A stretch of DNA of 64,000 nucleotides from NCBI RefSeq assembly GCF_023660105.1, contig NZ_JAMHGA010000038.1, forward strand, positions 1-64,000, read 5' to 3'. Made by a program: the position numbers and the translations under genes. This document shows, piece after piece, positions 1-64,000 of the stretch (positions are counted from its first letter, which is position 1; each line of letters begins with the position of its first letter). Under the pieces are notes generated by a model. The model did no database searches. It was not told where the DNA came from and saw only the letters and a program-made list of their open reading frames with translations. The stretch is from Desulfovibrio aminophilus (GTDB lineage Bacteria; Desulfobacterota; Desulfovibrionia; Desulfovibrionales; Desulfovibrionaceae).

Positions 1-1187
1 GGAGCCGGGCGCGGCGCGGGACGGGGCGCAGCCGGAGCCGCCGGGGCGCGGGACGCGGCAGGCGCGGCCGGGGCCAGGGTCTCCAGGTCCACCAGGTCCG
101 GCAGGCTGGCCAGGTTGAGCAGCAGCAGCTCCAGGGCCAGGGCGGGCTCCATGCTCGTGAGGATGCGGCGCTGGCTCTCCAGGGTCATCTGCCAGCAGGC
201 GTGGATGTGCCCGGGCTGGAAGCGCCCGGCCCACTCGCCCCAGGCCCGGGCCTCCTCGGCCGAGAGGTCCAGGGCGGAAAGGGCCGCGTCGCCCGCCTGG
301 CGCAGGAGGAACATGTTCCGCCAGCAGCCGGCCAGCTCGCGCAGGAAGAAGCCGAGGTCCAGGCCCTGGTCCAGGATGCGGCGCAGGAGCAGGACCACGC
401 CCGGCAGGTCGCGGGCCTGGAGCACCTCCATGAGGGCGAAGAACACGTCCTGCCCGGCCAGCCCGAGGAAGCCGCGCACCTCGGACTCCGCCAGCCGGGA
501 GCCGCCGAAGGCCAGGGCCTGGCCCAGGAGCGACATGCCGTCGCGCACGCTGCCCGAGGCCCGACGGGCGATGATCTGCACCGCCCCGGGCTCGAAGTCC
601 ACGCTCTCCAGGCGGAGAATCTTCTCCAGGTGGGCGGCGATCTCGGCCTGGGGCAGCATCTTGAAGGCGTAGTGCTGGCAGCGCGAGAGGATGGTGGCCG
701 GGAACTTGTGCGCCTCGGTGGTGGCCAGGATGAAGGTCACCCGGGCCGGGGGCTCCTCCAGGGTCTTCAGCAGGGCGTTGAAGGCCTCCCGGGTGAGCAT
801 GTGCGCTTCGTCGATGATGAAGATCTTGTAGCGGCACTCGATGGGCGCGTAGCCGATGTCCTCCTTGAGGCGGCGGGCGTCGTCGATGCCGCGGTTGGAC
901 GCGCCGTCGATCTCGATGACGTCCGGGGCCACGCCCGCGGTGATCTGGCGGCAGTGCGCGCACTCGTTGCAGGGTTCGCCCGTGGGGGCCTTTTCGCAGT
1001 TGAGGGCCTTGGCGAAGATGCGGGCGATGGTGGTCTTGCCCACCCCGCGCGTGCCGCTGAAGAGATAGGCCGGGGCCACCCGGCCGGTCTCGGCGGCCCG
1101 GGAGAGGATGGCCTTGACCGCGTCCTGCCCGGCAACCTCGGCGAAGGTCCGGGGCCGGTATTTGGCGGTGAGATTGGCTGCGCTCAT
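1..1187 (-). CDS. dnaX: DNA polymerase III subunit gamma/tau, N-terminal part (cut by window edge)
   Basis: Clamp-loader ATPase that places the beta clamp on DNA at the replisome. Reading down from the ATG at 1187, about 395 residues are present before the window ends. Visible are a Walker A motif (GTRGVGKT, about residue 43), a four-cysteine zinc module (C-x8-C-x2-C-x2-C), a DEAH-type Walker B (IIDEAH), the sensor stretch ILATTE and the SRCQ arginine-finger region. The far end turns into an Ala/Pro-rich linker, as expected before the tau-specific C-terminus, which is missing here. A terminator hairpin of the upstream ilvE lies just before the start, so dnaX probably has its own promoter, which I cannot place. 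Confidence 0.95.
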   Translation of the reverse strand, partial: MSAANLTAKYRPRTFAEVAGQDAVKAILSRAAETGRVAPAYLFSGTRGVGKTTIARIFAKALNCEKAPTGEPCNECAHCRQITAGVAPDVIEIDGASNRGIDDARRLKEDIGYAPIECRYKIFIIDEAHMLTREAFNALLKTLEEPPARVTFILATTEAHKFPATILSRCQHYAFKMLPQAEIAAHLEKILRLESVDFEPGAVQIIARRASGSVRDGMSLLGQALAFGGSRLAESEVRGFLGLAGQDVFFALMEVLQARDLPGVVLLLRRILDQGLDLGFFLRELAGCWRNMFLLRQAGDAALSALDLSAEEARAWGEWAGRFQPGHIHACWQMTLESQRRILTSMEPALALELLLLNLASLPDLVDLETLAPAAPAASRAPAAPAAPRPAPRPA

Positions 1188-1253
1188 GGAGTCTGGATGT
1201 ACACGCTCGGGGCCCGCTTGAAAAGGTCCGGGCGGCCCCTGGTGAAAAAGGAA

Positions 1254-1271
1254 GGGGGGCCGAAGCCCCCC
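1254..1271 (-). terminator. Intrinsic terminator of ilvE
   Basis: On the minus strand a 7-bp G/C stem (1271-1265 with 1260-1254) closes a UUCG tetraloop and runs into a T-rich stretch at about 1245-1253. It lies 17 bases beyond the ilvE stop codon. Confidence 0.8.
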
Positions 1272-1287
1272 TGTTTCCGTCGGAACG

Positions 1288-2211
1288 CTAGGCCGTGTAG
1301 GGGTGCAGCCAGTGGGCGTAGTCCTGGTTCTCGCCCTTGACGACCTTGAAGAACTCCCGCTGGAGGAGCTGGGCCACGGGGCCGGCGTGACCCTCGCCGA
1401 TGACCCGGCGGTCCACCTCGCGGATGGGGGTGATCTCGGCGGCCGTGCCGCTGAAGAACGCCTCGTCGGCCACGTAGAGCTCGTCGCGGGTGAAGATCTG
1501 CTCGCTCACCTCATAGCCCATCTCGCGGGCCAGGGTGATGATGCTGTCGCGGGTGATGCCCGGCAGCACGGAGGTGAGCGGCGTGGTCTTGATCTGGTCG
1601 TTGCGGACGATGAAGATGTTCTCGCCGCTGGCCTCGGACACGAAACCCATGGTGTCGAGCATGAGGGCCTCGTCGTAGCCGTCGGCCACGGCCTCGGTCT
1701 TGGCCAGCACGGAGTTCACGTAGTTGCCGCAGACCTTGGCCTTGGTCATCATGACGTTCACGTGGTGCCGGGCGAAGGTGGAGGTCTTCACGCGGATGCC
1801 CTTCTCCAGGGCCTCCTCGCCCAGGTACGCGCCCCAGGGCCAGGTGGCGATGGCCACGCGGATGGGATTCTTGCCGGGATGCACGCCCATGGCCCCGTCG
1901 CCGATGAAGACCAGGGGGCGGAGGTAGCCGGCCTTGAGCTTGTTCGCCTTGAGCGTCTCCACGCAGGCGTCCATGAGCTCCTCGACGTCGAAGGGCACGG
2001 CGATGTTCAGGATGTGGGCCGAATCCAGGAGGCGGACGATGTGCTCCTCCAGGCGGAAGACCGCCGAGGTGCCGTCGGCGCACTCGTAGGCCCGGATGCC
2101 CTCGAAGACGCCCGCGCCGTAATGCAGGGTATGGGTCAGCACATGGACGTTGGCCTCGTCCCAGGGAACCAGCTTGCCGTCGAACCAGATCTTCTCGGAT
2201 TTCTGAACCAT
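1288..2211 (-). CDS. ilvE: Branched-chain amino acid aminotransferase
   Basis: PLP-dependent class IV aminotransferase for the last step of leucine, isoleucine and valine synthesis (2-oxoacid plus glutamate). The 307 residues match the usual length. Near the N-terminus is the [11 protein letters not shown] substrate-pocket stretch (about 30-40). Lys159, in AKVCGNY, aligns with the Schiff-base lysine of E. coli IlvE. The cofactor phosphate-binding region SEASGENIF and the PGITRDS stretch follow. It is a single gene with its own terminator downstream. The start at 2211 gives the family's normal N-terminus. Confidence 0.94.
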
Positions 2212-2397
2212 TGCCCGCTCACTCCTTGTGGGGGAAGATTGCGCCGTCCGCGACGCCGTCGCCCGGACACGCTCCGGGCAAGGAAGGCGAGGCTAAAGAA
2301 ATCCCCAGGCGAGGTCAAGACGAGCCCTCGGGAAAAGGCTTGCCATTCATCCCGGGGCCGGGTATGGGACGCCTTCCCCTTTATGCACGAGGCCATC

Positions 2398-2787
2398 ATG
2401 GAACTGTGTCTGAACCGCCGCAACCACCCGCGCGTCTCCCTGGCCGAGGTCCTGGACGTCCTCCGCCAGTGCGACCTTTCGGTCACCGCCGGGGGCCGCG
2501 AGTGCGACGCGCTCATCGAGGACATCTCCCCGGCGGGCGCCTGCCTGTTCATGGGCGAGGACAGGGTCCCCGCCATCGGCGAGTCCGTCTTCTTCCGGGG
2601 CTGCATCTTCAACGGCCTGATCGGCTTCCTCTCCAGCATGCGCGGCGAGGTCCGCTGGAGCCGGGGGGCGCGTTGCGGCGTGGTCTTCGACGAGCCGCTG
2701 GAACTGGACTGCATGACCCTCTCGCGCATGGTCCGCGCCGAGTCCTGCCCCGGGGCCCTGCCCGGCGCCCTCTCCGAAAAGATCTGA
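2398..2787 (+). CDS. PilZ domain protein
   Basis: Small single-domain protein of 129 residues that probably binds cyclic di-GMP. It carries the PilZ signature: an arginine-rich start (RRNHPRV) and, about 35 residues on, D-I-S-P-A-G (the D/N-x-S-x-x-G motif). A beta-strand-rich body ends in a GVVF strand. The ATG at 2398 is preceded by GAGG at 5-base spacing. An in-frame ATG at 2383 lacks a ribosome-binding site and would add only five residues. It is a lone gene between ilvE (divergent) and the deaminase (convergent). The HD-GYP response regulator at 57.3-58.4 kb shows that cyclic di-GMP turnover exists in this genome. The target process is unknown. Confidence 0.8.
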   Translation: MELCLNRRNHPRVSLAEVLDVLRQCDLSVTAGGRECDALIEDISPAGACLFMGEDRVPAIGESVFFRGCIFNGLIGFLSSMRGEVRWSRGARCGVVFDEPLELDCMTLSRMVRAESCPGALPGALSEKI

Positions 2788-2808
2788 GCCGCCGCGCCCG
2801 GGACGCGC

Positions 2809-3261
2809 TTACTCCCCGATGTCCTCGTTCCAGACCTCGGGGTTGGCCGCGATGAAGCGGCCGAGCAACTCCTCGCATTCCTTGTTCTTCATGTCCACCA
2901 CCTTCACCCCCTGACGCCGCAGCCAGTCGATGCCGCCCTTGAAGGTCCTGGATTCGCCCAGGACCACGGCGCCGATCTTGAACTGCTTGACCAGGCCGCA
3001 GCAGTACCAGCACGGGGCCAGGGTGGTGACCATGATCATGTCCCGGTAGGACTTCTGGCGTCCCGCGTTGCGAAAGGCGTTGGTCTCGGCGTGCATGGAC
3101 GGGTCGTCGTCCTGGACGCGGCGGTTGCGCCCTCGGCCCACCAGCCGCCCGGAGGCGTCGAAGAGGGCCGCGCCGATGGGAATGCCGCCCTCGGCCAGCC
3201 CGAGACGGGCCTCCACCAATGCCTCCTGCAGCATGGCCGCGTAATCCGGGGTCTTGGGCAT
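2809..3261 (-). CDS. Cytosine deaminase-like nucleoside/base deaminase
   Basis: Zinc-dependent hydrolytic deaminase of the CDA fold, 150 residues. The active site is complete: H57-A-E59 supplies one zinc ligand and the proton shuttle, and PCWYC supplies Cys84 and Cys87. It looks closer to yeast cytosine deaminase FCY1 than to tRNA deaminase TadA: the C-terminus ends WNEDIGE where FCY1 ends WFEDIGE, the length is similar, and GE-x3-FKGG follows the second zinc motif. By inference it converts cytosine to uracil for pyrimidine salvage; guanine or another base cannot be excluded. It is a single gene. Confidence 0.82.
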   Translation of the reverse strand: MPKTPDYAAMLQEALVEARLGLAEGGIPIGAALFDASGRLVGRGRNRRVQDDDPSMHAETNAFRNAGRQKSYRDMIMVTTLAPCWYCCGLVKQFKIGAVVLGESRTFKGGIDWLRRQGVKVVDMKNKECEELLGRFIAANPEVWNEDIGE

Positions 3262-3374
3262 GAACGCTCCTCTGTTCCGCCTGGCGGAACCTGCCTTCCT
3301 TCATAGCACGGCGCGCGGGGCCGTTCAATGCGCCGCTCGTGAAAAAACGCACGATCCTCTCGCCGGAATTGGCT

Positions 3375-3404
3375 TTGACAGGGCCGGGGCGGCGCGGCTA
3401 ATAG
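3375..3404 (+). promoter_or_regulatory. Sigma-70-type promoter of the alaC-hom-apgM operon
   Basis: A perfect -35 TTGACA (3375-3380) is followed after 18 bases by TAATAG (3399-3404), about 50 bases before the first start codon of the operon at 3454. Confidence 0.7.
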
Positions 3405-3453
3405 ATACGTCTCCATCTCAACACATCCGCCACGAGCGCGAGGAGTCACGGCC

Positions 3454-4632
3454 ATGCAGCAGCATCAGTTCGCCAGGGTTCACCGCCTTCCGCCCTACGT
3501 CTTCGCCACGGTCAACGAACTCAAGATGAAGCTCCGCCACGATGGCGCGGACATCGTGGACCTGGGCATGGGCAACCCCGACCTGCCCTCGCCCCAGCAC
3601 GTGGTGGACAAGCTCGTGGAGGCGGCGCAGAAGCCCATCAACCACCGCTACAGCGCCTCCAAGGGCATCAACGGCCTGCGCATGGCCATGGCCAACTGGT
3701 ACCGCAACCGCTTCGGCGTCGAGCTGGACCACAACCAGGAAGTGGTCGTGACCATGGGCGCGAAGGAGGGCCTGGCCCACCTGGCCCTGGTCATGCTGGC
3801 CCCCGGCGACGTGGTCCTGACCCCGGACCCGGCCTATCCCATCCATCCCTTCGCCGCGATCATCGCCGGCGCGGACGTGCGCCGCATCCCCATCGGCCCG
3901 GGCCGCGACTTCTTCGAGGACATGCAGCTGGCCGTGCGCCACTGCTGGCCCCGGCCCAAGCTCCTGGTGATCAACTTCCCGCACAATCCGACCACCGAGG
4001 TCTGCGACCTGGCCTTCTTCCAGCGCATCGTTGATTTCGCCAAGGAAAACGGCATCATGGTGGTCCACGACTTCGCCTACTGCGACTTCACCTTCGACGG
4101 CTACAAGGCCCCCAGCTTCCTGCAGGCCGAGGGCGCCAAGGACGTGGGCGTGGAGTTCTTCTCCCTGACCAAGAGCTACTCCATGGCCGGATGGCGCGTG
4201 GGCTTCTGCTGCGGCAACCGCGAGATGGTCCAGGCCCTGACCCGGATCAAGAGCTACCTGGACTACGGCATCTTCCAGCCGATCCAGATCGCGGCCTGCC
4301 ACGCCCTGAACGGACCGCAGGAATACGTGCGCGAGATCATGGACGAACACCAGGACCGCCGCGACGCCCTCTGCGAGGGCCTGGCCCGCGCGGGCTGGGA
4401 CGTGCCCAAGCCCAAGGCCACCATGTTCGTCTGGGCGCCCATCCCCGAGGAGTTCAAGAAGCTCGGCAGCGTGGAATTCTCCAAGCTGCTGCTCAAGGAA
4501 GCCAGCGTGGCCGTGTCCCCGGGCCTGGGCTTCGGCGAGTACGGCGACGGGCACGTGCGCTTCGCCCTGGTGGAGAACCGCCAGCGCATCAACCAGGCCG
4601 TGCGCGGCATCAAGAAGTTCTTCGGCAAATAG
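3454..4632 (+). CDS. alaC: PLP-dependent aminotransferase, AlaC-like (glutamate-pyruvate type)
   Basis: Class I/II aminotransferase of 392 residues, the usual length. Motifs in order are the glycine-rich [11 protein letters not shown] (37-47), the cofactor-ring-binding NFPHNPT (174-180), the Y/D pair at about 206-212 and the Schiff-base Lys240 in [14 protein letters not shown]. The sequence resembles E. coli AlaC, which makes alanine from pyruvate and glutamate. It heads an operon with homoserine dehydrogenase 8 bases downstream, so a role in aspartate-family metabolism is also possible. The start follows GAGG with suitable spacing. Confidence 0.85.
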
Positions 4633-4640
4633 GGGGCGGC

Positions 4641-5927
4641 ATGGAAGCGGTACGCATCGGCCTGGCCGGTTTCGGCACGGTGGGCTCGGGCCTGGCCCGG
4701 GTCCTGGAGGAGAACGGCGACTGGATCGAACGCCGCATCGGACGGCGCATCGCCATCAAGACCGTGCTCGTGCGCGACCTGACCAAGCGGCGGAGCTTCC
4801 TGCCCGGACCGGGCGTGGCCCTCACCGACGATCCGTCGGCCCTGGCCGATGACCCGGAAATCCCCATCGTGGTCGAGCTGATGGGCGGCGTGGGCGCGGC
4901 CAAGGAACTCATCGAGCGCTCCCTGCGGGCGGGCAAGCACGTGGTCACGGCCAACAAGCACCTGCTGGCCGAGCACGGGCCGGAGCTCTTCGCCCTGGCC
5001 GAGGAAAAGGGCGTGGGCCTGCTCTACGAGGCCGGCGTGGCCGGAGGCATCCCCATCGTCCAGACGCTCAAGGACTCGCTCTCCGGCAACCGCATCGAGA
5101 AGCTGGTGGGCATCCTCAACGGCACGGCCAACTACATCCTCTCCGAGATGACCACCAACGGCCTGGAGTTCGAGACCGCCCTGACCCAGGCCCAGGCCCT
5201 GGGCTACGCCGAGGCCGACCCCACCTTCGACATCGAGGGCGTGGACACGGCCCACAAGCTGGTCGTCCTCATCCGGCTGGCCTACGGCCGGGACTACCCG
5301 CTCAAGGCCCTGCCCGTGCGCGGGATCACCAGCGTGACCCAGCAGGACATCGAGGTCGCCCGCGAGTTCGGCTACCGCATCAAGCTCCTGGCCCAGGTGC
5401 GCGACGTGGACGGTCGCCTGGAGGCGGGCGTGTTCCCGGCCCTGGTCAAGCACACCTTCCTTCTGGCCCGGGTGGGCGGCAACTACAACGCCGTGCGCCT
5501 GGAGGGCAACGCCGTGGGCCCGATCATGCTCCACGGCCAGGGGGCCGGGGCGCTGCCCACGGGCAGCGCCGTGCTGGCCGACCTGATGACCCTCTGCCGG
5601 GAAGGCTTCCGGCCGGACAACACGGGCTTCGGCCCGGCCCCGGTGCCCCCGGCGGACATCCTGCCGCCCGAGCTGGCCGTGTCCCGCTACTACTTCCGCT
5701 TCACCGTGGCCGACCGGCCGGGCGTCATGGCCGCCATCGCCCAGACCATGGCCGACCACAACATCTCCATCGCCCAGGCCGTGCAGAAGGGCGACGAGTC
5801 GGCGGCGGACGTGCCCATCGTCTTCCTGACCCACGCGGCCCAGGCCAAGGCCGCCGACGCCGTGGCCGCCGAGATCGACGCCATGAGCTTCACCCGCAAG
5901 CCGACCGTGTTGTTCCGTATCCTCTAA
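4641..5927 (+). CDS. hom: Homoserine dehydrogenase
   Basis: NAD(P)-dependent reduction of aspartate semialdehyde to homoserine, the branch point to threonine and methionine. The protein has 428 residues. A Rossmann nucleotide-binding loop, GLAGFGTVGSG, stands at 7-17. The middle catalytic part has TANKHLL, the NGTANYIL stretch and ADPTFDIEG-x-D-x-x-HK, containing the catalytic Asp and Lys. A C-terminal ACT domain (about 350-428, starting near RFTVADRPGVMA) suggests feedback control by threonine. ATG at 4641 follows AGGGGGCGGC. It sits between the aminotransferase and apgM, with 14 bases to the latter. Confidence 0.95.
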   Translation: MEAVRIGLAGFGTVGSGLARVLEENGDWIERRIGRRIAIKTVLVRDLTKRRSFLPGPGVALTDDPSALADDPEIPIVVELMGGVGAAKELIERSLRAGKHVVTANKHLLAEHGPELFALAEEKGVGLLYEAGVAGGIPIVQTLKDSLSGNRIEKLVGILNGTANYILSEMTTNGLEFETALTQAQALGYAEADPTFDIEGVDTAHKLVVLIRLAYGRDYPLKALPVRGITSVTQQDIEVAREFGYRIKLLAQVRDVDGRLEAGVFPALVKHTFLLARVGGNYNAVRLEGNAVGPIMLHGQGAGALPTGSAVLADLMTLCREGFRPDNTGFGPAPVPPADILPPELAVSRYYFRFTVADRPGVMAAIAQTMADHNISIAQAVQKGDESAADVPIVFLTHAAQAKAADAVAAEIDAMSFTRKPTVLFRIL

Positions 5928-5941
5928 CCCGGCGCAGCCAC

Positions 5942-7129
5942 ATGAAATTCCTCTTCCTCATCGCCGACGGCATGGGCGACTGGCCCCTGGAGTCCCTGGG
6001 CGGCAAGACCCCGCTCCAGGCCGCGTCCACCCCGAACCTGGACGCCATGGCCGCCACGGCCGTCCTGGGCCGCTGCCGCACGGTGCCCGAGGGCATGGCC
6101 CCGGGCTCGGACGTGGCCAACATGGCCCTGCTGGGCTTCGACCCGGCCAAGCACCACACCGGCCGGGGCCCCATCGAGGCCGCGGCCCAGGGCCTGGCCC
6201 TGGACCCCGACGACCTCGTCTGGCGCTGCAATCTCGTCACGGTCACGGATCTGGGCCTTTCCGGCGTGATGCGCGACTACTCCGCCGGGCACATCACCAG
6301 CGAGGCCGCGCTGCCGCTCCTGCTCGACCTCCAGGAGCGCCTGGGCGACGAGACGTTCACCTTCCATCCCGGGGTGCAATACCGCCACCTGCTCGTGCAG
6401 AAGGGCGGAGCCTTGGAGGACGAGGCCAAGCTGGCCGTCCGGCCGCCCCACGACATCACGGACAAGCCGATCAAGCCCGACCTGGCGACCTTCTCGCGCT
6501 CCCCGCGCCTCTGGGACCTCCTGCACGGGTCCGCCGAACGGCTGGCGCGCAAGGACAACGCCACCAAGGCCAACTCCATCTGGCCCTGGGGCCAGGGCCG
6601 CCCCCTGCATCTGCCCGACTTCGGCGCAACCTTCGGGCTCTCGGGCGCGGTCATCTCGGCCGTGGACCTGGTGCGCGGCCTGGGCCGGGCCGCCGGAATG
6701 GAGGTCATCGAGGTGCCCGGGGCCACCGGCCTGCTGGACACGAACTACGAGGGCAAGGTGGAGGCCGCGCTCAAGTTCCTGGAGACCGGGGACTTCGTCT
6801 TCGTGCACCTGGAGGGGCCGGACGAATGCGGCCACGCGGGCGACGCCGCCGACAAGACCGAGGCCATCGCCCGCTTCGACGCCCGCGTCGTGGGACCGTT
6901 GCGCCGGGCCCTGGGCGACGACGCGGCCTGGCTCATCGCCTGCGACCACTACACGCCGATCAAGGAACGCACGCACACCCCGGACCCGGTGCCCTTCCTC
7001 TTCCAGGCTCCGGGCGTCACGGGCCAGGGAGCGGCGGCCTTCGACGAAACCACCGCCGACGCCGCCGGGCTTCTGCTGGAGCAGGGGCACACGCTGTTGA
7101 GCTGGTGCCTGGAGCGCATGAAGGGATGA
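5942..7129 (+). CDS. apgM: Cofactor-independent phosphoglycerate mutase family protein, probable homoserine kinase
   Basis: Alkaline-phosphatase-superfamily metalloenzyme of 395 residues. It has the first metal-binding Asp in LIADGMGDWP, the nucleophile serine in PGSDVANMALLGFDP (about residue 60) and C-terminal metal ligands in EGPDECGHAGD, CDHYTP and THTPDPVP. The family was defined as archaeal-type phosphoglycerate mutase. One subgroup has been proposed as homoserine kinase (TIGR02535), mainly from its linkage to threonine genes. Here it directly follows hom, which favours the homoserine kinase role; no GHMP-type thrB is in the window. It overlaps the next gene by ATGA. Confidence 0.85.
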   Translation: MKFLFLIADGMGDWPLESLGGKTPLQAASTPNLDAMAATAVLGRCRTVPEGMAPGSDVANMALLGFDPAKHHTGRGPIEAAAQGLALDPDDLVWRCNLVTVTDLGLSGVMRDYSAGHITSEAALPLLLDLQERLGDETFTFHPGVQYRHLLVQKGGALEDEAKLAVRPPHDITDKPIKPDLATFSRSPRLWDLLHGSAERLARKDNATKANSIWPWGQGRPLHLPDFGATFGLSGAVISAVDLVRGLGRAAGMEVIEVPGATGLLDTNYEGKVEAALKFLETGDFVFVHLEGPDECGHAGDAADKTEAIARFDARVVGPLRRALGDDAAWLIACDHYTPIKERTHTPDPVPFLFQAPGVTGQGAAAFDETTADAAGLLLEQGHTLLSWCLERMKG

Positions 7130-7545
7130 CGACGAACCGCGACTTTCCCAGCGCCGACTCCTGGCTGGCGCATCGCGTGTCCTACGGCGAGACCGACGCC
7201 ATGGGCGTGGTCTACTACGCTGAATATTTTCACTTCTTCGAGCGCTCGCGCAGCCTGTTCATCCGCGACCGGGGCATGAGCTACGCCGAGGTGGAGGAGC
7301 GGGGCATCTATCTGCCCGTGCGCGAGGCCTCCTGCCGCTACCGGACTCCGGCCCGTTTCGACGACGAATTGTGGGTCCGCTGCGGAGTGAGCGAATGGCG
7401 GCGCGCCTCCCTGCTCTTCGCCTATGAAGTCTACAAGGCTGATCGCACCGAAATCGTCGCCACCGGCATGACCGAGCACGCCTGCGTCAACAAGGACGGC
7501 CGCCCGGTGCGCGTGCCGGACTGGCTCAAGGGGCTGTTCGGCTAA
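7126..7545 (+). CDS. ybgC: Acyl-CoA thioesterase, YbgC/4-hydroxybenzoyl-CoA type
   Basis: Hot-dog fold thioesterase of 139 residues. The catalytic motif Y-x-E/D-T-D-A-M-G-V-V-Y-Y-A-x-Y is clear near residue 20 (GETDAMGVVYYAEYF), with the aspartate expected to act on the thioester. ATG at 7126 overlaps the apgM stop, so it is translationally coupled as the last gene of the alaC-hom-apgM operon. YbgC homologues often lie beside tol-pal genes; here it is about 20 kb away from them. The substrate is probably a short or medium acyl-CoA or acyl-ACP. The stop meets the convergent small gene at 7542. Confidence 0.85.
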   Translation: MTTNRDFPSADSWLAHRVSYGETDAMGVVYYAEYFHFFERSRSLFIRDRGMSYAEVEERGIYLPVREASCRYRTPARFDDELWVRCGVSEWRRASLLFAYEVYKADRTEIVATGMTEHACVNKDGRPVRVPDWLKGLFG

Positions 7546-7712
7546 TCCCCCCTGCTTTTGCGGTTCGCGGACCAGGCGCCCCAGGCCATGACGCCCAGGC
7601 CGCCCAGGCCGAGCGCTCCGGCCGGGATGTCGAATCCGTATTCATAAAAAAACAGGGCGGCTAACAGCAGAATCATCATGAGCACTGCCTGAATCAGGCA
7701 TCCATATCGCAC
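7542..7712 (-). CDS. Small two-helix membrane protein, unknown function
   Basis: 56-residue protein with two hydrophobic segments (about 6-24 and 30-46) joined by a short loop, and a basic tail (ANRKSRG). I do not recognise a family. The GTG at 7712 is chosen because GGAGAG stands 6 bases before it. A longer version from TTG at 7736 would overlap the tatA stop but lacks a ribosome-binding site. It follows tatA by 20 bases, so co-transcription is likely. Its stop overlaps the convergent thioesterase gene by a few bases. Confidence 0.6.
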   Translation of the reverse strand: MRYGCLIQAVLMMILLLAALFFYEYGFDIPAGALGLGGLGVMAWGAWSANRKSRGD

Positions 7713-7732
7713 GTCTTTCTCTCCATTCACTG

Positions 7733-7921
7733 TCAAGGTTCACCTTTTTCGTCATTTGAATGCGCCTTGTCCTCAACCTTCTCGGGCTCTTCCCCGGCCG
7801 AGCGGAAGGCGCGGATGGCCTTGCCCATGCTCGCGCCGATTTCAGGCAATTTGTTCGAGCCGAACACCAAGAAGGCGATGACCAGAATGACCAGCAATTC
7901 CGTGGAACCGACTCCAAACAT
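7733..7921 (-). CDS. tatA: Sec-independent twin-arginine translocase subunit TatA/E
   Basis: 62-residue inner-membrane protein of the Tat pathway, which exports folded proteins such as periplasmic metalloenzymes. It starts MFGVGSTEL, followed by one transmembrane helix, the FGSNKLPE hinge, an amphipathic helix (IGASMGKAIRAFRS) and a charged tail. The ATG at 7921 has GGAGG at 5-base spacing; in-frame ATGs at 7936 and 7957 have no such site. No tatB or tatC is in the window. Confidence 0.92.
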   Translation of the reverse strand: MFGVGSTELLVILVIAFLVFGSNKLPEIGASMGKAIRAFRSAGEEPEKVEDKAHSNDEKGEP

Positions 7922-8101
7922 GGGGACCTCCGCCATAGGACGACCTTTTTCAGCCATGCAGCATACCCATTTTCACGACAAATGCCCGCATTCCGATCAT
8001 TACGGTTTGTCCATGCCCGCTTCAGTGTGGGCACTCACGTCTTGCGGAGCCCTGCGGCCTCGGATAGCCATGTCCCCGTCTGCCGCTCCTGAAGGGACAC
8101 C

Positions 8102-8887
8102 ATGCGCATCGACGTCCATACCCACGCCTTCCACCCCAAGATCGCCCAGAAGGTCCTGGACCAGCTCTCGGACCACTACGGCATTCCGCCCGTGGGCGAC
8201 GGCACGGTGGAGGACCTCCTGACCCGAGCCGCCCGCGCCGGGCTGGACCGGGTCATGCTCCACACGGCGGCCACGGACCCCTCCCAGGTGGTCCCGGCCA
8301 ACAACTGGGCCATCGAGCTGACCCGTAAGCATCCCGAGGTGGTGGCCTTCGGCTCCCTGCACCCGGACTACCCGGACAACGAGCGCGAAATCGAGCGCCT
8401 GACCAAGGCGGGCATCACGGGACTCAAGTTCCACCCCGACTTCCAGGGATTCTTCCTGGACTCCCCGGGCTTCCGCCGGCTCATGGAGATGGTCCCGGAA
8501 CGCTTCACGCTCATGATCCACGTGGGCGACGACCTGCCCCCGGAAAAGAACCCCTCCTGCCCCATGAAGCTGGCGGCCCTGCTGCGCGACTTCCCCGGAC
8601 GCCGGGTCATCGCCGCGCATATGGGCGGCTACCTGCATTGGAAATGGGCCCTGGAGCACCTCGTGGGCCGGGACGTCTTCATGGACACCTCCAGCACCCT
8701 GGCCTTCATCCCGGACGAAATGCTCCGGGCCATCTGGAACGGCCACCCCCGCGAGCGCATGCTCTTCGGCTCGGACTACCCGCTCTTCGATCCCGGAGCC
8801 GAGATGCACGTGCTCCAGCGCCGCCTGGCGCTCACCGACGAGGCCCTGGAATCCCTGCTCCAGGCCGGAACCGTTCTCCTGCCCTGA
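8102..8887 (+). CDS. Amidohydrolase family protein (amidohydrolase 2 / TIM-barrel metal hydrolase)
   Basis: 261-residue TIM-barrel hydrolase. It begins with the metal-binding HTH in MRIDVHTHAFHP. Further candidate ligands are GLKFHPDFQGF, the His in LMIHVGD, AAHMGGYLHW and the C-terminal aspartate in LFGSDYPLF. These match the amidohydrolase-2 group, whose members hydrolyse or decarboxylate varied small molecules, so no substrate can be named. It stands alone on the plus strand, divergent from tatA and 125 bases before porD. Confidence 0.8.
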   Translation: MRIDVHTHAFHPKIAQKVLDQLSDHYGIPPVGDGTVEDLLTRAARAGLDRVMLHTAATDPSQVVPANNWAIELTRKHPEVVAFGSLHPDYPDNEREIERLTKAGITGLKFHPDFQGFFLDSPGFRRLMEMVPERFTLMIHVGDDLPPEKNPSCPMKLAALLRDFPGRRVIAAHMGGYLHWKWALEHLVGRDVFMDTSSTLAFIPDEMLRAIWNGHPRERMLFGSDYPLFDPGAEMHVLQRRLALTDEALESLLQAGTVLLP

Positions 8888-9012
8888 TCCTCCGTTCGCC
8901 GTTCACCGGCCCATTCGTCCGCTGACCGGATTTTTGCGGCGTCGCCGCGAGCGCCAGGCTACATCAGCGCGACATTTCCTTTCATGCAACCACGCCACCA
9001 AGGAGGCATGGC

Positions 9013-9303
9013 ATGGCCAAGAAGTCCCTGTGCGCCTGGCAGGAGCTGGCCCTCGGAGCGGCCGTTCTGGAGCCGGGCAGCGCCGCCGGGTTGAAGACCG
9101 GCGACTGGCGCACCCTCATCCCGCGCCTGGACGAGGAGAAGTGCATCAAGTGCGGCATGTGCGAACTCTACTGCCCGGAGTTCTGCATCAGCGAACACGG
9201 CGACGGCTTCTTCCGGCCGGACTACGACTACTGCAAGGGCTGCGGCATCTGCGCCAACGAATGCCCCAAAGAGGCCATCAGCATGGTCCTGGAGGAGAAG
9301 TGA
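9013..9303 (+). CDS. porD: Pyruvate:ferredoxin oxidoreductase, delta (ferredoxin-like) subunit
   Basis: 96-residue protein with two [4Fe-4S] motifs: C-x2-C-x2-C-x3-C in CIKCGMCELYCP and CKGCGICANECP. This is the electron-output subunit of four-subunit 2-oxoacid:ferredoxin oxidoreductases. The N-terminal 45 residues carry the family's short lead-in. ATG at 9013 follows AGGAGG at 6-base spacing. The stop overlaps the start of the alpha subunit gene (TGATG). Confidence 0.9.
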   Translation: MAKKSLCAWQELALGAAVLEPGSAAGLKTGDWRTLIPRLDEEKCIKCGMCELYCPEFCISEHGDGFFRPDYDYCKGCGICANECPKEAISMVLEEK

Positions 9304-10481
9304 TGCTCAAGAAGCGCGTCGGCATCGAAGTCTCCCTGGCCGTGGCCGAAGCCGTGAAGCTGGCCCGGGCCCAGGTCGTCTCGGCCTACCCCATCACCCC
9401 CCAGACCCACATCGTGGAGGAGCTGTCCACTTACGTGGCCAACGGCGAGCTGGACGCGGAGTTCATCCCCGTGGAGTCCGAGCACTCGGCCATGAGCGCG
9501 GCGGTCGGAGCCTCGGCCGCCGGGACCCGCGTGTACACGGCCACCTCCTCCCAGGGCCTGGCCCTGATGCACGAAATCCTGTTCATCGCCTCGGCCCAGC
9601 GGCTGCCCATCGTCATGACCGTGGCCAACCGCTCCCTGTCCGGGCCCATCTCCATCTGGAACGACCATTCGGACATCATGGCCGAGCGCGACATCGGCTG
9701 GGTCCAGCTCTTCGTCGAGGACGGCCAGGAGTCCACCGAACTGACCATCGCGGCCTTCAAGATCGCCGAGGACCACCGCGTGCTCCTGCCCGTGGCCGTG
9801 AACATGGACGGCTTCATCCTCACGCACATGATCGAGCCTGTGGTCTTCCCGGAGCAGGCCGAGGTGGACGCCTTCCTGCCGCCCTACTCCCCGGCCCTGC
9901 GCCTCGACCCGGCCAAGCCCGTGACCATGGGCCCGGTGGGCGTGCCCGAGGTCTACATGGAGGCCAAGAAGCAGTGCGAACAGGCCCTGCTGGACTCCAA
10001 GGCCGTGGTCAAGGAGGTGCTCGGCGAGGTGAACGCGGCCTTCGACCGCAAGTACGACCTCGTGGAGACCAACGGCAAAAAGAAGGCCAAGACCCTCTTC
10101 GTGACCATGGGCTCCCTGGGCGAGAGCGTCTGGAGCGCCGTGGACGCGCTCAACGAGGACGGCGAGGACGTGGGCCAGGTGCGCATCCGCCTCTGGCGGC
10201 CGTTCCCGGTGAAGGAGTTCAAGAAGGCCTGCAAGGGGGCCAAGCGGCTCATCGTCATCGACCGGGCCATGAGCCCCGGCTCCGTCTGCGGCCCGGTGGC
10301 CCAGGAACTGAAGAACGTCTTCTACGGCGACAAGGACGCGCCCGAGATCATCGACGTGGTCGCCGGGCTGGGCGGGCGGGACGTGCCCGTGGCCGATTTC
10401 CGCGAAATGTACCGTCTGGCCAAGAAGGGCAAGCTGGACAAGACCTACACGCTCTGGGGGGTGGACGGCAATGCTGACTGA
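9303..10481 (+). CDS. porA: Pyruvate:ferredoxin oxidoreductase, alpha subunit
   Basis: 392-residue pyrimidine-binding subunit with a transketolase-like fold. AYPITPQTHIVEEL near residue 28 and EFIPVESEHSA near 55 are hallmarks of PorA. The C-terminal half carries the transketolase C domain (from KTLFVTMGSLGE, about 265). With PorB and PorD it would oxidise pyruvate and CoA to acetyl-CoA and CO2, reducing ferredoxin. A 2-oxoisovalerate or other 2-oxoacid substrate is possible, but this motif set fits pyruvate best. The gene overlaps porB by 11 bases. Confidence 0.88.
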   Translation: MLKKRVGIEVSLAVAEAVKLARAQVVSAYPITPQTHIVEELSTYVANGELDAEFIPVESEHSAMSAAVGASAAGTRVYTATSSQGLALMHEILFIASAQRLPIVMTVANRSLSGPISIWNDHSDIMAERDIGWVQLFVEDGQESTELTIAAFKIAEDHRVLLPVAVNMDGFILTHMIEPVVFPEQAEVDAFLPPYSPALRLDPAKPVTMGPVGVPEVYMEAKKQCEQALLDSKAVVKEVLGEVNAAFDRKYDLVETNGKKKAKTLFVTMGSLGESVWSAVDALNEDGEDVGQVRIRLWRPFPVKEFKKACKGAKRLIVIDRAMSPGSVCGPVAQELKNVFYGDKDAPEIIDVVAGLGGRDVPVADFREMYRLAKKGKLDKTYTLWGVDGNAD

Positions 10482-11424
10482 CATCGCCATCGACTACGAG
10501 AAGATCACGGCCAAGAACCTGCCCAAGGAGTGCATGATCTCCTCCGGCCACCGCGCCTGTCAGGGCTGCGGCGAAATCCTGGCCATGGGCATGGTGACCA
10601 AGGCCGCCGGCAGGGACATCGTGGTGGCCAACGCCACGGGCTGCATGGAGATCGTCACCTCGCCCTATCCCCAGACCGCCTGGAAGCTGCCCTGGATGCA
10701 CGTGGCCTTCGAGAACACGGCCGCCGTGGGCTCGGGCATCGAGGCCGGGCTCAAGGTCCTGCACCGCCAGGGCAAGATCAAGAAGAAGCCGCACGTGATC
10801 TGTTTCGCGGGTGACGGGGCCACGGCCGACATCGGCCTCCAGGCCCTGTCCGGGGCTCTGGAGCGCGGCCACGACATGCTCTACGTCTGCCTGGACAACG
10901 AAGCATACATGAACACGGGCATCCAGCGCTCCAGCTCCACGCCCTGGGGCGCCACGACCACCACCTCGCCCGCGGGTAAGCAGAGCAAGGGCCAGCACAC
11001 CCAGAAGAAGAACCTGCCGCTCATCGCGGCGGCCCACGGCATCCCTTACGTGGCCACCGCCTCCCCGGCCTTCCACCTGGACCTGATGAACAAGGTCCGC
11101 AAGGCCCTGGCCGTGGACGGCCCGGCCTACCTGCACGTCTACGCCCCCTGCCCCACGGGCTGGGGACTGGCCGGGGCCAAGTCCGTGGAAATCGCCCGGC
11201 TGGCCGTGAACACCAAGGTCTTCCCGCTCTACGAGGTCATCGGCGGCCGCTTCGTCATCAGCCGCAAGCCCGCCAAACCCCAGCCCGTGCTGGACTACCT
11301 CAAGCCGCAGCGCCGCTTCCGCCACCTGGGCGAAAACGACGTGGCCGCCATCCAGCACAGCGTGGACGCGGCCTGGGACTATCTGGAGAGGTTGGCGAAA
11401 GCCACGGGGAAAGACGAAGAGTAA
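10471..11424 (+). CDS. porB: Pyruvate:ferredoxin oxidoreductase, beta (thiamine diphosphate) subunit
   Basis: 317 residues. HRACQGCGE (about 28) is the cysteine pair that helps bind the proximal [4Fe-4S] cluster. CFAGDGATADIGLQALSGALERG is the thiamine-diphosphate binding stretch (GDG, with the later asparagine in LDNEAYMNTG). The further conserved cysteine lies in APCPTGWG. All are as in PorB. It is the last gene of the unit: a strong hairpin follows 9 bases after the stop, and no gamma subunit gene (porG) is present on either side. Confidence 0.9.
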   Translation: MLTDIAIDYEKITAKNLPKECMISSGHRACQGCGEILAMGMVTKAAGRDIVVANATGCMEIVTSPYPQTAWKLPWMHVAFENTAAVGSGIEAGLKVLHRQGKIKKKPHVICFAGDGATADIGLQALSGALERGHDMLYVCLDNEAYMNTGIQRSSSTPWGATTTTSPAGKQSKGQHTQKKNLPLIAAAHGIPYVATASPAFHLDLMNKVRKALAVDGPAYLHVYAPCPTGWGLAGAKSVEIARLAVNTKVFPLYEVIGGRFVISRKPAKPQPVLDYLKPQRRFRHLGENDVAAIQHSVDAAWDYLERLAKATGKDEE

Positions 11425-11432
11425 GTCGAAAA

Positions 11433-11468
11433 GCGAGGGGGACCTTTCTTCAGAAAGGTCCCCCTCGC
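11433..11468. terminator. Strong hairpin between porB and the ABC transporter operon
   Basis: A perfect 17-bp inverted repeat (11433-11449 with 11452-11468) lies between two convergent transcription units, 9 bases after porB and 33 bases after the end of the minus-strand ATPase gene. The T-tract is weak in both directions, but position and stem strength support a shared terminator. Confidence 0.75.
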
Positions 11469-11500
11469 GCTCCCCTCCAAAGACTTTCAACAAAAAGGCA

Positions 11501-13030
11501 TCAGGAATCCGTGACCCCGGCCATGAACAGGCCGATCTTGTCCACACTCTCCTTGTCCGCGATCGGGAAGGTCTCCACGATCCGGCCCCGGTACATCACC
11601 GCCACCCGGTCGGCCAATTGCAGGGCCTCGTTCAGGTCGCCGGTGACGAGCAGGATTCCGGCCATGTCCCGGGCGTCCAGGAGCCTGCGCCAGACCTCCT
11701 CGGTGGCCGCCACGTCCAGGCCCTGGGTGGGCTGCTCGGCCACGATGAGCTTGGGCTCGCGGTAGAGTTCGCGGGCCAGCACGGCCTTCTGGAGGTTGCC
11801 GCCCGAGAGCTGCCAGGCCAGCACGCGCACCCGGCCGGGCTTGATGTTGAACTTGCGCACCAGCTCGCGGGTGTCGGCCACGGCCCGGGCCTTCTGCAAC
11901 AGGGGACCAGCCTTGAAGCCCTTGCGCGTGGTGAGCAGCATGTTGTCCACGAGGTTCTTGTTGGGCATGGTGGCCAGGCCCAGCCGGTCCTCGGGAATGT
12001 AGGACAGGGTGTGCTTCCAGTCCGGGTCCGCGTAGTACTCGCGCCAGGGCTTGTCCAGGATGAAGACCGTGTCGCGCGGGGGCTGGATCAGCCCGCAAAC
12101 CGCCTCCACCAGGGCCTTCTGGCCGTTTCCGGCCACGCCCACCACGGCCAGGACCTCGCCCCGGCGCAGGCTCATGGACACGTCCGAGAGCCCCAGGCCG
12201 GTGAGGTTCTTCACCTCCAGCACGGTTTCGCGAAGTTCGGCGGCCTCGTGGTCCACCTCCAGGAGCACGTCCTTGCCGACCATGATCCGGGCCAGGTCGG
12301 CCTTGGAGCCGATCTCCTCCGGGGTCAGCTCGGCCTCCACCCGCCCGGCGCGCAGGATGGCGATCTCGTCGGCGATGGCCAGGACCTCTTCCAGCTTGTG
12401 GCTGATGAAGACCACGGCCTTGCCTTGGCTGGTCATGGACCAGAGGGCTTCGAAGAGGCGGAAGGTCTCCTCCGGCGTGAGCACGGCCGTGGGTTCGTCG
12501 AAGATGAGCACCCGGCTTTCGCGGGCCAGGAGCTTGAGGATCTCCACCCGCTGCTTCTCGCCCATGGACAGGTCGCCCACGCGCGCGGCCGGATCGATGT
12601 CCAGGCGGTACTGGGCGGCCAGCTCGGCCACCCGGCGCTCCATCTCCCGGGGATTGACGAAGAAGCCCTTTTCCTGGCCCAGGAGCACGTTCTCGGCCAC
12701 GGTCATGGCGTTCACCAGCATGAAGTGCTGGTAGACCATGCCGATGCCCGCGCCGATGGCCTCGCGGGCCGAGGCGAAGCGGACCTCGCGGCCGTCCACC
12801 TCGATATGCCCGGCGTCCGGGGCCAGGCGGCCGGCCAGCATGCTCATGAGCGTGCTCTTGCCCGCGCCGTTTTCCCCGAGCAGGGCCTTGATCCGGCCCG
12901 GACGGATTTCCAGGGTGATGTCGTCGTTGGCCGTGACCTTGCCGAAGCGTTTGGTCAACCCGCGCAGGGCCACCAGGGGCTCGGCGTCGGGCAGGGCCAG
13001 ACGGGGCGGGCGGGCGGGCAGCTGGTCCAC
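11501..13030 (-). CDS. ABC transporter ATP-binding protein, BMP-type nucleoside uptake
   Basis: 509-residue double ATPase, as in ribose and nucleoside importers. The first domain has Walker A GENGAGKST (about 53) and signature LSMGEKQR. The second has a degenerate P-loop (GVAGNGQKA) and signature LSGGNLQK, a pattern typical of this family (YufO/NupO, RbsA relatives). The start is a GTG at 13030, with GGAGG 6 bases upstream inside the preceding permease gene. It is the last gene of the operon, after the binding lipoprotein and two permeases; many relatives have the ATPase right after the binding protein. Confidence 0.88.
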   Translation of the reverse strand: MDQLPARPPRLALPDAEPLVALRGLTKRFGKVTANDDITLEIRPGRIKALLGENGAGKSTLMSMLAGRLAPDAGHIEVDGREVRFASAREAIGAGIGMVYQHFMLVNAMTVAENVLLGQEKGFFVNPREMERRVAELAAQYRLDIDPAARVGDLSMGEKQRVEILKLLARESRVLIFDEPTAVLTPEETFRLFEALWSMTSQGKAVVFISHKLEEVLAIADEIAILRAGRVEAELTPEEIGSKADLARIMVGKDVLLEVDHEAAELRETVLEVKNLTGLGLSDVSMSLRRGEVLAVVGVAGNGQKALVEAVCGLIQPPRDTVFILDKPWREYYADPDWKHTLSYIPEDRLGLATMPNKNLVDNMLLTTRKGFKAGPLLQKARAVADTRELVRKFNIKPGRVRVLAWQLSGGNLQKAVLARELYREPKLIVAEQPTQGLDVAATEEVWRRLLDARDMAGILLVTGDLNEALQLADRVAVMYRGRIVETFPIADKESVDKIGLFMAGVTDS

Positions 13031-13031
13031 G

Positions 13032-13952
13032 TCAGCCCTCCGGCTCGATGTTCACGCCCAGGGCCGCCGGGGCGTCGGTTCCATGTCCGCGCCAGGCCGA
13101 GAGCACGAGCACGATCACGGTCAGGGCATAGGGCAGCATGAGCAGCAGCGACGAGGGCAGGTTCGTGCCCGTGGCCTGGAGCCGCAGCTGGAAGGCCATG
13201 ACCCCGCCGAAGAGATAGGCCCCGGCCACGGCCCGGCCCGGCCGCCAGAAGGCGAAGATGACCAGGGCCACGGCGATCCAGCCGCGCCCGGCGGAAAGCC
13301 CGTTGGTCCAGAGGTGGGTGTAGGCCAGGGAGAGATAGGCTCCGCCCAGGCCCACCAGGAAGCCGCCGCCCACCGCCGACAGGGCGCGCAACCGCAGGGG
13401 CTTGAGCCCGGCGGCGGCCGCCGCGGCGGGCATCTCGCCGGTGGCCGTGATGGCCATGCCCAGGCTGGTGCGGCGCATGACAAGCCAGAATACGAACGGC
13501 AGCACGTAGGACAGGTAGACCAGGGCGTCCTGGCGGAAGAGCACCGGCCCCAGGCCCGGCAGGTCGCCCAGGCCCGGGAGTGCGAACTTGGAGAAGCCCG
13601 GCGCGGCCAGCCCGATGTACGGCGTGCCGAAGAAATGCGTGAGGCCCAGGCCCAGGATGGTCAGGGCCAGGCCGGAGACCACCTGGTTGCCCAGGAAGCG
13701 GATGCAGACCAGGGCGTGCAGCGAGGCCAGACAGGCCCCGGCCAGCCCTCCGGCCAGGAACCCCAGCCAGGGCGAGCCCGTGAGGAAGGCGGTGAGGAAG
13801 GCCGCCAGGGCGGCCACGCTCATCATGCCCTCCACGCCCAGGTTGAGCACCCCGCCCTTCTCCGAAAGCATCTCGCCCAGGGTGGCGTAGAGCACCGGAG
13901 TGCCCGACTGCACGGCGGCGGCCAGGAGCGCGACGATGATTTCCCAGTCCAC
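13032..13952 (-). CDS. ABC transporter permease, BMP-type nucleoside uptake (second permease)
   Basis: 306-residue inner-membrane protein of the branched-chain/ribose permease superfamily with about eight hydrophobic segments. The early stretch TLGEMLSEKGGVLNLGVEGMM is typical of YufQ/NupQ-like permeases. The start is a GTG at 13952 with GGGGAG upstream; only 3 bases separate it from the preceding permease stop. It forms the membrane channel together with the 354-residue permease. Confidence 0.87.
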   Translation of the reverse strand: MDWEIIVALLAAAVQSGTPVLYATLGEMLSEKGGVLNLGVEGMMSVAALAAFLTAFLTGSPWLGFLAGGLAGACLASLHALVCIRFLGNQVVSGLALTILGLGLTHFFGTPYIGLAAPGFSKFALPGLGDLPGLGPVLFRQDALVYLSYVLPFVFWLVMRRTSLGMAITATGEMPAAAAAAGLKPLRLRALSAVGGGFLVGLGGAYLSLAYTHLWTNGLSAGRGWIAVALVIFAFWRPGRAVAGAYLFGGVMAFQLRLQATGTNLPSSLLLMLPYALTVIVLVLSAWRGHGTDAPAALGVNIEPEG

Positions 13953-13955
13953 GGC

Positions 13956-15020
13956 CTACTCCCCGCGCCGCCGTTCCAGGCGGTAGGTCTGGAAGAACTG
14001 CCCGGCCAGCACCGTGAGCAGGATGAGCCCCTCCATGATCGAGCCGTACGCCGCCGGAACCTGCATCTCCAGTTGGAGGTTCTCCACGCCCACACGCAGC
14101 AGGGCCAGGAGGAACGAGGCCAGGGCGATGGGCAGGGGCTCCAGGCGCGCCAGCCAGGCCACCACGATGGCCGTGTAGCCGTAGCCGGTCATGATGCTCG
14201 GCTGGAGCCGCCCCAGGGCGGCCGAGGTCTCCACGCACCCGGCCAGGCCGGACAGGGCCCCGGATACGGCCATGACGAAGGCCACCAGGAAGCCGTAGCG
14301 CAGGCCCGCGTAACGGGCCACGCGCGCGCCCTCGCCGCCGGCCTTGAGTTCATAACCCAGGATCGTGAAGCGGAAGAAGGCCCAGAAGCCCACTCCGGCC
14401 ACCGCGCAGACCGCCAGGCCCCAGTGCAGGCGCGTGCCGCCGATGGGGCCGAGGATGGCGTTGGGGCTGAACTCCGGGGTCATGGGGAAGCCGAAGCTGG
14501 AGGGATCCTTCCAGACTCCGAAGACGAGGTAGTCCAGGAGCAGGATGGCGATGTAGTTCAGCATGAGCGTGGTGATGATCTCGCTCACCTTGAAACGCAG
14601 CTTGAGCCAGGCCGGAATGAAGGCCCAGAGGCCTCCGGCGGCCAGGGCCGCCAGGAACATGAGCGGCAGGAGCAGCGGCTTGGGCAGGGCCGGGAAGGAC
14701 AGAGCCGCCCAGGTGGCGGCCATGGCCCCCAGGGCGAACTGGCCCTCGGCCCCGATGTTCCAGACCTGCATACGGAAGGCCACGGCCACGCCCAGGGAGC
14801 AGAGGAAGATGGGCACGGCCTTGCGCAGGGCGTCCTCCAGGGCGAAGAGGTGGCCGAAGGTCCCCTGCCAGAGCACCAACGCGCCCTGCAACGGCGACTT
14901 GCCCTGGGCCGCCAGCATGAGGATGGCGGCCGAGAGGGAAAAGGCGAGGGCGCCCAGGACGATGACCAGGGCGCCCCCCCTCCAGGGCTCGTCTCGCTTG
15001 ATGACGCGGAACGCGGCCAT
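13956..15020 (-). CDS. ABC transporter permease, BMP-type nucleoside uptake (first permease)
   Basis: 354-residue inner-membrane protein with about nine hydrophobic segments. The segment with NIGAEGQFALGAM and the cytoplasmic stretch containing GARVARYAGLR are typical of the YufP/NupP-like partner permease. It follows the binding lipoprotein gene by 6 bases and precedes the second permease by 3, a tightly packed operon. Confidence 0.87.
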   Translation of the reverse strand: MAAFRVIKRDEPWRGGALVIVLGALAFSLSAAILMLAAQGKSPLQGALVLWQGTFGHLFALEDALRKAVPIFLCSLGVAVAFRMQVWNIGAEGQFALGAMAATWAALSFPALPKPLLLPLMFLAALAAGGLWAFIPAWLKLRFKVSEIITTLMLNYIAILLLDYLVFGVWKDPSSFGFPMTPEFSPNAILGPIGGTRLHWGLAVCAVAGVGFWAFFRFTILGYELKAGGEGARVARYAGLRYGFLVAFVMAVSGALSGLAGCVETSAALGRLQPSIMTGYGYTAIVVAWLARLEPLPIALASFLLALLRVGVENLQLEMQVPAAYGSIMEGLILLTVLAGQFFQTYRLERRRGE

Positions 15021-15026
15021 TGCAGT

Positions 15027-16184
15027 CTACTCGGTGGTGCCGACCACGCCCTCGACGAACCAGGTCATGCCCAGCAGGTCGGGATCGGAGGCCTTCTGCC
15101 CGGCGGCGATGCGCTCCTTGCCGGACTGGTCCTTGATCGGGCCGACGAAGATCTCGTCCTTGCCCGCCTTGAGCTCGGCGCGCTTGGCCTCGACCTTGGC
15201 CTTGACTTCCTCGGGAACCAGCTGGCTATAGGGGGCGATGTCCACCACGCCCTTGTCCATGCCTTCCCAGATGGCCTGTCCGCCCTTCCAGGCGCCGTTC
15301 TTCACCTCTTCCACGGTCTTCACATAGAACGGAGCCCAGTTCCAAACGGCGGAGGTCAGGATGGCCTTGGGCGCGAAGGAGCTCATGTCGGAGTTGTAGC
15401 CGATGCTGTAGACGCCGCGCTGCTGGGCGGCCTCCTGCGGGGCCGGGGAGTCCTGGTGCTGGGCCAGGACGTCCGCGCCCACGTCCAGCAGGCTCACGGC
15501 GGCGTCCTTCTCCAGGGCCGGGTCATACCAGGTCTTGGTCCAGACCACGCGGACCTGGGCCTTGGGGTTCACGGAGCGCGCGCCCAGGGTGAAGGCGTTG
15601 ATGCCCCGGATGACCTCGGGAATCGGGAACGCGGCCACGTAGCCGAGGACGTTCTTCTTGGTCATCAGGCCCGCGAGCATGCCCGTGAGATAGCGGGCCT
15701 GGTACATGCGGCCGAAGTAGTTGCTCATGTTCGGGGCGGTCTTGAAGCCCGAGCAGTGCATGATCCTGACGTTCGGATACTCCTTGGCCACCTTCAGGCT
15801 CGGGTCCATGAAGCCGAAGCTGGTAGAGAAGATCAGGTCGAAATCCTTGCGGGCCATGTTGGTGATGACGCGCTCGGAGTCGGCGCCCTCGGGCACGGAC
15901 TCCACGTAGGAGGCCTCCACGCCGGGCATGGCGGCCACGGCCTTGTAGCCCTGATGGTGGGCGTAGGAGTATCCGGCGTCGCCCACGGGCGAGACGTAGA
16001 CGAAGCCGACCTTGAGCGTCTTCCCGGCGGCCGGGGCCGGAGCGGCCTTGGTCTCGGCGGCGGGCTGGGCGGACTGCGCGGACTGGGCCGCGGGCTTCTG
16101 CTCGGGCTTCTGGTCACAGGCGGCCAGGCCCAGGACGAGCACCGCGCCCAGACACAGGGCCAACATCTTGAACGTGCGCTTCAT
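15027..16184 (-). CDS. BMP family substrate-binding lipoprotein (nucleoside/purine uptake)
   Basis: 385-residue periplasmic binding lipoprotein of the Bmp/Med/PnrA family. A lipoprotein signal peptide ends in GLAAC, with the lipidated Cys at residue 23, then a low-complexity Ala/Gln/Pro linker. The mature part starts KVGFVYVSPVGDAGYSY, the usual first strand of BMP proteins. Relatives bind purine nucleosides. ATG at 16184 (or 16187) follows GGAGG. It comes 80 bases after gpt, supporting purine salvage: nucleosides or bases enter by this transporter and Gpt turns bases into nucleotides. Confidence 0.87.
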   Translation of the reverse strand: MKRTFKMLALCLGAVLVLGLAACDQKPEQKPAAQSAQSAQPAAETKAAPAPAAGKTLKVGFVYVSPVGDAGYSYAHHQGYKAVAAMPGVEASYVESVPEGADSERVITNMARKDFDLIFSTSFGFMDPSLKVAKEYPNVRIMHCSGFKTAPNMSNYFGRMYQARYLTGMLAGLMTKKNVLGYVAAFPIPEVIRGINAFTLGARSVNPKAQVRVVWTKTWYDPALEKDAAVSLLDVGADVLAQHQDSPAPQEAAQQRGVYSIGYNSDMSSFAPKAILTSAVWNWAPFYVKTVEEVKNGAWKGGQAIWEGMDKGVVDIAPYSQLVPEEVKAKVEAKRAELKAGKDEIFVGPIKDQSGKERIAAGQKASDPDLLGMTWFVEGVVGTTE

Positions 16185-16264
16185 CATCTTCCTCCGTTTC
16201 ATCCAATGGTTACGGCATCGGGCGCACTGCCCGACGCAATGTCGGCCGCCCTTTCGCGACCGGA

Positions 16265-16747
16265 TCAGACGCCTTTCTTGACGATGGGCTGAACGAACCG
16301 GGACTCCGCGTCCCATGGAAACAGGATCCAGGTGTCCTGGCTCACCTCGGTGATGAAGGTGTCCACCAGGGGACGTCCTTCGGGCTTGGCGTAGACCGTG
16401 GCGAAGTGGGCCCTGGGCAGCATCTCCCGGACGAGGCGCGCGGTGCGCCCGGTGTCCACCAGGTCGTCCACCAGGAGCCAGCCCGCGCCGTCGCCGCGAA
16501 CTTCCTTGAGCAGCGTGGCCCCGCCCTGCTTTTGCCAGTCATAGCTGGAGACGCAGACCGTGTCGATGAGCCGGATGTCCAGTTCGCGGGCGATGATGGC
16601 CGCCGGAACCAGGCCGCCCCGGGTCACGGCGTGGATGCCCTCGAAGGGCCCCTTGTCCATGAGCCGCCAGGACAGGGCCCGGCAGTCCCGGTGCAGCTGC
16701 TCCCAGGAAATGGGATACATCTTGCTGTAGCGATCCGAGAACGACAC
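16265..16747 (-). CDS. gpt: Xanthine(-guanine) phosphoribosyltransferase
   Basis: Purine salvage enzyme of 160 residues joining xanthine, guanine or hypoxanthine to PRPP. The PRPP-binding loop [13 protein letters not shown] is intact. The C-terminal half parallels E. coli Gpt closely ([10 protein letters not shown], then [10 protein letters not shown]). The start is set at the GTG at 16747, which has AAGGAG 6 bases upstream; a TTG at 16753 lies directly against that site and is unlikely. It lies first in line before the BMP transporter genes. Confidence 0.9.
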
Positions 16748-16767
16748 GGACAACTCCTTGAAAAGTC

Positions 16768-16797
16768 AGAAAAAAGAATAGGCGCATCCGCTGCGCC
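16768..16797 (-). terminator. Intrinsic terminator after the glk-VTT unit
   Basis: On the minus strand, a 6-bp stem GGCGCA/TGCGCC (16797-16792 with 16786-16781) with a five-base loop is followed by a T-rich tract (16780-16768). It sits between the VTT gene and gpt, so it separates sugar phosphorylation from purine salvage. Confidence 0.65.
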
Positions 16798-16828
16798 ACA
16801 AGTCCTTTACCCCAGGTCCGGGAATCCT

Positions 16829-17533
16829 TCAACCGGTCTGGGCCCGGCCCGCCCGCCCAAGGGCCAGGGGCAGGCCGTGGCGCAGCGCCAGGGGCCCGAT
16901 CACGGCCAGCGCCAAGGCCGAGAGCAGTCCCGGAGACGCCAGGTCACCGGGAACACGGATCGCGGCCAGGGCGCGGCCCGCATTGGCCAGGAGCAGGGCC
17001 TCCGGCAGCAGGCCCAGGAAGGTGGCCCCCAGGAAGGCGGCGGGCCGCAGCCGCGTAAAGGCCACGGCCACGTTGGTGAGAAAGAACGGCGCGGAGCCGG
17101 TGAGGCGCAGGCTGAAGAGATACCACGCGCCCTTGCGCTCCACGCCGAAATTGACGCGCCGCAGCCCCGGCCCGAAGCGCCTCCGGGCCCAGGCCGACAG
17201 GGGGCCGCGCGCCAGGGACCGGACCGCAGCCGCACCGAACGCCGCGCCGCAGGCCGCCGCGAGCCCTCCGGAAAAGAAACCGCAGGCCGCGCCCGCCGCC
17301 ACGGCCGCCACGATCCGGCCCGGACCGGGAAGCATGGCCAGCAAAGCGGCGACGAGCAGGGCTCCAGCCCACAGCGCCGCCGGATGGGCAGCCTCGAACA
17401 GGGCCAGCTGGTCCCGGACGGCCTGGAGGCCTTCCAGTCCGACGGTTCCCCACGGGCTCAGGGCGAAAAAGGCCGCCAGGGCCATGACGGCCAGAAGCGT
17501 CAGGATCAGACGGTTCAGGGGAGATGAGAGCAT
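16829..17533 (-). CDS. VTT-domain (TVP38/TMEM64 family) membrane protein
   Basis: 234-residue inner-membrane protein with about five to six hydrophobic segments. The VTT pattern is visible in the central LPGPGRIVAAVAAGAACGF stretch, then the F-x-L-R-L-T-G-S-A-P-F segment (FSLRLTGSAPFF) and LGATFLGLLPE. Family members are linked to lipid scrambling and envelope homeostasis, but the cargo here is unknown. The start codon pair (17536/17533) overlaps the glk stop, with GGAGG just before; 17533 has the better spacing. Co-translated with glk. Confidence 0.78.
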   Translation of the reverse strand: MLSSPLNRLILTLLAVMALAAFFALSPWGTVGLEGLQAVRDQLALFEAAHPAALWAGALLVAALLAMLPGPGRIVAAVAAGAACGFFSGGLAAACGAAFGAAAVRSLARGPLSAWARRRFGPGLRRVNFGVERKGAWYLFSLRLTGSAPFFLTNVAVAFTRLRPAAFLGATFLGLLPEALLLANAGRALAAIRVPGDLASPGLLSALALAVIGPLALRHGLPLALGRAGRAQTG

Positions 17534-18483
17534 CATGCCTCCAAGGCCGGGCGTTCCAGGGAACGCTGTCCGAAAAGAGCCGCGCCGAAAAGCCCGCTGT
17601 CCTCGTTGTCGTTGAGCAGCACGGGCAGGTTGCGCAGCAGTCCGGCGTGCGCCGGGGAATTGGTGAATTCCGAACGAAAATGGTCGTTGTCCACAAGGCC
17701 CGGGTTCTTGGCCGCCAGGCCGCCGGAGATGTAGAGCCCGCCCGTGGCCAGCACGATCAGGGCGTAGTTGCGGCAGGCCCGGGCGTAGAAGCGCGAGAAC
17801 CAGGCCAGGGTGGGCGAATCCGGTCCCAGTTCGGCCGCCGCCTCGGCCGGGGACAGGTCGCGGCCGGTGAGGAAGCGGTGCAGCAGGGACAGGCCCGGGC
17901 CCGTGACCACGAGATCCCCGTGGGCATAGGGCCTGCCCGTCTCCCGGCGCAGGAACTCCTCGTAGGCGGCCTCCTCCGGGCCCACGAAGGCGAAGGCCGC
18001 GTGGCCGCCCTCCGAAGGCACGGCCGCGAACCCGGAGCCCAGAGGCAGCAGGGCGCAGTGCCCCAGGCCCGTGCCCGCGCCGACCACGGCCGTCACGCCG
18101 AGCGGATCGGCGCTCCCGGCCTGGACCACCCGGGCCCGGGCCACGGCGGACGTGCGGCAGGCATAGGCCTGGGCCAAAAAATCGTTGAGCAGGGCGCAGG
18201 GCGGCCCCCCGGGCCAGTCGCGGTCCAGGTCGATGTCCCAGGCGATGTTCGGAGGGCGGCAGGAGCGGCCGCGCACCGGCCCGGCCACGGCCAGGGCGGC
18301 CGCGTCGATGTCCCCGGGCCCGGCCCCGAGGCCGGACCAGGCCCGCGCCAGAAGCGCGGCGAAGCCCGGGAATCCGGCGCTGGGCAGGCTCAGGCCGGTC
18401 TCCTTCTCCAGATGTCCGGCTGTGGCCCGGAACACGGCGAACCGGCTGTTGGTGCCTCCGATGTCCGCGGCGAGAATCCGCAT
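17533..18483 (-). CDS. glk: Glucokinase
   Basis: ATP-dependent glucose kinase of the ROK-independent proteobacterial Glk family, 316 residues, close to the family's 320. The N-terminal phosphate-binding DIGGTNSRFAV (7-17), LLNDFLAQAYA and the adenosine-motif region VVGAGTGLGHCAL are present, with the catalytic Asp in LNDF. SEGGHAAFAF is the sugar-binding stretch. By inference it feeds glycolysis. It is first gene of a two-gene unit with the VTT protein. Confidence 0.9.
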   Translation of the reverse strand: MRILAADIGGTNSRFAVFRATAGHLEKETGLSLPSAGFPGFAALLARAWSGLGAGPGDIDAAALAVAGPVRGRSCRPPNIAWDIDLDRDWPGGPPCALLNDFLAQAYACRTSAVARARVVQAGSADPLGVTAVVGAGTGLGHCALLPLGSGFAAVPSEGGHAAFAFVGPEEAAYEEFLRRETGRPYAHGDLVVTGPGLSLLHRFLTGRDLSPAEAAAELGPDSPTLAWFSRFYARACRNYALIVLATGGLYISGGLAAKNPGLVDNDHFRSEFTNSPAHAGLLRNLPVLLNDNEDSGLFGAALFGQRSLERPALEA

Positions 18484-18533
18484 GTCGCGCGCCTCCCTGA
18501 CGTATTCGTCCCTGATAGCACGGATGCGGAGGG

Positions 18534-18557
18534 AAAAAAAAGGAGCCCGAAGGCCCC
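18534..18557 (-). terminator. Intrinsic terminator of motB-motA
   Basis: On the minus strand a 6-bp stem (18557-18552 with 18547-18542, including one G-U pair) closes a UUCG loop and is followed by eight T residues (18541-18534). It begins 23 bases after the motA stop. Confidence 0.85.
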
Positions 18558-18580
18558 TTTTCGTTCCGCATCCCGCATGC

Positions 18581-19426
18581 TCAGGAGACGTCGGCCAGCA
18601 GGCCGCCCTCCTCCTTGGCCACCTTCTGGCGGGCGTACTTGCGGGTGATGCCGCGCAAGGCCTGAATCTGTTCTGCCCGCAGGCCGGGGGTCAGCAGGGC
18701 GCTCAGGCGGCGCTCCAGCTTGTAGGGATTCTGCTCGCGGGACATGGCCGACACGCCCTCCAGGATCATCTCCTGGTTCAGGAGCTGGGCCCGGGTCTGC
18801 TGGTGGATGTTCTCGGCCAGGGGCGCGAACACGAGGTTGCCCAGGATCACGCCGTAGAGCGTGGAGATGAAGGCCACCGGGATGTTCTGGAGAATCACGG
18901 CGGTGTCGTTGATGCCCATGATCATGCCGATGATGCCGATGACGCTGCCCGCCAGGCCGAAGGCCGGGGCCAGCCGGGCCAGGGCCAGGAAGACCCGTTC
19001 GCTCTGCTGGCGGCGCAGGGCGAAGAAACGCATCTCCGCGCCGAGGAGGTCGCGCATCTCCTCCTCCTTGTAGTTGTCCACCAGGCACTGCACGGCTCCA
19101 GCCAGGAAGGTGTCGCGGGACAGCTCCTCCAGGCGCTCCAGGGAGAGCACGCCGTCCACCCGGCAGCGCACGGAGAGATCGAGCAGGGTCCGGGCCACCT
19201 CGTCCGGGGTGGCGGGCCGCGAACGGTAGGCGTTGCGGGCCACGGCCCAGGCGTTGCGGATGGTCTCGAAGGGATAGGCGATGAGCAGCGAGGCCCCCAG
19301 GCCGGAGATGACCACCAGGAGGGCGGCCAGGTTCCAGTAACCGGCCAGGCCCGACGGGGTCAGCGCGAAGCTGGCCACGAACAGGGCGAGGCAGACGATC
19401 AGACCCAGGATGTTCTTGCGGTTCAT
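18581..19426 (-). CDS. motA: Flagellar motor stator protein MotA-like (MotA/TolQ/ExbB family)
   Basis: 281-residue inner-membrane stator subunit. Four hydrophobic segments are visible: two near the N-terminus (about 8-25 and 32-50) and two after the large cytoplasmic loop (about 153-175 and 185-205). The third begins PAFGLAGSVIGIIGMIMG, the conserved pore-lining stretch, and the fourth contains ISTLYGVILGNLVFAPLAE. With MotB it converts ion flow into flagellar torque. It is downstream of motB, the reverse of the common motA-motB order. Chemotaxis-type naming is by family; a non-flagellar PomA-like role is less likely. Confidence 0.87.
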   Translation of the reverse strand: MNRKNILGLIVCLALFVASFALTPSGLAGYWNLAALLVVISGLGASLLIAYPFETIRNAWAVARNAYRSRPATPDEVARTLLDLSVRCRVDGVLSLERLEELSRDTFLAGAVQCLVDNYKEEEMRDLLGAEMRFFALRRQQSERVFLALARLAPAFGLAGSVIGIIGMIMGINDTAVILQNIPVAFISTLYGVILGNLVFAPLAENIHQQTRAQLLNQEMILEGVSAMSREQNPYKLERRLSALLTPGLRAEQIQALRGITRKYARQKVAKEEGGLLADVS

Positions 19427-19444
19427 GTGTGCATTCCTCGCGGT

Positions 19445-20143
19445 TCACCTGTCGGCGAGCAGAAGGATCTCCACCCGCCGGTTGCGCTCTGGGCCGCCGG
19501 GCAGGCCGGACGGCGATTCGGGACGGTAGGCTCCGTGGCCGCTGACCAGCAGCCGCCGGGGGTCCAGTCCCTGGGTGTCGAGAAGATGGCGGGCCACGTT
19601 GGCCGCCCGCCGGGCCGAAAGGTCGAAGCCGTCGGCGATGGCGGCCTCGCTCTCGTCCACGTAGCCCAGGACGTGGATCAGGCCGCCGTGGGTGCGCAGG
19701 ATTCCGGCCACCTCGTCCAGGTAGGCCAGGGAACGGGGCTGGAGTTCCGCATGGCCCGGCTCGAAAAAGACGTCGCCCCGCAGGGTCACGCGGATGTGTC
19801 CGCCGGGCTCGCGCACCACGCTCACGCCCAGATGGTCCGAGCGGTAGAGCACCTCGCGGCCGTCGGTCACGCGCAGGAACAGGGTGCGGTCCTCCAGGCG
19901 GTCCAGGAGCCGTTCGGACATGCCGCCCACCGGGTCCACCGCCTGGGAGGGATTGGGCCGGAAGAGCACGGTCACGTTCTTGTGCGTGCTGGCGTAGACG
20001 AAGAGCACCACGAAGAGGACGCAGAGCGTCATCATCAGGTCGGACCAGGGCACGGCCCAGTCCGTCAGCCCTCCGCCCGGCTGCTCGTCCCCGGAACCGC
20101 CCAGGCCGTAATGGGCCAGGACGGAATCGTCTTTCTGAGGCAT
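19445..20143 (-). CDS. motB: Flagellar motor stator protein MotB-like (OmpA C-terminal domain)
   Basis: 232 residues. One transmembrane helix (about 30-52) carries the essential channel aspartate in VPWSDLMMTL. A linker follows, then a C-terminal OmpA/MotB peptidoglycan-binding domain with VFFEPGHAEL, HVLGYVDES and LSARRAANVARHLL, ending in RNRRVEILLL. It anchors the stator to the cell wall. The ATG at 20143 is preceded by AAGGAAGGCGG. A sigma-54-like promoter lies about 30-45 bases upstream, in keeping with flagellar gene control. Confidence 0.87.
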   Translation of the reverse strand: MPQKDDSVLAHYGLGGSGDEQPGGGLTDWAVPWSDLMMTLCVLFVVLFVYASTHKNVTVLFRPNPSQAVDPVGGMSERLLDRLEDRTLFLRVTDGREVLYRSDHLGVSVVREPGGHIRVTLRGDVFFEPGHAELQPRSLAYLDEVAGILRTHGGLIHVLGYVDESEAAIADGFDLSARRAANVARHLLDTQGLDPRRLLVSGHGAYRPESPSGLPGGPERNRRVEILLLADR

Positions 20144-20170
20144 GAAACCGCCTTCCTTTTCCCGGAACCA

Positions 20171-20187
20171 AGCAAGTTCCCTGCCAA
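20171..20187 (-). promoter_or_regulatory. Putative sigma-54 (RpoN) promoter of motB-motA
   Basis: On the minus strand TTGGCAG-G-GAAC-TTGCT fits the -24/-12 consensus TTGGCAC-R-N4-TTGCW with one mismatch (C to G after TTGGCA). Predicted transcription starts near 20160, about 17 bases before the motB ATG at 20143. Confidence 0.6.
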
Positions 20188-20363
20188 GTACGGACATCAC
20201 AACGCCCTGGAATAAAAGGAATGCGCCCCTACTCCAAGCGCCAAGAATTTGTCGCCGATCCGGGCCTGTCGTTTCCAGGACGAAGGGGGAGCGCCGGATG
20301 TTACCGCCCGGGCCACGGCCCCGGCACGTTGACGCGGCCGGGCAAAGCGGGCAAGGACGGGCC

Positions 20364-20993
20364 ATGCCGACACAATTCATCCCCCCCGACCAGGGCGCGT
20401 TCCGCTCGGTCCTGCCGCTGGTGCTGGCCTCCGGGTCGCCCCGCCGCCGGGAACTGCTGGCCTCCCTGGGCGTCGACTTCCTCATCGACTCCGGCAACGG
20501 CGACGAACCCCGCCCCGAGCCGGGCGAGTCCCCCGAGGCCTATGCCGTGCGCGCCTCCACGGCCAAGGCCCGGCAGGTGGCGAACCGCCATCCCAAGGCC
20601 GTGATCCTGGCCGCCGACACCATCGTGGTCCTGGACGGCGACATCCTGGGCAAGCCCGTGGACGACGCCGACGCCCTGGCCATGCTCACCCGGCTCTCGG
20701 GCCGCACGCACCAGGTGGTCACCGGCTGCTGCCTGCTCACCCCGGACGGCGGGGAGGAGCGCTTCGCCGTGAGTTCGGACGTGACCATGCGCCGTTCCAG
20801 CCGGGAGGAACTGCTGGCCTACGCGGCCACGGGCGAGCCCCGGGACAAGGCCGGAGCCTACGCCATCCAGGGCCTGGGCGGCTTCCTGGTGCGCCGGGTG
20901 GAAGGGTCCTATACCAACGTCGTCGGCTTGCCCTTGGCGCGTGTGCTAGAAGTCTTAGTATCTTGGGATGTTATCGCTCCAAGGCAGGGCTGA
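20364..20993 (+). CDS. maf: Maf family nucleotide pyrophosphatase
   Basis: House-cleaning nucleoside triphosphate pyrophosphatase of 209 residues. The family signature SGSPRRRELL lies near residue 24, and AADTIVVLDG, GRTHQVVTG and GAYAIQGLG follow with the catalytic Asp in AADT. Members hydrolyse dTTP, UTP or modified nucleotides. The last about 15 codons shift to AT-rich usage, marking the edge of the neighbouring low-GC island; the C-terminal LPLARVLE is still normal. ATG at 20364 has only a weak upstream site. Confidence 0.88.
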   Translation: MPTQFIPPDQGAFRSVLPLVLASGSPRRRELLASLGVDFLIDSGNGDEPRPEPGESPEAYAVRASTAKARQVANRHPKAVILAADTIVVLDGDILGKPVDDADALAMLTRLSGRTHQVVTGCCLLTPDGGEERFAVSSDVTMRRSSREELLAYAATGEPRDKAGAYAIQGLGGFLVRRVEGSYTNVVGLPLARVLEVLVSWDVIAPRQG

Positions 20994-21840
20994 AAAATCG
21001 TACATTCGCGGTATGTTTCAGGCAAACTCCCCACCAACTTCCCACCTCGGGATACACCAGGGGAGGCTGGGCAATCACAAATGCATGAAGCCCTTGTACA
21101 GGCTGAACAGGCCCCAGACATGTTGCCAGATGGAACCCCAGCCACATAGGCAGCCATGTCGATGGGGGCTCGTTACTGTATGTAAAAAAAATGGACTTTA
21201 TATATGAATTACATAAATACAATTCCAGAAATTAACATTTTTCTCGACGGTGCAGACTATTCTGAAATCAAAAAAGTTGATTCAGTCAAGCCCATGCGTG
21301 AGTTCATCGCCTCTCTCTTATCCTACATGCCTGGCTGGATGGTTGCGCTTTACAAGGTCAGAGGTGTGCTTATCCAGCTGCTAGGCTTAAAACAAGGCAG
21401 CTATCCTGGCGCAGAGAAGGTCAATCCAGAGGACGTTCTTTTTTCGCCCGGCGACATGGGCAGTTTTTTTAAGGTGAAGAGCGGCGAGGAAGACCGCTAC
21501 TGGATAGCCGGCGCAACCGAAAAACACCTTTCAGGATACCTTGTTGTAGCTGTAGAGCCGTTGCATGAAGGGATGAACCGGTTTCATATGATGACTATTG
21601 TTCAGTATCGTCATTGGACTGGGAGAATCTATTTCAATCTCATACGTCCATTCCATCATGTGGTTGCATGGGCTATGATGCGCCACGCAGCTAAATAGAG
21701 GTAAAAAATGATTCAGTCGCAGCATGGTCCAGTTGAAGTCCACCAAATTTCTACCGAGGGGAGCACCGGAGCCAGTTTGGGCAGCCCCTGGCGATTTCAC
21801 ATAAAGTAAAATATTACATACAGTTGTATATAAATGCCGC
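20940..21840. other. AT-rich island between maf and the AraC gene
   Basis: Base composition falls sharply compared with both sides, starting inside the last codons of maf and ending near 21840. It holds one gene (21204-21698). The left 210 bases and right 140 bases show no convincing coding potential. An 11-bp sequence is present in inverted orientation at 21175-21185 and 21814-21824, bracketing the gene. No transposase or integrase is seen. Confidence 0.6.
21204..21698 (+). CDS. DUF2867-type protein, unknown function
   Basis: 164 residues with no signal peptide. The layout (charged N-terminus, L-x-x-M-P-G-W segment, a central FFKV strand, G-x-H-x-x-x-Y-L-V-V-A-V, and the C-terminal GRIYFNLIRPFHHVVAWAMMR) looks like the DUF2867 family, often fused to or near NAD-dependent sugar-nucleotide-type dehydrogenases. 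Family assignment is from memory of the C-terminal pattern. Codon use is AT-rich and unlike every neighbour, pointing to recent transfer. No good ribosome-binding site precedes the ATG. Confidence 0.6.
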   Translation: MNYINTIPEINIFLDGADYSEIKKVDSVKPMREFIASLLSYMPGWMVALYKVRGVLIQLLGLKQGSYPGAEKVNPEDVLFSPGDMGSFFKVKSGEEDRYWIAGATEKHLSGYLVVAVEPLHEGMNRFHMMTIVQYRHWTGRIYFNLIRPFHHVVAWAMMRHAAK

Positions 21841-21965
21841 CCAACGTGGAGGACCTGCCTCTCTCGTAGGTGCTGGAGCGGCTGCTCGTCGACGGGGTGC
21901 TCGCGCCCGCCATAGCGTCCACAACGAAAAACAGTTGAGGCTCACGACCACGGGAGCGAACCGGC

Positions 21966-22649
21966 ATGTCGGGCCCTGATCCCATCCTCGCGATCTGGTC
22001 GCACACCGCCCGGAAAGCGCATTCCTTCCTGGTCATGCCGGACGGCTGCCGCGACTTCATCCTCCGCTGCCGTCCCGGAACCCGGCCGAGCCTGTACCTC
22101 TCCCCGCTCATGGCCACGCCGGAGCAGGTCTCCGTCATCCCAGGGGAACGCTTCCTCGGGGTCAGACTCCAACCGGGCGCGCGGATCAACCAAACCGTCC
22201 TGCGCGCCCTGCCCCGACCCGACTCCCCGGACACGCTGGCCGACTTCGCGCGGAAGGCGGCCCACATTCCGCCGGATGTGGCGGAGGCCCTGTCCTGTCT
22301 GGCGCTGGCGGAGTCGCCCGCGTCGGCGGCGCGCGACCTGGGCGTGAGCCTGCGCACCTTGCAGCGCCACACCCTCAAGGCCACAGGGCAATCGCCCGAT
22401 TTCTGGCGTCGCCTGGCCCGCGCCAGAAAGGCCGCGCGCGACATCCTCTCCGGCTTATCCCTGATGGAAACCGCGCACGCCTGCCTGTTCGCGGATCAGG
22501 CCCACATGACGCGCGAATTGCGGCGCTGGTTCTCCATGACGCCGGGCGAGCTTGCGGCCGGGCGGACCGACAGGAGCCATGCCGCCTGGAGCATCCGCGA
22601 CATCGGCTATGACGCGCCCGCCACCGGGGAACAGATCTCGATCAGGTAG
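21966..22649 (+). CDS. AraC family transcriptional regulator
   Basis: 227 residues. The first about 110 form a small sensing domain (MPDGCRDFILRC near 24 resembles the DUF6597 regulator N-terminus). The C-terminal AraC DNA-binding domain has two helix-turn-helix units: SAARDLGVSLRTLQRHTLKATG (about 117-138) and the ACLFADQAHMTRELRRWFSMTPGEL stretch. Ligand unknown. The end overlaps the convergent VOC gene by 43 bases, so the two may be functionally paired, but this is inference. Confidence 0.82.
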   Translation: MSGPDPILAIWSHTARKAHSFLVMPDGCRDFILRCRPGTRPSLYLSPLMATPEQVSVIPGERFLGVRLQPGARINQTVLRALPRPDSPDTLADFARKAAHIPPDVAEALSCLALAESPASAARDLGVSLRTLQRHTLKATGQSPDFWRRLARARKAARDILSGLSLMETAHACLFADQAHMTRELRRWFSMTPGELAAGRTDRSHAAWSIRDIGYDAPATGEQISIR

Positions 22650-22996
22650 CCGTCGCCATCCAGCACATAGGCCGTGGTCTGGCCCCAGGGCTCCTCGCGA
22701 ACCTCCTGCACGACCCTGGCCCCGGCCGAACGCGCCTTTTCCAGGGACGCGGCCACGTCCTCCACCTCGAAGGCGATCTCGAACACCGGCGCGGACGGAT
22801 CGGGCCTGCCCGGCGACTTTCCGAGCTGGGTCATCAACCGCCGCGAGGAAAAGGACAGGGTCGTGGAGCCCGTGTCCAGCTCCGCGTAATCGCCGGACTC
22901 GTGGACCATCCGGCGAACGAGCCCGAAGGCCCGCTCGAAGAAGGCAATGCTCGCGGCCACATCATCGACGTACAGGATCGCATACTTGAAGCGCAT
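22607..22996 (-). CDS. VOC superfamily (glyoxalase/bleomycin-resistance-like) protein
   Basis: 129 residues with two beta-alpha-beta-beta-beta modules: the first from RFKYAILYVDDVAASIAFFERAF, the second from VFEIAFEVEDVAASLEKARSAGA, ending YVLDGDGYLIEIC. The C-terminal Glu in LIEI is a typical metal ligand. Members include glyoxalases, dioxygenases and antibiotic-binding proteins, so no substrate can be named. ATG at 22996 follows GGAGG. The 3' end overlaps the convergent AraC gene. Confidence 0.82.
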   Translation of the reverse strand: MRFKYAILYVDDVAASIAFFERAFGLVRRMVHESGDYAELDTGSTTLSFSSRRLMTQLGKSPGRPDPSAPVFEIAFEVEDVAASLEKARSAGARVVQEVREEPWGQTTAYVLDGDGYLIEICSPVAGAS

Positions 22997-23090
22997 GGCA
23001 GACCTCCAGTGTGAATTCCTGCCGCACCCTTGGCATGGCCGGGTCTTTTTCGTCTTGAACAATCACGACACTCTTGCATACCATGCCGCC

Positions 23091-23552
23091 ATGAACGTGA
23101 CCGTGACCACGGCCCAGCCCGGGGAATTCCAGAAAATCACGGAGGTCTGGGAGGCGTCCGTCCGGGCGACGCACCATTTCATCAGCGAGGACGACATCAA
23201 TTTCTTCAGGCCGCTCGTCCGGGACACGTATCTGGCGGCCGTGGAGTTCCGCTGCGCCAGGGACAAGGAGGGGGACATCCTCGGATTCGTCGGCGTCGCG
23301 GAGGCGAAGATCGAAATGCTCTTCGTCGCTCCGGCGCATTTCGGCCAGGGAATCGGCACCCTGCTGCTGCGCCACGCGATCGACAGCCTGGGGGCGACGC
23401 TCGTGGACGTCAACGAGCAGAATTCCCGCGCGGCCGGATTCTACGAGCACCACGGCTTCGGGACGATCGGCCGTTCCCCCCTGGACGGCGCGGGCAGGCC
23501 GTATCCCCTGCTGCACATGCGGCTGCGTTCCGGCGCGGGAGCACCCGCATGA
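23091..23552 (+). CDS. GNAT family N-acetyltransferase
   Basis: 153 residues of the GNAT fold. The acetyl-CoA binding motif A is EMLFVAPAHFGQGIGTLLLRHAI (V-x-P-x-x-x-G-x-G-x-G/x), followed by VDVNEQNSRAAGFYEHHGF, a typical motif B. It resembles E. coli YjaB-type acetyltransferases. Substrate unknown. It overlaps the next gene by ATGA, so the two are translationally coupled. Confidence 0.85.
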   Translation: MNVTVTTAQPGEFQKITEVWEASVRATHHFISEDDINFFRPLVRDTYLAAVEFRCARDKEGDILGFVGVAEAKIEMLFVAPAHFGQGIGTLLLRHAIDSLGATLVDVNEQNSRAAGFYEHHGFGTIGRSPLDGAGRPYPLLHMRLRSGAGAPA

Positions 23553-24244
23553 GCCGGATCACGCCACGGCGACATTTGCGGCGCGCAATGGCGCTCATGG
23601 CCCTGCCGGTGGTCCTGCTCCTCGCCCTGCCCGCCTGGGGCGGGGTGATCGTGGACAGCGACCTCACGCCCGAGCAGGCCATCGAGGCGAACCAGCCCCC
23701 GGACACGCCCCAGGACGTCCTGCGACAGCTCACCCTCGTGCCGGTCCTCTACTTCGGCCTCGACGGCCTCGAACACCAGGGGCAGGTGGTGGTCCACAAG
23801 GCCCTGGCCGGGGACATCCGGCGCGTCTTCGAGGTCATCCTGGCGACCCGCTTCCCGCTGGAAAGCGTCCTGCCCGTGGCCCATCCGCTCATCCAGGCCA
23901 AGGGACCCTATGGCCTCTCGCCCGACACGAACAACACCTCGGCCTATGCCTGGCGGCCCATCACGGGCGGCGGAACCGTGTCCCTGCACGCCCTGGGCCT
24001 GGCCATCGACATCAATCCCCGGCTGAACCCCTACCGCAAGGGCGATCTGGTTCTTCCCCCCGGAGCGGCCTACGATCCGGCCAGGCCGGGCACGCTCACC
24101 ACGGATTCCCCGGTGGTGCGGGAATTCAAGCGCCTCGGCTGGGAATGGGGCGGCGACTGGGGGGCCAGGGGCAAAGTCGACTTCATGCACTTCCAGAAGG
24201 TTCCCGCCGAACTGGCGCCCTGGGTCAAGGCCCACGAGCGCTGA
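23549..24244 (+). CDS. M15 family metallopeptidase, VanY/D-Ala-D-Ala carboxypeptidase-like
   Basis: 231 residues. An N-terminal signal sequence (basic start, hydrophobic 13-28, cleavage near AWGG) predicts export. The zinc site of M15 peptidases is visible: S-L-H-x-x-G-L-A-I-D in SLHALGLAIDINPR, and the third ligand in the C-terminal KVDFMHFQ stretch, preceded by WEWGGDWG. It is expected to cut D-amino-acid bonds in peptidoglycan stem peptides. It is coupled to the GNAT gene by an ATGA overlap. Confidence 0.85.
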   Translation: MSRITPRRHLRRAMALMALPVVLLLALPAWGGVIVDSDLTPEQAIEANQPPDTPQDVLRQLTLVPVLYFGLDGLEHQGQVVVHKALAGDIRRVFEVILATRFPLESVLPVAHPLIQAKGPYGLSPDTNNTSAYAWRPITGGGTVSLHALGLAIDINPRLNPYRKGDLVLPPGAAYDPARPGTLTTDSPVVREFKRLGWEWGGDWGARGKVDFMHFQKVPAELAPWVKAHER

Positions 24245-24321
24245 CCGCACCGCCTTCCCGGCCGGAGCCGACCGACGCAACCGGCATGGATTCCTGAAAT
24301 TCCCGGGCCACCAGCGGCCCT

Positions 24322-24350
24322 TTGGAAAAATCGGCGGATCAGGCTATATT
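24322..24350 (+). promoter_or_regulatory. Sigma-70-type promoter of the DinB-like gene
   Basis: TTGGAA (24322-24327), 17-base spacer, TATATT (24345-24350), about 55 bases before the ATG at 24405. The region between the M15 peptidase and this gene is otherwise without features. Confidence 0.6.
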
Positions 24351-24404
24351 CCGGTCCGATCCGCGCCCGGTCCAACCCCGGTCGCGCGGGCGAAGGAGGA
24401 GACC

Positions 24405-24917
24405 ATGGCGTCTGGAACCCGTTGTTTCGAGGACATCCAGGCCATCATGCGCGGACTTCGGGACAGCCCCGCTATCCTCGCGGGATTCGTCCGGGAGATT
24501 CCCGAGGACGTGCTGCACCGCAAGCGCGGCGAGGGGTTCTGGTCCATCGCCGAACACGTGGTCCACCTGGCCGCGGTCCAGCCCATGCTCGCCGAGCGCC
24601 TGCGCCGCATCCTGACCGAGGACATGCCGGAGTTCGTCCCCTTCATCCCCTCGGAAGAAGACGCGCGGAGCAAGCCGCCCATGCCCGGCATGGAGGAGGC
24701 CCTGTCGGACTTCGCGGCCGGACGCGAGCGCATCGTCGAGATCCTGAACGCGGCCATGCCCGAGGACTGGGACCGGCTCGCCGCGCACCCGGAATACGAC
24801 TGCTACGGTTTGCGCATCCTGGCCCGCCACATCCTCATGCACGACCACTGGCACATGTTCCGCATGGAGGAGCTCTGGCTCACTCGGGACGCCTTCCTGA
24901 CCCGCCTGGAGGGCTGA
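24405..24917 (+). CDS. DinB/YfiT-like four-helix-bundle protein
   Basis: 170 residues of all-helical character. The three histidines expected to bind a metal in the DinB superfamily are at SIAEHVVHL (about 49), and in ARHILMHDHWH (about 147-153). Members act as thiol transferases (bacillithiol or mycothiol) or are of unknown role. AGGAGGA precedes the ATG. It stands alone with its own promoter. Confidence 0.78.
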   Translation: MASGTRCFEDIQAIMRGLRDSPAILAGFVREIPEDVLHRKRGEGFWSIAEHVVHLAAVQPMLAERLRRILTEDMPEFVPFIPSEEDARSKPPMPGMEEALSDFAAGRERIVEILNAAMPEDWDRLAAHPEYDCYGLRILARHILMHDHWHMFRMEELWLTRDAFLTRLEG

Positions 24918-25031
24918 ACCGGCGCATTCGGCTTGAAGCGCGGGCCTCCTTGTCATACGGTGAGCGAAGCGTCAGGGTTTTCTCCCGGCCCGGCCGGGAG
25001 CGGTGTCCACTCCAGCGAAACGGAGGTCAGC

Positions 25032-25586
25032 ATGGCCAAGACGAAGACGAACAGGGAGGCCCAGAAGGCCAAGGTCATCGAGGTGCTGAACAAGGCCCGG
25101 GCCATGGAACTGAACGCCATCAGCCAGTACATGATCCAGCACTACAACCTGGACGACATGGATTACGGCGAGCTGGCGGCCAACATGAAACGCATCGCCA
25201 TCGACGAAATGCGCCACGCCGAGCAGTTCGCCGAGCGGATCAAGGAACTGGGCGGCGAGCCCGTGGCCCAGAACCCGGCCAAGGTGGTCAAGGGCCAGGA
25301 CGTGCGCAAGATATATCCCTTCGACTCCGGCCTGGAGGACGAGACCATCGCCGACTACAACGCCTTCCTGGAGGTCTGCCGGACCAACGGCGACAACATC
25401 AGCGTGAAGCTCTTCGAGGCCATCATCGACGAGGAGCAGGCGCACTACAACTACTTCGACAACACCGCCGGGCACATCAAGAACCTGGGCGACGTGTACC
25501 TCTCCAAGATCGCCGGGACCTCGGCCTCCACCGGCCCGTCCACCAAGGGCTTCGTCGCCAACCAGGGCGGCGGGGCCGACGCCTGA
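25032..25586 (+). CDS. bfr: Bacterioferritin
   Basis: 184-residue iron-storage ferritin with heme at the dimer interface. The ferroxidase centre residues are recognisable: ARAMELNAISQY, DEMRHAEQFAERI (E-x-x-H), and IDEEQAHYNYF. The sequence runs closely parallel to Desulfovibrio desulfuricans bacterioferritin, which carries iron-coproporphyrin III rather than heme b; whether this protein does the same is inference. Long for the family because of a Ser/Thr/Gly-rich C-terminal tail after KNLGDVYLSKIAGT. The start follows GGAGG. Directly abuts ybaK (TGATG). Confidence 0.94.
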   Translation: MAKTKTNREAQKAKVIEVLNKARAMELNAISQYMIQHYNLDDMDYGELAANMKRIAIDEMRHAEQFAERIKELGGEPVAQNPAKVVKGQDVRKIYPFDSGLEDETIADYNAFLEVCRTNGDNISVKLFEAIIDEEQAHYNYFDNTAGHIKNLGDVYLSKIAGTSASTGPSTKGFVANQGGGADA

Positions 25587-26080
25587 TGTCCGGCGATCAG
25601 CCTCTTTCCGACGCGGCCCGGCGCGTCCAGGACTTCCTGGACGCCCGGGGCCTGCGTCTGGAGGTGGTGGAACTGCCCGGCTCCACCCGCACGGCGGCCG
25701 AGGCCGCCCAGGCCGTGGGCTGCCAAGTGGCGCAGATCGCCAAATCTCTCGTTTTCCGTGGAGAGGCGAGCGGAGATCCGGTTTTGGTGGTGGCCAGCGG
25801 CGTGAACCGCGTGGACCTGAAACGCGTGGCCGCCCTGCTGGGCGAGCACGTGGGCAAGGCGGACGCGGTCTTCGTGCGCGAGCGCACCGGTTTCGCCATC
25901 GGCGGCATTCCCCCGGCCGGGCACCTGACCCCGCTGACCACCCTGGTGGACGAGGACCTGCTCGCCCTGCCGGTCATCTGGGCTGCGGCCGGAACCCCGC
26001 ACGCCGTGTTCCGGCTCTCGCCCGGCGACCTGCTGCGCCTGAGCAACGGCCGCGCGGCCCGCGTGAAGGCCGACGCGTGA
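25586..26080 (+). CDS. ybaK: YbaK/EbsC family aminoacyl-tRNA deacylase
   Basis: 164-residue trans-editing domain protein, which hydrolyses mischarged tRNA (for example Cys-tRNA-Pro). The conserved lysine is in AQIAKSLVF, the GVNRVDLKRV stretch follows, and the TGFAIGGIPPAGH loop is typical. Substrate specificity cannot be read. It starts on the bacterioferritin stop and overlaps pgpA, forming a bfr-ybaK-pgpA unit with no obvious common theme. Confidence 0.85.
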   Translation: MSGDQPLSDAARRVQDFLDARGLRLEVVELPGSTRTAAEAAQAVGCQVAQIAKSLVFRGEASGDPVLVVASGVNRVDLKRVAALLGEHVGKADAVFVRERTGFAIGGIPPAGHLTPLTTLVDEDLLALPVIWAAAGTPHAVFRLSPGDLLRLSNGRAARVKADA

Positions 26081-26544
26081 GCCCCATCGACCGTCTCGCC
26101 CTGGAATTGGCCACCCTCGGCCCGCTGGGCCGCCTGCCCAAGGCCCCGGGCACCTGGGGTTCGGCCGGAGCGGTCCTGGCCGCCCCCTGGCTCTTCCTGC
26201 CCCTGCCCGTGCCCGGCCGCCTGCTGGCCCTGGGCCTGGTCCTGGGGCTCGGCGCCTGGGCCGCCTCGCGGGCCGAGGCCGTGCTCGGCCGCACGGATCC
26301 TGGCTGCGTGGTGGTGGACGAACTTCTGGGCCAGTGGGCCGCCCTGCTGCCGCTCGCGGCCCCGGCCCCCCCGCCGCTGCTCCTGGCCTTCGCCCTGTTC
26401 CGGCTCCTGGACATCCTCAAGCCCTGGCCCATCCGGGCCGTGGAAAAAGGCCTGCCCGGCGGCCTGGGCATCATGGCCGACGATCTCCTGGCCGGGATCA
26501 TCGCCGGGGCGCTCCTCTCCCTCGCCCTTCCGTTCCTGCCCTGA
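26077..26544 (+). CDS. pgpA: Phosphatidylglycerophosphatase A
   Basis: 155-residue inner-membrane enzyme removing phosphate from phosphatidylglycerophosphate to give phosphatidylglycerol. Conserved are GRLPKAPGTWGSAGA, the VVVDELLGQW segment, FRLLDILKPWPI and MADDLLAGIIAG, with acidic pairs expected to bind magnesium. Start is a GTG overlapping the ybaK stop (GTGA). A terminator follows. Confidence 0.88.
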   Translation: MSPIDRLALELATLGPLGRLPKAPGTWGSAGAVLAAPWLFLPLPVPGRLLALGLVLGLGAWAASRAEAVLGRTDPGCVVVDELLGQWAALLPLAAPAPPPLLLAFALFRLLDILKPWPIRAVEKGLPGGLGIMADDLLAGIIAGALLSLALPFLP

Positions 26545-26551
26545 CCGGCGC

Positions 26552-26585
26552 AAAAAAGGCCGCGCCGGAAACGGCGCGGCCTTTT
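26552..26585. terminator. Bidirectional intrinsic terminator between pgpA and pal
   Basis: A 9-bp GC stem (26558-26566 with 26573-26581) has six A on its left (26552-26557) and four T on its right, so it can end both the plus-strand pgpA unit and the minus-strand tol-pal operon. Confidence 0.9.
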
Positions 26586-26606
26586 CACATCAAACCCGTC
26601 CGCGAC

Positions 26607-27167
26607 CTAGTAGGCGGCGCGGAACTCGTCGCGGCGGTTCTGGGCCCAGGCGGTCTCGTTGTCGCCCTTCACCAGGGGCCGCTCCTCGCCGAAGCTGACG
26701 ATGGACAGGCGCTCCGGGGACACGCCCAGGAGGACCAGGAACTCGTAAGCGGCGCGGGCGCGGCGCTCGCCCAGGGCCAGGTTGTACTCCTCGGTGCCGC
26801 GATCGTCGCAGTGGCCCTCGACGACCAGACGGACGCCGGAGGTGGACTTCATCACGTCGGCCTTGCTCTGCAGGATGCCCCGGGCCTCCTGGGACAGCTC
26901 ATAGGAGTCGAAGCCGAACTGGATGCGCTGTCCCAGTTCGGACATGGCCTTCTCGCGCTGGCGGGCCAGGCGCTGCTCCTCGGTGAGTCCGTCCTCGCCG
27001 TAGCCCGCGCCGCCCTTGCCGCTGGCCCAATCATGGTCACGCACCGCGGCGTCGGAGCCCGTGGCGCCCGGAGGCATGGAGGAAGCGCGTTTCTTGGAAC
27101 AGCCGGACGCGGCTCCGAGGGCCAGCACCAGGCACAGAATCACCAGAACCCAACCCTTCGTCTTCAT
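26607..27167 (-). CDS. pal: Peptidoglycan-associated lipoprotein Pal
   Basis: 186-residue outer-membrane lipoprotein. A lipoprotein signal ends in AASGC. A charged linker is followed by an OmpA-like peptidoglycan-binding domain with IQFGFDSYEL, VEGHCDDRGTEEYN and GERRARAAYEFL, where the Asp and Arg contact diaminopimelate. It ends RRDEFRAAY. ATG at 27167 follows GGAGAG at 7 bases. Last gene of the tolQRAB-pal operon; it links outer membrane to cell wall during division. Confidence 0.93.
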   Translation of the reverse strand: MKTKGWVLVILCLVLALGAASGCSKKRASSMPPGATGSDAAVRDHDWASGKGGAGYGEDGLTEEQRLARQREKAMSELGQRIQFGFDSYELSQEARGILQSKADVMKSTSGVRLVVEGHCDDRGTEEYNLALGERRARAAYEFLVLLGVSPERLSIVSFGEERPLVKGDNETAWAQNRRDEFRAAY

Positions 27168-27242
27168 TGCTTTTCTCTCCATATTCTCGGCAGAATCGCC
27201 GGTTTTCAAAACCCGTAATGCCCCTTATTGCGTCGGTCGCGG

Positions 27243-28547
27243 CTACTCTCCGCCGGCGGCCGTATTCCAGGCAGGCGACGTGGCGTCTCCCGGCCCGGTG
27301 GGGACCAGGATGGGCTCGTCGCCGTGCCGGGTTGTCAGGTAGATGCGGTACTGCCCGTTCCGGTTGGAGCAGAAGGCCACGTAGTAGCCCTCGGGACCGA
27401 AGGCCGGGTCCTCGTCATTGCCCGGGCCGAAGCTGATCTGACGCTCCTGGCCGGTGGCCAGTTCCAGGATGAAGATGCGGTGCCCGTTGGGCGTCTGCCG
27501 GGCGAAGACCACGAAACGGCTGTCCGGGCTCAAGGTGGGCGAGGTGTTGTAGCCGCCCACGAAGGTCACGCGCTTGACCTCGCCGGTATCGCGGTTGAGC
27601 ACGAAGATCTGCGGCCCGCCGAGGCGGCCGGAGGTGAAGGCCATGTTCCGGCCGGTGGAGTCGAAGGCGGGCGAGACGTCGATGAAGCCGCTGGAGGCGA
27701 TGGTGCCCTTGGGCCGGAAGTTTCTGTCCAGCATGTAGATGTCCGCGCTGCCGGACTTGTTCAGGGTCACGGCGATGTCGCCCTCGGGCGTGAAGGCCGG
27801 AGAGATGACCGTGTTGCCCAGGCCCTCGCGGAAGAGCTTGACCTCGCCGGAACGGCGGTCCCAGACGCCCAGGGAGTGGCGCTCCTGGTTCAGGTGGGTG
27901 AAGACGATCTGGTTGCCGTCCTTGGACCAGTCCGGGCCCAGGTTGAAGCCGCCCAGACTGGTGATCTGGGTCAGGGCGCGGCCCTGGGGCAGGACGGTGA
28001 AGAGTTCCTTGGCCTCGCCCACGCGGCGCACGAAGGCGATGGGCGAGGTGAAGAAGCCCTTCTTGCCGGTGAGGGCCTCCATGAGCAGGGAGCAGAAGCG
28101 GTCGGCCACATCCGGCAGGGCCGCGTCGGTGAGGTCGTCGTAGGCCTTGCCCACCACCCGGCGGCCGCTGAAGGTCTCGTAGACCCGGGCCTCCAGGCGG
28201 TTGCCGTCCCAGCCCGTGGTCATGGTCAGGTCGATACGGGCCAGCTGCAGGGGCCGGAAGTTGATGTCCTCGGCCGTGACGCCCTTGCTGGGGTCGCCGC
28301 CGGGCACCGCCGAGGCGGGCATGAGGTTGAGGAAGGGCATGAACCGGAGGTCGGTCCGCACCAGATCCTCGAAGTTCTTGGCCATGCCGGGCACGGCGGA
28401 GGCGTTCAGGCCGCGCGGCGGCAGCATGACCAGATTCACCTTGCGCTGGCCGGGGCCGTGGATGTCCACGGTCAGGCCCTGGGCCGAGGCGTTCCCGGCC
28501 AGGAGCGCCACAAAGAGCAAGGCGAAGAGGACGGTCTTGATTTTCAT
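27243..28547 (-). CDS. tolB: Tol-Pal system periplasmic protein TolB
   Basis: 434 residues: signal peptide (about 1-22), N-terminal TolB domain, then a six-bladed beta-propeller with repeated D-x-S-P/D-x-x-x-x-F motifs (GPDWSKDGNQIVFT, SPTLSPDSRFVVFA, DEDPAFGPEGYYVAF). It interacts with Pal and with TolA at the constriction site. It lies between tolA and pal in the usual order. Confidence 0.93.
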   Translation of the reverse strand: MKIKTVLFALLFVALLAGNASAQGLTVDIHGPGQRKVNLVMLPPRGLNASAVPGMAKNFEDLVRTDLRFMPFLNLMPASAVPGGDPSKGVTAEDINFRPLQLARIDLTMTTGWDGNRLEARVYETFSGRRVVGKAYDDLTDAALPDVADRFCSLLMEALTGKKGFFTSPIAFVRRVGEAKELFTVLPQGRALTQITSLGGFNLGPDWSKDGNQIVFTHLNQERHSLGVWDRRSGEVKLFREGLGNTVISPAFTPEGDIAVTLNKSGSADIYMLDRNFRPKGTIASSGFIDVSPAFDSTGRNMAFTSGRLGGPQIFVLNRDTGEVKRVTFVGGYNTSPTLSPDSRFVVFARQTPNGHRIFILELATGQERQISFGPGNDEDPAFGPEGYYVAFCSNRNGQYRIYLTTRHGDEPILVPTGPGDATSPAWNTAAGGE

Positions 28548-28562
28548 GGCTGGGAGGTCCCC

Positions 28563-29624
28563 CTAGCGGTTCAGTTCCTGAAGGTTGAAGTTGATCCTCA
28601 GCGTGCCCACGGCCTCGGAGGGCGGAGCGGGCAGCTCCTTGGTCTCCCGCACGGCCTTCACGGCCGAGTCGTCGAAGTCGGACCGGGCCGAGGGCGTCAG
28701 CACGCGCACGTCGGCGATCTGCCCCTTGGCGTCGATGCGCACCTCGACCACGGCGACCAGATTGGAATCGTTGCCGAAGACCGGGTAGCGCCAGTTCTTC
28801 TTGATCGCCTGCTCCACGATGGAGGCGTAGACCTGCAGCAGGCCGGAGCTGCCGGACCCGCCGCCACCGCCGCCGCCACCGCCGCCCGTGGAGTAGATGC
28901 TGCCTCCCACGGACTTGCGCAGGGCCGCCAATTCGCTCTGCACGTCGTTCTTGGCCTGCTGCTGAGGCGAAACCGAGGGCTGGCCCGAACTCTTGCCCGC
29001 GTCCTTGGCCGCCTCCTTCTTCACGTCCTGCAGGGCGCTGGCCAGAATGTCCTTGTTCGAGGGCTCGGGCTTGGCCGGTTCGGCCTTGCGCGGCTCGGGC
29101 TTCTTGGTCTCGGCCTTGGTCTCGCTGATCGGCTTGGCCTCGGGCTTGGGCTCGGGCTTGGCCGGTTTCGGCGGCTCGGGCGTCTTCACCGGCTCCGGCT
29201 TGGGCTGCGGCTTCGGCGGTTCCGGGGCCTTCACGGGCTCCGGCTTCACCGGCTCGGGCTTGGCCGGTTCCGGCTTGGGCTGCGGCTTCGGCGGCTCGGG
29301 CACGGCCGCGGCCTGCTCGGGCTGGGCCTGGGACTCCGGGTTCATGGTCGGCGGGGCCGCGTTGGGGGCCTGCGCCGGGATGGCCGGACCGGGGGCCACG
29401 GGGCCGGGCGGCGGGCCGGGCGCGATGTTCACCAGGTCCACGGTGTAGGCCGGGACCTCCATGTCGATCTTCACCCCGCCGAAATTTTGCCAGAACAAGG
29501 CCATGCAGACCATGCTCAGGTGGAGGATGATGGAAAAAAAGAGACTGGTCTTCTGCCGCACGGTACGCACCGCACCCTGGTTACAGCTCGTCGCCGGATT
29601 CGCCGGTGATCGCGCCTTCCTCAA
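28563..29624 (-). CDS. tolA: TolA/TonB-type energy-transducing protein
   Basis: Up to 353 residues. One N-terminal membrane anchor (about 26-48), a long Pro/Lys/Glu-rich spacer built of K-P-E-P-like repeats (about 95-200) predicted to cross the periplasm, a Gly run (about 245-255), then a TonB-like C-terminal domain (VVEVRIDAKGQIADVRVL). Position between tolR and tolB makes it TolA by function. The TTG at 29624 overlaps the tolR stop; GTG at 29561 would give a conventional short N-terminus (VRQKTSLFF), so the start is uncertain. Confidence 0.87.
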   Translation of the reverse strand: MRKARSPANPATSCNQGAVRTVRQKTSLFFSIILHLSMVCMALFWQNFGGVKIDMEVPAYTVDLVNIAPGPPPGPVAPGPAIPAQAPNAAPPTMNPESQAQPEQAAAVPEPPKPQPKPEPAKPEPVKPEPVKAPEPPKPQPKPEPVKTPEPPKPAKPEPKPEAKPISETKAETKKPEPRKAEPAKPEPSNKDILASALQDVKKEAAKDAGKSSGQPSVSPQQQAKNDVQSELAALRKSVGGSIYSTGGGGGGGGGGSGSSGLLQVYASIVEQAIKKNWRYPVFGNDSNLVAVVEVRIDAKGQIADVRVLTPSARSDFDDSAVKAVRETKELPAPPSEAVGTLRINFNLQELNR

Positions 29625-30058
29625 CCCTGTTTGGCGGCCGGAGTCGCCGGACCGCTCTTTTCGGGATCGGCCACGATGCCAAGCTTGTCGATGCCGGCGG
29701 CCTTGATCTCGCCCATGACCTGGACCACCACGCCGTAGGCCACTTCCTTGTCGGCGCGCATGAAGAGCTGCTTGTGCTGGGCCACGACCAGCCGCTTGAG
29801 GTGCTCCTGCAGCTCGGGCAGCTCGACCTTGAACTCATCGAGGAAGACCTCGCCGGTCTTCTTCACCGTGAGCACGAGGTGGTCGCTGTCCTTGGGCAGG
29901 GCCTTCACGGCCTTGGTCTGCGGCAGGTCCACGTCCAGCCCCTGGGTCATCAGCGGGGCCGTGACCATGAAGATGATGAGCAGGACCAGCATGACGTCCA
30001 CGAAGGGCGTCACGTTGATCTCGGCCATGAACCCGCCTCGGTTGAGCGACATTCCCAT
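29621..30058 (-). CDS. tolR: Tol-Pal system protein TolR (ExbD family)
   Basis: 145 residues with one transmembrane helix carrying the proton-translocating aspartate in INVTPFVDVMLVLLIIFM, then a periplasmic ExbD/TolR domain. It couples to TolQ to energise TolA. The ATG at 30058 follows GGAG. It overlaps tolA and follows tolQ by 21 bases. Confidence 0.92.
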   Translation of the reverse strand: MGMSLNRGGFMAEINVTPFVDVMLVLLIIFMVTAPLMTQGLDVDLPQTKAVKALPKDSDHLVLTVKKTGEVFLDEFKVELPELQEHLKRLVVAQHKQLFMRADKEVAYGVVVQVMGEIKAAGIDKLGIVADPEKSGPATPAAKQG

Positions 30059-30079
30059 GACGGTCTCCGCCCCCGGGGG

Positions 30080-30796
30080 CTAGTCGTTGTCCCGGCGCTG
30101 GCCGCGCGCGGACACCCAGGACACCTCGCGCTCGACGCGGTTCAGGAACGCGCCCGCGAAGTTGACCATCTCGGTCTCCACCACGGCGAGCATGCCCAGG
30201 AAGAAGTTGTAGGCGATGCTGGCGGGGATGGCGACGCCCAGGCCGATGGCCGTGGCGATGAGGGCCTCGGAGATGCCCGGGGCCACCGTGGCCAGGGCCG
30301 CGCTCTGGGCCTGCCCGATGGAGTGGAAGGAGTGCATGATGCCCCAGACCGTGCCGAAAAGGCCGATGAACGGCGCGGAGCTGGCGCTGGTGGCCAGGAT
30401 GGAGATGGAGCTCGAAAGGCGCTTCATCTCCGCGCTCACGGCCTGGCGCAGGATGCGGCGCAGGGTGTCCTTGACCAGGAAGCGCTTGCGCTCACGGTCG
30501 ATCTCGGCGGTTTCCAGCTTGCGGAACTCGCGCACGGCCATGCTGCCGATGATCGCCAGGGGCGACTGCGGGTCGCGGCTCACCGCGTGCAGCCCGGCCG
30601 AGAGGTCCTCGGCCTGCAGGAAGGCCTCGTAGCCGTCCACCACCTGGCGCTTGGCCTTGTTGATGAGCAGGATCTTGAAGATGATGATGGACCAGCACCA
30701 GATGGACATGCTCACCAGGAAGAGCAGGACGAGCTTGACCATGAGCGTCGCCTGCATGAGCATGGAAAAGATGCCGCTTTCCGGGAGAAGATCCAT
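30080..30796 (-). CDS. tolQ: Tol-Pal system protein TolQ (MotA/TolQ/ExbB family)
   Basis: 238-residue inner-membrane proton channel protein with three transmembrane segments (about 15-38, 138-160 and 170-195). The second contains [19 protein letters not shown] and the third [20 protein letters not shown], both family signatures. First gene of the tolQRAB-pal operon. ATG at 30796 is preferred over GTG at 30802 by spacing from AAAGGA. Confidence 0.92.
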
Positions 30797-30874
30797 AACC
30801 ACACGTCCTTTCTAGAAGATGTTCCCCAACCGGAGGCAGCGCCCCCGGGTTCGCCCCAAAAACCGCCGCAGGCC

Positions 30875-31528
30875 TCAGGCCCGCAGCATCTTCTGAACCA
30901 GGGCCTGGGCGTTCGCCTCGGCCCGTTCCCGTTCCTCGTCCGTGAGCCCGGCCCCCAGGGCCGCCTTGCGCCGCAGATCGGCGGACACGAGGTCGCCCGG
31001 CTCGTGGGCGTCGTTGTTGATGACCAGTTTGGCCCCGCACTGCCGGGCCAGGGCCGCCACGCGCCCGTTGGTCAGGCTGTGGCCCTTGCGCGTGGTGATC
31101 TCCAGGGCCACGCCGCGCTCGGCCGCCAGCCGCGCCTCGGTCTCGGTGAGCATGCCCGGATGCGCCAGCACGTCGCAGCCCGCCTCGATGGCCGCCAGGT
31201 TCGTCCCCGGGGCCACGGGCTCCACCACGGTCTCGCCGTGGACCACCACCAGGTCCGCGCCCAAGGCCCGCGCGCGGGCCACGTGGTCCGCGATGAGCGC
31301 GGGCGGCACGTGGGTCAGCTCCACTCCGGCGAAAAGATTGATCTCGAAGAAGGCCGAGGACTCGGCCACGAACCGGCGCACGTTCTCCAGAATGTGCGCC
31401 ATGTTGCTCGCGTCGGCGTGATCCGTGAAGCAGAGAGCCCGGTAGCCGGCCACGGCGGCGCGCCGGGCCAGTTCCGCCGGGATGAGGACCCCGTCGCTGA
31501 AAACCGTGTGGGTGTGCAGATCAATCAT
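30875..31528 (-). CDS. PHP domain phosphoesterase, histidinol-phosphatase-like
   Basis: 217-residue metal-dependent phosphoesterase. The four PHP motifs appear in order: DLHTHTVFSDG (3-13), TDHAD (about 36), the GVELTH acidic/His pair (about 69), VVVHGETVVEP, AHPGM, and NNDAH near the C-terminus. Trinuclear metal binding is expected. Substrate unknown; a histidinol phosphate or nucleotide role is possible. It follows the BFN gene by 10 bases, probably in the miaB unit. Confidence 0.82.
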   Translation of the reverse strand: MIDLHTHTVFSDGVLIPAELARRAAVAGYRALCFTDHADASNMAHILENVRRFVAESSAFFEINLFAGVELTHVPPALIADHVARARALGADLVVVHGETVVEPVAPGTNLAAIEAGCDVLAHPGMLTETEARLAAERGVALEITTRKGHSLTNGRVAALARQCGAKLVINNDAHEPGDLVSADLRRKAALGAGLTDEERERAEANAQALVQKMLRA

Positions 31529-31538
31529 CGCGCCGCCG

Positions 31539-32033
31539 TCACATCTTGTATTTGTTGCCGTTTTCCGTGAGCTTCTCCAACTCTTCGGTCCACTTGTCGG
31601 CGTCCTCGCTCTTGAGCACGGCCTCGTATGCGCCGGGGCTCATGGTCCCGGCCTGCTCGAGCACCTGCTCGCTCACGAACAGCGGCGCCTCGGCCCGCAA
31701 GGCCAGGGCCATGGCGTCGGAGGGCCTGCTGTCCACGCGCAGGGTCTCCCCGCCCTTGCTGATCACGATCTCGGCGAAGAAGGTCCCCTCCTCCACGGTG
31801 GTCACCTCCACGCGGGACACTTGACCGCCGAGGCCGCGCAGGACGTTCAGCAGCAGGTCGTGGGTCATGGGACGGGGAAAGGCCACCTTGTTCAGGGCCA
31901 CGGAAATGGCCATGGCCTCCATGGCGCCGATCCAGATGGGCAGAATGCGTTCCCCATCAACGGCCTTGAGGATCAAAACCGGGGCTTGGCTCTTTTCGTC
32001 CAGGGCCAGCCCGAAGACTTCCACCCTCACCAT
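31539..32033 (-). CDS. Bifunctional nuclease (BFN, DUF151) domain protein
   Basis: 164 residues. The DUF151 core is clear: LKAVDGERILPIWIGAMEAMAISVAL near 22-48 and RVDSRPSDAMALALRAEAPLFVSE near 98-121. Thermotoga and plant relatives have been described as bifunctional nucleases, but the cellular role in this group is unclear. The start overlaps the end of miaB by 7 bases, so co-translation is likely. Confidence 0.85.
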   Translation of the reverse strand: MVRVEVFGLALDEKSQAPVLILKAVDGERILPIWIGAMEAMAISVALNKVAFPRPMTHDLLLNVLRGLGGQVSRVEVTTVEEGTFFAEIVISKGGETLRVDSRPSDAMALALRAEAPLFVSEQVLEQAGTMSPGAYEAVLKSEDADKWTEELEKLTENGNKYKM

Positions 32034-33373
32034 GGGGCGCCCGCCTTCTCCCCGATCAGGGAGTGCTTCTTGGCTTCCACGAGACGCACCGGAATCATCT
32101 TTCCGCTCAGGTCCGCCTCGCCGCCGTGGGCCACGTTGACCGTGCGTCCGGCCGGGTCGCGGCCGCGCCAGAAGGGCTCCCCGCCGTCCTGTTTCCGGCT
32201 CGGGCCCTCGATCAAGACCACCGTCTCGCTTCCCACGCAATTTTCTAGACAATCTTTAGTAAGCGTATTTTGCAAATTCTGCAAGTGGTCCAACCTGGCC
32301 GAGGCGACCTCCTCGGACACCTTGGGCTCCATGCGGGCGGCGGCCACACCCGGACGGTCGCTGTACTTGAAGGAGAAGCTGTTCTCGAAGCCCACCATGC
32401 CCATCACCTCCAGGGTCCGGCCGAAGTCCTCGTCCGTCTCGCCCGGGAAGCCCACGATGAGGTCCGTGGTCAGGGCCAGGCCGGGACGGGCCTCGCGCAG
32501 CCGCTCCACCAGGTCCAGGTAGCGGGCCCGGTCGTAGCGCCGCCCCATGCGCCGGAGCACCGCGTCGGATCCGGACTGCAGCGGCAGGTGCAGGCTCGGG
32601 CAGAGGTTCTCCAGCTCGCCGAAGGCCCGGATGACGTCCGGGGCCAGGTCCTTGGGATGGGAGGTGGTGAAGCGCAGCCGTTCCAGGCCGGGGATGGCGG
32701 CCACCCGGCGCAGCAGCTCCGCGAAGGAGACTCCCTCGCCGCCGGAGTCCAGGCCGAAGCTGTTCACGTTCTGCCCGAGCAGGGTGATCTCGCGCGCGCC
32801 CCGGTCCACCAGGGTCCGGCAGTCCATGAGCACGGCCCCGGGGCGCCGGGACTTCTGGCGGCCGCGCACGTAGGGCACGATGCAGTAGGCGCAGAAGTTG
32901 TCGCAGCCCTGCATGATGTTCACGAAGGCCTGGGCCGGGCCCGTCGCGCCCGGACGGGGCTCGGGCTCCTCGCGTTCGCTGAAGTGGGGCAGGAAGTCCA
33001 ATAGGGCCAGCCGCGCCTCGGGCTCGGCCGTCAGACGCTCCAGGGCGTCCGGGGCCAGGGCCACGGCGTCCGTGCCGAAGACGAGGCGCACGAAGGGGAA
33101 GCGCTCGAAAAAGCCCGCGCCGACCTGCTGGGCCACGCAGCCGCCCACGGCCGCGAAGGCCCCGGGATCGCGGCGCAGGTGGCGCTCCAGCCGGCCGAGC
33201 ACGCTGTACACCTTCTGCTCGGGCTTCTCGCGCACGCTGCAGGTGTTCACGATGAAGACCCGGGCCGACTCCTCGTCGGCCTGCTCCCAGCCCCTGCTCT
33301 CCAGGGCCCGGGCCAACCAGTCCGAGTCGTTGGCGTTCATCTGGCAGCCGAATGTGGTGACGTGAAATTTCAT
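32027..33373 (-). CDS. miaB: tRNA-2-methylthio-N6-dimethylallyladenosine synthase MiaB
   Basis: 448-residue radical-SAM methylthiotransferase modifying A37 of tRNAs reading UNN codons. The N-terminal UPF0004 domain has Cys10, Cys45 and Cys79 for the auxiliary cluster, and the radical-SAM cluster motif is Cys157-x3-Cys161-x2-Cys164 (GCDNFCAYC). A C-terminal TRAM domain starts near 375. It heads the miaB-BFN-PHP unit. Confidence 0.93.
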   Translation of the reverse strand: MKFHVTTFGCQMNANDSDWLARALESRGWEQADEESARVFIVNTCSVREKPEQKVYSVLGRLERHLRRDPGAFAAVGGCVAQQVGAGFFERFPFVRLVFGTDAVALAPDALERLTAEPEARLALLDFLPHFSEREEPEPRPGATGPAQAFVNIMQGCDNFCAYCIVPYVRGRQKSRRPGAVLMDCRTLVDRGAREITLLGQNVNSFGLDSGGEGVSFAELLRRVAAIPGLERLRFTTSHPKDLAPDVIRAFGELENLCPSLHLPLQSGSDAVLRRMGRRYDRARYLDLVERLREARPGLALTTDLIVGFPGETDEDFGRTLEVMGMVGFENSFSFKYSDRPGVAAARMEPKVSEEVASARLDHLQNLQNTLTKDCLENCVGSETVVLIEGPSRKQDGGEPFWRGRDPAGRTVNVAHGGEADLSGKMIPVRLVEAKKHSLIGEKAGAPW

Positions 33374-33398
33374 GAATTCAGGAATCCTCGGAGGGCCT

Positions 33399-34055
33399 TC
33401 ACGGCCCAGAGCGCTTCGACGGACCCCGCTCTATCACTTTGCGCGGAAATGACAACGGGAAAAACCGGGGGGTCCGCCGCTGGTATTGAACATAGGCATC
33501 CCCGAAGGCCCGCACAAGGCGCTGCTCCTCGAAAACCGAACCGATCAGGAAATAGGCCGCGGCGAAGAACGAAAAGAGCAGATGTTCCAGGCCCATGCTC
33601 GGCTCGGGCAGGAGAATGAGGAAGCCCGCGAGATACATGGGGTGGCGGCAAAGCGCATAGGGACCGCTCACAGTCAGCCGCGTGGGCCGTTCGCCCGAGT
33701 CGTCCGGCGGCGGACCGTGAAGGAAGAAGTCGCGGGCCTGGCGCAGGCCCAGGAACTCCTGTCCGTCGATGACCAGGAAGCTCCAGAACATCAGGCCCAG
33801 GCCGAGGGCCTGGAGCAGACGGCCCAGCCAGGACCAGGGCGGCGGCAGGACATAGAGCATGCCCGGCGGCCTGGGAGCGGCCCAGGCCGCGACCGCGAAG
33901 GTGGCCAACGCCAGGAGGTTGAAGCCCAGACGATACAGGGCGAAGCCGCGACCCAACAACCGCCGGGCCAGGGCCTTGGCCGCCGGGGTCATGAGCAGGC
34001 TGTGCAGCGCGGCCCAGGCGATCCAGGTCGCCAGCAGGCCGAGCGCGGCGCTCAC
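33399..34055 (-). CDS. Isoprenylcysteine carboxyl methyltransferase (ICMT/PEMT)-like membrane protein
   Basis: 218 residues with about five hydrophobic segments. The C-terminal SAM-binding signature of the ICMT/PEMT family is present: GPYALCRHPMYLAGFL and, about 40 residues on, EEQRLVRAFGDAYVQYQRRTPRF. Such proteins methylate lipid or small-molecule acceptors at the membrane; the acceptor here is unknown. GTG at 34055 overlaps the upstream kinase stop (GTGA), with GGAGGGG before it, so this is the last gene of the kinase cluster. Confidence 0.78.
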   Translation of the reverse strand: MSAALGLLATWIAWAALHSLLMTPAAKALARRLLGRGFALYRLGFNLLALATFAVAAWAAPRPPGMLYVLPPPWSWLGRLLQALGLGLMFWSFLVIDGQEFLGLRQARDFFLHGPPPDDSGERPTRLTVSGPYALCRHPMYLAGFLILLPEPSMGLEHLLFSFFAAAYFLIGSVFEEQRLVRAFGDAYVQYQRRTPRFFPLSFPRKVIERGPSKRSGP

Positions 34056-34627
34056 CGCCCCTCCCCCAGCCAGCGGTCCAGGAAGGCCGTCGCGCGCTCC
34101 AGGGTCTCCGTCTTGGCCAGATCGGTGTTGTCGATGCGGCACTCGGCCGAGGGATCGGCCTCGAAGGGCACGTCCACGCCGATGACCTGCCCCAGGCCGG
34201 GGGTCTGGACGCCGGTGCGCCGCCGTTCCAGGGCCTTGGCATAGAGCCCGGCCATGACCTGGCCCTGGGGCCTGCCCGCCTCGCGGCGCATGGCCGCGTC
34301 CAGGCCGCACTGGAGGTGGATTTCCGCGAAGCGGGGAATCCGCGCCCGGGCCAGGTCGCGCACGGCCTTGCGGTGGGCCGTGGCGTCCAGGATCACCCCC
34401 GTGCCGCGCGCCGCCAGGTCGGCGGCCTCCCCCACCAGGAGCTCATAGGCCCGGCGTCGTTCGTCCTCGTCATAACGCGGCTCGGGGAACCACTCCTTGC
34501 GCCGCGCGTCCATGGACAGCCGGACCACGTCCAGGCCGCGCCCGGCCAAGCGATCCTCCAGCCCGCGCGCCAGGGCGCTCTTGCCCGAGCCCGGCAGGCC
34601 CGTGATCCATACCGCCCAGCCGTCCAT
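34052..34627 (-). CDS. Small P-loop kinase, adenylylsulfate-kinase (CysC)-like
   Basis: 191 residues. Walker A is GLPGSGKSALA (about 10-20). The overall plan and GLYAKAL near the C-terminus resemble APS kinase, but the canonical APS-binding DGDxxR is replaced by LSMDARRKE and the FISP loop by DATAHRK. I therefore call it CysC-like with an unassigned substrate. It is joined tightly to an APH-type phosphotransferase upstream (2-base gap) and the methyltransferase downstream (overlap). Confidence 0.72.
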   Translation of the reverse strand: MDGWAVWITGLPGSGKSALARGLEDRLAGRGLDVVRLSMDARRKEWFPEPRYDEDERRRAYELLVGEAADLAARGTGVILDATAHRKAVRDLARARIPRFAEIHLQCGLDAAMRREAGRPQGQVMAGLYAKALERRRTGVQTPGLGQVIGVDVPFEADPSAECRIDNTDLAKTETLERATAFLDRWLGEGR

Positions 34628-34629
34628 GC

Positions 34630-35712
34630 TCACTCCATGTAGCGGTTCACGTGCTCCCAGTCGAAGACCTCGTCCTCCAGGACATTCACCAGGAAGCGCA
34701 GCAGGCCGCGCCGCACCTCGGGAGGGTGGTTCGGGTACCACTCCGGCGAGGCCACCACCAGGCCCCGGAAGACGAAGAACGGGGCCATGACCTCCAGGCA
34801 CTCGCGGTCGCCGGTCAGGCTCAGGTACTCCTCGAAATAGCTCCGGTAGAGCCGCTCGAAGGCCCCGGACAGGCGGGGCTCCCGATAGAGCCCGAAGAGC
34901 AGGTAGTTCATGGCCATGGTGCAGACGTCCCCGGCGGGCTCGCCCCACTCGCCCCGGCTGCGGTCCAGGACCCGGAATCCGCCCGCGTCGTCCACCAGCA
35001 CGTTCCAGGGATGGAAGTCGCCATGCACGGCGCGCAGGCGGTGGGGATAGCGCTTCAGCTTCCAGCGCCAGTCGATGATGCGCTTCTCCATGTCCAGGAA
35101 GCGCTGGTCCGGGAACTCCCGGAAGGGATGGGGAAAGGCCTCGTCGATGAGGCCCATGATGCACTCGTCCGAGCCGATGAGGTTGCGCACGGCGCGGTAG
35201 TACAGGTCCGGGTCGGTCTTCCCGGCCGCGTGCACCCGCGCCAGCCAGCGGGCGAACTCGCGGGCCAGGGCCTCGTCCGAGGGACGGAAGTCGCCGCCCC
35301 GGATGCGTTCCAGGTCCTTGAAGTAGTCGTGGCCCTCGAGCTTCTCGTTGAGGATGAAGAACTCCACCGGCTCGCGCAGGGGAGTCAGGCCGCCCCGGGC
35401 GTCCACGTAGCCCACGCCCAGGGGCTTGACGTGGCGCTCCAGGGCGGCCGATGTCTCGTATTGGAAGAGGAGGATCGCGGCGCGGTCCCAGTAGAACTGG
35501 TGACCGTACTTGTCCCCGCGCATGGTCGAGAGCACGGCCTCGCGCTCCAGGCCCCCGGCCCGGAAGCGCACCAGGAGCGGCTTGCCGTAGCCCAGGGCCT
35601 TCATGCCCTGCTCTTCGGGGCGGCCGATGCGGCCCACGTGCAACAGGACGGCGTCCGGGCCGAAGGCGTCCTTGAGATACGCCTCCAGGGCGGACGTGCC
35701 GAGCTCGTTCAT
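34630..35712 (-). CDS. Aminoglycoside phosphotransferase-fold (APH) kinase, substrate unknown
   Basis: 360 residues of the protein-kinase-like APH fold. The catalytic loop AVHGDFHPWNVLVDD (about 224-238) contains the conserved Asp and Asn; the following DRSRGEWGEPAGDVC supplies the metal-binding Asp. Close relatives of this length act on small molecules such as choline, sugars or nucleosides rather than antibiotics; resistance is not implied. AAAGGAGGGG precedes ATG at 35712. It is the second gene of the pfkB-APH-CysC-like-ICMT cluster. Confidence 0.8.
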   Translation of the reverse strand: MNELGTSALEAYLKDAFGPDAVLLHVGRIGRPEEQGMKALGYGKPLLVRFRAGGLEREAVLSTMRGDKYGHQFYWDRAAILLFQYETSAALERHVKPLGVGYVDARGGLTPLREPVEFFILNEKLEGHDYFKDLERIRGGDFRPSDEALAREFARWLARVHAAGKTDPDLYYRAVRNLIGSDECIMGLIDEAFPHPFREFPDQRFLDMEKRIIDWRWKLKRYPHRLRAVHGDFHPWNVLVDDAGGFRVLDRSRGEWGEPAGDVCTMAMNYLLFGLYREPRLSGAFERLYRSYFEEYLSLTGDRECLEVMAPFFVFRGLVVASPEWYPNHPPEVRRGLLRFLVNVLEDEVFDWEHVNRYME

Positions 35713-35745
35713 GACCCCTCCTTTCCGGCCGTCGGCCGGCGCGCC

Positions 35746-36681
35746 TCAGGACAGGGGACCGAAGACCCCCTGGTAGCGGGCGCGGAATTCCTCGAAGCTG
35801 AAGGAATGCTCCTGGGTGCCCTTGCGCTCCACGGCGTAGGCCGCGCAGACCGAGCCCAGGCGGGCCGCCTCGGGCACGGACTTGCCCAGGGCGAGGCCCT
35901 TGAGCATCCCGGAGCGGAACGCGTCGCCCGCGCCCGTGGGATCCAGGGCCTTGTCCACCGGCGCGGCGGGCACCCGCGTCTCGGCTCCGCCGCCGGCCAC
36001 CAGGGAGCCTTGCTCGCCCAGGGTGGTGACGAGGAACGTGGTGCGCTCCTTCAGCGCCTCGCGGTCCTGGCCCGTGGCCTTCATGACCAGCTCCAGCTCG
36101 TAGTCGTTGGTCACGAGCATGAAGGAGCCGGTGATGGCGTCGAGCATGTCCGGGCCGGACAGGGCCGTGATCTGCTGGCCCGGATCGAAGATGTAGGGGA
36201 TGCCCAGCTTGCGGAAGGTCCGGGGGTATTCGATCATGTCCGTGACGTTGCCGGGCGAGATGATGGCCAGGGTGTCCGCCGGATTGCAGCCGGAGAAGTC
36301 GTAGTTCGAGGGGTGCTTCATGGCCCCGGGGTTGAAGCCGGTGATCTGGTTGTCCGAGAGGTCGGTGGTGATGTAGGCCCCGGCGGTGTGCTCCTCGTCG
36401 ATGCGGCGGATGCCCTCGAGGGACAGGCCGAGCTTCTGGAGCCAGAGCTCGTAGGGCCCGAAGTCCTTGCCCGCGCAGCCCACGATGACCGGCTTCTCGC
36501 CCAGCAGCGACAGGCTGTAGGCGATGTTCCCGGCCGTGCCGCCGAACTTCTCGTCCACTCCGTTGACCAGGAAGCAGACGTTCAGGATGTGGATCTTGTC
36601 CGGCAGGATGTGTTCCGAAAAACGGCCGGGGAAGGGCATGATGCGGTCGAAGGCCAGGGAGCCGCAGACGAGTATGCGCAT
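35746..36681 (-). CDS. PfkB family carbohydrate/nucleoside kinase
   Basis: 311 residues of the ribokinase fold. The N-terminus (VCGSLAFDRIMPFPGRF) and FGGTAGNIAYSLSLLG form the substrate lid and pocket; the C-terminal signature DPTGAGDAFRSGMLKG holds the catalytic Asp. The proteobacterial subgroup with this N-terminus is usually annotated as adenosine or sugar kinase, without firm evidence. ATG at 36681 follows GGAGGA. It leads the kinase cluster, 33 bases before the APH gene. Confidence 0.83.
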   Translation of the reverse strand: MRILVCGSLAFDRIMPFPGRFSEHILPDKIHILNVCFLVNGVDEKFGGTAGNIAYSLSLLGEKPVIVGCAGKDFGPYELWLQKLGLSLEGIRRIDEEHTAGAYITTDLSDNQITGFNPGAMKHPSNYDFSGCNPADTLAIISPGNVTDMIEYPRTFRKLGIPYIFDPGQQITALSGPDMLDAITGSFMLVTNDYELELVMKATGQDREALKERTTFLVTTLGEQGSLVAGGGAETRVPAAPVDKALDPTGAGDAFRSGMLKGLALGKSVPEAARLGSVCAAYAVERKGTQEHSFSFEEFRARYQGVFGPLS

Positions 36682-36745
36682 GAGTCCTCCATCGTGTGCA
36701 GGTATTCCGGCGGCCGCCCGGCGGCCCCGGTTCGTGGAATCGGTC

Positions 36746-37072
36746 CTATCCGGCGGACGGGGGTGTCTCGTCCGCGATCCAGCGCAGGAAATCGGGGTTG
36801 CCGCCCAGGATGGGCAGGGCCACCACGCAGGGAACCTCATAGGAATGCAGGGACTTGATCCCCGCCGTGAGGGCTTCGAGCAGGGACTCGCGGGTCTTGG
36901 CCACGAGCACGGCCTCCTCCGCCCTCTCCAGCCTGCCCTTCCACCAGTAGAGGGAGCGCATGCCCGGCAGGATGTTCACGCAGGCGCAGAGCCTGCGCTC
37001 CACCAGGGCCGCGCCGATGGTCTCGGCCTGTTCCAGGCTCTCACAGGTGACGTAGACGAAGATTTCGGCCAT
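36746..37072 (-). CDS. cutA: Divalent-cation tolerance protein CutA
   Basis: 108-residue trimeric protein of the PII-like fold. Typical stretches are YVTCESLEQAETIG, ALVERRLCACVNILPG, SLYWWKGRLE and the C-terminal HSYEVPCVVALPI. Linked genetically to copper tolerance in E. coli, but the molecular role is unsettled. It starts one base after the stop of the monoheme cytochrome gene, so the two form a small operon. Confidence 0.92.
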   Translation of the reverse strand: MAEIFVYVTCESLEQAETIGAALVERRLCACVNILPGMRSLYWWKGRLERAEEAVLVAKTRESLLEALTAGIKSLHSYEVPCVVALPILGGNPDFLRWIADETPPSAG

Positions 37073-37073
37073 G

Positions 37074-37358
37074 TCAGTTGCAGAAGACCGCCCTGTCCGG
37101 CTTGAGCCCGCCGAGGTATTCGGCGACCACTTCCTGCTGCCCCGCGTCCAGGGACGCGCCGTGCCCGCGCATGCGGGCCGCGACCAGGGACCAGGCCGCC
37201 GCATCCCGGCGTCCCAGGCCGTCGCAGACGCGGGACAGGGAATGGCAGTCGGAGCAGACGGTATTGACGAGATCCTTGGCCTCGTCCCCGGCCATGCCGA
37301 AGGAGGCCAGAACCAACCCGGCATAGAGGGCGACGACCAAGCAGACCAGACGTTTCAT
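37074..37358 (-). CDS. Small c-type cytochrome, single heme site
   Basis: 94 residues. A signal peptide (KRLVCLVVALYAGLVLASFGMA) predicts export; the mature part carries one CxxCH heme-attachment motif (CSDCH) near residue 35. A methionine (ARMRGHG) further on may be the sixth ligand. Relatives in sulfate reducers are small periplasmic monoheme cytochromes. ATG at 37358 follows GGAGG. It precedes cutA by one base. Confidence 0.82.
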   Translation of the reverse strand: MKRLVCLVVALYAGLVLASFGMAGDEAKDLVNTVCSDCHSLSRVCDGLGRRDAAAWSLVAARMRGHGASLDAGQQEVVAEYLGGLKPDRAVFCN

Positions 37359-37393
37359 CTCTTTCCTCCGAAAAAGCGCCGCGCGCTGAAGCC

Positions 37394-37421
37394 AAGATAC
37401 AATCTTCGCGCCCCATTGCAA
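37394..37421 (-). promoter_or_regulatory. Sigma-70-type promoter of the cytochrome-cutA unit
   Basis: On the minus strand TTGCAA (37421-37416), 16-base spacer, TATCTT (37399-37394), about 35 bases before the cytochrome ATG at 37358. Confidence 0.55.
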
Positions 37422-37447
37422 CGGAAAAGTGCCCCGGCGAGCCTTGA

Positions 37448-39247
<1,800 letters not shown>

Positions 39248-39249
39248 AC

Positions 39250-39897
39250 ATGCGGCTGTTGAAGGGCATCCTGCTGACCGTGGGAGGGCTGACCCTGGCG
39301 GCGGCCCTGCTGGCGGCGGCCGTGTTTCCCTTCCTGGGCCGCCTCATGGAATCCGGCGACGCGCCCAAGGCGGCGGACGCCATCGTGCTCCTGGGCGGCA
39401 ACCCGGTGCGCGCCCTCTACGGAGCGGAACTCTACAAGCGGGGGCTGGCTCCGGTGATCTACGTCAGCCGGGTGGAATTTCCGCACCACCCGGACCTGAC
39501 CGCCCTCGGCCTGCGTTTCACCCGCGAGGAGGACTCCGTCCAGCAGGCCCTGGCGCTCAAGGGCGTGCCCCGGGAGGCGGTGCGTCTGTATGGCGAGGGA
39601 GTGGTGAGCACGGTGGAGGAGGCCGAGACGCTGCGTCGGACGCTGCCGACCATGCCGCGCAGCCTGCTCCTGGTCACCGGCCCGTTCCACTGCCGCCGGG
39701 CCAAGCTCGTCTTCTCCCGGGTCTTCCCCGAGACGGACGTCCTGGCCTGCCCCGATCCCCGCGAAGCCCTGGCCGAACGCTGGTGGAAGGATCGGCGCTC
39801 GGCCCTGGCCGTGCTCCTGGAGACGGCCAAGACCGCCCATTACCTTCTGGGCGGGGCCTTCCGCTCCAGCGATCCCCCGGGCCGTCCCGGGCGCTGA
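39250..39897 (+). CDS. YdcF family (DUF218) membrane-anchored protein
   Basis: 215 residues with one N-terminal transmembrane segment (about 6-30) and a DUF218 domain: ADAIVLLGGNPVRA, then the VVSTVEEAETLRR stretch and LLLVTGPFHCRRAKLVF. Similar proteins are SanA and YdcF, with envelope or unknown roles. It follows tgt by 2 bases and converges on the YihY gene with a 6-base gap. Confidence 0.8.
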   Translation: MRLLKGILLTVGGLTLAAALLAAAVFPFLGRLMESGDAPKAADAIVLLGGNPVRALYGAELYKRGLAPVIYVSRVEFPHHPDLTALGLRFTREEDSVQQALALKGVPREAVRLYGEGVVSTVEEAETLRRTLPTMPRSLLLVTGPFHCRRAKLVFSRVFPETDVLACPDPREALAERWWKDRRSALAVLLETAKTAHYLLGGAFRSSDPPGRPGR

Positions 39898-39903
39898 GCC
39901 GAA

Positions 39904-41298
39904 TCAGGCCTTGGAAACGGATTCCGCCTCCGCGTGGCGGTCCGGCTCAAGGCAGCCCGAAAACTCCGCGAGCGTGCGGTTGGCCTGGCTCTCCTGGGCC
40001 GCGCGGCGCAGGGCGTCGAAGGTTTCGTCCACGAAACGGAAGCGCCCGCCGGTGAGGTCGAAGCGGTCCTGGAAGGGCACGCGGCCGGACATGGCGTCCA
40101 GCACCTCGAACACGCGGATGCGTTCGGGATTGCGGGCCAGAGCCACGTCGGCCCGGCTGTTCTCCCCGCCGAGGACCACGAGCCCGGACGAGGACAGGCG
40201 CGAGCAGAGATCACCCATCAGCTCCACCGGCACGGCCAGACGCCGGGCCAGATCAAGCATGGAGGCCGGGGCCTCGCCGTCGAGGAACCGCCGGGTGGCC
40301 ACGAGCATGAGCAGCAGGGCCACCTTCTGGCGCTCCTCCAGGCTGGCCCGCCCCAGGAACCGCCGCGTGGTGAAGCTGTTCAGGTTCTGCTGGGCGTGGG
40401 CCATCTCCGCCCCCAGCAGCACGATGACCCAGCTGATGTAGAGCCAGACCAGGAGCAGCGGAAGCTGGGCGAAGCTGCCGTAGATGGCGTTGTACTTGGT
40501 CACGCCGATCTGCCAGTTGATGTAGGCCCACTGGGCGGACTGCCAGAGCACTCCGGCGACGAAGCCGCCCACGGCCGCGGCCGAGAGCCGCACCGGGGTG
40601 TTGGGGATGAAGGCGTAGGCGAAGGTGAAGGCCATCGAGATGAGCAGCACGGGCACGATCTGGAGGGCGAGGCCTTCCAGGCCGCCGATGACCGAGACCG
40701 AGAGCAGTTCCCGGACGATGTCGCTCTTGCGCAGGCTGACGGTCAGGCTGGCCGAGACCAGGATGATGAGCGGGCAGACGAGGATCACGGAGAAGAAGTC
40801 CGTGAACTTGCGCCAGGCCGTGCGCCCGCGACGCACCTCCCAGATGGTGTTGAAGGCCTTCTCCACGGTGCCGACCATGGAGAAGACCGTGGCCAGGAGC
40901 GTGGCCACGCCGAGCCAGCCCAGGGTGCGCACGTTGGTGTTGGCGATGTAGCTCAGGATCTTCTCCACCACCTCGGCGCGGTCACCGGTGATCCGCAGGA
41001 GCATGCCCCGGACGAACTCCGTGTTCTGGATGCCGAAGCCCTTGGAAATGGCGAAGGCCACGGCCAGGAACGGCACGATGGAGAGGATGGTGGTGAAGGT
41101 CAGGGCCGAGGCCCGGATCAGGCACTGGTTCTCGAAGAACCCGCTGGCCACGAGATAGCTCCAGCGCGACACGGCGTTGAGCGCGCGGCGGAACCAGCCG
41201 CCGCCCCCGCCGTCCCCGGCCCAGATATCCTGATTGAAATGCCGCTTCAGGTTGGCCTGGACCTTGTCCAGCCCCTTCCCGGTCGAGTCTTCGGTCAT
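39904..41298 (-). CDS. YihY/virulence factor BrkB family membrane protein
   Basis: 464 residues. A charged cytoplasmic N-terminus (1-55) is followed by about six hydrophobic segments (60-320), including RASALTFTTILSIVPFLAVAF, GSFAQLPLLLVWLYISWVIVLLGAEM and the LAQQ-like end. The C-terminal about 140 residues look like a winged-helix-type regulatory tail (SMLDLARRLAVPVELMGDLC). The old name RNase BN is not supported for this family. Role unknown; envelope transport is inferred. Confidence 0.82.
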   Translation of the reverse strand: MTEDSTGKGLDKVQANLKRHFNQDIWAGDGGGGGWFRRALNAVSRWSYLVASGFFENQCLIRASALTFTTILSIVPFLAVAFAISKGFGIQNTEFVRGMLLRITGDRAEVVEKILSYIANTNVRTLGWLGVATLLATVFSMVGTVEKAFNTIWEVRRGRTAWRKFTDFFSVILVCPLIILVSASLTVSLRKSDIVRELLSVSVIGGLEGLALQIVPVLLISMAFTFAYAFIPNTPVRLSAAAVGGFVAGVLWQSAQWAYINWQIGVTKYNAIYGSFAQLPLLLVWLYISWVIVLLGAEMAHAQQNLNSFTTRRFLGRASLEERQKVALLLMLVATRRFLDGEAPASMLDLARRLAVPVELMGDLCSRLSSSGLVVLGGENSRADVALARNPERIRVFEVLDAMSGRVPFQDRFDLTGGRFRFVDETFDALRRAAQESQANRTLAEFSGCLEPDRHAEAESVSKA

Positions 41299-41353
41299 GC
41301 TCCGCTCCTTGCGCCTGTTCTACACCGGCCGCGCGACGGAAGGCAACCGCGTC

Positions 41354-44300
41354 TCAGAAAAGGTCCTTGAGCAGCTTGAGCGACTTGGCGGGAATGCCGA
41401 GGATGTCCTGCACCGTGTTGTTCAGGAGCTTCACCGGAGGCAGGGCGAAGCTGGGGTCGTAGAGATCGCCGTAGACCCGGATGGGCACGTTGGGCGTGGC
41501 CACCAGGGTGGCGTTGATGATCATCTCGATGGTCTCCTCGGCCAGACTGAAATGCCCCTTGCCCGTTGCCGAGACCAGCGAGCCCCGCATGGCGAAGTCG
41601 TCGGTGGAGAAGACGCCCCGCTGCACCGCGAAGGAGGCTCCCAGACTGCTGAAGGTCGTGCGCGCGGCGGTGTCCGTGCCCGTTCCCAGCCCGAAGAGGC
41701 GATATGAGCCCTCGCCCATGCCGAGCTTCACGGTCCCCGCCAGATTGCGCAGCAGGTCCGTGTCCGTGGCGCCGAAGGAGGTCAGGTTCAGGGCCAGGTT
41801 CGCGGGCCCGCGCAGATATTCCTTGCGCAGGGCGTCCTGGAGGAAGGCCCCGCACTGGAACTCCCGGGCGTCCAGGACGAGCGAGGCCGCCAGGGACTTG
41901 GGATCGGCCTTGAGGGTCAGACCGCCGTCCAGGCGACCGCCGTAGAATCCCCCGCTCAGCGGCTTGAGCCGCACGTCGCCGTTGGCCGCCTTGAGGCCCA
42001 GCTTCACGTTGGTCAGGGTGATGTCATAGGCCTTGAAGCTCTTGAACCCGGCATCGCCCTCGGCGTTCAGCGACCGCAGCGCGGCCAGGGGCAGGGGTTC
42101 GGGATGCGCCTTGGCCCTGCCGCCGGAGACGCCGCCCTTTCCTCCCCCCGGGCCGTCCTGCCTGCGGCGCGGCGACAGATACCGGTCCAGGTCCAGGGCT
42201 CCGGCCTGCACCGAGAAGGCGATGCGCGGGGACGTGAAGTCCGTCACCGACACCCGCCCGGTGAGCGGGGTGTCGTCCATGCTCAGCTTCATGTCGGAGC
42301 AGGTCACGCCATTGGCGGTGAACGAAAAGCCCGTGGTTCCGGTCAGCTCGTCCAGCACGCCGGGGTCGGCCGTGTTCGGCTGCGGCAGGCGGAACAGCTT
42401 GAGCACGCGGCGCATGTTGAACTGACGGAACTCGGCCGTGCCGGTGAAGGTGAAATTGTCGCTGAAGACCTTGGTCCCGGCCAGGTCCGCGGTCAGGCCG
42501 AGGCCCATGCCCTGGGCCTTCAACCCGCGCACGGCCAGGGTTTCGGCCGCGCTGTCCAGGTCCGTCTGGCCGGACAGGTCGGCGCGGACCTCCTCGCCTC
42601 GTCCGAACACGCTGGACAGGGCCAACCGCGTGGCCGCCCCGCTCAGCCGCACCCCGCCGGACTTGGGCAGGAGCACCAGCCCCTGCACGCGGCCCTCGGC
42701 GGTCTGGCGGGGAGAGGCGCGGGCCACCCGCAGGCTCAGGTCCGTGTTGGCGGAAAGGCCCTCTCCGGGGGCGGGCTGGGGCGTCGGGGCGAGGCGCAAC
42801 GTCACGTCGGCGGCGCTGAAGTCGTATTTCTCCGCCGGCCCCTTGCCCGCCAGGGTCAGCGATCCGGCCTGGGTCGACAACCCGACCTCGGCCTTGAGCC
42901 CGGCCAGAATCTCCCGAACCGTGGGAGCCCTGGACAGGTCCGCCAGGGGCAGCTCCAGATTCGCCGTGACGGAACCCTTGCCGTTCAACCGCCAGGAACG
43001 GGGCTCGGTCAGGCAGGGCACGCGGGCCAGGTCGATGTCCGCGCCGCGCAGGCTCGCGGTGAGAAGCAGATCGGAGACGCCGGCGTTCTTGCGGGACTGG
43101 GCCGTAAGCGTGGCCGACACGGCGCCGCCGAGCATCTTGGCCGTCTTCAGCTCGGAGCGCAGCCGCCCGTCGCCGGTGGTCGATTCCAATTGGCAATCCG
43201 AGGCCTGGATGCCCGGGGCGCGGAACGCGCTCACGGCCAGGCGGCCCTGCACATGATGCTTCAACAACAGCACGACCGGCGCGCCGGCGGCCACCGCCGC
43301 CTCGCCCTTCGCCGCCGGGGCGGCCTTGCGATCACCCGCCTTCTCCTCCCAGAGCCCGCTGTAGCGTTCCAGGTCCACGACGTTGGCGCTCAGGTCATAT
43401 TCGTAGCGGGGATGGGCGAAGCCCTTCTGGGTCAGGGAGCCGGTCACGCGGGTGTCGTCCAGGACCAGGACCATGTCCGTGAGCGCCACGGAGGACGCGT
43501 CGCCCGCGATCTCGGCGCTGAAGGAGGCGTTTTTCAACGTATCCCCGCGCCTCGGCTTCAGTTCCGGAAAGTTGCGCTCCAGAAACGCGCGGGGATTGAA
43601 GGGCTTCACTTCGAAGTGACCGGTCAGCTTGGGCGCGTCGTAGAGATGCGTGCCCGAGACGCTGCCCGCCAGTTGCAGACCCAGGGTCTTCATGCGGAAA
43701 TCGTGCAGCGCGAGCGCGCCCTGGCGGTAGTCGAAGTCCAGGTCGGCCAGCAGGACCGCCCGCGAGCCCTTGGGCAGCGGCCCTCCGGCCACGTCCAACT
43801 GGAGGACGGCCCCTTGGAACAGGCTGCCGTCCTCGGACTCGAAGTCCGTATTCATCTTGCCGGACAACTGGGCGTGGGCGTCCAGCCCCATGCCCTCCCA
43901 GTCGAGGTCGGCCATCAGGCTGAAGGCCACGGGCTGTCCCAGGCTGAAGGCGCCGGTGCGCAGGCTCAGGCCGTTGAGCACCACGGCCTCGCCGCTCTCG
44001 CGGTCGTCGAAGCGCAACACGGCCCGGGAAACCGCCAGACCGCGCACAACGAAGGCGGGCAACGCGGCGACGACCGATTGCGCGTCGGTCACGGCCGGAG
44101 CCGCGGATTCAGCCGGAGCCGCGGGCGTTCCCCAGTCCTCCCAGTTGCCCCTGCCGCCGGGCAGGCGCACAAGGTTCACGGACAGCCCGTCCACGGCCAC
44201 GGTGCTCAAGTCCAGCCGCCGTTCCCAGAGGGGCCGCAATCCCAGGCCGACCACCAGGCGGTCGGCGGTGACGAAGGGTTCCTCCCCGAAATCCTCGGGG

Positions 44301-44536
44301 CTGCCCAGGACGATGTGTTCCGCCTCCACGCCGAGCACCGGGAAGAGGGTCACACGCAGCTTGCCGTCCAGACGGACCGGACGGCCGGTGAGGGTCCGCA
44401 GCTCGGCGGCCAGGCGCTCGCGGAAAGCGGGAGAATCCAAATGATTCGACAAGAGGAAGAGCCCTCCCCCGGCCAGCACGCCGAGAAAGAGCAGAATCGC
44501 GATCAAAATGCGCAGCACGCGCAGGAACACGGTCAT
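41354..44536 (-). CDS. AsmA family protein (inner-membrane anchored, periplasmic lipid-transport-like)
   Basis: 1060 residues. One N-terminal transmembrane helix (about 8-30) is followed by an AsmA domain: LRTLTGRPVRLDGKLRVTLFPVLGVEAEHIVLG near 45-80, a long beta-rich middle part and the AsmA C-terminal region with MRGSLVSATGKGHFSLAEETIEMIINATL. Large AsmA-like proteins (YhdP, TamB, YdbH relatives) are thought to bridge the periplasm and move phospholipids. It follows the lipid A genes (33 bases after lpxI), in keeping with an outer-membrane lipid role. Confidence 0.85.
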   Translation of the reverse strand: MTVFLRVLRILIAILLFLGVLAGGGLFLLSNHLDSPAFRERLAAELRTLTGRPVRLDGKLRVTLFPVLGVEAEHIVLGSPEDFGEEPFVTADRLVVGLGLRPLWERRLDLSTVAVDGLSVNLVRLPGGRGNWEDWGTPAAPAESAAPAVTDAQSVVAALPAFVVRGLAVSRAVLRFDDRESGEAVVLNGLSLRTGAFSLGQPVAFSLMADLDWEGMGLDAHAQLSGKMNTDFESEDGSLFQGAVLQLDVAGGPLPKGSRAVLLADLDFDYRQGALALHDFRMKTLGLQLAGSVSGTHLYDAPKLTGHFEVKPFNPRAFLERNFPELKPRRGDTLKNASFSAEIAGDASSVALTDMVLVLDDTRVTGSLTQKGFAHPRYEYDLSANVVDLERYSGLWEEKAGDRKAAPAAKGEAAVAAGAPVVLLLKHHVQGRLAVSAFRAPGIQASDCQLESTTGDGRLRSELKTAKMLGGAVSATLTAQSRKNAGVSDLLLTASLRGADIDLARVPCLTEPRSWRLNGKGSVTANLELPLADLSRAPTVREILAGLKAEVGLSTQAGSLTLAGKGPAEKYDFSAADVTLRLAPTPQPAPGEGLSANTDLSLRVARASPRQTAEGRVQGLVLLPKSGGVRLSGAATRLALSSVFGRGEEVRADLSGQTDLDSAAETLAVRGLKAQGMGLGLTADLAGTKVFSDNFTFTGTAEFRQFNMRRVLKLFRLPQPNTADPGVLDELTGTTGFSFTANGVTCSDMKLSMDDTPLTGRVSVTDFTSPRIAFSVQAGALDLDRYLSPRRRQDGPGGGKGGVSGGRAKAHPEPLPLAALRSLNAEGDAGFKSFKAYDITLTNVKLGLKAANGDVRLKPLSGGFYGGRLDGGLTLKADPKSLAASLVLDAREFQCGAFLQDALRKEYLRGPANLALNLTSFGATDTDLLRNLAGTVKLGMGEGSYRLFGLGTGTDTAARTTFSSLGASFAVQRGVFSTDDFAMRGSLVSATGKGHFSLAEETIEMIINATLVATPNVPIRVYGDLYDPSFALPPVKLLNNTVQDILGIPAKSLKLLKDLF

Positions 44537-44569
44537 GAACTCGCTCCGGTGTTCCGCCGGACCTCCATG

Positions 44570-45415
44570 TCAGCAGGATCCCGAGGCCCCGTCCCTGGCC
44601 CCGGGAAAACCATAGATCGCGATGCCCGCCCTGTCGGCCTCGGCCAGGGCGGCCTCGCGGTCGAAAAACAGGCTCTTGCCCGCCTCCACGACAAGGCAGC
44701 TCGCGCCGCCCTGGGCCATGATCCGCAGGGTGTCCGGGCCGATGCTCGGCAGGTCCACGCGGTCCTCCTGGCCGGGCTTGAAGACCTTGGCCACCACGCA
44801 GCCGGGCCCGCCCAGGGAGCAGCCCCGGCGCACGGTCTCATCCGTGCCCTCCAAGGCCTCCACGGCGGTGACGATGCCCTCGCGCACCACCACGCACTGG
44901 CCGATGTCCAGACGGCCCAAGGCGCGGGCCACCTCGATGGCGAAGCGGGCGTCGGACATCTCCCGTTCGTCCGGGGCGCGGCGGCTCAGCACGCCCTCGG
45001 GAGTGAGCAGATCGGGAAGAAAGGCATGGGCCGGAACCACGGGCATTCCCTCGGATTCGAACTCCGAGGCCAGGGCGCGCAACAGCGCGTCGTCGCCCTT
45101 GTCCTTGCGCTTGAAGACGAGTCTCAGGGCGCGCATGTCCAGGTGCCGGACATCCATGGCCTTGGGCTTGTTGATGGTCCCGGCCATGATCACCCGACTG
45201 ACGTGATTGTGCTTGAAATAGTCGATGAGCTTGCCGAGTTGGCCAAGCTTCATCTCGCGGAACTCGTCGGCCAGACCGGCCACATCCATGTTGGAATGCC
45301 CGGTGAACGCGACCGCCACCAGGCGATGCCCGGCGGCCTTGACTCCCCGGGCCACGAGCAGAGGGTATTGACGGCCGCCGGCAATGAGGCCGATGACTGC
45401 CGGGGTGTCGTTCAT
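44570..45415 (-). CDS. lpxI: UDP-2,3-diacylglucosamine pyrophosphatase LpxI (DUF1009)
   Basis: 281 residues. It cleaves UDP-2,3-diacylglucosamine to lipid X in lipid A synthesis, in organisms lacking LpxH. Typical are IGLIAGGRQYPLLVARG at the N-terminus, MAGTINKPKAMDVRHLD, and the C-terminal domain with GCSLGGPGCVVAKVFKPGQEDRVDLPSIGPDTL. It follows lpxA by 17 bases in the lpxD-fabZ-lpxA-lpxI order. Confidence 0.9.
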   Translation of the reverse strand: MNDTPAVIGLIAGGRQYPLLVARGVKAAGHRLVAVAFTGHSNMDVAGLADEFREMKLGQLGKLIDYFKHNHVSRVIMAGTINKPKAMDVRHLDMRALRLVFKRKDKGDDALLRALASEFESEGMPVVPAHAFLPDLLTPEGVLSRRAPDEREMSDARFAIEVARALGRLDIGQCVVVREGIVTAVEALEGTDETVRRGCSLGGPGCVVAKVFKPGQEDRVDLPSIGPDTLRIMAQGGASCLVVEAGKSLFFDREAALAEADRAGIAIYGFPGARDGASGSC

Positions 45416-45432
45416 GGGCCCTCCGCGAGGGG

Positions 45433-46242
45433 TTATTCTCCGTTGCCGTTCTTGCTGGCCGAAGCCGGGGCGACGCCGTTCTTGCTGTCGCGGATGAAGC
45501 CCACCAGCCGGTCCACCTCGGGGAAACCGGACAGTTCCGCCTCCACGCGCGCCAGGGCCTCTTCCTTGCCCAGGCCGGAGCGGAAGATGATCCGGTAGGC
45601 CTTCTTCAGCGCCTGGCAGGCCTTGGCCGTGAAGCCGTGGCGCTTGAGGCCTATGAGGTTGGGGCCGAAGAGCTTGCCGCGCACGCCGTGGGCCAGCATG
45701 TAGGGCGGGATGTCCAGGTTGTAGCCGCTGGCCCCGCCGAGGAAGGCGAACTCGCCGATCTTGATCCACTGCTGCACGGCGGCCATGCCGCTGACCACCA
45801 CGCAGTCCCCCACCTCCACGTGACCGGCCAGGTTCACGGAGTTGGCCAGGATGACCTTGTCGCCCACCACGCAATCGTGGGCGATGTGGGCGTAGGCCAT
45901 GAGCAGGCAGTTGGATCCGAGCACGGTCTTGCCGTGCCCCTGGGCCGTGCCGCGATGGATGGTGACGCTCTCGCGGATGATGTTGTTGTCGCCGATCTCC
46001 ACCAGGGTGTCTTCGCCCTTGAAGCCCAGGTGCTGGGGCTCGCCGCCGATACAGGCGTTGGAGTGGACGTGGTTGCCCGCGCCCATGCGCACGAAGCGCT
46101 TGATGTGCACGAAGGGCTCGATGCGGCAGTTCTCGCCGATGACCACGTCCGCGTCGATGACGACGTAGGGGCCGATGACCGTGCCCTTGCCCACCTTGGC
46201 GGACTTGTGAATGACCGCGGTGGGATGGATGTTCCTGGCCAC
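45433..46242 (-). CDS. lpxA: UDP-N-acetylglucosamine acyltransferase LpxA
   Basis: 269 residues. First step of lipid A synthesis: acylation of UDP-GlcNAc. The left-handed beta-helix hexapeptide repeats run from HPTAVIHKSAKVGKGTVIGP to about residue 190, the catalytic His is in LMAYAHIAHDC, and the C-terminal helical domain carries GLKRHGFTAK. The start is a GTG at 46242, overlapping the fabZ stop (TAGTG) with AAGGAG upstream; the next ATG would cut the first coil. Confidence 0.94.
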   Translation of the reverse strand: MARNIHPTAVIHKSAKVGKGTVIGPYVVIDADVVIGENCRIEPFVHIKRFVRMGAGNHVHSNACIGGEPQHLGFKGEDTLVEIGDNNIIRESVTIHRGTAQGHGKTVLGSNCLLMAYAHIAHDCVVGDKVILANSVNLAGHVEVGDCVVVSGMAAVQQWIKIGEFAFLGGASGYNLDIPPYMLAHGVRGKLFGPNLIGLKRHGFTAKACQALKKAYRIIFRSGLGKEEALARVEAELSGFPEVDRLVGFIRDSKNGVAPASASKNGNGE

Positions 46243-46706
46243 TAAAAAATCTCCTTGTTGACCATGGCAGCGGAGAACTCTCCGGCTGCGGCCGTCTCTC
46301 CGTTCACCTTGGCCACGGCCGACATCTTCCAAAGGGTCATCTTTCGACGAAAGTCGCTCACATGCAGGAACAACTGGTCCCCGGGAACCACCGGACGGCG
46401 GAATTTCACCTTGTCGGCGCTGGCGAAAAGAAAAAGTTTTCCGTTCAGGTCCAGCTCAGGGTGGGAGAGCACGTAGAGCCCTCCGGCCTGGGCCAGGGCC
46501 TCCATGATGAGCACGCCGGGCATCACCGGCAGGCCGGGGAAATGCCCCTGAAAGAAGGGCTCGTTCACGGTCACGTTCTTGTAGGCTGTGATGCTCCGGG
46601 CCTCATAGTCCACCTCGGTGACCCGGTCCACCAGCAGGAACGGATAGCGGTGCGGCAGCATGCCGAGGATGCGCTGGATGTCGATGGCGACGGCGGCGTC
46701 AGCCAT
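46242..46706 (-). CDS. fabZ: 3-hydroxyacyl-[acyl-carrier-protein] dehydratase FabZ
   Basis: 154 residues, hot-dog fold. Active site His is in [23 protein letters not shown], with the catalytic Glu in [11 protein letters not shown]-terminal [17 protein letters not shown] is the standard opening. It dehydrates 3-hydroxyacyl-ACP in fatty acid synthesis, competing with LpxA and LpxD for 3-hydroxyacyl-ACP. Overlaps lpxD by 8 bases. Confidence 0.95.
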
Positions 46707-47739
46707 TCTGGCCTCCTTCCCGAGCCGCCTTGAGCGACTCGATCTCCTTCTCCAGCCGACGCACCCGGTGCAGCAACTCGGGCAGCTTGGGCAGGGCCAA
46801 GCCGGAACGAAGAAAACTGTTGTATTCCATGTGCGGCGAACCGCCCACAGCGGTCTTGGCCGGGACGTCCCGGCCCACGCCCACCTGGGCCGCCAGCATG
46901 GCGCCGTCGCCGATGCTCAGATTGTCGGCCACGCCCGCCTGGCCGCCCATGACCACCCCGGCGCCGACCGTGGTGCTGCCGGCGACGCCCACCTGGCTGA
47001 CGAGCAGGCAGTGGGGGCCGATCTGCACGTTGTGGGCGATCTGCACCAGGTTGTCGATCTTGGTGCCCCGGCCGATGCGCGTGGCGTCGAGCGCCGCGCG
47101 GTCCACGGCGGCGTTCGCCCCGATCTCCACGTCGTCCTCGATCTCCACCCGGCCGATCTGTGGCACTTTCACGTGCCCGGCGGGCCCCTGAACATAACCG
47201 TAGCCGTCCGCGCCGATGGACGTGCCGGGATGAATGACGACCCGGTCGCCGAGCCGGACGCCGGCCATGAGCACCACGTTGGGATAAAGGATGCACCCCT
47301 CGCCCAGGCGGCAGTCCTCGCCCACGTAGCAGCCGGGAAAGACGGTCGATTCGGCGCCGATCTCGGCCCGAGGGCCGATGAAGGCGAAGGGATAGACCGT
47401 GGCGGATTCATGGACCACGGCCTCGGGATGAATGAAGGCCCGCGCGTGGCGGCCGCTCAGGGAACCCTGAGGCCGCGCGAAGAGCGAAACCACCCGCGCC
47501 CAGTCAAGCCGCACGTTGGGGCTGACCAGGGCGGACTCCACGCACGGGGCGTGCTTCTCGTCGAGAAGCACGGCCCCGGCGCGGGTTTTTTCAAGCTGAT
47601 GCGCATACTTGGGACTGGCCAAAAAGGCGATCTCGTCGGGACCGGCCTTCTCCAGGGTGTTCACGCCCTGGATGGCCTTGTCCGGCCCTTGCGACCGGAT
47701 GCCCAGCCGCGCGGCCAGTTCCGCCAGCAGAAACGACAT
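46699..47739 (-). CDS. lpxD: UDP-3-O-acylglucosamine N-acyltransferase LpxD
   Basis: 346 residues. N-terminal uridine-binding domain (1-100), then a left-handed beta-helix ([22 protein letters not shown] to about 300) with the catalytic His in [12 protein letters not shown], and a C-terminal coiled segment ([19 protein letters not shown]). It adds the second acyl chain in lipid A synthesis. Follows skp by 4 bases. Confidence 0.94.
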
Positions 47740-47743
47740 GATG

Positions 47744-48274
47744 CTACTTGCCGCCCTTGGCCTTCCAGGTGGCGTTCAGCTCCTGGATGACGGCCGCGTC
47801 CATGTCGATGCTCGCCTCGGAATAGAGCACCATGAGGTCGTTCTTCTCCAGGACCAGGGTGAACTCATTTTTCTTGGCGTAGTTCTGGATCACCTCGTTG
47901 AGCATCTTCCAGACCGGGTCCAGGGCCTGGGCCTCGGCGGCCTTGATCTTCTGCTCGTAGCCGGCCTGGGTGTCCTGGAAGTCGCGGACGCGGCGCTTGA
48001 ACTGAAGATCCTTCTCCTGCTTGGCTTCCATGGACAGGACCATGCCCTGCTTCTGGAGATCCTCGCGCATCTTCTCAATGTCCTTCTTCTGGCGCTCGAG
48101 ATCGGCGCGCATGCTCTCGCCCTGCGCCTTGAGCTTGGCCAGGGCGGCGGCGCCCGGCTCGGACTTCTTGAGCACGGCGCCGCGGTCCACGACGCCGACC
48201 TTGAGCGCTCCGGCGAAGGCCGGAACCTGAAGCGCGAAGACGAGGAAAAGCATCGCCGCGAGAATCTTTTTCAT
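47744..48274 (-). CDS. skp: Periplasmic chaperone Skp/OmpH
   Basis: 176 residues. Signal peptide (1-21) ending AFAG; mature [16 protein letters not shown]; a long charged coiled-coil of two arms (about 45-135), and a C-terminal strand segment ([14 protein letters not shown]). Holds unfolded outer-membrane proteins for BamA. It lies between bamA and lpxD, the widespread order. A 138-base gap separates it from bamA. Confidence 0.92.
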
Positions 48275-48412
48275 CTGTTTTCTCCTTCAATGGATTGAAA
48301 CCACAGGATCGGGACGGAATCCGCTCCCCGGCGAAAGCCGTCCCGTGGCAAACCCGAACGCCTCTACACCGAATCCGCGCGCAAGGCAAAGGGCGATTTC
48401 GGGCGGCTCCGC

Positions 48413-51124
48413 CTAGAACTGCTGCCCCATGCTGAACTCGAACTTGTGGTGCGAGCTTTCGTACAGGTCGTCGATGCCGTAGCCGTACTCGAACCGCAGC
48501 GGGCCGAAGGGCGAAATCCAGCGGATGCCGCCGCCGACGCTCTTGTACAGGCCGAGAGGCGGCATTTCGCCATGGACCAGGGAGGGGGTGCTCAGGTACT
48601 GGTCGCCTTCCTTCCAGGAACCGCCGGCGTCGAAGAAGGTCACGCCATAGATGCCCATGTCCTTATTCAGGGGATGGATGAGCTCCAGGTTCGTGAACAG
48701 GCTCTTGTTGCCGCCCATGCGCTCGCCGTTGGAGTCCTGGGGAGAAATCTTCCGGTAGGAGTAGCCGCGGACATTGTTCATGCCGCCCAGGTAGTAGCGC
48801 TCCACCACCGGGATTTCCTTGCCGTTGAAGTTCTCACCCACGAAGCCGAGGTTGAACTTCCCGTGGAACACGAGGTCTCCGAACAGGGTCTGGTAATAGC
48901 TGTGCTCGAAGCCGGTCTTGATGAATTCGTCGGTGCCGCCGGTCACGCCGCCGCCGTTCTCCAGCAGCACGGTGGTCACGTTGCCCCTGGTGGGGTTGTA
49001 GAGGCGGTCCGTGGTGTCGCGGACGATGGAGCCGCCGAGCACGCTGGCGGTATGGGCGCCGGCCGACTTCTTCACGTCGCGGGCGGCGGAGTCCTTGACG
49101 TCCTTGATGTCGTAGAAGTCCAGGCGGTAATTCAGGAAGGCCGTGGTGTACTCGCCCAGGGGATGGCTCACGCCGCCGGTGCCGCCCACGGTATCCTGGT
49201 CGAAGTCCACGAAGTCGCTCTTGATGGCGTAGGCCTTGGCCATGCCCGCCCAGAGCGAGTCGTACATCCGGGGGTTGAGGAAGCTCAGGGTGTAGTTGGT
49301 GCTCTTCTTGCTCACATAACCGGAGAAGTTGGTCGAGTAACCCTTGCCGAAGAGGTTGTTCTCGCCGACATTGCCGCCGAAGAACACGCCGTCGTAGGAG
49401 GAGTAGCCCACGCCGCCGCCGATCTTGCCCGTGGCCTTGTCCGTAACCTTGACCTTGAGATCCATCTCGTCCGGGTCGCCGGTGGGCACGGGCTCGATGT
49501 CCACGTCGCTGAAGTAGTTCAGCTTGTTCAGACGCTCCGTGGAGCGCTGCAATTTCTCGCCGCTGAACTGGTCGCCGTCCGCCAGACGCATCTCACGCAG
49601 GATGACGTTGTCGCGGGTCTTGGTGTTGCCCTCGAGCACCACGCGCCGGATATGCACCTTCTGGTGCTTGGAGATGACGTAGATCACGTCCACGATCTTG
49701 TCGTCGGGATGGACGTTGGTGCGCACGTCCACCTCGGCGTAGGCGTAGCCGTAGTTGTTGTAGTAGGCCCCAAGGTGCTTGATGTCCTCGCGCACCACGG
49801 AGCGGTTGAAATACTGGTGATCCATGCCCAGTTCGTCGGCCTTGGTCACGTCGGCCAGGGTCGCGGGGTCGGTGATCAGGTCGCCCTCGAAGGTGATCTC
49901 GCCGGTCTTGAACCGCGGCCCCTCGTCCACGCGGAAGACCACCTCGATGCGGTCCTCCTTGATCTCCACCTCGGGCTTGCCCACCCGGGCCTCGATGAAG
50001 CCGTGGTCGCCGTAATAGCTCATGATGTAGGAGGCGTCGCGCTCCAGCATGTCCTCCTTGAGCACGCCGCTCTTGGTGAACCAGGAGAGCAGGCCTTTCT
50101 CCTTGACGGCCAGGCCGCTCTTGATGTCGCTGGCGTCCAGGCTCTTGCAACCCTCGATGCGGATATTCTCGACGTAGAGCTTCTTGCCCTCGTCCACCAC
50201 GAAGTTCAGGCGGGCCTGCCCGTCGCCGGAGGATTCGATCTGGTGCGTGATCTTGGCGTTATAGTATCCGTCCTTGCGGTACATCTCGCGGATCACGTTG
50301 ATGTCGTCGGCCAGGACCTTGGGGTTGAGCACCGCGCCCTTCTTGGTGGTGATCGCCGAGGTGATGTCGTCCTCGTCGAATTTCTGCGAGCCGGTGACGC
50401 TGATGGCCTGGATGCGGGGGCGCTCCTTGACCGCGACGACGATCTTCTTGCCGCCGGGCACGTCCGCCACCTTGATGCGCACGTCGTCGAAGTAGCCCAG
50501 GTCGTAGATGGTCTTCAGGTCGCGGTTCACGGCCTTGGGATCGTAGGTCTCGCCCTTGCGCATGCTCAGGCGCATGAGGATCACGTCCTTGTCCAGGACC
50601 TTGGCGCCCTCCACGTCGATCTCGGCGATGGTGTCCCCGGAGAGGACGAGGTGGGAGACTCCCTGGACCACGCCGTCCAGGGCCGGAAGCAGGTTGATGA
50701 GCCCCTGCTTGACCACGGTGACGGGCAGGACCGGGGACTGGGCCCCGGCATCCACGAGCTTGGCGTCCACGGAGAGGGATTCGCCGATCTGGGAGAAGCT
50801 GCCGTAGATGGCGTGGGTGGCGCCCAGGGAACGGGCCGCCTCGCGGGCCTTGGAGGCGTCCATGGCGCCCAGGCGGGCGGCGGCGGCCCGGGTTTCGGCC
50901 GGGTCGGTCAGGGAGTAGCCGGCGGCCTTGAAGCGGTCGGAGAGGAGATCCGGCAGGCTCTGCTTGAGATAGGCGAGATCATCCCCCGTGTTCACCTCGA
51001 AGGGCAGGACCGCGATCTTCACGCCGGCCTTTTCAGGCGCCGCCGAAACGCTGCCGGGAGCGGTGACGAGAGCGGCGAGGAGGAGAAGAGGAAGCAGGCC
51101 GAAAAGGGCTTTCCTAGTGCGCAT
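48413..51124 (-). CDS. bamA: Outer membrane protein assembly factor BamA, with N-terminal extension
   Basis: 903 residues; a normal BamA is about 800. Signal peptide (about 1-28). Residues about 35-155 form an extra domain (KAGVKIAVLPFEVNTGDDLAYLKQ start, GATHAIYGSFSQIGESLSVDAKLVD) that looks like a FlgO/TolB-N/CsgG-like fold. Five POTRA domains follow (about 165-520), then the Omp85 barrel with the lid-lock VRGY (NNVRGYSYR). It ends SMGQQF, with the C-terminal aromatic of Omp85 barrels. It inserts outer-membrane proteins. The ATG at 51124 overlaps the lolD end by 11 bases. Confidence 0.93.
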   Translation of the reverse strand: MRTRKALFGLLPLLLLAALVTAPGSVSAAPEKAGVKIAVLPFEVNTGDDLAYLKQSLPDLLSDRFKAAGYSLTDPAETRAAAARLGAMDASKAREAARSLGATHAIYGSFSQIGESLSVDAKLVDAGAQSPVLPVTVVKQGLINLLPALDGVVQGVSHLVLSGDTIAEIDVEGAKVLDKDVILMRLSMRKGETYDPKAVNRDLKTIYDLGYFDDVRIKVADVPGGKKIVVAVKERPRIQAISVTGSQKFDEDDITSAITTKKGAVLNPKVLADDINVIREMYRKDGYYNAKITHQIESSGDGQARLNFVVDEGKKLYVENIRIEGCKSLDASDIKSGLAVKEKGLLSWFTKSGVLKEDMLERDASYIMSYYGDHGFIEARVGKPEVEIKEDRIEVVFRVDEGPRFKTGEITFEGDLITDPATLADVTKADELGMDHQYFNRSVVREDIKHLGAYYNNYGYAYAEVDVRTNVHPDDKIVDVIYVISKHQKVHIRRVVLEGNTKTRDNVILREMRLADGDQFSGEKLQRSTERLNKLNYFSDVDIEPVPTGDPDEMDLKVKVTDKATGKIGGGVGYSSYDGVFFGGNVGENNLFGKGYSTNFSGYVSKKSTNYTLSFLNPRMYDSLWAGMAKAYAIKSDFVDFDQDTVGGTGGVSHPLGEYTTAFLNYRLDFYDIKDVKDSAARDVKKSAGAHTASVLGGSIVRDTTDRLYNPTRGNVTTVLLENGGGVTGGTDEFIKTGFEHSYYQTLFGDLVFHGKFNLGFVGENFNGKEIPVVERYYLGGMNNVRGYSYRKISPQDSNGERMGGNKSLFTNLELIHPLNKDMGIYGVTFFDAGGSWKEGDQYLSTPSLVHGEMPPLGLYKSVGGGIRWISPFGPLRFEYGYGIDDLYESSHHKFEFSMGQQF

Positions 51125-51797
51125 AGAGTTCTCCCGAACGTAGCTCCAGGCGGCGTCCCATGACGCTGGCCAACTCGACATTATGCGTAACGATCACAAA
51201 AGTCATTCCTAAATTCCGATTCAGCGAAACGAGCAGATCGCCCACCGCCTGCCCGGTTTTTTCGTCCAAGTTGCCGGTGGGCTCGTCGGCCAGCACGACC
51301 TTGGGCTTGAGCAGGATGGCCCTGGCGATGGCCGCCCGCTGGCGTTCTCCGCCGGAAAGCGTGGTCACCCGGTGTTCCAGGCGATGTTCGAGTCCCACCT
51401 GCTCCAGGGCCTCGCGGGCCAGCCGCAGGGAGGCCTCGCGCCCGAGCCCGCCGATGAGCCCGGGCATGGCCACGTTCTCCAGCGTGGAGAACTCGGCCAG
51501 GAGGTGGTGGAACTGGAAGACGAAACCGATGTCCCGGTTCCTCAGCACGGACCGTTTCTGGATCGAGAGGCCCCGCAGGGACTGCCCGGCGAAGCGGACC
51601 TCTCCGTGCGTCGGCGCGTCCAGGGTGCCCATGATGTGCAGCAGCGTGGTCTTGCCCGACCCCGAAGCGCCGATGATGGCCACGGATTCGCCGGCCTCGA
51701 TGCGCAGATCGATCTTGTCCAGCACCCGCAGGCGTTCGGTGGGGCCGTCGTATTCCTTGCCGACCCCGGAGAGCAGATATAGCGGCTCGCTATTCAT
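51114..51797 (-). CDS. lolD: Lipoprotein-releasing system ATPase LolD
   Basis: 227 residues. ABC ATPase with Walker A GASGSGKTTLL, Q-loop FQFHHLLAEFS, signature LSGGERQR, Walker B VVLADEPTGNLD and H-loop VTHN. The LolD-type lid sequence after the Q-loop (EFSTLENVAMPGLI) supports lipoprotein release. ATG at 51797 is the start; the upstream in-frame extension runs into lolC. It overlaps both neighbours. Confidence 0.93.
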   Translation of the reverse strand: MNSEPLYLLSGVGKEYDGPTERLRVLDKIDLRIEAGESVAIIGASGSGKTTLLHIMGTLDAPTHGEVRFAGQSLRGLSIQKRSVLRNRDIGFVFQFHHLLAEFSTLENVAMPGLIGGLGREASLRLAREALEQVGLEHRLEHRVTTLSGGERQRAAIARAILLKPKVVLADEPTGNLDEKTGQAVGDLLVSLNRNLGMTFVIVTHNVELASVMGRRLELRSGELYAH

Positions 51798-53034
51798 AAC
51801 GCAAGGCGTCGCTCGGGTTGAGCGCCGCGGCACGCCGGGCCGGATAGAGGGTGGACAGGAAGCAGAGCGCCAGGGCCGCCAGGCCGATGAGCGTCATGTC
51901 CAGGGCCTCCAGGCGGACTGGAAGGTAGTCCACGGGATAGACGTCGCTCGGCAGCTTGATGAACTGGTATTTCTTGAGCAGCAGGCTCGTGGGCACGCCC
52001 AGGGCGTAGCCCAGGATCGTCCCGATGACGCCGATGAAGGTGCCCTGGAGCATGAAGATGCGGCTGATGCTCGCCGGTTCGGCCCCCAGGGACATGAGGA
52101 TCGCGATGTCCTTGGTCTTCTGCATGACGAGCATGACCAGGGTGTTCACGATGCTGAACGAGCCCACCAGCACGATCATGGCCAGGATGATGAACATGGC
52201 CGTCTTTTCCAGCTTGAGGGCCGCGAAGAGATTGGCGTTCATCTCCTGCCAGTGCCGCAGGTAGACCGGGAAGCCGCTCAGGCGCTGGCGCAGGGCCTGG
52301 CTGACCTGCTCGGCGCGGTCCACGTCCTTGATGCGCACCTCCAGCCCGGAGACGAAGCCCGGCTTGTAGCCCAGGAGGTCGCGGGCCGCGTCCAGGGTCA
52401 CGTAGCCCAGGGAGGAGTCGTATTCATACATGCCGGTGCGGAAGGTGCCCTGGACGATGAAGTTGCGGATCTTGGGCTGGAATCCGGCGGCGGTGTGGCG
52501 TCCCGAGGGCGAGAGCAGGCTCACCTGCATGCCCGGGGAAAGGGACAGCCGTTTGGCCAGTTCGTTGCCGATGATGATGCCGGGGCGGCCGTCGGGGTCG
52601 TCGTCGGCCAGGGCGGAGAGATGGCCGTCGAGCATGTCCCGCGACAGGCTCAGCACGCCCTCGGCCGTGCGAGGATCGATGCCGCGCAGGACCACGCCCT
52701 TGACCCCCTCGGGGCTGGAAAGCATGACTTCGGAATAGATGAAGGGGGTCACGCCCACCACTTCCGGGGTCTGGGCGGCGGCCGTCTCCACGGTCTCGGC
52801 GTCGCGCACGCCGCCCGCCAGGGAGCTGATGATCACGTGGGCGTTCACGCCCAGGATCTTGTCGCGCAAGTCCTTGGAAAAGCCGTTCATCACCCCGATG
52901 ACCACGATCAGGGCGGCCACGCCCAGGGCCACGCCGCAGACCGCGCAGATGGAGATGATCGAGATGAACGACTGTTTGCGCAGGGCGAAGAGATAGCGCA
53001 GGGCGATGAACGCTTCGAAGCGGCCGCCGCGCAT
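51790..53034 (-). CDS. lolE: Lipoprotein-releasing system transmembrane protein LolC/E
   Basis: 414 residues with four transmembrane segments: one near the N-terminus (about 25-48) and three at the C-terminal third (about 265-400) separated by a large periplasmic MacB-like domain. FEAFIALRYLFALRKQSFISIISI is the typical opening. Only one LolC/E protein is encoded, so it may work as a homodimer (LolF type). It releases lipoproteins to LolA. Overlaps lysS by one base (TGATG). Confidence 0.9.
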   Translation of the reverse strand: MRGGRFEAFIALRYLFALRKQSFISIISICAVCGVALGVAALIVVIGVMNGFSKDLRDKILGVNAHVIISSLAGGVRDAETVETAAAQTPEVVGVTPFIYSEVMLSSPEGVKGVVLRGIDPRTAEGVLSLSRDMLDGHLSALADDDPDGRPGIIIGNELAKRLSLSPGMQVSLLSPSGRHTAAGFQPKIRNFIVQGTFRTGMYEYDSSLGYVTLDAARDLLGYKPGFVSGLEVRIKDVDRAEQVSQALRQRLSGFPVYLRHWQEMNANLFAALKLEKTAMFIILAMIVLVGSFSIVNTLVMLVMQKTKDIAILMSLGAEPASISRIFMLQGTFIGVIGTILGYALGVPTSLLLKKYQFIKLPSDVYPVDYLPVRLEALDMTLIGLAALALCFLSTLYPARRAAALNPSDALRYE

Positions 53035-54545
53035 CAGGCTCCGACCTCGGGCCGCAGGAGCGGGAAGAGAATGACTTCGCGGATGGAGGCGCTGTCCGTG
53101 AGCAGCATGACCAAGCGGTCGATGCCCACGCCCTCGCCCGCGGCCGGAGGCATGCCGTATTCCAGGGCGCGGACGTAGTCCTCGTCCATGAAGTGGGCCT
53201 CCTCGTCGCCGGCGGCCTTCTCGCGCACCTGCTCCTCGAAACGCAGCCGCTGGTCCACCGGGTCGTTCAGCTCGGAGAAGGCGTTGGCCATCTCGCGGCC
53301 CGCGATGAACATCTCGAAGCGGTCCGTGAGATCGGGATTCTCCTCGTTGCGGCGGGACAGGGGCGAGATGTCCGTGGGATAATGATAGATGAAATGCGGC
53401 TGGATGAGCTTGGGCTCCACGAAGAGGTCGAAGAGCTTGGCCTGGAGCTTGCCGAGCTTCTCGCCCTTGACGACCTTCTCGCCGCTCTTGCGCACCAGGG
53501 CCGCGCACTTGTCATAGTCGGTGTAGATATCCGGGGTCACGCCGCCGATGGTCTCCAGGGATTCATGGAAGGCCACGCGCTTCCAGGCCCCGGGCGTGAG
53601 GTCGATTTCCTGGCCCTGGTAGGGCACCACGGAACTGCCCGTGGCCTCGCGAGCCACGTGGGCGAACATGTCCTCGGTGAGGTCCATGAGATCGCGGTAG
53701 TCGGCATAGGCCCAGTAGAACTCGAGCATGGTGAACTCGGGGTTGTGCTGGGTGGAGATGCCCTCGTTGCGGAAGTTCCGGTTGATCTCGTAGACCCGCT
53801 CGAACCCGCCCACCAGCAGGCGCTTGAGGTAGAGCTCCGGCGCGATGCGCATGTAGAGCTTCATGTCCAGGGCGTTGTGGTGGGTTTCGAAGGGCTTGGC
53901 CGTGGCGCCGCCCGGGATGGGCTGCATCATGGGCGTCTCGACTTCCATGAAGCCCTTGGCGTCCAGATAGTTGCGCAGGGCCCGCACGATCAGGGTGCGC
54001 CGCCGGAAGATCTCGGACGTGCGCGGGGTCACGATGAGGTCCACGTAGCGCTGGCGGTAGCGGGTCTCCACGTCCTTGAGGCCGTGGTACTTCTCGGGCA
54101 GGGGCCGCATGGACTTGGAGACCAGCCGCACGGCCTTGGCCCGCACGGTGAGCTCGCCCGTCTTGGTGCGGAAGAGGTCGCCGGCGATGCCCACGATGTC
54201 GCCGATGTCCACCTTCTTGAACCGCTGGTAGTTCTCCGCGCCCATGTCGTCCCGGGCGGCGTAGACCTGCATGCGGCCGGTGGGATCCTGGAGATGGAAG
54301 AAGGTCACCTTGCCGAAGGAGCGCAGGGACACCACGCGTCCGGCCAGGGCGTACTCCCGCCCCAGGGCGGCCAGGGCCTCCTCGTCGAGGTCGCTGTAGT
54401 TCTCAAGGATATGGGAGAGGTCCGTATCCTTGCGGAAGTCGTTGGGGTACAGCGGCGCGTTCTCATCCAGAACCGCGCAGGCCTTCTCCACCCGCGTCTT
54501 GAGAACTTCGTTCAACTCGTCCCGGGCCGCCAGGGCCTGAAGCAT
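53034..54545 (-). CDS. lysS: Lysyl-tRNA synthetase, class II
   Basis: 503 residues. N-terminal OB-fold anticodon-binding domain (about 60-170) and class II catalytic core: motif 1 (FMEVETPMMQPIPGGA), motif 2 (FRNEGIS-x-x-HNPEFTMLE) and motif 3 (GVGIDRLVMLLTD). Start at 54545 gives a length near E. coli LysS; in-frame upstream starts (TTG at 54614, ATG at 54659) remain possible, the former having GGAG upstream. It heads the envelope operon, which is a common link in this lineage. Confidence 0.93.
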   Translation of the reverse strand: MLQALAARDELNEVLKTRVEKACAVLDENAPLYPNDFRKDTDLSHILENYSDLDEEALAALGREYALAGRVVSLRSFGKVTFFHLQDPTGRMQVYAARDDMGAENYQRFKKVDIGDIVGIAGDLFRTKTGELTVRAKAVRLVSKSMRPLPEKYHGLKDVETRYRQRYVDLIVTPRTSEIFRRRTLIVRALRNYLDAKGFMEVETPMMQPIPGGATAKPFETHHNALDMKLYMRIAPELYLKRLLVGGFERVYEINRNFRNEGISTQHNPEFTMLEFYWAYADYRDLMDLTEDMFAHVAREATGSSVVPYQGQEIDLTPGAWKRVAFHESLETIGGVTPDIYTDYDKCAALVRKSGEKVVKGEKLGKLQAKLFDLFVEPKLIQPHFIYHYPTDISPLSRRNEENPDLTDRFEMFIAGREMANAFSELNDPVDQRLRFEEQVREKAAGDEEAHFMDEDYVRALEYGMPPAAGEGVGIDRLVMLLTDSASIREVILFPLLRPEVGA

Positions 54546-54680
54546 GGGCATGAATCGCGCCACATGGGGCGATTTGGTGGCGAGTTTGATCTTCTTGTTT
54601 TGTGCGTCGTCGGACAAGTTGCGAATCTCCGTCGCATGCGAAAGTCTAGAAAAAAACAAGAGTGCCTGGAGTCGTGGTTT

Positions 54681-54709
54681 GAACTATGCCAAATACGGTG
54701 CGTCGTCAA
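54681..54709 (-). promoter_or_regulatory. Possible promoter of the lysS-lolE-lolD-bamA operon
   Basis: Minus strand TTGACG (54709-54704), 17-base spacer, TAGTTC (54686-54681). The -10 is weak. It stands 135 bases before the lysS start chosen here. Confidence 0.35.
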
Positions 54710-54772
54710 GAAATACCTCCCTTGAGCCCGGGCCTAGAGCCATGCGGCCTCCCGAATATTCGCAAAAAGCGC

Positions 54773-54801
54773 TTGACCATCTCCGGCGGATTGATTAAAG
54801 C
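54773..54801 (+). promoter_or_regulatory. Promoter of tRNA-Asn
   Basis: TTGACC (54773-54778), 17-base spacer, TAAAGC (54796-54801), about 27 bases before the tRNA's first base. Confidence 0.6.
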
Positions 54802-54827
54802 ATGCCTCTCGTTGCGACGAGGTTTGT

Positions 54828-54903
54828 TCCCCGGTAGCTCAATCGGCAGAGCGGGTGGCTGTTAACCACTAGGTTCGCGGTTCAAGTCCGTGCCGGGGAG
54901 CCA
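54828..54903 (+). tRNA. tRNA-Asn (anticodon GTT)
   Basis: 76 nt cloverleaf: acceptor TCCCCGG (54828-54834) pairs with CCGGGGA (54893-54899), discriminator G, and encoded CCA (54901-54903). D arm, anticodon loop CTGTTAA with GTT at 54861-54863, and T arm with TTCAAGT are all normal. The terminator follows directly. Confidence 0.96.
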
Positions 54904-54914
54904 GAAAGCATCGT

Positions 54915-54949
54915 GAGGTGGCGTGGATTTCCACGCCACCTCTTTTTTT
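54915..54949 (+). terminator. Terminator of tRNA-Asn
   Basis: Perfect 12-bp stem (54915-54926 with 54931-54942), loop ATTT, then seven T. Confidence 0.92.
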
Positions 54950-55080
54950 CCCGCCCCGGACGTGCGCTGCCGTCTGACCGCCGGAAGTCGTCCCCCCTGG
55001 ATCATTGCCGTGAATTCCCTTATAGAGAAGCCTCGTTTCTCCGAACCGCCACACGGCGAGAATCCCAGAACAGGCGTCCC

Positions 55081-55482
55081 ATGCCCCTGCTCGAATGGAA
55101 CCCGCGGCTGACCCTCGGCCACCCGGAAATCGACGAACAGCATCGCCTGCTCGTCGAAACCATGAACGAACTGCACTCCCGCATCCAGGAGAACAGGGAG
55201 CGTCAAGGGCTCATGGACGCGGTCCAGGGGCTCGCGGCCTATGCGGACTATCACTTTTCCGACGAGGAACGCCTCATGCTCCAGCACGGGTTTCCCGAGC
55301 TGGAAGACCACCGGCTGGCCCACCTGGAGTTCAGGGAGCGCGTGGAAACATGCTCGGCCACGATCCATCACGCGGATTCTCACGCGGAAGCCGTGGCCGT
55401 TCTGGCCTTCCTCACGCGCTGGCTGACCCGGCACATCCAGCGCGACGACCGGGCCTTCATCGAATTCCTGAACGGCCGTTGA
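55081..55482 (+). CDS. Bacteriohemerythrin
   Basis: 133 residues; diiron oxygen-binding four-helix bundle. All ligands of the hemerythrin signature can be seen: H in LGHPEIDEQH (both His), H-x3-E in HFSDEE, H-x4-H-like HRLAHLEF, and H-x4-D in HIQRDD. It probably binds O2 for sensing or scavenging in an anaerobe. ATG at 55081; no strong ribosome-binding site. Confidence 0.93.
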   Translation: MPLLEWNPRLTLGHPEIDEQHRLLVETMNELHSRIQENRERQGLMDAVQGLAAYADYHFSDEERLMLQHGFPELEDHRLAHLEFRERVETCSATIHHADSHAEAVAVLAFLTRWLTRHIQRDDRAFIEFLNGR

Positions 55483-55489
55483 GACGAAA

Positions 55490-55810
55490 ATGGACGGCGG
55501 CCCCTCCCTGCTCTTCACCCTCACGGCCCTGTTCTCCGGGTTCTGCGCCGGCGGCTGGCTGGCCTGGCGGATCAATCAGGCCCACATCGACCGCGCCCCG
55601 GGCGGGGACTACCGGGAGAAGCTGCGCGCCAGCCGCTCCCGCCGCTTGGCCGGAGCCGCCGGGGCCCTCGCCGTGCTCGGCGCATCCCTCCTCTTTCCGG
55701 TACAGAGCTTGGTCATCACCTCGGCCTGCATGGGCTACGTCCTGGTCACGCTGCAGCACCCGCGGCCCGACGCGAAAGGCCCCGGCGCCGGGGCCGGGGG
55801 CCGCACTTGA
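55490..55810 (+). CDS. Small membrane protein, unknown function
   Basis: 106 residues with two hydrophobic segments (about 6-24 and 51-86, the latter possibly two helices) separated by a basic loop (REKLRASRSRRLAG). I do not recognise a family. It starts 7 bases after the bacteriohemerythrin stop, so co-transcription is likely. GC-rich tail of Gly/Ala/Pro. Confidence 0.55.
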   Translation: MDGGPSLLFTLTALFSGFCAGGWLAWRINQAHIDRAPGGDYREKLRASRSRRLAGAAGALAVLGASLLFPVQSLVITSACMGYVLVTLQHPRPDAKGPGAGAGGRT

Positions 55811-55873
55811 TATCCCCGCCGCTTTTCGTAATAGATGTCTTGATGTATCTTAAGGCAGACCAAAGGGGAGAAC

Positions 55874-56299
55874 ATGATCCCGGCTGAAGTATGGGCTGGA
55901 CTGGCCCTGTTTTTCGGTGCGATCTGGATCATCGTCCGGGTGGTGGACAGCCGCAGGACCGCCGCAAAGGTCAAGGTGTCGGCCGACACCGTGCCCTCGG
56001 CCTACCGGCTGACCAAAAAATACCTCGACATCGCCCCCCCGCACGCCTCCGCCCTGCGCGACGCCGCCCGCCTGCCACGCCCCAAGCACGAAATCGGCCG
56101 GGCCCTGAAAACCATGATCGCCTACCACGCGGCACGCGGCGAACACGGCCAAGCCGCCGAACTCAAGGCCGCCTATGTCGCCCTCGCCAGCTTCCAGGAC
56201 GCCGGCCTCGATCCCCGCAAGGCCGACGCCCTGGCCGGGGCCGAACGCCGTCGCCTGAGCCAGGACATCGAACACTTCCTGGCCAACAGCAGCATCTAG
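55874..56299 (+). CDS. Membrane-anchored helical protein, unknown function
   Basis: 141 residues. One N-terminal transmembrane helix (about 5-23) then a basic, mostly helical soluble part without cysteines or clear motifs. I do not recognise the family. AAAGGGGAG stands before ATG at 55874. The stop overlaps the stop of the small convergent gene on the other strand. Confidence 0.55.
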   Translation: MIPAEVWAGLALFFGAIWIIVRVVDSRRTAAKVKVSADTVPSAYRLTKKYLDIAPPHASALRDAARLPRPKHEIGRALKTMIAYHAARGEHGQAAELKAAYVALASFQDAGLDPRKADALAGAERRRLSQDIEHFLANSSI

Positions 56300-56433
56300 T
56301 TCCTGCCCGGGATCGGCGCCCGCGCCTCCTCCATCACCGCGGGATGGTCGGGAACCTCATGGGCGACCGACAGCTCCTCAATGGCCATGACCAGAATGAA
56401 CGTGGTCAGCAGCAACGCCAGAATCAAACGCAT
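56296..56433 (-). CDS. 45-residue membrane peptide, unknown function
   Basis: Short open frame with an excellent ribosome-binding site (GAGGAGG, 6 bases before ATG at 56433). It has a single N-terminal hydrophobic helix (about 2-17: LILALLLTTFILVMAI) and a short acidic/proline-rich tail with two prolines near the end. Its stop overlaps the convergent 141-residue gene by 3 bases. Length below normal gene calling cut-offs; expression is not proven. Confidence 0.45.
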   Translation of the reverse strand: MRLILALLLTTFILVMAIEELSVAHEVPDHPAVMEEARAPIPGRN

Positions 56434-56497
56434 GCGGGCCTCCTCGGAAAAAAACTCCCTTCAGGGAATCCAGCAACAACCGTTCCAGGCCGGGCCC

Positions 56498-56524
56498 TAA
56501 AGTTTTTAAAAAAACCGCCGATAG
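56498..56524 (+). promoter_or_regulatory. Sigma-28 (FliA) type flagellar promoter
   Basis: TAAAGTTT (56498-56505), 11-base spacer, GCCGATAG (56517-56524): all positions of the FliA consensus TAAAGTTT-N11-GCCGATAA except the last. It lies 50 bases before the ATG of the 84-residue protein at 56575, on the same strand. Confidence 0.75.
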
Positions 56525-56574
56525 ACACGGATAAGGCGTTATCTTCGGCCGCCTCGCGGCAAGGAGGGGACAGC

Positions 56575-56829
56575 ATGAGCGACTACGGCATCAGCAGCAT
56601 TGGAAGCAGTTCCTGGAGCACGCAGGCGTCCGGCATGGACGCCATGGCGGGCTCCCAGAGCGCGGCCAAGGCGGATCGGCAGCTCTTCGGGGCCGCCGTT
56701 GTGGAAAAAACCCTGGATTACATGAACTCCGGCTCCAGCGGCACGGGATCCCTCAACGCCGACTACGACTTCCAGAAGAGCGTTCTCGGAGGTTGGGCCA
56801 CGGGAGCCGTACTGAACAACATCGTCTGA
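56575..56829 (+). CDS. 84-residue protein behind a sigma-28 promoter, unknown function
   Basis: Ser/Gly/Ala-rich soluble protein with no signal peptide or membrane segment. It has a Ser-rich N-terminus (SSIGSSSWSTQASG), a central helix (AKADRQLFGAAVVEKTLDYMN) and a C-terminal DFQKSVLGGWATGAVLN. AAGGAGGGG precedes the ATG. The upstream flagellar-type promoter suggests a motility-linked role, which is inference. Two tandem hairpins follow the stop. Confidence 0.65.
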   Translation: MSDYGISSIGSSSWSTQASGMDAMAGSQSAAKADRQLFGAAVVEKTLDYMNSGSSGTGSLNADYDFQKSVLGGWATGAVLNNIV

Positions 56830-56862
56830 GGGGCGGACCGGATCGAGATAACGCCTCTCGCG

Positions 56863-56890
56863 GCCCCGTCCCGCTCCGGCGGGACGGGGC
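56863..56890. terminator. Hairpin after the 84-residue gene
   Basis: 11-bp GC stem (56863-56873 with 56880-56890) with a six-base loop, 34 bases after the stop codon. No T-run; may act with the next hairpin. Confidence 0.5.
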
Positions 56891-56894
56891 GCCC

Positions 56895-56950
56895 CTCCCC
56901 CGAACGCAAAGACCCCCGGCGGATGCCGGGGGTCTTTGCGTTCGGGGGAG
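56895..56950. terminator. Long perfect inverted repeat, probable bidirectional terminator
   Basis: 26-bp perfect arms (56895-56920 and 56925-56950) around a GGAT loop, placed between the plus-strand 84-residue gene and the end of the minus-strand RAM-domain gene (15 bases from its stop). The core is GACCCCCGGC/GCCGGGGGTC flanked by short A or T runs in the arms. Confidence 0.65.
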
Positions 56951-56964
56951 CCCCAAGGCTGTAA

Positions 56965-57246
56965 TCAGGATTCGTCGCCCAGGGCGAACATGTTCTCCAG
57001 GTCGTACTGCGAAATGACCCGGTAGGAGATGAGCGTCTCCGAACCGCGGATGCCCTGGATCTTGAGCATGCGCTCGGTGACGATCTGGGCCAGGCCCTCG
57101 TTGTCCTTGGCGCGGACGATGACCACCAGGTCGAACCGGCCGCCCACGGAATGCACCTCGCCCACTCCGGGGATCTGCACGAGCTTCTGGGCCACGGCGT
57201 TGATGAGGTCGGGCTGGACCGTCAGCAGAACGATGGCGTTGACCAT
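56965..57246 (-). CDS. Stand-alone Lrp/AsnC ligand-binding (RAM) domain protein
   Basis: 93 residues covering only the alpha-beta RAM domain of Lrp-family regulators: VNAIVLLTVQPDLINAVAQKL, GVGEVHSVGGRFDLVVIVRAKD, GIRGSETLISYRVI. The DNA-binding helix-turn-helix is absent. Such proteins form oligomers that bind amino acids or control partner enzymes. ATG at 57246 follows GGAGGATTC. It stands alone. Confidence 0.82.
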   Translation of the reverse strand: MVNAIVLLTVQPDLINAVAQKLVQIPGVGEVHSVGGRFDLVVIVRAKDNEGLAQIVTERMLKIQGIRGSETLISYRVISQYDLENMFALGDES

Positions 57247-57299
57247 GTCTGAATCCTCCTGCCTTCTCATAGCCCCGATCGCCGCCGGGGTCAAAAGGA

Positions 57300-58379
57300 T
57301 CAATCCCGAAAACGGCGCTGGATGGCCTCGATTTCGCCGAAATTCTTGATGAAGAGGTCGTGGATGCGGGGATCGAAATGGGTTCCCCGGCCCAGGGCCA
57401 TGATCCGCAAGGCCTCGGTGTTGTCCAGGGCCTCCTTGTAGGGCCGCCTGCTGGTCAGGGCGTCGAACACGTCGGCCACGGCGCAGATGCGGCCGTAGAG
57501 CGGGATGTCCTCGCCGCTCAGGCCGTGGGGATAGCCCGTGCCGTCCCATTTCTCATGGTGGCTCTCGGCGATGATCCGGCCGGTTTCAAGGAGCTGCGAG
57601 GAGGTGGATTCGAGGATGCGCGCGCCGATGACGGTATGGGTCTTCATGGCCTCCCACTCCACGGCGTCCAGCCTGCCGGGCTTGAGCAGGATGGAGTCCG
57701 GCACCCCGATCTTGCCGATGTCGTGCATCGGACTGCCGTGCAGGACCATCTCCACCTCGCCCTGGGGCAGGCCCAGGCAGGCGGCCAGCAGGGCCGAATA
57801 CCGGCTCATGCGGTTGATGTGCTGGCCCGTGTTCTGGTCCTTGAATTCGGCGGCCGCGGCCAACTTGTGCAGGGTTTCGCGGTGGGCCCGCACGGTCGCC
57901 TGCTGGGAGTCGTTGAGGTTCTCCACGGCCAGGCGCAGGGCCCGGGTCTGTTCGTCGACCATCTGCTCCAGGCGCGCCTGGTAGACCTTGACCTCGTCGA
58001 GATAGGACTTCAGGCGCAGGAGCGAGGTCATGCGGATGCGCAGCTCCGTGGCGTCGATGGGCTTGGAGATGAAGTCGCTGCACCCGGCATCCACCGCGCG
58101 GAGCCGGTCCTCCTTGGCCGCCAGGGCCGTGACCATGATCAAGGGGATGTCGGCATGCCGGGGATCGGAGCGGATGGCCCGGACCAGGTCGTAGCCGTCC
58201 ATGAACGGCATCACGGCGTCCAGCAGCACGAGATCCACGCCCGCGTTGAGCTTTTCCAGGGCCATGAGCCCGGAGTCGGCCAGCATCGGCTCGTGACCGA
58301 AGGACCGCAACAGACCGGCCAGGACATCGCGGTTGACCGCTTCGTCATCAACCACGAGGATTTTCTTGCACTGTTCCAC
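57300..58379 (-). CDS. Response regulator with HD-GYP cyclic-di-GMP phosphodiesterase domain
   Basis: 359 residues from GTG at 58379; ATG at 58448 would add 23. Receiver domain (1-120): KILVVDDEAVNRDVL, phosphoacceptor in LVLLDAVMPFMDGYD and Lys in FISKPIDATE. A coiled linker leads to an HD-GYP domain with HDIGKIGVPD, SHHEKWDGTGYPHGLSG and ADVFDALTSRRPYK. Expected to hydrolyse cyclic di-GMP on phosphorylation. No histidine kinase is adjacent, so the partner is unknown. It is near the sigma-28-driven gene and may belong to motility control. Confidence 0.9.
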   Translation of the reverse strand: MEQCKKILVVDDEAVNRDVLAGLLRSFGHEPMLADSGLMALEKLNAGVDLVLLDAVMPFMDGYDLVRAIRSDPRHADIPLIMVTALAAKEDRLRAVDAGCSDFISKPIDATELRIRMTSLLRLKSYLDEVKVYQARLEQMVDEQTRALRLAVENLNDSQQATVRAHRETLHKLAAAAEFKDQNTGQHINRMSRYSALLAACLGLPQGEVEMVLHGSPMHDIGKIGVPDSILLKPGRLDAVEWEAMKTHTVIGARILESTSSQLLETGRIIAESHHEKWDGTGYPHGLSGEDIPLYGRICAVADVFDALTSRRPYKEALDNTEALRIMALGRGTHFDPRIHDLFIKNFGEIEAIQRRFRD

Positions 58380-58532
58380 AATTTCATCCCGAGGAATGCG
58401 TGTCGTTTTCCTCTGGGCCAGAAACAGGGCGAAGTCAACGATTATCATGCGGTGACTCGATTTCCGCCCGCCGGGGCTCGTGGCTTTGCCTTTCCGCCAA
58501 GGCCGTCCTATACTGCGGCCGCTGGAGGACGC

Positions 58533-59564
58533 ATGCCAGAAAAATCGAAAAAACTGTTTCCCACGGTCACGGTGATCCTGGCGGTGGCCCTGGCGGCCGG
58601 AGCCCTGCTCCTGTTCAGGGGCGGCGAGGAGCCCGGGCCCGCCACGGAGTCGAGTTTCCACGGCCCGGCGCAGGGCGCGGGCGCGCCGGCCGGCAACGCC
58701 ACCACGGCGGAGAATCCCGAGGACCTCTCTCCCCTGCGCGGCGCTTCCCGCCCCCAGGAGGACGCCGTGGTCACCCTGGCCTTCGTGGACGCGCTGACCG
58801 ATTTCCTGGTCCAGCGCTACCACCCCGCCGAGGGTGCGACGCGCTCCACCTCCTCGGCCACCGTCAAGGCCCTCAACCAGCGCTTCGGACGCGGCCTCGA
58901 CGGCCTCGCGCACCAGGACGCCGACGAAGGCGCGGCCCGGACCGAAATCCTGAACTACGCCCTGGCTTCGGGCATGATCGGCAAGCTCTACGGCCTCTAT
59001 GCCGACTGGTTCATGGAGGCGCTGGTCCAGCGCGCCGTGGAGGCCCCCACGGACCTGACCCTGGCCGGAGGACGGCAGGAACGCCGCGCCCTGACCCGCG
59101 CCGAGATCGCCGACCTGCTCCGGCTCAACGCCCCCCGCGTCGAGACCCTGGCCGGCACCTTCCGCGCCGTGGCCACGCACCCGGAACTGGCCAAGGATCT
59201 GGAACGCTACCTGGACAGCGCGCGCAAGGCCGCGACGGCCAACGACCGCTTCCAGGAGATCGTCTCCCGGGAGACTCCGCCGGAGAAGGAACTGCGCAAG
59301 GCGGGCGACCGGCTCAAGAAGGCCATCGCCGCGCGCGAGCAGATCCGCGCGGACATTCTGGACCGGCTGCGTGCATCCTGCCAGGGGCGCTGCGAGGAGG
59401 ACGGGGACTCGCTCTACACCGTGCAGTGGTGCGCGCGCCGTCTGGCCGGACACCCCGAACGGACGGACGCCCTGGCGGCCGCCGCCGACGTCCTGGACGA
59501 CCTGGCCGCGCGCTTCCGGGCCAAGGCCGCCGAACTGGAGTCGGCCGCGCCCTCGGACTCCTGA
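58533..59564 (+). CDS. Exported or membrane-anchored protein of unknown function, 343 residues
   Basis: One N-terminal hydrophobic anchor (about 9-28) and a periplasmic mostly helical domain. The first 70 residues after it are Gly/Ala/Pro-rich and low complexity. Two pairs of Cys (C-x3-C in ASCQGRCE and a single in VQWCARR) lie near the C-terminus (about 287-303). A long charged helix (EKELRKAGDRLKKAIAAREQIRADILDRL) precedes them. No family recognised. TGGAGG precedes ATG at 58533. Confidence 0.6.
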   Translation: MPEKSKKLFPTVTVILAVALAAGALLLFRGGEEPGPATESSFHGPAQGAGAPAGNATTAENPEDLSPLRGASRPQEDAVVTLAFVDALTDFLVQRYHPAEGATRSTSSATVKALNQRFGRGLDGLAHQDADEGAARTEILNYALASGMIGKLYGLYADWFMEALVQRAVEAPTDLTLAGGRQERRALTRAEIADLLRLNAPRVETLAGTFRAVATHPELAKDLERYLDSARKAATANDRFQEIVSRETPPEKELRKAGDRLKKAIAAREQIRADILDRLRASCQGRCEEDGDSLYTVQWCARRLAGHPERTDALAAAADVLDDLAARFRAKAAELESAAPSDS

Positions 59565-59581
59565 TTCTTCATCCCGCCGCG

Positions 59582-59609
59582 TTGCGTCGGCGGCGGGTCA
59601 TGCTACAAT
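59582..59609 (+). promoter_or_regulatory. Promoter of the persulfide dioxygenase-like gene
   Basis: TTGCGT (59582-59587), 16-base spacer, TACAAT (59604-59609), 38 bases before ATG at 59648. A GC-rich inverted repeat (about 59573-59598) overlaps the -35 and could be the terminator of the upstream gene. Confidence 0.6.
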
Positions 59610-59647
59610 GGCTCCTTGAAGGACCGTAACCCTCAACAGGAGTCCAT

Positions 59648-60445
59648 ATGTATTTCCAGCAGATAGCCACCCCCGGCCTGGGCTGCCTGTCCTACGTGGT
59701 CGGCTGCCCGGCCGCCAAGGTCATGGCCGTGGTCGACCCCCGCCGCGACGTGCAGGTCTACCTGGACATCGCCCGCGAAGAAGGAATGCGCATCACCCAG
59801 GTGGTGGACACCCACCTCCACGCCGACCACGTCAGCGGGGCCCACGAGCTGGCCTCCCGCACCCGGGCGGAAATCCTCATGGGCGAGGGCTCGCCGGTGT
59901 CCTTCGCCTTCCGGCCCCTGCGGCAGGGCGACGTGCTCACCCTGGGCGCGGCCAGGCTCACCGTGCTCTCCACGCCGGGACACACGCCCAACTCCATCTC
60001 CCTGCTGCTGGCCGACACGGCCCGCAGCGAGGAGCCCTGGATGCTCCTCTCCGGCGACCTGCTCTTCGTGGGCGACGTGGGGCGGCCGGACCTGGCCGGA
60101 GGCGAGCTCCTGGAGGAACAGGTGCGCAACCTCTGGCGCAGCCTGCGCGAGACCCTGGGCCATTGCCCGGACCACCTGGAGGTCTTCCCGGCCCACGGCA
60201 TGGGCTCGCTCTGCGGCCGGGGCCTGAGCTCCAAGCCGAGCACGACCCTGGGCTTCGAGCGCCTCAGCAACCCCATGCTCCGGCACGAGAGCCTGGAGTC
60301 CTTCCGCGCGGCCCTGCTGGCCAACCTGCCCGTGCGGCCCAAGAGCTTCAGCCACATCATCGCCACCAACGCCAAGGGCGCCCCGCTCCTGGACCGCTGC
60401 CCGCTGGACCGGGCCATGACCCCGGACCAGTTCAGGCCTATATGA
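59648..60445 (+). CDS. Persulfide dioxygenase-like MBL-fold hydrolase (N-terminal part of a split CstB-like protein)
   Basis: 265 residues of the metallo-beta-lactamase fold. Metal ligands: THLHADHVSGAH (H-x-H-x-D-H), the His in STPGHTPNS, SGDLLFVGDVGRPDL (bridging Asp) and FPAHGMGS. It resembles the ETHE1/CstB persulfide dioxygenases that oxidise glutathione or CoA persulfides. In CstB proteins this domain is followed in one chain by two rhodanese domains; here the frame ends at 60445 in ATGA, and the rhodanese part continues in another frame. RBS AGGAG. Confidence 0.8.
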   Translation: MYFQQIATPGLGCLSYVVGCPAAKVMAVVDPRRDVQVYLDIAREEGMRITQVVDTHLHADHVSGAHELASRTRAEILMGEGSPVSFAFRPLRQGDVLTLGAARLTVLSTPGHTPNSISLLLADTARSEEPWMLLSGDLLFVGDVGRPDLAGGELLEEQVRNLWRSLRETLGHCPDHLEVFPAHGMGSLCGRGLSSKPSTTLGFERLSNPMLRHESLESFRAALLANLPVRPKSFSHIIATNAKGAPLLDRCPLDRAMTPDQFRPI

Positions 60446-61035
60446 AGAGCGGCACGGCGGTCATCGACTGCCGCGAGGCCGCCGCCTTCGGCGGCATGCA
60501 CATTCCCGGCTCGCTGAACATCGGGCTGGAGCGGCAGCTGGCCAACTGGGTGGGCATGGTGGTGGACCCGCAGGCGGACATCCTCCTGGTGACCCCGGAC
60601 GACGCGGCCTACGAGACCATGACCACCGAGCTGCACCGCATCGGCTACGACAACATCTACGGCTACCTGTCCGGGGGCATCGGCGCCTGGGTCTATTCCG
60701 GGCGGCCCGTGGACACGCTGCCGCTGACTCCCGCGCAGCGGCTCAAGGCCCGGCTCGACGCGGGCGAGCGGCCGCTGCTCCTGGACGTGCGCACCCCGGC
60801 GGAATGGGCCCAGGGCGCCATCCCCGGCGCGGTGCACGCGCCGCTCACGGACCTGCTGGAAGGACGGGCGCCGAAACCCGCCGAAGAGGCCGTGATCTAC
60901 TGCGCCTCGGGCTACCGCTCGAACATCGCGGCCTCCTTCCTGCGCCGGACCGGCGCGGCCGAAGTGAGCGCCCTGGCGGGCGGCATGCTGGCCTGGACCC
61001 GGGCGGGATTCGCCGTGGAGCAGCGGGGGACGTGA
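60442..61035 (+). CDS. Tandem rhodanese domains (C-terminal part of a split CstB-like protein)
   Basis: 197 residues from ATG at 60442, which overlaps the MBL stop. Two rhodanese domains: the first (about 5-95) lacks the catalytic cysteine (VTPDDAAYE at the usual loop); the second (about 110-195) has it in YCASGYRSN. This inactive-then-active pair is the C-terminal layout of CstB (MBL, pseudo-rhodanese, rhodanese). Adding one base between 60430 and 60440 would join this frame to the MBL gene in a protein of about 462 residues. Confidence 0.8.
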   Translation: MKSGTAVIDCREAAAFGGMHIPGSLNIGLERQLANWVGMVVDPQADILLVTPDDAAYETMTTELHRIGYDNIYGYLSGGIGAWVYSGRPVDTLPLTPAQRLKARLDAGERPLLLDVRTPAEWAQGAIPGAVHAPLTDLLEGRAPKPAEEAVIYCASGYRSNIAASFLRRTGAAEVSALAGGMLAWTRAGFAVEQRGT

Positions 61036-61061
61036 AGCGGAGCGGAGAACGATTCGTCGCG

Positions 61062-61349
61062 TCAGCGCGGCCGGAGGGAACCGGACAGTTCGGCCGCCCG
61101 GCAGAGCGGCGGCCCGGCCGGGGAGGTTTCGTCGCGGAAGCAGTGGCAGGACGTGCTCAGGGTCCGGTCGCAGCAGACCACGCGCCCGCCCCGGCAGCCG
61201 CAGACCCCGCCGTTGAACCGGCAGCAGCCGGGCCCGTCCGCCTGGACCGACTCCGCGCGGGGCTTCTCCTTTCCCGCCACGCCGGGCTCCAGGGCCCAGG
61301 CCGGGGACGCAACGGCCAGCAGCAGGACGAGCAGGACGAAATGACGCAT
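61062..61349 (-). CDS. Cys-rich secreted small protein, unknown function
   Basis: 95 residues. A signal peptide (RHFVLLVLLLAVASPAWA) is followed by a Cys-rich part: GPGCCRFNGGVCGCRGGRVVCCDRTLS, STSCHCF and PLCRAAE. With so many cysteines it is probably disulfide-bonded or metal-binding in the periplasm. ATG at 61349 follows GGAGG. It converges with the rhodanese gene and is divergent from tonB, with 68 bases between the starts. Confidence 0.6.
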   Translation of the reverse strand: MRHFVLLVLLLAVASPAWALEPGVAGKEKPRAESVQADGPGCCRFNGGVCGCRGGRVVCCDRTLSTSCHCFRDETSPAGPPLCRAAELSGSLRPR

Positions 61350-61417
61350 GGCGGACCTCCCGGTGTCCCCCTCATAGCAGCAATCGCGGCGCATCGCCAG
61401 CGGCCCGGAGCCCCGGC

Positions 61418-62155
61418 GTGACCAGCGGGCAGGGCTCCCCTCCCCCCGCCTCCGCCGGGACGCGGACACGCCCGTGGGGCCTCGGCCTGTCCGCCGCGCT
61501 CCTGGCCCTCGGCCTGCACGCCCTGGCCCTGGCGCTGCTGCTCGCCTTCTCCTCCGGCGTCGATGACGAGGAGGCGATCCCGATCTTCTATGAAATGGAC
61601 CTGACGGCCTTCGGCCAGGGCGCGGGCGGCGGGACCTCCACGGCCGAGCCCGCGCGTCCGGCTCCGGCCGTGGAACACAAGGCCCGCCCGGCCGTTCCCC
61701 AGGCCGCGCCGCGCCCCGAGCCGACGCCCCCGGCTCCCGCGAACAAATCCGAAAGACCACGGAAAGGCGGCGATTCCGCATCCCCGGCCGAGGTTCGGGA
61801 AACGCCCGCGCCGGCCGGGGCCCACGGACCGTCCGGCGGCCAGGGAACGGGCTCCGGCCGGGAGGGCTACGGCCCGGGCCAGGTGGACCGCCCCCCGCGC
61901 CTGCTGCGCCGGATCGATCCCCGCTATCCCGAGGCGGCCCGCAGACAGGGCGTGCACGGCAAGGTGGTGCTGAAGTTCCTCGTCGGGGCCGACGGCCGGG
62001 TCCGCGACATCGAGGTGGTCGAGGCCGAGCCCCCGGGCGCTTTCGAACAGGCCGCCGTGGAGGCGGTCTCGCGCTGGGAGTTCAGCCCGGCCATGCTGCG
62101 CGGAAGGCCCGTGGCGGTCTGGATGCGCGTGCCGGTCAGCTTCCGGCTGCGCTGA
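61418..62155 (+). CDS. tonB: TonB family energy transducer
   Basis: 245 residues. N-terminal transmembrane anchor (about 22-44) with LGLHALALALLL, a Pro/Ala-rich spacer, and a TonB C-terminal domain: RIDPRYPEAARRQGVHGKVVLKFLVGADGRVRDIEV to about 240. It would couple ExbB/D energy to an outer-membrane receptor, but no receptor gene is adjacent. Start is a GTG at 61418. Confidence 0.85.
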   Translation: MTSGQGSPPPASAGTRTRPWGLGLSAALLALGLHALALALLLAFSSGVDDEEAIPIFYEMDLTAFGQGAGGGTSTAEPARPAPAVEHKARPAVPQAAPRPEPTPPAPANKSERPRKGGDSASPAEVRETPAPAGAHGPSGGQGTGSGREGYGPGQVDRPPRLLRRIDPRYPEAARRQGVHGKVVLKFLVGADGRVRDIEVVEAEPPGAFEQAAVEAVSRWEFSPAMLRGRPVAVWMRVPVSFRLR

Positions 62156-62333
62156 GCGGGCCCGGGCGCGCCGCCTCCGCGCTGGACGTTCGCGCCCGGT
62201 TGGGGGTAAAAGCCTTCCTACAGTGGAATCGCCCGCGCGAAGCGGGAAATGGAACCAACGACCCGGCCCAGGCCGGACCCGAATCCGGTGTGACCATGCA
62301 GCTGATCGCGATCCGCCACAGCCATACAAGCAG

Positions 62334-62367
62334 AAAAGCCGACAGGTTTCGCAACCTGCCGGCTTTT
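62334..62367 (-). terminator. Terminator of tRNA-Lys
   Basis: 15-bp stem (62334-62348 with 62353-62367), loop TCGC/GCGA. One pair is A-C read on the plus strand but G-U in minus-strand RNA, supporting minus-strand transcription. It ends in TTTT. Confidence 0.8.
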
Positions 62368-62377
62368 CGTGTTTTCT

Positions 62378-62453
62378 TGGTGGGTCACCAAGGAATCGAA
62401 CCTTGAACCTCCGGATTAAGAGTCCGCTGCTCTGCCAATTGAGCTAGTGACCC
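62378..62453 (-). tRNA. tRNA-Lys (anticodon CTT)
   Basis: 76 nt. Acceptor GGGTCAC (62453-62447) pairs with GTGACCC (62388-62382); discriminator A, encoded CCA (62380-62378). Anticodon loop CTCTTAA with CTT at 62420-62418; T arm GGTTCGATTCC. The first anticodon stem pair looks G-G, the rest are normal. Confidence 0.94.
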
Positions 62454-62485
62454 GAAACGCCGCACTCACGTGCAACGGGAAAAGC

Positions 62486-62514
62486 TAACTAGCCGGTGAC
62501 CGAGTTTTTGTCAA
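62486..62514 (-). promoter_or_regulatory. Promoter of tRNA-Lys
   Basis: Minus strand TTGACA (62514-62509), 17-base spacer, TAGTTA (62491-62486), 33 bases before the tRNA. Confidence 0.7.
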
Positions 62515-62552
62515 CATTTGAAGCGGAATTTTTCGCGAAACGAGAAGATTTC

Positions 62553-64000
62553 ATGCGGAAATTTTTCATTGTCTTGTTTTTATTCATATTTTTTCTCAAC
62601 TTTCTGGAGCCCTCCCAGGCGGCCGACCTGCCCCTGTCCACGGACTGGAGCTTCCTGACGCCGCCCCGCCAGGACAAGCACCCGGGCGGCGGGGCCGTGG
62701 CCGTGCTCCTGCTCTCCCCGCACAAGGGCTGGCACATCTACTCCGACCGCGCCACGGCGGTGGGCCTGCCCACCCGGCTGGCCGTGGAGCTCGAAGGCTT
62801 CGGCCCCCTGCCGGTCTTCTTCCCTCCGGGCTCGGTGAAGCGCGACAAGGCCGATCCCTCGATCCAGGTGGAGACGTACCAGGGCGCCACGCCGCTCTTC
62901 GTGCCCCTGCCCGCCGAGGCCAAGCCGCCTTACCGCCTGAAGGCGTCCCTGAGTCTGCTGCTCTGCTCCAGCAGCCAGTGCCTGCCCACGACCCTGGACG
63001 TGTCCGCCGACTCCGGCCCGGAGCCGCCCGGGCAGGGCGGCAAGGACGGCTGGTGGCCGCTGTTTCCCAAGGCCCTGGAGCGCGGCCCGGTGCTCAGCCC
63101 GCTCCCGGCCGCCGCGCAGGCCGACGCCGACGTGGGCAACTGGTCGTTCACGCCCAGCTACCTCCAGCCGGAGCGGGAGGTTTCGGCGCTGTTCCCGGCC
63201 ATGCTCTTCGGCCTGCTGGCCGGATTCCTGCTCAACTTCATGCCCTGCGTCCTGCCCGTGGTCAGCCTCAAGCTCACGGCCCTGCTGCACGGAGCGTCCC
63301 GGGGGACGCACCTGCCCCGGCAGGAGCAGTTCCGCGAGCACAATCTTTTCTTCGCCCTGGGCGTGATCTGCTATTTCCTCTTCCTGAGCCTGCTCCTGGG
63401 CGGCACGGGCCTGGCCTGGGGCCAGATGTTCCAGCGGCCGGGAACCGTCCTGGCCCTGGCGACGGTCCTCTTCGCCCTGTCGCTCTCGCTCTTCGGCCTC
63501 TACACCCTGCCCATCGTGGACCTGAAGTTCGGCAAGGCCACCCGGCCGCGGACCCAGGCCTTTCTCACGGGGGTGCTGGCCACTCTCCTGGCCACCCCGT
63601 GCAGCGGCCCCTTCCTCGGCGGGGTCCTGGGCTGGGCCCTGCTCCAGCCGCCGCTGGTCATCAGCACGGTCTTCCTCTCCATCGGCCTGGGCATGGCCGG
63701 TCCCTACCTGATCATGGTGGCCAGCCCCGGGCTGGTGCGCTACCTGCCCAAGCCCGGCCCCTGGGTCGGACACATCGAGAAGGCCGTGGCCTTCTTCCTC
63801 ATGGGCACCTGCATCTACCTGCTGAACATCCTGCCGGAAAACCAGATCATCGCGGCCCTGACGCTGCTCTGGCTCACGGTCCCGGCGGCCTGGCTCATGG
63901 GCCGCGCCGGGCGGGTCTCCGGCGGGTTGAACGCCCTGGTCCTGCGGGGCCTGGCCCTGGCCGTGGTCCTGGCGGCCTTCGTCTGGGCCGTGCAGCCACG
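62553..64000 (+). CDS. dsbD: Thiol:disulfide interchange protein DsbD-like, C-terminus cut by window edge
   Basis: At least 482 residues. Signal peptide (1-24). A periplasmic alpha domain (about 25-205) contains the Cys pair LLLCSSSQCLP. The transmembrane beta domain follows, with Cys in FMPCVLPVVSLKL (helix 1) and ATPCSGPFLGG (helix 4), the redox pair that carries electrons across the membrane. The thioredoxin-like gamma domain is beyond the edge. It would supply electrons from cytoplasmic thioredoxin to periplasmic thiol proteins, including cytochrome c maturation. The alpha-domain cysteines are spaced C-x4-C. Confidence 0.9.
   Translation, partial: MRKFFIVLFLFIFFLNFLEPSQAADLPLSTDWSFLTPPRQDKHPGGGAVAVLLLSPHKGWHIYSDRATAVGLPTRLAVELEGFGPLPVFFPPGSVKRDKADPSIQVETYQGATPLFVPLPAEAKPPYRLKASLSLLLCSSSQCLPTTLDVSADSGPEPPGQGGKDGWWPLFPKALERGPVLSPLPAAAQADADVGNWSFTPSYLQPEREVSALFPAMLFGLLAGFLLNFMPCVLPVVSLKLTALLHGASRGTHLPRQEQFREHNLFFALGVICYFLFLSLLLGGTGLAWGQMFQRPGTVLALATVLFALSLSLFGLYTLPIVDLKFGKATRPRTQAFLTGVLATLLATPCSGPFLGGVLGWALLQPPLVISTVFLSIGLGMAGPYLIMVASPGLVRYLPKPGPWVGHIEKAVAFFLMGTCIYLLNILPENQIIAALTLLWLTVPAAWLMGRAGRVSGGLNALVLRGLALAVVLAAFVWAVQP

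Follow-up and report, generated by a model that had tools for sequence, protein, structure and literature searches.

A one-base frameshift in the recorded sequence of an ordinary CstB-like persulfide dioxygenase gene of Desulfovibrio aminophilus

Enzymes that join a persulfide dioxygenase (PDO) to rhodanese domains have already been published, CstB and the PDO-rhodanese fusions being treated in three sources (PMC9774590, PMC12856154, PMC6060420). The close known system is the Type III persulfide dioxygenase, laid out as metallo-beta-lactamase (MBL), pseudo-rhodanese and rhodanese domains (PMC6060420). Additionally, Rho-PDO fusions, in which an N-terminal rhodanese precedes the dioxygenase, are discussed for cable bacteria and related Desulfobulbales (PMC13047784).

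The locus studied here lies in a stretch of 64,000 nucleotides of the Desulfovibrio aminophilus genome, hereafter the window, and has the same domain order as Staphylococcus aureus CstB. However, CstB is one chain, whereas the window carries its domains on two frames. PDB entry 3r2u, listed there as 'Metallo-beta-lactamase family protein', is to our understanding S. aureus CstB and can be aligned with the protein of the closest relative of the window genome (the congener) over residues 1-439 (E 1.9e-60). The Alicyclobacillus MBL-rhodanese protein (3tp9) is a single chain of 474 aa, unlike the split window locus, and the dioxygenase-rhodanese fusion BpPRF (PDB 5ve3-5ve5) has one rhodanese domain, judging from its chain length and aligned ranges, in contrast to two in the window. 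CstB is encoded in the cst operon. A scan of eight neighbouring frames in the window revealed neither a cst-like operon nor a sulfide-oxidation operon. Among the papers listed in literature searches there was no report of a split or frameshifted persulfide dioxygenase-rhodanese, although one may still exist.

The two reading frames and their neighbours are given in Table 1. ATGA at 60442-60445 is common to the end of ORF1 and the start of ORF2, and the ORF2 frame is -1 relative to ORF1. The first-pass annotation had placed the end of the MBL part at 60445 in ATGA, with the rest continuing in the -1 frame from that same ATGA, and both its coordinates and its description are correct. The ORF2 frame is open upstream as far back as a stop at 59617, so its openness by itself is no sign of a start.

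Table 1. Features of the split cstB-like locus and its downstream neighbours (window coordinates)
Feature	Position	Strand	Description
ORF1 Shine-Dalgarno-like site	59635..59643	+	-6.9 kcal/mol, duplex energy with the 16S tail
ORF1	59648-60445	+	265 aa, MBL persulfide dioxygenase domain; stop TGA 60443-60445
Junction	60427..60445	+	shorter by one base than the congener at about 60433, followed by the TGA of ATGA (alignments)
ORF2	60442-61035	+	197 aa; ATG 60442, stop 61033-61035; pseudo-rhodanese and active rhodanese
Small protein without Pfam match	61062-61457	-	downstream neighbour
TonB C-terminal protein	61418-62155	+	downstream neighbour
DsbD-like protein	62556-63998	+	downstream neighbour

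The CstB-like layout proposed in that annotation is borne out by Pfam, which matches Lactamase_B to ORF1 (E 1.1e-10) and two Rhodanese stretches to ORF2 (E 3.1e-30). In alignments with relatives, ORF1 residues H56, H112, D137, H183 and C189 are invariant, and we take H56, H112 and D137 to be the iron ligands of a 2-His-1-Asp site, mapped from ETHE1. The second rhodanese domain of ORF2 has a CxxGxR loop in which C154, G157 and R159 are invariant, and the first is a pseudo-rhodanese that has no active Cys and is missing strand 1 together with almost the whole of helix 1. Thus two attributes of a CstB-like enzyme are present in the window, namely an MBL dioxygenase domain with a 2-His-1-Asp iron site and a C-terminal pseudo-rhodanese followed by an active rhodanese with CxxGxR. 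The third, all domains in one chain, is found in the congener but not in the window, where the frame is broken at 60433-60445. The putative activity of such an enzyme is the O2-dependent conversion of thiol persulfides to thiosulfate.

AlphaFold models the congener protein with a mean pLDDT of 93.3 and places a strand at 255-257 and a helix at 259-267 at the beginning of the pseudo-rhodanese. The first residue of ORF2 corresponds to congener Met266, so that the break falls inside this helix, and the first strand and all but the end of the first helix remain on the MBL chain. Modelled alone, ORF2 gives a mean pLDDT of 88.3 and a pTM of 0.77, with values of 78 and 74 for its first two ten-residue blocks, and its best fold match is 3tp9 (TMq 0.79). 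The same entry is the best PDB match for ORF1, ORF2 and the congener protein alike, and 3r2u is also a PDB relative of ORF1.

Relatives were compared for fused and split forms, as the first-pass annotation had proposed. Both the order and the phylum were searched with a profile built from 10 close relatives at E<=1e-60, so that stand-alone dioxygenases went mostly uncounted. Within the order, 115 of 348 genomes matched, in 116 rows, and the gene is fused in 114 of these, with an open frame of at least 433 aa. The exceptions are the window (271 aa) and G077 (170 aa; L160), a draft 43% complete whose cstB-like gene is scattered over several frames. The phylum sample gave matches in 77 of 395 genomes (78 rows), six of these genomes also being in the order search. 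Five rows have a frame shorter than 400 aa: the window, G397 and G584, where the matches reach contig ends and the genes are cut there, G418, where the match stops at residue 161 and no rhodanese match lies within the 2.7 kb taken, and G383, a genuine two-gene form in the window's own phylum. No other row of either search shows the same split, the genus being sampled by two genomes besides the window's own, and we therefore reject a split conserved in relatives; the annotation had named relatives all sharing the same split ATGA as an outcome that would tell against its frameshift reading, and the searches did not yield it.

A named collection of 80 loci gave a similar picture for the closer relatives. 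Here 28 loci are fused over their full length, L066 is a two-gene locus, L069 has 374 aa, L048 contains an in-frame stop, and the remaining 49 have no rhodanese match at E 1e-15; MBL-only proteins are common among more distant relatives. Among the 18 named loci that reach 48% identity or more over the length (L035-L052), L048 is the one exception to a fused gene. In the latter (Desulfobacteraceae Eth-SRB2), a TAA stands in frame at codon 32, in the MBL part of a cstB-like gene that is otherwise complete.

The closest relative, G001, belongs to the same genus and has a single frame of 459 aa, with one more base at about 60433. This agrees with the single-base difference that the first-pass annotation had located in this stretch, and is close to the restored frame of about 462 residues that it had calculated. 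Three genomes make up the genus sample; the gene is present in two, including the window's own, and G002, which is 87% complete, gave no match. The congener and the window are 94% identical in the MBL part and 87% identical in the rhodanese part. Their differences concentrate on one codon position, 15 of 21 to the left of the junction and 17 of 23 to the right, and the codon phase of these differences changes across the junction in the window and is single throughout in the congener. The codon-position bias on both sides indicates that the continuity of the two frames is more than chance. Based on these results, we consider it very probable that an ordinary CstB-like gene has, in this genome alone, lost one base where the MBL part ends, so that its C-terminal part now lies in the -1 frame.

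The base may be missing from the strain or merely from its record. The fused congener, one base longer at the junction, and the phase switch seen only in the window speak for a mutation. A real and recent mutation in the sequenced lineage is slightly preferred over an error, and we give it an even chance. It is somewhat less probable, though still a serious prospect, that the gene is fused as usual in the strain itself and that sequencing or assembly lost one base. The restriction of the break to this genome fits such an error, as do the draft state of the record (3.54 Mb in 45 contigs) and the downstream half, which has no visible decay; the recorded completeness of 99.99% and the junction itself, which is no homopolymer, argue against it. 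When polarized with 33 outgroup proteins, window-derived and congener-derived differences stand at 6:9 in the MBL part, 3:5 in the first rhodanese domain and 8:8 in the second, with 2 ties, in a parsimony count made without a formal test. The outgroups omit L048 for its in-frame stop, duplicates, and relatives of at most 44% identity (L015-L022 and L053 onward). Since changes of the window lineage are not in surplus past the break, the loss would be recent, false, or tolerated and harmless, and an old decaying pseudogene is rejected. Like constraint on both halves would also be expected from an error or from a functioning two-chain enzyme.

The quality of the record bears on the same question. 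A strict frameshift test required ungapped flanks of 150 columns, an open frame and third-position bias on both sides, and is blind within about 50 codons of gene ends or beside other gaps. Over 449,359 bases aligned with the congener, it found cstB as the only mid-gene frameshift, which implies an assembly that is not full of such breaks and counts against an error here. A looser test over 325,441 bases returned 15 rows, of which two were translated, two rechecked (C38 145394 and C18 199010, both between genes) and the rest judged by eye. Two of the 15 were judged intragenic, cstB and a tonB-like gene (G000:C18 at about 220374, in L178), both in the window genome; in the tonB-like gene, a 4-base difference from the congener lies next to a G run and shifts about the last 38 codons. 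No intragenic frameshift was judged real in the congener, and this second likely frameshift in the window genome slightly raises the chance of record errors. An initial screen had picked out 8 of 170 ORFs in the congener and 12 of 157 in the window genome; from the alignments, all of these except cstB were judged to fall at gene ends or starts, at a tRNA, or in spurious frames. A badly assembled genome is thus weakly supported, the strict test giving cstB alone and the looser test adding one tonB-like gene.

If the mutation is real, ribosomes would make the 265-aa MBL chain, which by its sequence keeps the dioxygenase residues, and would then stop at TGA. The 197-aa rhodanese chain would be made at most in small amounts, by reinitiation at an ATGA that has no good Shine-Dalgarno site, and the resulting persulfide dioxygenase would probably have lost most or all of the sulfurtransferase normally attached to it. 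Alternatively, termination-reinitiation at ATGA could yield the ORF2 chain, which would associate with the ORF1 chain into a working enzyme, the strand and helix of ORF1 completing the pseudo-rhodanese; we judge this improbable. Overlap of stop and start is indeed present, each chain keeps its catalytic residues, and ORF2 alone is modelled with confidence. However, when the loss of one base was simulated in the congener gene, the first stop was an ATGA at 34% of positions and ATGA, GTGA or TTGA at 57%, so that the overlap carries little weight. All Shine-Dalgarno energies were calculated with the same 16S tail, presumed to be the right one. The ORF2 ATG scores -3.2 kcal/mol, a strength equalled or exceeded by 57% of internal ATGs (n = 246) and by 75% of mechanically chosen ORF starts (n = 258), and the internal start thus lacks the Shine-Dalgarno site that is usual, if not obligatory, in coupled pairs. 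The in-frame Met at this position in the congener scores -5.9, so the ribosome site is weaker in the window, and six ATGA/GTGA overlaps found by the ORF screen on the same contig range from -4.7 to -13.0. Nor is the arrangement kept in any matching relative of the order and phylum searches.

Published work leaves some room for reinitiation at a weak site. A study in E. coli describes removal of the Shine-Dalgarno site as reducing reinitiation in 4 of 5 overlapping pairs, with a drop of 60-90% in three and a total loss in one, the fifth pair being uncoupled (PMC6728339). Dependence on the site varied very widely among overlapping pairs, according to the same study (PMC6728339), and reinitiation at ORF2 may be possible by analogy. 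Genuine two-gene versions in other genomes could also be cited in support of a working two-chain enzyme. In the Bacillota MAG DX1.bin88 (L066), the tandem rhodanese has a gene of its own after the MBL gene, and in its order the MBL gene was found in 5 of 15 genomes searched, each time with a separate tandem rhodanese next to it. We examined the ribosome site at the rhodanese gene in 6 two-gene loci, L162-L166 (G348, G729, G728, G739 and G737, respectively) and L157 (G383), which like the window have the same two parts on adjacent genes. In contrast to the window, these pairs combine strong ribosome sites (-7.7 to -10.5 kcal/mol at likely rhodanese starts judged by eye) with rhodanese genes that start ahead of helix 1 of the first domain, a helix also placed by eye. 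The weak ribosome site and the cut helix therefore count against a selected split. A shade less probable still is a real split that the species has fixed and tolerates, in which CstB would now work as two chains and the pseudo-rhodanese would be re-formed across the break, the dioxygenase chain contributing strand 1 and helix 1, as an early stage of a Bacillota-like two-gene state.

That a full-length chain is produced by programmed frameshifting or transcriptional slippage is scarcely credible. The frame downstream of the junction is open and conserved, two codons of low usage, AGG (4.3 per thousand) and ATA (1.2 per thousand), stand ahead of the stop, and the folding potential after the junction appears strong (a raw value of -34.7 kcal/mol for 60443-60520). 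However, ORF1 contains no in-frame X XXY YYZ slippery heptamer, in keeping with the earlier remark that none is obvious, and no A or T run of five or more, and the relatives need no recoding. We therefore reject a programmed frameshift. Of the alternatives posed in the first-pass annotation, we prefer the one that invokes a recent mutation or an assembly error, and nothing positive beyond the overlap was found for two subunits made by translational coupling.

Taken together, the record shows a CstB-like gene of the ordinary kind interrupted by a one-base frameshift, which is no evidence for a new two-subunit design. One frameshifted copy of the gene for a known sulfide-detoxifying enzyme is of little weight alone. 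It does carry a caution, since an ATGA overlap is often to be expected at a frameshift and should not be taken for evolved coupling. The genuine two-gene CstB-like pairs are the natural comparison for whether fusion of the dioxygenase and rhodanese parts is needed.
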